IMG/VR virus record: IMGVR_UViG_3300008262_000476
Location: 1-23,060 of that record
Reading direction: 5' to 3' (one strand)
From: a virus
DNA: 23,060 bases
Below the pieces are notes generated by a model. The model ran no database searches. It saw only the letters and a list, made by a program, of their open reading frames with translations, and was not told where the DNA came from. This document shows, in pieces, positions 1 to 23,060 of the stretch (position 1 is the stretch's first letter; each line of letters begins with the position of its first letter). A program made the position numbers and the translations under genes.

Positions 1-357
1 ACAAGTCTTTTGTATTTCATTTACTTTACCATAAAGATCATTTAAGTAAGAAACACAATCTGATGCATTACTAAGTACAGTTTGTTTACTTTCAGGAATG
101 GCCAAAAGTTGTTCGGTTACACCTTGATATGATTCAGCAATGTTATCAGCTAGATCACCAATCTCATCATAGAATGCACCCATTGCTGTATGAGCAGCAT
201 ATGAACCAGGGCCTGTAACTTTAAGATGTGCTTTGTGTACAGAAGTGACAGCTTCTAAAAAATGAGAGATAAGCATACCCATGTCAGTTTTCTTAGTCAT
301 GGTAGTGTCTTTTGTTGCCGGTTGCTTAGCAAGTGGTCTTGATAAAACATTATTCAT
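1..357 (-). CDS. Ferritin/Dps-like DUF5856-type protein, 3' end cut by window edge
   Basis: The reading frame is open for 119 codons from an ATG at 357 to the window edge, so the C-terminus is missing. After a polar leader, residues about 27-85 form a helical segment with His41, His44, His57 and an acidic cluster Asp64, Glu65, Asp68, Asp71. The pattern SYAAHTAMGAFYDEIGDLAD resembles DUF5856, a family I recall from phages of Bacteroidota that is similar to four-helix ferritin/Dps proteins. A metal-binding or DNA-protecting role is inferred from the fold only. The start lies 3 bases after the stop of the 234-aa gene, so the two are probably co-translated. Placement after head genes suggests a virion or early-infection protein. 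A plain helical structural protein is the alternative. Confidence 0.6.
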   Translation of the reverse strand, partial: MNNVLSRPLAKQPATKDTTMTKKTDMGMLISHFLEAVTSVHKAHLKVTGPGSYAAHTAMGAFYDEIGDLADNIAESYQGVTEQLLAIPESKQTVLSNASDCVSYLNDLYGKVNEIQKTC

Positions 358-359
358 AA

Positions 360-1064
360 TTATGTATTGTTTTCAGAATTTTGAGATGTTCTTGTATATT
401 GATTGAAAGATTCAATGTCTCCTGCTAGTATAGATGCTGCACTGTCTACAAGTATTTCAGCAATATCATCTCTAAATTCACAAGCTACATCTGTTTGAGA
501 TATAACACCTGTGTAAGGATCACCGCAATCTAAAATTTTAATTTTAACTGGTTGTCTGTAGTATAACAAGCTGATACCGGTAATGTCAAAATCATTGTTA
601 GTATACACTTTTACTGTATTGTTAATCACAGTACAAAAAGTTTCACCCCACTCAAAGTTTGGTTTACGTAGTTCATCTCTTGTTAAAATGCTACTATTTT
701 GTTCTTCAGCAAGATATACAATTATATCTTTGGGATCAGTACAACATTCTTTAGTAGCTTTAATGTCTATTTTATGATACTCTAAATAGTTCTCAGGCAA
801 GGGAACAGTTTGATAAAAACCATCTGCCTTTGTAAAATTTAAATTTAGAGTTGTCAAAAGATTTTGAACATCATCAACTTTTCTAACAGTTTGCTCTGCA
901 CCGGCTCCATCTTGATTACGACCCATAATCTGCCTACGGCACCATTCAATTTGTGCCTTATTAAAAGCTTCTATTATCTGCCAGCATTCTATGTTGTCAT
1001 AGTCCTGACTAGCTAATTTGTTAAGCCTTTGCTGGATCTTTAATCTAAGTGTACTGTTTAACAT
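360..1064 (-). CDS. Putative head-tail adaptor or other conserved virion protein (234 aa)
   Basis: A 234-residue soluble protein with no membrane segment. The N-terminus (residues 1-45) is helical with a conserved-looking LRLKIQQRLNKLAS stretch and paired Cys/Trp residues (ECWQIIEAFNKAQIEWCRRQ). The middle is beta-rich, and the C-terminal helix (residues about 195-220) is acidic and reads like the closing helix of head-completion or tail-adaptor proteins. I recall similar proteins beside the head genes of Bacteroidota phages, but no catalytic motif is visible, so the adaptor role is inferred from position and overall shape. It starts 2 bases after the stop of the preceding basic protein and is followed 2 bases later by the DUF5856-type gene. 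Confidence 0.6.
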   Translation of the reverse strand: MLNSTLRLKIQQRLNKLASQDYDNIECWQIIEAFNKAQIEWCRRQIMGRNQDGAGAEQTVRKVDDVQNLLTTLNLNFTKADGFYQTVPLPENYLEYHKIDIKATKECCTDPKDIIVYLAEEQNSSILTRDELRKPNFEWGETFCTVINNTVKVYTNNDFDITGISLLYYRQPVKIKILDCGDPYTGVISQTDVACEFRDDIAEILVDSAASILAGDIESFNQYTRTSQNSENNT

Positions 1065-1066
1065 GT

Positions 1067-1303
1067 TTATCTACCGCATTGACCAATCTTTCTTCTTGCC
1101 CGATTGGTACGTTGTTGTTGTGTTTTACGGACATTTGCAGCATGTCTTGCCCCAGAACCTTGTGAACCCATCTTAGGTTTTTTAGGTTTATTCATATCTT
1201 CCATAGCACCATATCCAGATACTGGTTGGTTTTCTACATCACGTGACATAGAGGCACCCGTATAGAGACCTCCCATATCCATTTTGGGCATTTTATTTTT
1301 CAT
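1067..1303 (-). CDS. Small basic protein with Arg/Lys-rich tail (78 aa)
   Basis: I place the start at the ATG at 1303, giving 78 residues. The same frame stays open up to 1390, but that extension overlaps the end of the upstream 56-aa gene and looks like a shadow. The N-terminal half contains a Met/Gly-rich stretch (MDMGGLYTG). The C-terminal half is strongly basic (KTQQQRTNRARRKIGQCGR) and lacks acidic residues, as expected for a nucleic-acid-binding or internal virion peptide. The function is not recognised. It is the last member of the run of tiny genes between the head genes and the adaptor-like gene, with 19 bases from the previous stop and a 2-base gap to the next start. Confidence 0.6.
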   Translation of the reverse strand: MKNKMPKMDMGGLYTGASMSRDVENQPVSGYGAMEDMNKPKKPKMGSQGSGARHAANVRKTQQQRTNRARRKIGQCGR

Positions 1304-1322
1304 CACTTTGCTTGTTTGTTTT

Positions 1323-1493
1323 TTATTTTTTGGGTTTTGGAACAGCTTTGTTCCCTCCACCTTTGTATGGTGTTGCATTTTTTTGAGCACTATTTAGTTT
1401 AGCACTCTTTGTTGGACCAACACCCTTAGTACTTGGTCCTTCAACTTTTGCATTACCGTTTAGTTTTACATAAACACCAGCTGATTTTTTCAT
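1323..1493 (-). CDS. Small Lys/Gly-rich protein (56 aa)
   Basis: A 56-codon frame from an ATG at 1493 to TAA at 1323-1325, read directly from the minus strand. The protein is basic, with few hydrophobic residues: it begins MKKSAGVYVKLNGNAKVEG, has GVGPTKSAKLNSAQ in the middle, and ends in a Gly-rich, Lys/Pro-rich tail (YKGGGNKAVPKPKK). The GGG-N-K element resembles the GGxxKK signature of its neighbours. It fills the space exactly between the 48-aa and 78-aa genes in the same direction, which supports it being real. No known domain is recognised; a minor virion peptide is plausible from context. Confidence 0.6.
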   Translation of the reverse strand: MKKSAGVYVKLNGNAKVEGPSTKGVGPTKSAKLNSAQKNATPYKGGGNKAVPKPKK

Positions 1494-1511
1494 TTTATAT
1501 GAGTTTTAAAA

Positions 1512-1658
1512 TTATTTGTTTTTTGACATTTTCTTTAGTGTACGTGCAAGAGCCTTACGCTTAGGTGTACAAGTAGGTTTACTCATAGGTGTGCAATATC
1601 CTTTATGTTCAGGATTGATTGCTTTTTGAATCCACTTACTATCTTTTTTTGCAGCCAT
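1512..1658 (-). CDS. Small phage protein with WIQKAI motif (48 aa)
   Basis: A 48-codon frame from an ATG at 1658 to TAA at 1512-1514. It carries SKWIQKAI near the N-terminus, then a doubled Cys-Thr-Pro element (CTPMSKPTCTP), and a basic C-terminal helix (KRKALARTLKKMSKNK). Small proteins with a Lys-Trp-Ile-Gln-Lys-Ala-Ile start and an Arg-Leu-Lys-rich end recur in tailed phages, usually near structural genes, with no assigned function. The two Cys could bind metal or form a disulphide, which is inference. It starts 5 bases after the stop of the 97-aa gene. The recurrence of the motif elsewhere, from memory, makes me fairly sure it is a real gene. Confidence 0.72.
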   Translation of the reverse strand: MAAKKDSKWIQKAINPEHKGYCTPMSKPTCTPKRKALARTLKKMSKNK

Positions 1659-1663
1659 TACTT

Positions 1664-1957
1664 TTATTTTTTTACAGACCCACCTTTTTTCATTGTAGTT
1701 TTAGATTCAGCAGCTTTAGCTCTGTCTTTTAAGTTTTTAGCTCTTGTTTCTTGTCTGGCTGCTTGATTTAGTTTTTGACTAGCATATCCAACAGCATTAG
1801 ATGTTCCTGGATTTTTAGTCTCATCATAGTCTAAAGCTTTTTGAGCTTTACTCCAGTTCTTTTGAGCTCTACCCATTACTCTTTCAGCACGATTGTTTAA
1901 TCTTTCTGATTTTTTAGTAGGGCCTCCTGTAGATTTTTTTGAAAGATGACTGCTCAT
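1664..1957 (-). CDS. Basic helical protein with two GGxxKK elements (97 aa)
   Basis: Ninety-seven residues starting at an ATG that overlaps the stop of the previous gene as TAATG (1959-1955), so translation is probably coupled. The N-terminus has STGGPTKKSERL and the C-terminus ends MKKGGSVKK. Between them lies a long, highly charged helix rich in Arg, Lys, Ala and Gln (for example NNRAERVMGRAQKNWSKA). There are no membrane segments or catalytic motifs. The two copies of Gly-Gly-[Ser/Pro]-x-Lys-Lys link it to the 54-aa and 122-aa neighbours. The product is unknown; an internal or minor virion protein is plausible. Confidence 0.65.
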   Translation of the reverse strand: MSSHLSKKSTGGPTKKSERLNNRAERVMGRAQKNWSKAQKALDYDETKNPGTSNAVGYASQKLNQAARQETRAKNLKDRAKAAESKTTMKKGGSVKK

Positions 1958-2121
1958 TATTTTTTCTTTTTAATGGTTCCACCTGTTTTTTTAATTACAC
2001 CTCTGCCTTTAAGGATATCAGCACGTGTAACTTTACCATCACCGGTAAGGTCTGGAAATTTAGATCCACCTGTTTTATATTTTTTCATGGATCCACCACA
2101 AGACATACATTTACTTTTCAT
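1957..2121 (-). CDS. Small protein with dockerin/EF-hand-like loop and KTGG motifs (54 aa)
   Basis: A 54-codon frame from an ATG at 2121 to TAA at 1957-1959. Two Cys sit near the N-terminus (KCMSCGGSMKK). They are followed by YKTGGSKFPDLTGDGKVTR and then ADILKGRGVIKKTGGTIKKK. The segment DLTGDGKVTRAD (residues about 24-35) matches a 12-residue calcium loop with Asp at positions 1, 5 and 12, as in dockerins and EF-hands. I recall very similar short proteins in phages of Bacteroidota, with no assigned role. Three Gly-Gly-x-x-Lys elements flank the loop. It couples to the 97-aa gene through TAATG. Calcium binding and virion location are inference. Confidence 0.75.
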   Translation of the reverse strand: MKSKCMSCGGSMKKYKTGGSKFPDLTGDGKVTRADILKGRGVIKKTGGTIKKKK

Positions 2122-2138
2122 GATATTATTAATTTACG

Positions 2139-2387
2139 TTAACATTTCCATTTACGCAAAGCTTTGTTAATCCTGCTGTCTGGATCATTAGCTGTTTTGC
2201 TAGAAGTAAGTTTCTTCTTCATCCCAGACATTCTACTACAAAATGACTTCTTTCTAGAACCACCTTCAGGTTGTGGTGCTTTAAGGTTACCTCCTGTTTC
2301 TTTATTATAGGAAGCTCTACCCTTAGCGTTAAGTCCCCCACTAGGAGCCTTACCTTCTTTACGTTGCCACGCTGGTGTCTTTGCCAT
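2139..2387 (-). CDS. DUF6321-like small phage protein (82 aa)
   Basis: Eighty-two residues whose N-terminus MAKTPAWQRKEGKAPSGGLN, followed by AKGRASYNKETGGNLKAP and a later RKKSFCSRMSGMKKKL block (residues about 46-60), matches the layout of the DUF6321 family as I know it: AWQRK..G..PSGGLN, then a GGNLKAP element, then a SFC-R-M-GM element. Members are short phage proteins of unknown function. A Gly-Gly-Ser-x-Lys-Lys sequence (EGGSRKKSF) links it to its neighbours. The start overlaps the upstream stop as TAATG (2389-2385). The family match is from memory, so the name is likely but not verified. Confidence 0.75.
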   Translation of the reverse strand: MAKTPAWQRKEGKAPSGGLNAKGRASYNKETGGNLKAPQPEGGSRKKSFCSRMSGMKKKLTSSKTANDPDSRINKALRKWKC

Positions 2388-2755
2388 TATTTTTTCTTTT
2401 TCTTTACAGGACCGCCTGTTTTCTTGTTCTCCTTTTGCTGTTTTTTTACTTCATCATAATCAACTGTTCTTTTTCTTCCTGAGTTATCAAAAATGCCTTC
2501 TGAATATTGATACTCTCTTTTTCCAGTTTTCTTATCATATGTAGGAATAACTTCATTTACTAAATCATCTGTCCAGACAGTTTTAGGCAGTCTATTTGTT
2601 TTTGAATCAACACATTTAGATCCATCCCAAAAGTATCCTTTTGAGCATTCTGGAACAACTGTTTTTTTAGTTGATCCACCTGGGGCATATTTTTTTACAG
2701 GTGTAGTTGTTTTTGTGCGTGAGGTACTACTGGACTTTTTAACTATTTTTTTCAT
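2387..2755 (-). CDS. Lys-rich protein with C-x-G-x-W-x-G-x-C element and terminal GGPVKK (122 aa)
   Basis: A 122-residue basic protein. The N-terminal 35 residues are a Ser/Thr/Lys-rich, probably disordered leader that contains APGGSTKKT. Residues 37-48 hold a compact two-Cys element, CSKGYFWDGSKC, spaced like a small disulphide or metal knuckle. The C-terminus is Lys-rich and ends KKTGGPVKKKKK. The element resembles short Cys/aromatic motifs in extracellular proteins, but I do not recognise a named family. Its stop overlaps the start of the DUF6321-like gene (TAATG), showing both belong to one translational unit. A virion-associated role is inferred from the neighbourhood. Confidence 0.6.
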   Translation of the reverse strand: MKKIVKKSSSTSRTKTTTPVKKYAPGGSTKKTVVPECSKGYFWDGSKCVDSKTNRLPKTVWTDDLVNEVIPTYDKKTGKREYQYSEGIFDNSGRKRTVDYDEVKKQQKENKKTGGPVKKKKK

Positions 2756-2791
2756 TTTTATAAATTTAAAATTTCTATTTAGACGTTTTGT

Positions 2792-3004
2792 TTACTTTTT
2801 AGAGTTAGCAATTCCACCTAACATTTTAATTTGCTCCTGAGCAAGTTTCTTTACATCACCCATCATTTTAACATCCTTACGGATCTCATCTGCTCTACGT
2901 AATGTGTTCATAGCAGATTCTACTTCCCATTTACGCATTTCTGCTTTAGATGACATAGACACTGAAGGAGATGATTTCTTAGTGGTTGTTTTTTTAGCTG
3001 CCAT
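2792..3004 (-). CDS. Small basic helical protein (70 aa)
   Basis: Seventy residues: a Lys/Thr/Ser-rich leader (MAAKKTTTKKSSPSVSMSS) followed by a continuous amphipathic helix of about 45 residues (for example AEMRKWEVESAMNTLRRADE) ending GGIANSKK. There are no Cys and no membrane segment. The start ATG overlaps the previous stop as TAATG (3006-3002). The function is unknown. Its charge, size and position match the other small proteins of this run, though it lacks the full GGxxKK sequence. Confidence 0.6.
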   Translation of the reverse strand: MAAKKTTTKKSSPSVSMSSKAEMRKWEVESAMNTLRRADEIRKDVKMMGDVKKLAQEQIKMLGGIANSKK

Positions 3005-3159
3005 TATTTTTTGGTTTTAGACTTAATCTTTTTTTCCTGTTTTAACATTTCAGCAGTAGGTTTCTTACCAGAACCTTTATTAGCACGGATGTTATCCCAC
3101 AGCCCTCTTTGGCTGTAGGATCCATCTTTACGCTTTATCATTGGCTTTTTATTTGCCAT
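3004..3159 (-). CDS. Small conserved phage protein with GLWDNIRANKGSGKKP motif (51 aa)
   Basis: A 51-codon frame from an ATG at 3159 to TAA at 3004-3006, coupled to the next gene by TAATG. It contains KRKDGSYSQRGLWDNIRA followed by NKGSGKKPTAEMLKQEKKIK. The combination of GSYS.RGLWDNIRAN and GSGKKPT.EML recurs, as I recall, in small proteins of many phages near structural genes. No role is established. The Gly-Ser-Gly-Lys-Lys-Pro sequence looks superficially like a phosphate loop, but the protein is too small to be a P-loop enzyme, so I treat that as chance. Confidence 0.7.
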   Translation of the reverse strand: MANKKPMIKRKDGSYSQRGLWDNIRANKGSGKKPTAEMLKQEKKIKSKTKK

Positions 3160-3310
3160 AGTTATTTTCGTTTTTATAATTCAATAAAGACTTAGTTAAA
3201 TCAATAGCAGCATTCAAGGAAAGTCTTGTTGCTGCATTACTGTATTTAGCTGTCCCATTACCTTTTATGGTATTCTTATTATCAAAAGATTGATATAGCA
3301 TATTTCCCAT
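3149..3310 (-). CDS. Small hypothetical protein (53 aa)
   Basis: A 53-codon frame from an ATG at 3310 to TAA at 3149-3151, overlapping the next gene's start by 11 bases in another frame. The product (beginning MGNMLYQSFDNKNTIKGNG) is mildly basic, with a central helix-prone stretch rich in Ala, Asn and Leu. No motif is recognised. It is supported mainly by filling an otherwise empty 174-base gap in the same direction, with normal-looking codon use and start context. It is the first of the run of tiny genes after the 339-aa gene. Confidence 0.5.
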   Translation of the reverse strand: MGNMLYQSFDNKNTIKGNGTAKYSNAATRLSLNAAIDLTKSLLNYKNENNYGK

Positions 3311-3332
3311 ACTAATAAGTTACTAATTGTTA

Positions 3333-4352
3333 TTACTCATTCCAATACTTTTCTGTTTTTTTAACCAGATCTTTAAGAACTTCCTCGTTAAGAGGGTTTT
3401 TAAGGAACTCAATTACATCAGAAGGATTTCTACCTAGCATTGTAGAAGAACCTAGATGATAAATAAAACCATCTGATTTTAGAGCAATAAACTTAAGATA
3501 CGTAGCATCTCTGATGATTGCTTTGATTTTAAGAGTTTCTAGATCTAGTTCTACAGCATCCAAGAAAGCTTGGGCAGCACGTGCAGCACTTTTCTCAGAA
3601 CCTTCTCCATTAATAAACATATCCATGTTATCATAAACAACATCATTTGGAGTGCTCTTTTTATATTGAATGCTATTGATATCTACAATCTTTGCTACAT
3701 ACATTAGCTTAGTAACATTCTTATCAAAAAGTTTCTGTAGTTCAGCAAGGGCTTTATTACGGATCTTTTTAACCTCTGTACGGGTGGTAGCTGTTTTTTC
3801 GTATTTATCTAAATAAAACTTAACAGGTGTTGGTCGTGAACGGGCATCCTCATAGCTCTTAGATACAATACTAAAGCCACCGGCTTCAATTGCATATAGT
3901 TTAATTAGATCATATGGATCTTTTACTGGCTCAAGATACAAAGGAGTATTACCACAACGAATTGTAATAGAACCCCAAAAGTCATCATTGTCAGGTCTAA
4001 GAAGCTTTACTTTATTCCAAAATTGAGGATCATCAATGTCAATAACATTGGCCGCCATTTCTTTTTCAAGTTCAGAAACAACAGTTCTGATTTCTTTGAT
4101 TTTAGCTGCTTTTTGGTCAGGATCTCTTATGAGTTTTACTTCTGGAGCAAATTCATTTAAGCCTGTTACGTATCTCTTGATACCGTTGTTTTCTATGCAT
4201 GTTAATTGTTCTTCATGAAATACACCTTCAAATAAAGAAAGTCCATATATTTCAAGACCCATGTTTGATATTGAATTATCAAAAAATGGTTTTATGGCAA
4301 CTGGTCCCGCTTTGGCACCGCCATACTCTACATGTAAAAATGTGTTACTCAT
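3333..4352 (-). CDS. Uncharacterised protein in the head gene block (339 aa)
   Basis: A 339-residue soluble protein with mixed helices and strands and no signal peptide or membrane segment. The N-terminus is beta-prone (FLHVEYGGAKAGPVAI). Residues about 85-100 form a charged helix (KAAKIKEIRTVVSELEKEM), and the C-terminal third holds LKSDGFIYHLGSSTMLGRNP. No catalytic motif is visible and I do not recognise the family. It sits 27 bases after the 153-aa gene and before the small basic proteins, all in one direction, so a virion or assembly role is a positional guess. Length and regular codon use leave little doubt it is a real gene. Confidence 0.6.
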   Translation of the reverse strand: MSNTFLHVEYGGAKAGPVAIKPFFDNSISNMGLEIYGLSLFEGVFHEEQLTCIENNGIKRYVTGLNEFAPEVKLIRDPDQKAAKIKEIRTVVSELEKEMAANVIDIDDPQFWNKVKLLRPDNDDFWGSITIRCGNTPLYLEPVKDPYDLIKLYAIEAGGFSIVSKSYEDARSRPTPVKFYLDKYEKTATTRTEVKKIRNKALAELQKLFDKNVTKLMYVAKIVDINSIQYKKSTPNDVVYDNMDMFINGEGSEKSAARAAQAFLDAVELDLETLKIKAIIRDATYLKFIALKSDGFIYHLGSSTMLGRNPSDVIEFLKNPLNEEVLKDLVKKTEKYWNE

Positions 4353-4379
4353 TGTGTTGGTTTATTAAAAAAAAATTGA

Positions 4380-4841
4380 TTATTGAGGGATGACGCTGTA
4401 AAAAAATGAAACATCTACAGTAGCATCAGTAGCAAAATATTCCACTTGGATGTATGCATCTGTTGCAATTTCAGGTGTTGTAATAGGATAAACAGCATTT
4501 AATTTATTAGGACTTAATGCAGTAAACTGTGCATAATAAGGAGTCTTTATACCTTTTAGACCCTGATACAAAGCACTATCCCAGATAATATTAAACTGTC
4601 TGGTATCATCACCACCCATATTAATATTTAAAAGTTTAATATAGCCTGCTGGTTTGTTTATAAAAATATCATTGGTCACGCTGAAGTCTACTTCAATGAA
4701 CTCTACGTCCATACCAAAGTATAATGCAGCTCTGTTTAGGTGAGACATTCTTGCAGGTGCTGCTGATGCCTCAGTACTAAATCTTTGAATCTCATCTGGA
4801 GATTGAGGTAATATTTGTTGAAGGCTAGGTATTTTATTCAT
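4380..4841 (-). CDS. Probable minor virion protein, beta-rich (153 aa)
   Basis: A 153-residue protein with a short helical, acidic N-terminus (PSLQQILPQSPDEIQRFS) and a beta-rich body with many aromatic residues and little charge, as in capsid decoration or collar proteins. There are no signal peptide, Cys pairs or catalytic residues. It is the first gene after the hairpin at 4906-4936, so it may have its own promoter or rely on read-through. The nearest Bacteroidota-like -7 element upstream is weak (TATATTG near 4850). The structural role is inferred from composition and location between capsid and adaptor-like genes. Confidence 0.5.
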   Translation of the reverse strand: MNKIPSLQQILPQSPDEIQRFSTEASAAPARMSHLNRAALYFGMDVEFIEVDFSVTNDIFINKPAGYIKLLNINMGGDDTRQFNIIWDSALYQGLKGIKTPYYAQFTALSPNKLNAVYPITTPEIATDAYIQVEYFATDATVDVSFFYSVIPQ

Positions 4842-4905
4842 ATTGAGTGCAATATAAAAAGATTTTTTTGATTTATGTATTTAAGTGTGATTTTTTATTA
4901 ATAGT

Positions 4906-4936
4906 AAAAAGGGGGATAATAAGTTTCCCCCTTTTT
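4906..4936 (-). terminator. Hairpin terminator after the 68-aa gene (bidirectional shape)
   Basis: A perfect 10-bp inverted repeat: AAAAAGGGGG (4906-4915) pairs with CCCCCTTTTT (4927-4936) around an 11-base AT-rich loop. Read on the minus strand, the G/C core is followed by a T run, as in intrinsic terminators. The symmetry means it could act in both directions. It lies 11 bases beyond the stop of the 68-aa gene and about 65 bases before the 153-aa start. Confidence 0.75.
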
Positions 4937-4947
4937 GAACTACTATC

Positions 4948-5154
4948 TTAGTCTGCCCAGATTTGTCTCCAATCAGAAATTGAAGAAATACCTGTTGAAA
5001 TGTATATCACTAGAGCAGAAGTATTTACGTAAACAACACCAACAGCAGCGGGAATAAAATCAGGTGCTGTTGTTCCAGAAAGAGGACCGTGTTGAAGGAT
5101 ACTCTCACTCTGTGTCTGCCATTGTTTTTCCCTAGGGAGTTTAAATTCTTGCAT
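4948..5154 (-). CDS. Small fibre-like or decoration protein (68 aa)
   Basis: Sixty-eight residues beginning MQEFKLPREKQWQTQSES and continuing with GTTAPDFIPAAVGVVYVNTS, then a segment ending YISTGISSISDWRQI. The pattern GT.AP.F.PA.VG..YV.TSA...YI.TG.SS.SDW is a short beta motif seen repeatedly at the ends of phage fibre and decoration proteins. The location directly after the capsid gene suggests a head decoration or head-fibre subunit. It is isolated between two strong hairpins (4906-4936 and 5178-5205), unlike any other gene here. Its start is the ATG at 5154. Short length makes the role uncertain, though the coding call is good. Confidence 0.65.
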   Translation of the reverse strand: MQEFKLPREKQWQTQSESILQHGPLSGTTAPDFIPAAVGVVYVNTSALVIYISTGISSISDWRQIWAD

Positions 5155-5177
5155 AGCTTTATTAAAGTTTTAATTGT

Positions 5178-5205
5178 AAAAGGGGAGGTTGCCCTCCCCC
5201 TTTTT
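5178..5205 (-). terminator. Hairpin terminator after the major capsid gene
   Basis: On the minus strand a GC-rich stem, formed by CCTCCCC (5193-5199 on the plus strand) and GGGGAGG (5182-5188), closes a 4-base loop and is followed by a T run. A matching A run on the other side extends the stem. It begins 9 bases after the capsid stop. It probably reduces or ends read-through from the scaffold-capsid operon into the 68-aa gene. Confidence 0.7.
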
Positions 5206-5213
5206 ATGATTGA

Positions 5214-6176
5214 TTAGAATGATCCACCAGTGATTGGGTTTCTCATAACAATTTTCAAAACTTTGGTTGGGTCTTTTACCCAGATAGCAGGCATGGTTTG
5301 AGTCATGAATACACGGTAACCATTGAACTGTCCAGAAGACTGGAAGCCTTGGGTACGTCCCATGTAATCCATAGTACCATTCTGATACCACCATTTCAAT
5401 TGATTATCCCAAGACAATTTCAACAAGAAGATGTTGTCATTTGTGTTATCTGTGATATCAAAGATAATGAAGTTGTAAGAAGACAATGGGAAACCATCAA
5501 TGATTGGGTTTTCAATGTCATTGGTATGTACGTTGTCAAATGCTGGGTTCAATACAAACTTAACATTTGCCAAGAATGGGATCACATATGAAGTGAATGC
5601 AAATCCGAAGTTCAAATCCATTCCCTTACCAGTGATAGCACCGATACCATTGTTATCAGCAGCCATGATCTGAAGACCAGAGTTTACTGCCTCTTTCTTA
5701 ATGGCTTCATTAACCATACGCATACCACCCATACCGGTTTGTACAATCAATTGACGCTTAGGATCTGGACCCTTAAACTCAACCTTACCAGCATAGAAGT
5801 TGTAGATTTCAGAACGGAACAAATCCAAGTTGAAACCAGACTTGTTGTATACACGCTTGAATGAGTTATCAAGTTGTTTCCAAAGACCCACAGACAATCT
5901 TACATCATCTGGACCATCCTGACGTACTCTACCACCTTGTCCCCACATCAAGTAAGTTTCAATGTCACTTGCAACTTTACTCAAGTGAGCTGCTTCCATT
6001 GTGGTCAAGAAGGTACGTGAAAGTGAACCATTTGACATTGCTTTTTTAACATAATCCTTACCCATACGGCTAACCATGTTCTCAAGGTTAGTGATAGATG
6101 GATCCATGTTCTGGTCAAAGTTTCTCCAGATTTCAGTAACAGGTACAGTACCATCTGCATTCATACCACCAGCCAT
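5214..6176 (-). CDS. Major capsid protein, C-terminal part (frame differs from N-terminal part)
   Basis: This frame encodes the C-terminal two thirds (about 320 residues) of a probable HK97-fold major capsid protein, from MAGGMNADGTVPVTEIWRNF onward, ending NPITGGSF. The sequence is that of a well-maintained structural gene (for example GMGGMRMVNEAIKKEAVNSG). The frame stays open upstream to 6398, but there it overlaps convincing capsid sequence in the other frame, so I use the ATG at 6176 only as a marker. A shift of +1 (or loss of 3n+2 bases) relative to the N-terminal part lies between about 6180 and 6160. Whether this is programmed, a deletion or an assembly error cannot be decided here. 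Confidence 0.72.
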   Translation of the reverse strand: MAGGMNADGTVPVTEIWRNFDQNMDPSITNLENMVSRMGKDYVKKAMSNGSLSRTFLTTMEAAHLSKVASDIETYLMWGQGGRVRQDGPDDVRLSVGLWKQLDNSFKRVYNKSGFNLDLFRSEIYNFYAGKVEFKGPDPKRQLIVQTGMGGMRMVNEAIKKEAVNSGLQIMAADNNGIGAITGKGMDLNFGFAFTSYVIPFLANVKFVLNPAFDNVHTNDIENPIIDGFPLSSYNFIIFDITDNTNDNIFLLKLSWDNQLKWWYQNGTMDYMGRTQGFQSSGQFNGYRVFMTQTMPAIWVKDPTKVLKIVMRNPITGGSF

Positions 6177-6612
6177 CTCCAAGTGGAATGATGTCTTGAT
6201 CAGGAACAATGTACATTTCAACACCGTTGTACTTATCATAAGTGATGATATCACCATGACCAAATTCACGACGTGAAATTTTAAGTTTAAAAGTAGTACC
6301 ATCAATACCCTTTGTTTCATTATCAGACTCGATATCTGAAACAATGTAAGGAAGATCTTGTACAACTGGAGTTTGCCATTTGTACTCACCTCTTGCATTA
6401 TCGACCATAATTACATTCTTTCCACCAAAGCTAGACATTTGATAAAGAGGCATTTCTACTTTTTGAGCCATAGCCCACAAGTCCACTGGACCCATGTCCA
6501 TTGGTTCTGCATTCTTTAACATGTTTACCAAGTGGTAAGAATCTACGTGTGAACTAGCTGCGTAGTTGGTATCCCGTAGATATATACCATTATTTAAAAC
6601 TGGAGTTGACAT
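6133..6612 (-). CDS. Major capsid protein, N-terminal part, ending at a frame break
   Basis: Starting at the ATG at 6612, this frame reads as capsid sequence to about residue 147 (ending YIVPDQDIIPLGDG), then gives a short aberrant tail of twelve residues rich in Trp, Tyr and Cys before TGA. The capsid sequence resumes in the +1 frame at GGMNADG. Joined, the two parts give about 465 residues, close to or somewhat under the size usual for crAss-like capsid proteins. The gene lies directly after the scaffold-like gene and before a terminator, the expected place for the most highly expressed virion gene. Identity as the major capsid protein is inferred from order, size and composition. Confidence 0.72.
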   Translation of the reverse strand: MSTPVLNNGIYLRDTNYAASSHVDSYHLVNMLKNAEPMDMGPVDLWAMAQKVEMPLYQMSSFGGKNVIMVDNARGEYKWQTPVVQDLPYIVSDIESDNETKGIDGTTFKLKISRREFGHGDIITYDKYNGVEMYIVPDQDIIPLGDGWWYECRWYCTCY

Positions 6613-6646
6613 TTTAATTTAGATTTAAAAAATTAAGTTTAATTAT

Positions 6647-7870
6647 TTATCGTTTAAAAAAGTTGTTATTTCTTTTTATTGTTTTTTGCTTTACCTCTTC
6701 TTTTTCTACAACAGCAGAATTACCTGTTCTTCTAGCCTCCTCTGTTTTTAACATTCTTGCCGTTTTCTCTACTGTTTCTTTTTGACCCTGTTCTTTAATC
6801 TTAGTCTTATAAGACTCAGGATCAGCCAACAACCAAAGTGCTTCAGCAATCAACCCGTGGTTAGGCTCAACATACTGATATTTCTCAAGAAGATGTCCTA
6901 GCATATTAGTAGGTCTACCACTAATTGATGGATACTGGGGTTGAACCAATCCAGCATACAACATCTCTTGAGTTCTCCGGTCTATTTTAACACCATTTAT
7001 TTCTCCTGGCTTCAAGGTCTCATATACATTCTGCATATATTTCTGAGCTTGAGCTGCTTGTCTTTGTTTTAAGTGCTCTTGTTGTGCAAGTTTTTGTTGC
7101 ACTACCTGAGCCTGCATTTGATCTAGTTTTGGCTTAAACTTGTTAGCCTTACTTTCTAGATCACCTCTATCTTTCCAACTTTCAATTTCTTCCTCAATAT
7201 CTTCTGCTGTTCCAAAGTTTGTAGCAGTAAGATATTCTCTTACAATTTTTTCCTGATGACTAGCCTCAGAAGGATCTAACTCAAATGTTTCTTCCACCTG
7301 AGCAAGAATTTTAAATAGTCCTTTTAAATCTTGTCCACCATCTGATACATATTTAGCTGCTACCTGAAGTTCTTCAGGAAGAGATTGGAAGAATTCAGCT
7401 GGTGTAGATTCTCTAATTTTGTTTTCTCTCTCTTCAAAGTTTGCTTGAAAGAGTTCTTCAAAGTCAGTTATGCTATATTCATCAATAGATTTTTCATCAT
7501 CAAAAGGAATAATCTGTCCAGCATCAATTAGTTTTTTAACTAACTCAACTGTACCATCTTTTGAGATTTTAGATCTACCTGGAGTTTTCTTTTGCTCCTC
7601 TTCTTCCTTTTGATTTAAAAGAGATGCATCATTTTCATCTACATCTTTTAAAACATCAGTAAAAGAAGTTTTGTCTTCTTTCTCTTTATCAGAATCATTA
7701 CTAGATTCTATAGGGTTGTCAAGGAACTTTGTGTCTGCACTTCCCGTTGAAAATACATTAGGTTTTTTTTCTTCTGGAAGCATAATACTATCTGCTCCCG
7801 GAATACCCAAAATATTGTCTAGGTCTATGTCAACTGTTTCTACAACAGTAGTGTTTTCTGGTGTACTCAT
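6647..7870 (-). CDS. Putative head scaffolding protein (407 aa)
   Basis: A 407-residue acidic, mostly helical protein between portal and capsid genes, the usual scaffold position. Residues 1-110 are Asp/Glu/Ser-rich and probably disordered. Residues about 155-260 are helical and acidic (for example STPAEFFQSLPEELQVAAKY). Residues about 235-275 are a Gln-rich coiled coil (MQAQVVQQKLAQQEHLKQRQ), and the C-terminal end is basic (TIKRNNNFFKR), like the capsid-binding tail of known scaffolds. There is no protease motif. The promoter-like element at 7917-7924 precedes it, so scaffold and capsid may be transcribed together from there to the hairpin at 5178-5205. The function is inferred from order and architecture. 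Confidence 0.6.
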   Translation of the reverse strand: MSTPENTTVVETVDIDLDNILGIPGADSIMLPEEKKPNVFSTGSADTKFLDNPIESSNDSDKEKEDKTSFTDVLKDVDENDASLLNQKEEEEQKKTPGRSKISKDGTVELVKKLIDAGQIIPFDDEKSIDEYSITDFEELFQANFEERENKIRESTPAEFFQSLPEELQVAAKYVSDGGQDLKGLFKILAQVEETFELDPSEASHQEKIVREYLTATNFGTAEDIEEEIESWKDRGDLESKANKFKPKLDQMQAQVVQQKLAQQEHLKQRQAAQAQKYMQNVYETLKPGEINGVKIDRRTQEMLYAGLVQPQYPSISGRPTNMLGHLLEKYQYVEPNHGLIAEALWLLADPESYKTKIKEQGQKETVEKTARMLKTEEARRTGNSAVVEKEEVKQKTIKRNNNFFKR

Positions 7871-7916
7871 TATGAATTGTTGTTGGTTTATTAAATATCT
7901 ACAGTATTAATATACG

Positions 7917-7924
7917 CAAATGTA
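7917..7924 (-). promoter_or_regulatory. Candidate Bacteroidota -7 promoter element before the scaffold-capsid unit
   Basis: On the minus strand TACATTTG matches the TAnnTTTG -7 consensus of the Bacteroidota primary sigma factor. It lies 47 bases upstream of the scaffold start, in a 111-base gap otherwise without genes. No clear TTTG -33 box is present 19-21 bases upstream, so the call is tentative. Confidence 0.4.
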
Positions 7925-7981
7925 AATTCCTAAACTTTAAAAATTTTTTGCTTCTAGAAAATAAAATGTATCCTATAGCTA

Positions 7982-10741
7982 TCACTTAGATTTTTTATTT
8001 TTATCTTTATCTTTCTTGGACACATCATACTTGTTTTTGTTCTCTTCTGCAATTTTTAATTGGATATTAGCAATTTCTTTTTGTGCATTAATCTTCTCTT
8101 TTTCTACTTGTATTTTTTCTCTAGACTGAATAATTTTATTGCTCTCTTTCTCTCTATTAAGGTTCATAGTATCCTGATAGTTCTGAGTTTTTTGAATTCT
8201 GTCTAAAGCATCTATGTAGTCAGATTGCTGGTTTTCATTAAGATCTGCCATAGATCCATAACCGGCTGCTTTAATCTGAGCCTCAAGAATTCTAGCTTTT
8301 CTGTCTTTATCATTCTCAGTAGCCTCAAACTCAAGCTTCATTCTTTCTTCCTCAGCTTTAGCCATAAGAGCTTGCTCCTGCATTTGTTGTTCCTGAGCCA
8401 TTTCTTCTTTTCTTCTCATTTCCATTTTCTTCTCATTTTCTTTCAGGATATGAGTAACTTCAGCAATGGACTCAGACTTCATAATGTTACCCAAATCATA
8501 GATACTTGCACCACTTGTATTATTAGTAATAGAAAGTTGTTTAAGTTGCTCAAGAATAGCTCTCTGGTTAGCTTTGGTAGTAGCAAAAATGTTTAACTCA
8601 CGTAGTAGCAAATCAGTACCATTGATCTGGAAGTTCTTTTGCTCATCTAGAGTGGTTATGTATTTTAGTCTGGTAGATGGTTTAGTAGAGTGATAATACT
8701 GGGCCAAATCAGTTCTCATTTGGTGAACTCTTGGCATAAGATAATCACAGTGCTGAATAAAGTAAGTCTCAGTCTGAGCATAACTAGCGTTGATAGATTG
8801 CTCTATACCGGTAGCAGTTTGCCTGGTTATTTCTTGACCTAAACGCTGTGGAGTAATACCAATAACTTCAAAAGCTTGTTGTTTAAAATATTGAGCAAGC
8901 TGTACCCTTGACATCAAACGTTCAGTTTGTGACATGTCCAATTTTTGGAAATGGTTGAAGTTTAATGCATTTTCTGTATTAGTGATAGATGTATCTAAAG
9001 GAAGTACCTGAAAATTCTTCATGGCCACATATGCCTTAGCATAGTTAGACTTACCCCAATCTTCACCTAGTGAGTGTCTAGGCAAAGAGTTTTGGTCAAG
9101 CATGATGACTGTTCCAAGTTCATCTATAAGAATATCAGCAATTTGATTATTGACAATATTATAGGCAATTTGGAATGGTTTCATTAGGTCTACAAGTGCT
9201 GTAGATCTGGTATTTCTATCTGAAAAAACAGATCCTTCTACCGGTAGCTTACATCCATAGAGTGAGTTCTCACCCTTAAACTGAAACTTGAGGGGCCCTA
9301 TGTGGTTATTATCAATACCCAAATAGATAGGTGTGATACCGCCTGGGTTGTTAGTACCCCAGAATGTAGGTCTGTTTGGTCCAATCTTTACACCACCCCA
9401 TACTTGGTTAATCCATATCCATTCAATATGCTCACCATAAACAAGATTATACTTGTTTTTATTTACCTGTAAGGTAGTATTGTATTGAGGTTTTACAGTT
9501 ACTTTATAGTCCTCATCTACAATATCTGATATAACTTCACCAGACTCCGTAATTTTAGTAAGATGACCCACCTTACGTTGTGATTTCCAATATACAGTTG
9601 TTACACGTAGAAGATTAGACATACCTAAATCAAGGTAATCTTCATTCTCCATCATAATCCAGTTTACAATATCACCACCATAAACAGCGCTATCCCACAT
9701 AGAAGTAAACTGACGGTAACCAAGTGATGGCATGTTAGTGTTCCATTCATGTGATTTGGTACCATCATAGTAGCTTCCGTCATTTTGATATCCCTGAATA
9801 GGGTAACCTGCAGATCTTACCGGATAGATAAGTTCTATGGAAGCCATTTGTTCTTCAGTCATCAACCAGCCATACTTGTCAATGACATCAGCTACGGTCA
9901 TCATATCATACTTACCAACCCAGTTAGAGTCTGACATATATCGTCTATCTGGTGACTTTTGATAAAATGTTAGTACAGGATTCCATAGCTCTACCTCATA
10001 GTCATCCTCCATCATTTTAAAATGCCAGAACTCTCTGTCAGTAATAAGCAAATCACGGAAACCTCTTTCCTCTAATTCATCCATACCAAACCGCTCAACA
10101 TCAACTTTATGCTGATGCTCAGCCCATTGCTCAACCATAGAACGGTAATCTTTTTGAAAGAAAGCCTCAATCTCAGGAAGAGTTTTAAGATTTTCTGGAG
10201 CCATAGCTTGACCGTACTCTTCTGACTCTGGATCAATACCCATAGCCATCATATTACTGTTCATTCTTTGCTGTGCCTCAAACATAAGAACTTGCTCAAC
10301 CTGAGACTTTTTAAGCTCTAACATTTCATTGTAAGAGTTTTCATCTACAGCTGAATAAGTTACACGGGTTACTCTTTTAGAGAACTCAGATGTAAGGGTG
10401 TTAATCACATTAGGAATAATGGGATAAAACTTTAATTCTAAGGCAGATATATCATCTCTAGTTAAAGTATCAATTAAATCGGCATTCTCATTATCTTCCT
10501 CAATGATATAATCACTTCTATCTATAATACCTTTAGCCAGCTTATAGTTTTTCATAAGTCTTCTGGCATTTCTACGTACCATTTTAAGACCTTGCCACTC
10601 CAACCAATCTAAACACCAAGCAGCCCAATCTTCATCTTTTTTAGATCTAGGTAAAAACTGAATAGGTTGATTAAGAGTACCCATTTTGTTGTACTCTGTC
10701 TTGGCACCGGCTTTAGCCTGTAAGGCATTATATATTTGCAT
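7982..10741 (-). CDS. Portal protein with long charged helical C-terminus (919 aa)
   Basis: A 919-residue protein directly after the terminase gene (1 base between stop and start) and before the scaffold-like gene, the standard portal position. The first 730 residues are a mixed alpha/beta body with long helices and many aromatic residues (for example EDWAAWCLDWLEWQGLKMVR). The last 170 or so are an almost uninterrupted Glu/Lys/Gln/Met-rich coiled coil (EEMAQEQQMQEQALMAKAEE and onward) ending in a Lys/Asp-rich tail. Portal proteins with helical C-terminal barrels and sizes of 700-900 residues occur in crAss-like and related phages. No single diagnostic motif is visible, so the call rests on size, order and architecture. 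Confidence 0.75.
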   Translation of the reverse strand: MQIYNALQAKAGAKTEYNKMGTLNQPIQFLPRSKKDEDWAAWCLDWLEWQGLKMVRRNARRLMKNYKLAKGIIDRSDYIIEEDNENADLIDTLTRDDISALELKFYPIIPNVINTLTSEFSKRVTRVTYSAVDENSYNEMLELKKSQVEQVLMFEAQQRMNSNMMAMGIDPESEEYGQAMAPENLKTLPEIEAFFQKDYRSMVEQWAEHQHKVDVERFGMDELEERGFRDLLITDREFWHFKMMEDDYEVELWNPVLTFYQKSPDRRYMSDSNWVGKYDMMTVADVIDKYGWLMTEEQMASIELIYPVRSAGYPIQGYQNDGSYYDGTKSHEWNTNMPSLGYRQFTSMWDSAVYGGDIVNWIMMENEDYLDLGMSNLLRVTTVYWKSQRKVGHLTKITESGEVISDIVDEDYKVTVKPQYNTTLQVNKNKYNLVYGEHIEWIWINQVWGGVKIGPNRPTFWGTNNPGGITPIYLGIDNNHIGPLKFQFKGENSLYGCKLPVEGSVFSDRNTRSTALVDLMKPFQIAYNIVNNQIADILIDELGTVIMLDQNSLPRHSLGEDWGKSNYAKAYVAMKNFQVLPLDTSITNTENALNFNHFQKLDMSQTERLMSRVQLAQYFKQQAFEVIGITPQRLGQEITRQTATGIEQSINASYAQTETYFIQHCDYLMPRVHQMRTDLAQYYHSTKPSTRLKYITTLDEQKNFQINGTDLLLRELNIFATTKANQRAILEQLKQLSITNNTSGASIYDLGNIMKSESIAEVTHILKENEKKMEMRRKEEMAQEQQMQEQALMAKAEEERMKLEFEATENDKDRKARILEAQIKAAGYGSMADLNENQQSDYIDALDRIQKTQNYQDTMNLNREKESNKIIQSREKIQVEKEKINAQKEIANIQLKIAEENKNKYDVSKKDKDKNKKSK

Positions 10742-10742
10742 A

Positions 10743-13700
10743 TTATTTTAAATTTCTAAATGGCTGTTTAGGAATTCTCATTGTATCATTCTTTGAGCCA
10801 CTTCCTCCTAAATTACGAAAAGGGCTCTTAGTTAATTTACTGAATTTATTTGAGTTATCCAATTTTTTAGCTAGATCTGTTTCCTCATAACGCTTTTTGT
10901 AACCCCTATTAGCTTGCTGAACTTTTGCAAAAGCTATAAGTGCTGCAAAGCTAACTAGTCTATCCACGTTAACACCATCTCTGTAGGCTATCATTTCTTT
11001 TAATAGCATAGGATCTGGTATTCTTTCAACACCATATTTTGTCCTTACTACTTTTCCTTCAGAGGTAACATCATGATCCAGTTCTTCCTTAAGATATTCA
11101 ATTGCATAACTTAGCATATGACTCTTAAACAAAGTACCGGTGTTTCTCCATCCATAGTCTTGATATACATTGGCATTAGCACCAATATCTTTAAGGAAAA
11201 GAATCTGAGATCTAGGTACTAGATACTTTTGTTTCTTTCTGTAAATCATATAGTTAATGAACTGGCTAATGTTGTTTTCCACAATAGTCCAGGCATTATA
11301 CCATTCAATTATCATCTCTAATCTCTCATGAGTTTTATTGATATCATCAAATCTACCACACCAGGCAGCTACTATTTTATCAGATTCTACATAAGTCTCA
11401 ATCTCAGAACCATTATTTTTAGTTACCTCTACTGCTGTTTTATATACATATATAGAACATAGAGATTCTGATGTTGTTGTATTATGTGTAACTAAAGCAT
11501 GTTCAGTAACATAAAGATTATCAGGTGCATCAACTGATATACATACAGCTTCTGCATCATCTACGTATTCTATGTTTGTTATATATCTACTAAATACTTT
11601 TGATGGTCTATAAATTTTTCTTTTTCTTGTTAATATAAAAGGATTAAGATATTCAGGTAATAAGACTCTTACAATATAAGAATCTAAATGAGTTGTTTTT
11701 TTACATCTTATTTTTGCTATTCCCCCTAATGATTGAACTAATTCAACAACTTGATAAGCTAATCTTTTTGATGATGAATAAAATTCTGCTCCATGATTTG
11801 AATAAGAACCATCTGTATCCATTAACCCTTGTAATAAAGATAATCTACTAGACCCCATTGCATACATGTATTCTTGAGGTATAAATTTATCTTCAGATCT
11901 TTTACCTTTTAAACCTAATTCTTTTAATCTTTTAGTTAATGAATTTCTTAAACCAACTTTTGTAACAATTGAGTAATCACAATTTGAATTTTTAACCTTT
12001 TTTATTAATAAGTCATCTTCTAAAATATGCTCAATAGAATTAATTAACTCTGTATCAACTGTACTAAATCTAATAGACTTTTGTGATAAGCCACCATCAC
12101 CTAATAGCAAACCTAATAAATAGGGATTGATAGGTAATCTTTTACCAGAATCAAAACCAATAGGTTTAACTATTGGTATTGACCATTTATTTCTATTTTG
12201 CTTATCTTTATAATAAGGGGAAACTATATATTCTTTTTTACTATTTCTACCTGTTCCATTATAAGTAATTGTTTTAGTATTGTCTAGTAAATCTTTTACA
12301 GAAAGTGTAATATATCCTTTTGTTCCACCATTTAGTTTTACATCCCATAAGTGATCTTCACATACTTTAATACTATGTCCATCACTGAATGTTATACTAC
12401 ACATTTTTTTAATTCCTTGTGGATAAACACCTATTACATTAATAGCTCCTCCATCAGATCCTATAACCTTATCTCCAATTTTAATATCGCCTATTCTTTT
12501 TCTACCTTCTGGTGTATATAACATATTATCAACATGTTCAGCCTTACCTTCTCCAACAGGGTCAACAGATGCATAATAGGTAAGAAACTCTGCATTTTTA
12601 TCAGGTCTTTCCCATACAACCAAAACACCTGTTTTATCCTCTGTATTTTTTGATATGGGGAATTCAATGATAGGAAGCTTGTTAGTTGTCTCTACAGCAA
12701 CTTCTCCTTTAGCATTCCTGTAAATATCAAGGAACTCATATGGATATTCTTTCTCTTCTATCCTTTGATTTTGAGCTGATATAAGATGTCCTGGAAAAAG
12801 AGAAACACTTCTAAAATCAAATGCTTCCTTTACATTACGAGGATGCTGTGATATACGGAGTTGATATTCCTGGGGGTCTAGTTTCTGCTTCCAATCAGCA
12901 AATTGTATATCTAGTGCTTCCAAAGCTTCTTCTACTTTAGAATTACCATACTTATCTACATAGGGTGGCATAGACCACTGCTCAGGAATGAATAAACCGG
13001 TTGTTCCAATTGTACCTTTATCATCTATAAGATCTGAAAACACTGCATATATATCATTGTCTTCAGGGTGCATGATCAGCTTTTTTAAAGGATCACATTG
13101 ACTGAGATCACCCACAGAACCTGCTGCTATGAATGTACCTGTAGTAATCATACCTGATCTAAGTGCCGGTCTTAGGTACTCATAGGTCTGATTCATCTTA
13201 GGGGCAATACCAGCCTCCTCATGGAAGAAGTATTTAGTAGGACCACCGACACCGGTAGTAGGACTTTTCTCAAATGACATAGCCTGGATCACACCCTTGA
13301 GACCTAATTCACTTTTTCTTTTTTGACCACCTACAAAATTTACAATCTCAATCTTTTGTTGCCAGAACATTGCTTTGTCTGGATTCATAGGTCTATACCA
13401 AGCAGTATGTTTGTTTAGAAATGACTCATATTCATTAAGGAATTTCCAGCTACCCTTCTCATTGATATAGTCTTTGAGACTAGCTCCCATCTTTAGGGTA
13501 ACCCCTTCCTCAAACCATATCTGGTTTATAAGCTTTCCACAATGAAAGTATGAGCTAGCAATCTGACGTTTCTTTAAAATAGCACAGTGTTTATAGTCAA
13601 GCTCTGCTAAGATTTCATACAGAGCCATATGATACTGTGCATCCCTTACATCAGCAAAGCCGTACTTTTGTATTTCTTTGTTAAAAATAGGAAGGAAATT

Positions 13701-14024
13701 TAACCACATATAATAATCCCTGGTTATATACCAGGTTTTATCATTTGATTTGTATATAACACCTTTCCTACATTTCTCTTTTTCTGTATCCCAGAACTTT
13801 ATGAAATCTTTAGTACCTGATGGTGCTATACAGTAAAGTCCATTCTTGTCAAAGAGTTTAGCCTGTTCATTAAATTTCTCAGATACTTCATCAAATTCAT
13901 ATCTCCCAGGTTCTTTGAAAATAGATTTACAGAACTCATAAAAGTCTTTTCTGCTTTCAAAGTCCGTATAACTCCATTCTCCATTTTCATAGGTGGGAAT
14001 ATGTTGATAGATTTCAGTATTCAT
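10743..14024 (-). CDS. terL: Terminase large subunit interrupted by an intein (1093 aa precursor, about 739 aa spliced)
   Basis: The DNA-packaging motor. The N-terminal ATPase domain carries a Walker A-like KKRQIASSYFHCGK (residues 151-164) and Walker B KYFFHEEAG with adjacent Glu269/Glu270. The RNase H-like nuclease domain begins at YYASVDPVGEGK, where Asp488 is the expected first metal ligand. Immediately after Lys494 a 354-residue intein (residues 495-848) is inserted, and the extein resumes at TTTSESLCSIYVYK. Removal gives about 739 residues, normal for this family. The frame is uninterrupted through both junctions. The gene overlaps the PhoH-like gene by 11 bases and lies 1 base from the portal gene. 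Unspliced protein should lack nuclease activity because the insertion disrupts the first motif. Confidence 0.93.
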   Translation of the reverse strand: MNTEIYQHIPTYENGEWSYTDFESRKDFYEFCKSIFKEPGRYEFDEVSEKFNEQAKLFDKNGLYCIAPSGTKDFIKFWDTEKEKCRKGVIYKSNDKTWYITRDYYMWLNFLPIFNKEIQKYGFADVRDAQYHMALYEILAELDYKHCAILKKRQIASSYFHCGKLINQIWFEEGVTLKMGASLKDYINEKGSWKFLNEYESFLNKHTAWYRPMNPDKAMFWQQKIEIVNFVGGQKRKSELGLKGVIQAMSFEKSPTTGVGGPTKYFFHEEAGIAPKMNQTYEYLRPALRSGMITTGTFIAAGSVGDLSQCDPLKKLIMHPEDNDIYAVFSDLIDDKGTIGTTGLFIPEQWSMPPYVDKYGNSKVEEALEALDIQFADWKQKLDPQEYQLRISQHPRNVKEAFDFRSVSLFPGHLISAQNQRIEEKEYPYEFLDIYRNAKGEVAVETTNKLPIIEFPISKNTEDKTGVLVVWERPDKNAEFLTYYASVDPVGEGKAEHVDNMLYTPEGRKRIGDIKIGDKVIGSDGGAINVIGVYPQGIKKMCSITFSDGHSIKVCEDHLWDVKLNGGTKGYITLSVKDLLDNTKTITYNGTGRNSKKEYIVSPYYKDKQNRNKWSIPIVKPIGFDSGKRLPINPYLLGLLLGDGGLSQKSIRFSTVDTELINSIEHILEDDLLIKKVKNSNCDYSIVTKVGLRNSLTKRLKELGLKGKRSEDKFIPQEYMYAMGSSRLSLLQGLMDTDGSYSNHGAEFYSSSKRLAYQVVELVQSLGGIAKIRCKKTTHLDSYIVRVLLPEYLNPFILTRKRKIYRPSKVFSRYITNIEYVDDAEAVCISVDAPDNLYVTEHALVTHNTTTSESLCSIYVYKTAVEVTKNNGSEIETYVESDKIVAAWCGRFDDINKTHERLEMIIEWYNAWTIVENNISQFINYMIYRKKQKYLVPRSQILFLKDIGANANVYQDYGWRNTGTLFKSHMLSYAIEYLKEELDHDVTSEGKVVRTKYGVERIPDPMLLKEMIAYRDGVNVDRLVSFAALIAFAKVQQANRGYKKRYEETDLAKKLDNSNKFSKLTKSPFRNLGGSGSKNDTMRIPKQPFRNLK
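11481..12542 (-). mobile_element. Intein with LAGLIDADG-type homing endonuclease, class 3 (WCT) features
   Basis: This is a 354-residue in-frame intein. It starts with Ala1 (AEHVDNMLYTPEGRKRIGDI), has block B with HLWDV (His64, Trp66), two LAGLIDADG-like helices (YLLGLLLGDGG near 12090-12124 and LLQGLMDTDG near 11805-11841), block F with Cys334 in AVCISVDAPDNLYV, and ends VTHN followed by extein Thr. Ala1 together with the Trp66/Cys334/Thr352 triplet is the signature of class 3 inteins, in which the block F Cys starts splicing. Both endonuclease helices keep their acidic residues, so homing may still be active. The segment looks richer in A+T than the flanking terminase: 11 G/C in 11881-11940 against 24 in 13141-13200, counted by eye. 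Confidence 0.9.
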
Positions 14025-14676
14025 TCAATAATCTAAGTATTTCTGTCAGAGCTTCATGTCTATGATTTTCAGTAAGAAAGATTTTATTTACAAAAGAAGA
14101 TTTTTCAACTTTAGAAATCTCATGGATAGCAGAATCATTTTTATACTTTAAATCTATTTGGTGAAGGTCACCGGTAAAGATCATAATTGACCCTTTACCA
14201 AGTCTTCCTACACACATTTGTAGTTGAGCTTTTGTCAAATTCTGAAACTCATCTACAATACATATGGCATTTTCAAAGGTTCTACCTCTGAAATGACTAA
14301 GAGAAACAAGCTCAATAGAACCTTCTTCTTCCATTTTAGTTAGAACATCAGGTTTATTGTATACTTTTCTCATGTTAGATTTAATTGGTACTAACCAAGG
14401 TTCCATCTTTTCTTTTTCAGATCCCGGTAAGAAACCATTGTCTTCTGTAGAAATAGTAGGTCTAGTAATGATAATCTTATTTACTTGCCTTTTAAAGTAC
14501 ATATCCAAAGCTATTTGTACAGCAACAAGAGTTTTTCCACAACCAGCATTACCTATAACAAAATTATATGGCTTAGTAATGATTAACTCTTTGGCTTTTT
14601 TCTGTTCTTCTGATAGTGTGATCGAGAAGTTCACAGCCCCTTTAGGTGCAGTTTTTTCAATGTTTGATTTGCTCAT
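14014..14676 (-). CDS. PhoH-like P-loop ATPase (220 aa)
   Basis: A P-loop NTPase with Walker A GNAGCGKT (residues 42-49), Walker B ICIVDEFQN (Asp142, Glu143) and the GDLHQIDL sensor-like element typical of PhoH proteins (residues about 169-176). It also has TRPTISTEDNGFLPGS, matching the family's conserved RP...E.LGFLPG segment. PhoH proteins are common in phages and are thought to be RNA-acting ATPases, but their role in infection is unsettled. It overlaps the terminase start by 11 bases and so is co-expressed with packaging genes. The start at the ATG at 14676 leaves a normal-length family core. Confidence 0.9.
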   Translation of the reverse strand: MSKSNIEKTAPKGAVNFSITLSEEQKKAKELIITKPYNFVIGNAGCGKTLVAVQIALDMYFKRQVNKIIITRPTISTEDNGFLPGSEKEKMEPWLVPIKSNMRKVYNKPDVLTKMEEEGSIELVSLSHFRGRTFENAICIVDEFQNLTKAQLQMCVGRLGKGSIMIFTGDLHQIDLKYKNDSAIHEISKVEKSSFVNKIFLTENHRHEALTEILRLLNEY

Positions 14677-14721
14677 GATATAAAGATAAATAATATCTTA
14701 TATTTTTAAAACTTCTTTTTA

Positions 14722-15240
14722 TCAATTTTGATCATAAGCTAATCCTTGCCCACCGCGTACTTGACTTTTTTGTTCATCCTGAAGATCTTTATAGGCACCT
14801 TTATAGCTCTCTCTAATCTGTTGATATTTTGCAGCAGCATTTACTAGTGCTGTAATGTTTCCATCTCTACCATCTGTTATAAGAGTGGTTTCCATATAAG
14901 TACCTAATTTATCCAGCATTTGTTTGATTCCTTTATATGCTCTAGAGGTAGGTGTTTCATACATGTTTGAACAAAACTTAAGAGCAGCTATGATATCAGA
15001 ATCATCAGTTGAGAAATCAGCATCTATTTCATGTAGTATAATTTCTTCTTTATCTATTTCTGCAACATTAAAAAAAGGATTAATATCTGGATTAGGGCAT
15101 GTCATATAAAACAGATACTGATAGATTTTAAGATAATCATCTGGGTGAGAGTCCATTATCTTTTTTAAAGTGGTCAGAGTATAGCAATGTTCTGTTGGAA
15201 CTACAATGCCATTAGATATGTCAAATAGTTTTACTATCAT
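14722..15240 (-). CDS. Conserved-looking unknown protein upstream of the packaging genes (172 aa)
   Basis: A mostly helical, acidic protein of 172 residues. Features include LKKIMDSHPDDYLKIYQYLF, a CPNPDINPFFNV element, an acidic stretch (residues about 66-85) and a C-terminal helix with GAYKDLQDEQKSQVRGGQGL. I recall proteins with this layout next to terminase genes in Bacteroidota phages, without an assigned role. Position before PhoH and the large terminase makes a small-terminase-like or packaging accessory role conceivable, but no DNA-binding domain is evident. Its start overlaps the upstream gene's end by 20 bases. Confidence 0.62.
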   Translation of the reverse strand: MIVKLFDISNGIVVPTEHCYTLTTLKKIMDSHPDDYLKIYQYLFYMTCPNPDINPFFNVAEIDKEEIILHEIDADFSTDDSDIIAALKFCSNMYETPTSRAYKGIKQMLDKLGTYMETTLITDGRDGNITALVNAAAKYQQIRESYKGAYKDLQDEQKSQVRGGQGLAYDQN

Positions 15241-15850
15241 CTTTGTTTATGTTATAATAATAATTATCTGTATCTTCAGCTATCCATCTATCAGCAACTG
15301 TTTCAACAGAAAACATTTTTTTATCTACTTTTATTTCTTTAGGATCTAATGGAAAATCTTTAGTAACCCAATTAGAATCTTTCCAATATATTCTATTATT
15401 AGGTTGACAAAGAAGATATCCATCATCAGCTACAAGAATGTGCCCACATTTATAATCAGAAGGTTCATCTGAATAAGGATTATTAAACCAATCAACAGTC
15501 ATTAAGTAAGTGGCCCAGACTTTATTGTTATCTCTTAGAACAACCTGACATCTTTTTTCATGTAAGTATTCAAACTTTGTAACAACTACATTTTCTGAAA
15601 AGCAATCCCAGAGTTGTTTATAGTAATAAGGAATATCATTTTCCGGTTCTTTAATAAATATTTCAGATAATGGTACTCTTGATCTAAGCATTCCATAATC
15701 AGTCATTATGTGGAATGTAAGTATTTTACTAACAACAGACTGTACACCAAAGGCATAAGCTTGATGAAAAATATTACTGTCCTTATCATTTTTTGTAAGA
15801 TGTGATAATCTTACAAGACATTTAAAAGATGGGATGTTGATGTTTAGCAT
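15221..15850 (-). CDS. Unknown protein (209 aa)
   Basis: A 209-residue soluble protein, aromatic-rich and beta-prone in its middle (for example KVWATYLMTVDWFNNPYSDE), followed by a Gly/Asp segment (HILVADDGYLLCQPNNRIYW). No catalytic motif, signal peptide or membrane segment is visible, and no family is recognised with confidence. The start ATG overlaps the stop of the 64-aa gene as TAATG, and the end overlaps the 172-aa gene by 20 bases, so the three form one translational unit. The DNA here is more A+T rich than the terminase gene. Confidence 0.55.
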   Translation of the reverse strand: MLNINIPSFKCLVRLSHLTKNDKDSNIFHQAYAFGVQSVVSKILTFHIMTDYGMLRSRVPLSEIFIKEPENDIPYYYKQLWDCFSENVVVTKFEYLHEKRCQVVLRDNNKVWATYLMTVDWFNNPYSDEPSDYKCGHILVADDGYLLCQPNNRIYWKDSNWVTKDFPLDPKEIKVDKKMFSVETVADRWIAEDTDNYYYNINKDDSKTI

Positions 15851-16044
15851 TATTTTCTTTCTAGGCTTATGTTCTTACAAAATCTTAATTCTTTATTATT
15901 CAATGTCCATATTTCTCCATCATCCATAGCACAGGTGAACAATAAGTCATGTTCCTGACTATAGTCTATAACCAAGAAAGCGTAACCCTCCATGTCATCT
16001 GATACTCTTTTAATAGGTATCATGGGGTCAAGTTGAAGCATCAT
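15850..16044 (-). CDS. Small unknown protein (64 aa)
   Basis: Sixty-four residues with a DMEGYAFLVIDYSQEHDLLF stretch followed by DDGEIWTLNNKELRFCKN, which suggests a small beta fold. The start overlaps the nuclease stop (ATGATG with an embedded TGA at 16043-16041), and the end overlaps the next gene through TAATG. No function is recognised. Tight coupling on both sides supports the coding call and suggests it works together with the nuclease or the 209-aa protein. Confidence 0.55.
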   Translation of the reverse strand: MMLQLDPMIPIKRVSDDMEGYAFLVIDYSQEHDLLFTCAMDDGEIWTLNNKELRFCKNISLERK

Positions 16045-16850
16045 AGTGACATATGATTAATAATAGCAATGACTTCTTCTTTTAGATAAGGTAGCTCATA
16101 ACGTTCAACATTTTTAATAATTGGATATCCCTCAAGGTCAAGCCTGTGAATTTTCTTTCCTTCTTTATCAACCCCATCATCTTCAAAAATGACATGGTCT
16201 AGAATAAGTTTACCCGGTTTGAGCTTAGGATTATGTTTAATGATTATATACATGTACAAACTAAGCTGAAGAGCATAGTGATTATAGTTACAATCATCAA
16301 GATGAGATAAAGGATAGAACATCTTTTTAGAGATACCCTCCCAGTTTTTGTATGATTCTAATTTAATCTCTTTGTTTGTTTTATAATCATACACGTCTAC
16401 CTTACTGTTTAATACCTCTACCCTATCTGACTGTCCACAGATACCGGCTGATTTTAAATAAACAAAGTGCTCAGGATAGATACCATCTTTTAACTTTTGA
16501 TCAGGAGCTGTTTTAATTCCATTTGTCTCAAGAGACTTAAAAATTTTAAGGTCCTGTCCATCTCTGCTAATAGTATCACAACCAAGTATATCAGATTCTC
16601 TTTGATTATGGTACCAGGTTCCTAGATTGATAGCTCGGTCTGACTCATTCTTCCAGGCTTCTTTGATAGTTTCTGGAGACATACCATACCATTTACTCTT
16701 TTTATTTTTAGAGGACTTCTCAGCTATAGCATCAGCATCAAAGTATTCCTTAAACTTAGAGATAACACTAGTAACACTGGTCCATTGAATGTTTTCAGAT
16801 GGGTCAATACTTACATATTTATGTTCGGTGGGTAAAAATTTAACCGGCAT
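16041..16850 (-). CDS. RecB/Cas4-type PD-(D/E)XK nuclease (269 aa)
   Basis: From the ATG at 16850 the protein starts MPVKFLPTEHKYVS. It shows the ordered motifs of RecB-like exonucleases: NLGTWYH (Gly77 to His81), CGQSDRVEV with Asp142, VDVYDYKTNK with Asp155 and Lys157, and QLSLY (Gln195, Tyr199). A role in DNA recombination, end processing or degradation of host DNA is known for the family; which one applies here is not visible. The frame stays open to 17114, but that part is a shadow of the zinc-binding gene. The chosen start overlaps that gene's stop (ATG at 16850, TAA at 16842-16840). Confidence 0.85.
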   Translation of the reverse strand: MPVKFLPTEHKYVSIDPSENIQWTSVTSVISKFKEYFDADAIAEKSSKNKKSKWYGMSPETIKEAWKNESDRAINLGTWYHNQRESDILGCDTISRDGQDLKIFKSLETNGIKTAPDQKLKDGIYPEHFVYLKSAGICGQSDRVEVLNSKVDVYDYKTNKEIKLESYKNWEGISKKMFYPLSHLDDCNYNHYALQLSLYMYIIIKHNPKLKPGKLILDHVIFEDDGVDKEGKKIHRLDLEGYPIIKNVERYELPYLKEEVIAIINHMSL

Positions 16851-17157
16851 TTTCTTCAAGTTTTTTATTAAGTTTTTGTTCTTCTTTTTCAGTAAGAACA
16901 GCCTTCCATTTACCTGCTTCACATTCAGATGATAAAGACCTTTGTAAAAACTGCAATGAACAACCGCATACGCCACAGCAGGGTTGAGTTCCGGGAGCAA
17001 AACATTTGTCACCCCCTCTGTCAATATCATCACAATTTTGACATATTTGATTCCTTTTTTCTGCAATCTCTTCAACATGTTCTGTCTTAAATATAGAGTT
17101 TTTAATACCCTCAAGTATTTTACCCTTTTTCTTCCAAACCTCCAGTAGTGTTTCCAT
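16840..17157 (-). CDS. Cys-rich zinc-binding protein (105 aa)
   Basis: A small protein with a helical N-terminus and eight Cys at residues about 39, 42, 52, 60, 61, 64, 66 and 79 (QICQNCDD, PCCGVCGCSL, SSECEAGKW). The CxxC ... CxxCxC ... C spacing fits one or two zinc sites of zinc-ribbon type. Such proteins are frequent beside nuclease and recombination genes in phages of Bacteroidota and may act as DNA-binding or transcription accessories, which is inference. I prefer the ATG at 17157 (METLLEVWKK) over an in-frame GTG at 17166. The gene overlaps the HU-like gene by 38 bases and the nuclease start by 11. Confidence 0.75.
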   Translation of the reverse strand: METLLEVWKKKGKILEGIKNSIFKTEHVEEIAEKRNQICQNCDDIDRGGDKCFAPGTQPCCGVCGCSLQFLQRSLSSECEAGKWKAVLTEKEEQKLNKKLEENAG

Positions 17158-17512
17158 ATTTTTCACTTTTGATTTTTTTACGTCTCACATCTTCTTCCTC
17201 TAATTCCTTTTTTGTGTTTTCTAGAACAACAAGTCTATCAGATAGTGCCTGATATCTAGGGTAATTAGAAAAATTTGGTTTATTAAACTTATTTATCAAT
17301 GCCTCATACTTCTGAATAGCACTCAATAATGTTTTCTTTCTAACCTGAAAAACTCCAATATTTTCTATGTTTATTCTACAGTATGATACGGATGTTATGG
17401 ATTTTCTGACATTTCCCCAGTAGAAGTCAATAACATCATTTACTAAAGATTCCTCCAAATCCAATTCAGAGTACAAATCTTTCAATATAACTTTAGATTT
17501 CTTTGGATTCAA
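17120..17512 (-). CDS. HU/IHF-like DNA-binding protein with TTG start (130 aa)
   Basis: Residues about 10-60 follow the HU/IHF layout: two helices (LYSELDLEESLVNDVIDFYW, then GNVRKSITSV) and the strand-turn-strand RINIENIGVFQVRKKTL, matching the family's 'v.l.GfGtF.vrkr' pattern. Residues 60-130 are a charged helical extension not found in bacterial HU. IHF-like proteins are a regular component of crAss-like phages and probably bend or compact DNA. In-frame TAA lies two codons upstream of the TTG at 17512 and no ATG precedes the conserved region, so TTG is the probable start. The gene overlaps its upstream neighbour by 20 bases. Confidence 0.68.
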   Translation of the reverse strand: MNPKKSKVILKDLYSELDLEESLVNDVIDFYWGNVRKSITSVSYCRINIENIGVFQVRKKTLLSAIQKYEALINKFNKPNFSNYPRYQALSDRLVVLENTKKELEEEDVRRKKIKSEKYGNTTGGLEEKG

Positions 17513-17864
17513 TTCTTACAATTTTATAATCTAAAAGGATATTCCCCTCAGTTTGTATTTTCAAACTAGGATTGATTCTAATCTTTTTTTTGCTAGACCC
17601 TTCTTTTAAAATAAGATCTCTTTTTTCTGCTTTGGTTACAGCATTTCTTACAGATTGACTGCTGCCGAAAATTTCTTTACTGGCAGCAGTCTTGCAAAAC
17701 TCTGTAAGTTCTCTCTCACCAGATAATGCTAAAAGGGTTAAGCAATTTAGATCAAGGGTAGAAACAGGTATATCGTTTAAATTACAATGTACAGATATCT
17801 GAAACTTGGTAATATCCCAAATCTCCATTCGTATACGTTTCTGAACTTGATTTACAATAGCCAT
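17493..17864 (-). CDS. Putative winged-helix-like protein (123 aa)
   Basis: A 123-residue basic protein. Residues 18-60 are mixed (WDITKFQISVHCNLNDIP, LDLNCLTLLALSGERELTEF). Residues about 65-100 contain SSQSVRNAVTKAEKRDLILK followed by a Lys-rich beta hairpin (EGSSKKKIRINPSLKI), which reads like helix-turn-helix plus wing. I recall related proteins in Bacteroidota phages, without an assigned function. A transcriptional or replication role is possible. It starts 18 bases after the 90-aa gene and overlaps the HU-like gene. Confidence 0.58.
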   Translation of the reverse strand: MAIVNQVQKRIRMEIWDITKFQISVHCNLNDIPVSTLDLNCLTLLALSGERELTEFCKTAASKEIFGSSQSVRNAVTKAEKRDLILKEGSSKKKIRINPSLKIQTEGNILLDYKIVRIESKEI

Positions 17865-17882
17865 TGTTGGTTTATTATAGCA

Positions 17883-18155
17883 TTACACTTTCTTGAGATT
17901 TTTTTTAGGTCTCTCTTCTGTAGGACCCTCAGCTTCCTCATTAGATGGAGGAGTGTTTAGTTGAGCTTGTCTGATCATTGCTACCATACGCTTAAGTCTG
18001 TTTTCTTCAATGTCAGCTGATAATGACTCAAACTCAAGTTGCACCTTCATAAAGTCAATCTGCTCTTTATAAAAGTTTAGCATCTCTTCTGTTTTAGCCT
18101 TGATTTCTTCTGGAGTTAGCTCACGCTCCTCTGTAAATTCTGCATTTTCAATCAT
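17883..18155 (-). CDS. Small acidic coiled-coil protein, first gene of its operon (90 aa)
   Basis: Ninety residues, almost entirely charged helix (for example ELTPEEIKAKTEEMLNFYKE) with heptad-like spacing, ending in a Pro/Glu-rich linker and basic tail (ERPKKNLKKV). There is no membrane segment or Cys, and the function is not recognised. It is the first gene after the terminator at 18224-18255 and the promoter at 18188-18219, with a leader of roughly 25 bases, so it opens the recombination and packaging operon. Confidence 0.6.
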   Translation of the reverse strand: MIENAEFTEERELTPEEIKAKTEEMLNFYKEQIDFMKVQLEFESLSADIEENRLKRMVAMIRQAQLNTPPSNEEAEGPTEERPKKNLKKV

Positions 18156-18187
18156 TGTCGTGTTGTTTATGTTTTAATTTATACAAG

Positions 18188-18219
18188 CAAATATATATAT
18201 AAAAGTTTAAACTTCCAAA
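18188..18219 (-). promoter_or_regulatory. Bacteroidota-type promoter driving the 90-aa gene and downstream operon
   Basis: On the minus strand a -33 TTTG (18216-18219) and a -7 TATATTTG (18188-18195, matching TAnnTTTG) are separated by 20 bases, the spacing expected for the primary sigma factor of Bacteroidota. It follows directly after a terminator and precedes the first gene of a co-directional set. Confidence 0.72.
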
Positions 18220-18223
18220 AGTT

Positions 18224-18255
18224 AAATAAAAACCCCCAGACTTTTCTGAGGGCTT
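18224..18255 (-). terminator. Intrinsic terminator after the tail-lysis operon
   Basis: On the minus strand CCCTCAGA pairs with TCTGGGGG (one G-T pair) around an AAAG loop, followed by TTTTTATTT. The arms are at 18245-18252 and 18233-18240. It lies about 60 bases beyond the stop of the 121-aa gene. The stretch 18256-18314 is G-poor and shows no gene. Confidence 0.85.
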
Positions 18256-18314
18256 TCACGTAAAACATAACTAACACACAATCATAACATAACATCAAAC
18301 AAAACACCAAATCA

Positions 18315-18680
18315 TCATTGCTTTTTAGCTTTAATATATCCTGTAAGTTCTGCAAGAGCAGCGTTCATTGCAGTAATGTGGGAAGATATAGCATCAATTT
18401 TAACATCTATTCTTTCATTAGCAGACTTTTGCTCCTCCCTAATTTCGTTTATTCTAGCATAAATGTTCTGTTCTTTTTTACTAAAGTCTTCTTTAGTTTC
18501 TTTTAAAGATTCATTTAATGTAGACATATCTCTAGAGTGGTGTTCCTGCATGTTAGTAAAGTTTGTTGATAGCTTATCAACAGCACGTTTAAGGGTATAG
18601 TATAGGCCAGAGAGAGATGCTACCCCTGCTACTATTGTAACCACATCTCTAGTTTCAAACAAAACTGTAGCTGATTCCAT
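18315..18680 (-). CDS. Membrane-anchored coiled-coil protein, possible lysis accessory (121 aa)
   Basis: One N-terminal hydrophobic segment (residues about 13-30, VVTIVAGVASLSGLYYTL) followed by a long charged coiled coil (for example SLKETKEDFSKKEQNIYARI) and a basic C-terminus (GYIKAKKQ). The layout resembles XhlA-type haemolysin-like and other lysis accessory proteins, except that the membrane segment is at the N- rather than C-terminus. Placement directly after the spanin-like genes and before a terminator supports a lysis-related role, such as antiholin or membrane anchor. That is inference. Confidence 0.58.
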   Translation of the reverse strand: MESATVLFETRDVVTIVAGVASLSGLYYTLKRAVDKLSTNFTNMQEHHSRDMSTLNESLKETKEDFSKKEQNIYARINEIREEQKSANERIDVKIDAISSHITAMNAALAELTGYIKAKKQ

Positions 18681-18746
18681 AATTCTTTAAGTACAAATAA
18701 ATATATAATATAATATAGTACTAAAACTAGTGCCTGCAAAATAAAA

Positions 18747-19235
18747 TTACAGGTATGTTAGAATAAGAACAGTGGTGGTAAGACCTACAATTATTCCGGA
18801 CTCAATGATAGCAACAGTTTTCCAAAAAGCTAGTTTCCTAGAAATTTTATTAAAGAGTTTTTTATGGTCCTCATACTTTTGTTTAGCTGCCTCTATTGCA
18901 CCGGTATCACCTACCCTGATAGCCTCAACTATCTCAGCCTGAAGATCACTAAGCTCTAAAACTTCTTCTAGTAATCTAACCTGTTTCCTTAAACTTATAA
19001 GTTGTTCTGTATGTACATTATATGCTGAATGATAGTACTCTTCAGCATTAGACATCTTAAGAACAACCCTAAACTCCTCACCATCAAGACATATAGTTGT
19101 GTCTTTATTTAGGTATATCGTAGTACCCTGTATCTTCCCTGAGCTTCCATTCTGTAAGCTTTTGGTTTGCGAAAGGACTCTTGACGTTACTGATAATAAT
19201 AGGAATAGTGTCAATAAAAGTCTCATTGTTTTCAT
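18747..19235 (-). CDS. Rz1-like partner with signal peptide and C-terminal membrane segment (162 aa)
   Basis: From the ATG at 19235 the protein begins MKTMRLLLTLFLLLSVTS and has a signal-peptidase-I-like site (RVLSQ) about residue 22, with no lipobox Cys. A central charged helix (QLISLRKQVRLLEEVLELSD, with heptad character) follows, and a C-terminal hydrophobic segment of about 22 residues ends ILTYL. It starts inside the Rz-like gene in another frame (131-base overlap, or 176 if the ATG at 19280 is used), as Rz1 does in Rz. A two-ended membrane topology with a coiled coil also resembles unimolecular spanins. Disruption of the outer membrane is the inferred role. The exact start is uncertain. 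Confidence 0.6.
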   Translation of the reverse strand: MKTMRLLLTLFLLLSVTSRVLSQTKSLQNGSSGKIQGTTIYLNKDTTICLDGEEFRVVLKMSNAEEYYHSAYNVHTEQLISLRKQVRLLEEVLELSDLQAEIVEAIRVGDTGAIEAAKQKYEDHKKLFNKISRKLAFWKTVAIIESGIIVGLTTTVLILTYL

Positions 19236-19485
19236 AATAGTTGTTGATTTGTTTAAGTTTTTCAACAGTTTTTGTTTCATTTGTTTTTTCTATGATCAAA
19301 GTATCAATCAGTTTCTCCTTCTTTTCTTGAGACACTTTATACAAGGTATCAAGTTTGAGTTGCATTTGCTCAATTGCTTCTATCTTCTTAGAATCATTAC
19401 AACTCTTATAAAAAAAGATTGTGCCTAGAATAGTTAAAACCATTACTAGTAAAAGTTTTTTGGTTATCTGTGCGCTTTTGCCCAT
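19105..19485 (-). CDS. Rz-like inner-membrane spanin component (126 aa)
   Basis: An N-terminal membrane anchor (residues about 9-26, KKLLLVMVLTILGTIFFY) is followed by a Cys and a long charged coiled coil (for example EKKEKLIDTLIIEKTNETKT), then a short Tyr/Pro-containing C-terminus. This is the architecture of inner-membrane spanins of Rz type, which link the inner to the outer membrane at the last step of lysis. The start lies within the last codons of the endolysin gene (22-base overlap) and the end overlaps the Rz1-like gene. Spanin sequences diverge quickly, so the call rests on topology and gene order. Confidence 0.62.
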   Translation of the reverse strand: MGKSAQITKKLLLVMVLTILGTIFFYKSCNDSKKIEAIEQMQLKLDTLYKVSQEKKEKLIDTLIIEKTNETKTVEKLKQINNYYENNETFIDTIPIIISNVKSPFANQKLTEWKLREDTGYYDIPK

Positions 19486-20042
19486 CTTGTAATATGTATA
19501 TTTTTGTTTAAAGGTCTAATCTTTATATAAACACCGTCACCAGATCTAGAATCTCTAGTACCTCTTTCGTTTGTATTTCCTTCTATAGTCCTTACAGAGT
19601 ACTGTCCCACAGCATCTACTAAACCAGTATGACCTATGTTTTTAAATCTACCCTTACCTGTATCATTATAACTAAGGGTCATTACCAATACATCTCTGGA
19701 ATTAAATGATTTGTAGAACTTACCATTAGTAAAGACTACATCCTTACTATTATAAGCAGTCGGTGCCCATCCATTGATAGTATTTGGTATACCACATTCC
19801 TTAAGCATAGCCATCACAAAGAAGCTACACCAGGCATAGCCAGGTTTCCACCCAACAGCTACCATTAGGTTCTTTAGTTCCCTGCTGGTAAATCCTTTGT
19901 TATTTCCTCCTTTTTCTTTTACTCCAACATAGTAGCTTGCGGTAGCCCTGACACAGTAACCGTCATCAGCAACCACACTATTAATAGGAATAAAACTAAA
20001 AATGAAAAGTAAACAAATAAATATAACGTGATTCTTTGCCAT
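19464..20042 (-). CDS. Sec-exported CHAP-type endolysin (192 aa)
   Basis: A peptidoglycan hydrolase. Residues 1-25 form a signal peptide (MAKNHVIFICLLFIFSFIPI, then NSVVA before DDG). The CHAP core shows VGVKEKGGNNKG (substrate-side loop), YAWCSFFV with Cys72 as catalytic nucleophile, NIGHTGLV with His138, and TIEGNTN with Glu154/Asn156 as third catalytic candidates. Amidase or endopeptidase specificity cannot be told from sequence. Export through Sec means it could reach the periplasm without a large holin pore. The first 41 codons overlap the holin-like gene in another frame (19919-20042), and the last codons overlap the Rz-like gene. Confidence 0.88.
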   Translation of the reverse strand: MAKNHVIFICLLFIFSFIPINSVVADDGYCVRATASYYVGVKEKGGNNKGFTSRELKNLMVAVGWKPGYAWCSFFVMAMLKECGIPNTINGWAPTAYNSKDVVFTNGKFYKSFNSRDVLVMTLSYNDTGKGRFKNIGHTGLVDAVGQYSVRTIEGNTNERGTRDSRSGDGVYIKIRPLNKNIHITRWAKAHR

Positions 20043-20329
20043 ACTGTTAATTGAGTTTTAATTTGATCTTTAATTTCTGAAGAGTAAAAATATCTTTGCA
20101 AACCCCTGAAGTTAAAACGCATACCCAGGAATACTATAAAGTTAGCAAAAATTAGTATAAATGCAGCCATAAATACAATTTGTATATATTCTGTTGATAT
20201 TAAAGCAGAACCAAAATATTCAAGTCCGTACTTACCAGCTAGGAAAAAAGCGATAAACGCTAGGGGAACACTCCACACACCGTCATACATCTGAAGAGAG
20301 TGTGTGATTTTTTTAAATAGATTTTTCAT
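19919..20329 (-). CDS. Putative holin, three membrane segments (136 aa)
   Basis: A small membrane protein with three hydrophobic segments at residues about 19-40 (WSVPLAFIAFFLAGKYGLEY), 49-69 (YIQIVFMAAFILIFANFIVF) and 100-123 (ITLYLFVYFSFLVLFLLIVW), separated by a basic loop (RFNFRGLQRYF). Size, topology and position immediately before the endolysin fit a class I-like holin. The last 41 codons overlap the endolysin's signal-peptide region in another frame, and the third membrane segment lies in or just before that overlap. An unrelated conserved membrane protein is the alternative. Confidence 0.62.
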   Translation of the reverse strand: MKNLFKKITHSLQMYDGVWSVPLAFIAFFLAGKYGLEYFGSALISTEYIQIVFMAAFILIFANFIVFLGMRFNFRGLQRYFYSSEIKDQIKTQLTVWQRITLYLFVYFSFLVLFLLIVWLLMTVTVSGLPQATMLE

Positions 20330-20350
20330 TATATAGATTGGTTTGTTTAA

Positions 20351-20857
20351 TTAAGATAGTAAATATTCGTTATCTGCAAGGCCTAAAAAGTTTAAATCTT
20401 TTAATATTTGTAAAACATATCTCTTAGACTTTTCTCTCATTGTTAAGTATTCATTTGCCTGAGGATCAACTATAATGTCATTTAAATCAGAAACATAGAA
20501 GACAAAGTTGTTTTGAAGACCATCAACAAAGAAAGGTATCTCAATATCTTCCGGATTAGTAGCAGAATACCTAAGTCTTACAATACATTCACCCTCATCT
20601 TTTACAAGCAAGCTTTGTTCAAGTGCTACTAAATCAGCCAACTCTGCTAAATAAAAGATCCGGGTTGCTCCAGTAGATGTGTTTACCTGTTGTTGTTTAG
20701 CTACAATCTGGTTTAGAACATCTAAATATTCTGGAGTTTCTGGAGAAACCATACGATATCCACCGGTCAATTGAAAGTCTTCAATATGAATATTTAACGT
20801 ACAGTTTTGAATAGCTGTAAGTGATAAAACTGGTATTTGTCTTAATATTTGTATCAT
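20351..20857 (-). CDS. Unknown protein in the tail gene block (168 aa)
   Basis: A 168-residue acidic protein with mixed structure (for example RQIPVLSLTAIQNCTLNIHI, then EIPFFVDGLQNNFVFYVSDL) and no membrane segment or catalytic motif. The start overlaps the fibre-like gene stop as ATGA, so it is co-translated with that gene. A fibre chaperone or minor tail protein is possible by position only. Confidence 0.55.
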   Translation of the reverse strand: MIQILRQIPVLSLTAIQNCTLNIHIEDFQLTGGYRMVSPETPEYLDVLNQIVAKQQQVNTSTGATRIFYLAELADLVALEQSLLVKDEGECIVRLRYSATNPEDIEIPFFVDGLQNNFVFYVSDLNDIIVDPQANEYLTMREKSKRYVLQILKDLNFLGLADNEYLLS

Positions 20858-22299
20858 CGTGCTGATATTATTTTAGTTTTCTGTGCTGAATAATCTATCC
20901 ACATGGTAGGTCTTGATGCATTTGTTCCTTCATACCATATAGCCCCTGTACCTGAAGTAGGAGCTTGGGTTCTTTGACCTACATATTGGTAAACTCCATT
21001 ATTTCTTGAATAGAAAAAATCATGTACGTTGTTTACAAAATCTGTATATACAGCAAAATTATTGTAGTTATTTACAGCCTGAGAAATAGGTATACCTGAA
21101 TCTAATCCGTTGGTCGTAATATTAGCAGCACCTCCTGGTCCTGAGTATATAAAAAAGTTAGTAGAAGCATTGGCAATACCAGAATCAGAAGCAAATCCAA
21201 ATACAGCACCATTACATACCCCTGTTGTTACTGTGTAAAAGTTTCCAGCAGTAGCTGCCATACTACCAAAGCCCATAGCTAAACGACCAAAAGTAGATAT
21301 AGAAGCACTCAATGCTATACGATTAACAACAAGACTAGGGGTACTAGAACCAGGTATACTATAACCCCCATTAAAATTAGATAGTGCATAAGATCGGGCT
21401 GCTGCTGCAGGTTGCATAGAAATTAAACCAACTTGTTGAGATGTTAATCCAGACGCAGTAGTAGATATGCCACTTAAATAAAAAGTATTAGAAGCTTGTG
21501 TTGTACCTCCAGCCCAACCGGTATAATCATCAAAAATGTCCCATCTCTGTTTCTCACTCATGTTCCACCTACTATTATAGTAGACAAACAGAGCCGCTTC
21601 ATTAGGCATAAGGAAACAGGCTATCCCATCCATAGTCCTGAAGCGATTTCCTACAGAACTATCAGTACTTTCACTCTCTAATATTACAAGCTTGTTGGAT
21701 GAGTTGCTGATAATCATTGTTCTACCATTACTACCGCCCACAACTCCAGAACAAATAGCATATGCTGTCCCAGAATAATCAATAACAGTAGCTTTACCGG
21801 TACCCAATGAAGCATTCCAGGCATCATTCCAACCGGTCAATGACAAATTGTTTTGTTTACCAGTTGTTGTCCATGAAATAAGATTAGGAGAAAAGGCTCC
21901 AACCTGAGCTGACAAAGCATTTGCAGGATCAAGTGAAGGTAAAACTAAGTTCTCACCCACAGATGGTGCAGTAATAGTTACCTTGTCAACCGCCCTAGTA
22001 CCTTTTATCATCTCACCTACCAGGTCTACTTCATTAACAGTACCTGAGGTACCTAAAGCAACACCCTCATCCTCCCATTGAATTGGTGCTTGACCACCAG
22101 CTACTGTCCAAGCTCTATCTGCTGATAGGTCATAAGTAACTCCATTAATAGTTAATGTCCTAGTAGTAGGTACCTTAGTGGCTAACCCAGTATCTACGTA
22201 AGTTTTTATGGCAGATTGAGAAGGAACTACAATATCACTATTAAGTGACAGAGTAGGGTCAGTATCAATCGGGGTTCCTTTTGTAAATCCTTGTGACAT
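20854..22299 (-). CDS. Tail-fibre-like or receptor-binding protein (481 aa)
   Basis: The N-terminal 75 residues carry VVPSQSAIKTYVDTGLATKV followed by TLTINGVTYDLSADRAWTV, a combination typical of fibre shafts and collar segments in phages and prophages of Bacteroidota. The remaining 400 residues are Gly/Ser/Thr/Asn-rich and beta-prone with few charges, as expected for a trimeric fibre or receptor-binding domain (for example WYEGTNASRPTMWIDYSAQK near the end). The start overlaps the previous stop as TAATG, and the end overlaps the 168-aa gene (ATGA). Host recognition is the inferred role. Long, low-charge composition and the N-terminal motif make the fibre call fairly safe. Confidence 0.78.
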   Translation of the reverse strand: MSQGFTKGTPIDTDPTLSLNSDIVVPSQSAIKTYVDTGLATKVPTTRTLTINGVTYDLSADRAWTVAGGQAPIQWEDEGVALGTSGTVNEVDLVGEMIKGTRAVDKVTITAPSVGENLVLPSLDPANALSAQVGAFSPNLISWTTTGKQNNLSLTGWNDAWNASLGTGKATVIDYSGTAYAICSGVVGGSNGRTMIISNSSNKLVILESESTDSSVGNRFRTMDGIACFLMPNEAALFVYYNSRWNMSEKQRWDIFDDYTGWAGGTTQASNTFYLSGISTTASGLTSQQVGLISMQPAAAARSYALSNFNGGYSIPGSSTPSLVVNRIALSASISTFGRLAMGFGSMAATAGNFYTVTTGVCNGAVFGFASDSGIANASTNFFIYSGPGGAANITTNGLDSGIPISQAVNNYNNFAVYTDFVNNVHDFFYSRNNGVYQYVGQRTQAPTSGTGAIWYEGTNASRPTMWIDYSAQKTKIISAR

Positions 22300-23060
22300 T
22301 ATCTAATTTCTCTAAATTTTACTGAGGCATAAACAGTCTGTGTACCACTCAATGACGTACATTTTAGTGTCAAGGTACCTAAAGATCTTTGTAATCCAGC
22401 AGCATCAAGGGTTATAGGGTATCTTGATACAATTGCTGTATTGGTGACACCCTTTGCTCCACCAGATGATGCAACAAATCCACCATCAATTACAATAGCA
22501 GGACTACCACTTAATGTACCTAACACATTGTATTCTGAACTAGAGTATGTAGCGTTGACATTGTTATATGTTGTAGTTCCAGATATAGCCTGACCTACAC
22601 ATAACTGCCATTGAACAGGTTGATTACCAGCATTATAAATCTCAACATCTATATATGCCACCCTTGTTCTATTAGTAATACCGTTAAAAGTAGTCTTTGG
22701 TCTAAGACTTAATAGATGAGTCCCACCGGTACCAACACTTATTGCCCCTGAATCTTGCTGAAAGGTATATCCAAACACATTAATGTCTTCAGAACCTCCC
22801 TCAGATATTACTGCAGAACAAATAAAATTCATTGTTGTACTTACGGTACCTGTGCATGTCATTCCACATCTTACAGGTAGATTAGCAGATTGGATATATG
22901 GTTGAATAAATAAATTAGCATGCATAAACTCATGAGCATAAACTATCTGACCGCCTATATCAAATCCAACTCTAACTCTACCTACATAAAGAGCTTGAAT
23001 ATCTATGACAAGAATCTGTGTTTTGGTAATGTCAAGTGTATAACCACTTGGACCAGTACC
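22299..23060 (-). CDS. Beta-rich tail or virion protein, 5' end cut by window edge (at least 253 aa)
   Basis: The frame stays open from the window edge, so the true start lies beyond 23060. An ATG at 22925 is internal to a conserved-looking segment, not the start. The visible N-terminal part reads GPSGYTLDITKTQILVIDIQ, then ALYVGRVRVGFDIGGQIVYAHEF and HANLFIQPYIQSANLPVRCG. The combination of DITKTQIL, GRVRVGFDI and a later NLPVR is, as I recall, a widespread beta-sandwich segment in large phage tail or virion proteins. The rest is Ser/Thr/Gly-rich with few charges. Stop and next start overlap as TAATG. Confidence 0.68.
   Translation of the reverse strand, partial: GTGPSGYTLDITKTQILVIDIQALYVGRVRVGFDIGGQIVYAHEFMHANLFIQPYIQSANLPVRCGMTCTGTVSTTMNFICSAVISEGGSEDINVFGYTFQQDSGAISVGTGGTHLLSLRPKTTFNGITNRTRVAYIDVEIYNAGNQPVQWQLCVGQAISGTTTYNNVNATYSSSEYNVLGTLSGSPAIVIDGGFVASSGGAKGVTNTAIVSRYPITLDAAGLQRSLGTLTLKCTSLSGTQTVYASVKFREIR

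Follow-up and report, generated by a model that had tools for sequence, protein, structure and literature searches.

The source of this DNA is an uncultured crAss-like phage, and its ten-gene array forms a cassette of small basic proteins that is both optional and exchangeable. We propose, with a probability of roughly 0.55, that these proteins are packaged into the phage head together with the DNA and delivered with it to the host. A virion-internal peptide set is favored because one array module (s2) is joined elsewhere to crassvirus cargo protein 1 and another (s5) stands behind capsid-targeting leaders in marine phages. The window analyzed was the whole 23,060-nucleotide stretch of IMG/VR record IMGVR_UViG_3300008262_000476.

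Results

Ten small co-directional ORFs occupied positions 1067–3310 of the minus strand, flanked by a head gene of 339 aa (aux) and an adaptor gene (Table 1). Net charge ranged from +9 to +19 in nine of the encoded proteins and was +4 in the first, s1; pI values were 9.6–10.8. An unbroken row of ten basic co-directional genes, as described in the earlier note, was therefore confirmed, nine being strongly basic. The same note's view that the proteins otherwise lack common sequence holds within the window, though several belong to widespread module families. Comparison with orthologues from five relatives, available for 9/10 genes, indicated purifying selection (dN/dS mostly 0.05–0.3), so these nine ORFs are not artefacts. 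For s4, no orthologue turned up among these five relatives, and DUF5874 matched it only below threshold (E 5e-4). A relationship between s4 and the CxxGxYYC module of cyanophage proteins was unsupported, as was one between array proteins and the LRDWF module. Translation of s10 probably begins at 1303 and not at the upstream GTG, because its homologues begin at MK[NS]KMPK. The flanking aux gene had 80 syntenic relatives and no match in Pfam, PHROG or PDB. The adaptor is a homologue of Cellulophaga phi4:1 gp062, annotated as structural from MS/MS. At the aux position of phi4:1 and csAssE-Sib lies a gene that abuts the adaptor gene.

Table 1. Genes of the array and its two flanks.
Gene	Product	Position	Strand	Support
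aux	339-aa head-module gene upstream of array	3333..4352	-	position matches Cellulophaga phi4:1 gp063
s1	53 aa, weakly basic (+4)	3149..3310	-	ORF; dN/dS 0.26-0.28; family of 8 loci
s2	51 aa, GLWDNI module	3004..3159	-	found in 18 arrays; dN/dS 0.05-0.12
s3	70 aa	2792..3004	-	13 loci; dN/dS 0.10-0.11
s4	122 aa, GGSTKK and C-terminal GGPVKKKKK	2387..2755	-	ORF
s5	82 aa, DUF6321 (PF19846)	2139..2387	-	Pfam E 1.3e-22; dN/dS 0.06-0.17
s6	54 aa, dockerin-like PDLTGDGKVTRADIL loop, GGSMKK and C-terminal GGTIKKKK	1957..2121	-	ORF; Dockerin_1 sub-threshold, E 0.09
s7	97 aa, GGPTKK and C-terminal GGSVKK	1664..1957	-	ORF
s8	48 aa, WIQKAINP..CTPKRKALA family	1512..1658	-	dN/dS 0.05-0.10
s9	56 aa	1323..1493	-	dN/dS 0.22-0.34
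s10	78 aa	1067..1303	-	dN/dS 0.26; GTG-started ORF extends to 1390
adaptor	adaptor/ring protein closing array	360..1064	-	PHROG virion structural protein, E 6.7e-11

The interval between aux and adaptor was compared across 68 relatives. It measured 6–61 bp in 32 of them, array-less relatives that do without the cassette at this site, and 1.1–4.3 kb in 27. Such variability in content and length, from 0 to 4.3 kb, would fit a hypervariable hotspot for insertions, flanked by head genes on both sides, with contents that share no function and a motif inherited through recombination of neighbors. Homing-endonuclease-like genes in the same island of three relatives (L095, L099 and L102) point the same way, and C-terminal tags could possibly be exchanged by recombination. 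We nonetheless consider a hotspot improbable given the predominance of small basic genes, their low dN/dS, and the joint recurrence of families s2, s5, s6 and s8, which extends beyond this phage group. DUF6321 lay within 4 kb at 53/80 s2 loci and 57/80 s6 loci, and structural genes of this group at only 13/80 and 23/80, respectively. Family s6 (80 loci) occurred both fused and stand-alone, and s8 (80 loci) had the aux gene within 4 kb in 76 cases; neither had relatives in annotated phages.

The GGxxKK motif was next compared with residue shuffles within each protein (20,000 trials). Seven copies were observed in the array, whereas shuffles averaged 0.28 and never exceeded 5; for the narrower GG[STP]xKK the shuffle average was 0.06. 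Among 116 non-redundant array proteins of relatives, 35 copies were seen against 3.5 expected, a tenfold enrichment, mostly C-terminal and on about 20 unrelated clusters. Clusters were defined with trimmed termini, an initial clustering in which 67 array proteins were chained through low-complexity sequence having been dropped. The C-terminal tag was present in all four members of the s7 cluster. GGxxKK proteins were absent from two whole genomes lacking an array and, with one exception, restricted to the array in the whole genomes examined. The shared tag reported in the earlier note is thus real, since composition does not account for it in the window or in the relatives' proteins. All seven reported copies were present, though not in separate members: s4, s6 and s7 hold two each and s5 one. 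Only three (in s4, s6 and s7) are C-terminal, a position the earlier note had described as frequent, and s7 alone ends precisely at KK. The s5 copy, EGGSRKK, lies within the conserved DUF6321 body and is distinct from the C-terminal tag. Nothing was found in support of the tag itself as a capsid-targeting element, or of cleavage following its Gly-Gly pair, both suggested in the earlier note.

A nucleotide-level origin of the tag was also weighed. Bacteroidota use an A-rich leader instead of a Shine-Dalgarno site, and lysine codons might partly serve as such a leader for the abutting next gene. At least three lysines in the last five residues were found in 83/126 genes abutting the next start against 15/42 others (p 0.001), and a C-terminal GG tag in 26/126 against 1/42 (p 0.003). 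This leaves the Gly-Gly pair unexplained, encoded as it is by nine different codon pairs and located about 20 nt ahead of the following start codon, as well as the internal motif copies, and we judge even a partial nucleotide effect on the tag very unlikely. A Shine-Dalgarno-like DNA signal was discarded on account of the variable codons and unsuitable spacing. Most likely the Gly-Gly-Lys tail would be a flexible extension serving DNA binding or packaging, in which the recurring C-terminal GG[ST]xKK(K) would combine a flexible hinge with lysines for DNA contact or co-packaging.

The s2 profile aligned with the GLYANIHAKR module of T4-like phages at an hhalign probability of 82 and a score of 29.9, compared to at most 12.3 in 40 column-shuffled controls. 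In L334 and L350 the s2 module shares a protein with crAss_CARG1. One of these proteins, of 1618 aa, holds s2 at residues 1091–1135, crAss_CARG1 at 1156–1282 and a glucosaminidase domain; the second is of 1368 aa. The cargo protein of phi-crAss001, gp45, is present in the virion, with residues 425–552 portal-bound inside the capsid (PMC10172136). In the array-less genome G012, the s2 module was located at the end of an 1832-aa protein, and a virion RNA polymerase homologue is encoded in the same genome.

Assignment of s5 to DUF6321 was clear (80.6 bits against a Pfam gathering cut-off of 28.5, covering profile positions 1–72 of 72). The family, present in 528 phage records, mostly of cyano- and pelagiphages, has an invariant Cys pair (SFC...WxC) and is located in head modules of unrelated phages. 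A full-text literature search for DUF6321 found no paper, and the main text of PMC3037559 terms T4-GC119, a DUF6321 protein, only hypothetical. The structure model was of modest confidence (pLDDT 78, pTM 0.47) and had no PDB match at E <= 0.001. Two ART-PolyVal proteins of about 1220 residues (L017 and L025) also ended in a C-terminal DUF6321 domain; packaging and injection have been predicted for this class (PMC5512222).

In marine T4-like phages, DUF6321 follows T4-type capsid-targeting sequences and prohead-protease-type junctions. P-SSM7_194, which bears a GLWDNI module and DUF6321, begins MKTYSQFIEE, compared to MKTYQEFIAE in T4 IPII/IPIII (NC_000866). T4-leader-like starts were found on 25/69 DUF6321 proteins against 15/286 control ORFs, and the junctions had E within 3 residues in 45/52 (background 0.21) and [ILVMF]xE in 29/52 (background 0.06), counts that come from related sequences and are not independent events. 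The gp21 cleavage site is L/I-x-E. Judged by their sequences, these T4-like relatives of s5 and s2 carry a leader and an xxE junction before DUF6321, at which cleavage is predicted.

The cassette could instead encode late non-virion proteins acting in the infected cell, as nucleic-acid-binding regulators or assembly helpers, with the position among head genes reflecting late expression only. The 30 proteins detected in S-SZBM1 virions did not include S-SZBM1_192, a DUF6321 protein, though most of the tryptic peptides of S-SZBM1_192 are very short. In P-SCSP1u, the major capsid protein is the only constituent of the shell, despite DUF6321 and GLYANI genes adjoining its gene. Cytoplasmic proteins are, however, hard to square with s2 inside cargo-protein-1 homologues or with capsid-targeting leaders on DUF6321 proteins, and we regard this alternative as fairly unlikely.

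Discussion

We favor head-internal peptides, for which the s2–CARG1 proteins and the leaders and junctions of s5 relatives provide independent support. The internal virion peptides suggested in the earlier note gain from this, with presence in the virion itself still presumptive. Several array members are stand-alone copies of modules that elsewhere form part of larger proteins known or predicted to be head-internal. Within the head, the lysines of the array proteins would bind and neutralize DNA, and once inside the host, single members may have cellular targets or shield the DNA. For most array families (s3 and s7–s10), position is the sole link to any virion protein.

A broader proposal, which we hold to be possible but doubtful, is that capsid-internal microprotein modules form an exchangeable alphabet common to unrelated aquatic phages. 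In T4-like phages, the modules would be loaded as polyproteins with a leader, which the prohead protease cuts; crassviruses would fuse modules to cargo protein 1 or keep separate genes, where a C-terminal GG[ST]xKKK tail would replace the leader as common packaging element. For DUF6321, with more than 500 sequenced phage records, a capsid-internal link makes function testable in cultured phages, and would mean that a single pool of injected peptides is exchanged among crassviruses and the T4-like and T7-like phages of the sea.

Comparison with known systems

The T4 internal proteins IPI, IPII and IPIII, which carry a capsid-targeting sequence and are processed by gp21, are likewise small, basic, dispensable or semi-essential, and form variable sets for delivery with DNA; in marine T4-like phages, DUF6321/GLYANI modules bear leaders of the T4 type. 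The array proteins differ in lacking an xxE junction, and a T4 IP-type leader (aromatic residues 4 and 7, L/I-x-E cleavage) was found on none of the ten, whose N-termini are mostly MAKK/MKK/MAAKK-like. Mature parts have no demonstrated sequence similarity either, and the array proteins appear to fall outside the T4 family itself. Polyvalent proteins with ART-PolyVal (Iyer et al. 2017) are linked through the C-terminal DUF6321 of two such proteins; array proteins are not of this class, being single small modules of 48–122 aa with at most one known domain and no enzymatic domains. Crassvirus cargo protein 1 (PF25725, phi-crAss001 gp45) resembles the cassette in that two CARG1 proteins contain s2, which in one of them immediately precedes the CARG1 domain; array proteins differ in being stand-alone and none contains a CARG1 domain, which places them outside cargo protein 1. 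Among the DUF6321 proteins (PF19846) of cyano- and pelagiphages, s5 is a full member; what sets it apart is that it is a stand-alone protein encoded by a crAss-like phage, in a cassette rich in GGxxKK.

Results and Discussion

The 23,060-base window is an uncultured viral contig record. A Pfam search matched its major capsid protein to Crass_capsid (E 1.8e-23), and its adaptor protein has matches among Cellulophaga phage structural proteins verified by MS and in the csAssE-Sib ring protein; by these matches the source is classed as a crAss-like phage. No near relative was found among the annotated phages searched. Viral contigs yielded 80 syntenic relatives, in which the 339-aa protein encoded beside the array was 100% identical in one and 99% in another. 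The capsid gene break looks like an assembly gap, since at the junction ~230 further bases are present in two close relatives, of which one is 100% identical to the window on either side.

Ten consecutive array ORFs (s1–s10) encode products of 48–122 aa, the last, s10, being 78 aa with a better start. As the earlier note had it, half (5/10) fall below 60 codons and nearly all the proteins (9/10) are strongly basic. In comparisons with five relatives, dN/dS was 0.05–0.17 for s2, s3, s5 and s8 and 0.22–0.34 for s1, s7, s9 and s10, and no s4 orthologue was found in them; s6 gave 0.15–0.24, one pair excepted (0.77). By these values the ORFs are genes. Among the 68 relatives with both flanking genes visible, the gap between these was 6–61 bp in 32, ~200 bp in five, 0.4–0.7 kb in four and 1.1–4.3 kb in 27. 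Cellulophaga phi4:1 and csAssE-Sib are also without the array, and gene content is mixed and matched between relatives. The array is an optional cassette, and we read its products as putative virion-internal basic peptides (probability about 0.55). An insertion hotspot for genes with no common function seems improbable.

GGxxKK occurs seven times in the window array versus 0.28 expected by shuffle. Sharing by several members stands, but the copies are spread over four proteins only; the motif lies at the C-terminus less often than the earlier note had it, only 3/7 copies being C-terminal, and the s5 copy is part of its DUF6321 body. Relatives, where the earlier note proposed to search, bore the motif out: 116 non-redundant array proteins held 35 copies versus 3.5 expected, 26 of them within 10 residues of the C-terminus. 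GG-to-KK spacing peaked at two residues; the first x was most often S or T and the second most often V. Clustered after end trimming, 20/73 clusters had the C-terminal tag, which is therefore spread across unrelated sequences. In two whole genomes with the array, 4/4 and 2/3 GGxxKK proteins lay inside it; two array-less whole genomes (~137 predicted genes each) had none. Both Lys-rich ends and the tag were more frequent in genes directly abutting their downstream neighbour, an indication that some of the lysine signal serves the neighbour's start codon. An origin of the tag chiefly at the nucleotide level would fit this, but leaves Gly-Gly unaccounted for and is very unlikely.

DUF6321, the s5 domain (PF19846), occurs in 528 records of annotated phages, most of them cyano- and pelagiphages. 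P-SCSP1c has it between capsid and tail-tube genes, Jormungand between scaffold and capsid genes and P-HM2 between terminase genes; in the first two it adjoins a small GLYANIHAKR protein. This module, of which s2 is a distant relative, is also found in crAss arrays (E 1e-16), and PHROG 11180 joins it to DUF6321 within one protein. In cyanophage proteins the CYxKVK module of another array (L131) is likewise found fused ahead of DUF6321. Many phages without the window group's structural genes carry s2 and s6, with DUF6321 within 4 kb at 53/80 and 57/80 loci, respectively.

Several observations tie modules of the array to the inside of the capsid. DUF6321 also forms the C-terminus of two ART-PolyVal proteins; for phage polyvalent proteins, packaging and injection have been predicted (PMC5512222). 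The s2 module lies within two proteins bearing the crassvirus cargo-protein-1 domain (PF25725), and cargo protein 1 of phi-crAss001 is in the virion, portal-bound inside the capsid (PMC10172136). In G012, an array-less genome, an 1832-aa protein ends in s2. The same genome encodes a protein homologous to a DNA-dependent RNA polymerase of solved structure (PDB 6vr4), the virion RNA polymerase of crAss-like phage phi14:2; the two genes would be adjacent only if the contig were circular.

Marine T4-like phages carry DUF6321 as the C-terminal portion of larger proteins, many of which start with a T4-like capsid-targeting sequence (e.g. MKTYSQFIEE, MKSYSEFISE; MKTYQEFIAE in T4 IPII and IPIII). Leader residues 4 and 7 matter for targeting in T4, and 8 and 10 for processing (PMC9026906). 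Glutamate lay within three residues of the DUF6321 junction in 45/52 distinct cases, and gp21-like [ILVMF]xE in 29/52; cleavage there would free a fragment equivalent to the stand-alone DUF6321 protein.

Coordinates of the array and of features in the window and compared loci (L numbers)
Location	Strand	Feature
Window 3310–1067	minus	Ten array ORFs
Window 5214–6612		Major capsid gene broken across two frames, junction near 6170
Window 10743–14024		Large terminase, containing a LAGLIDADG/Hint-type insert, probably an intein
L095:3776–4396; L099:7025–7513; L102:9692–10198		Homing-endonuclease-like genes within the same array island; by eye they resemble GIY-YIG and HNH types
L288:3998–5641; L297:3986–6097		550–700-aa proteins, s2 at start, KARHAKNIAKGKSSAAYWANKVKW at end; apparently strings of small modules
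L017:2569–6240; L025:2578–6234		ART-PolyVal proteins, ~1220 aa
L277:4148–6595		815-aa protein of G012, weak sub-threshold EndoU-like match
L169:2742–3068; L170:2722–3060		Cyanophage neighbours of DUF6321, again with T4-like leader (MKSYKQFMSES/MKSYNEFISES)
L166:25377–25640		S-SZBM1_195, 87 aa, adjoins DUF6321 cluster; third highest emPAI in virions

Evidence against packaging comes from S-SZBM1 virions, in which DUF6321 protein 192 was absent among 30 proteins detected while its neighbours 190 and 195 were present among them. P-SCSP1u carries the DUF6321/GLYANI gene pair and has an icosahedral shell of capsid protein alone, which counts against an ordered shell role while leaving an unordered internal role open. 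That the array products are late cytoplasmic proteins is conceivable, if unlikely. For s3 and s7–s10, the case for virion-internal peptides rests on position and charge, and for s7 also on the tag. Neither a T4-type leader nor a cargo-protein-1 domain was found in the window array proteins, placing them outside both families. Though not members of the T4 internal protein family, they would, as a cassette, work alike.
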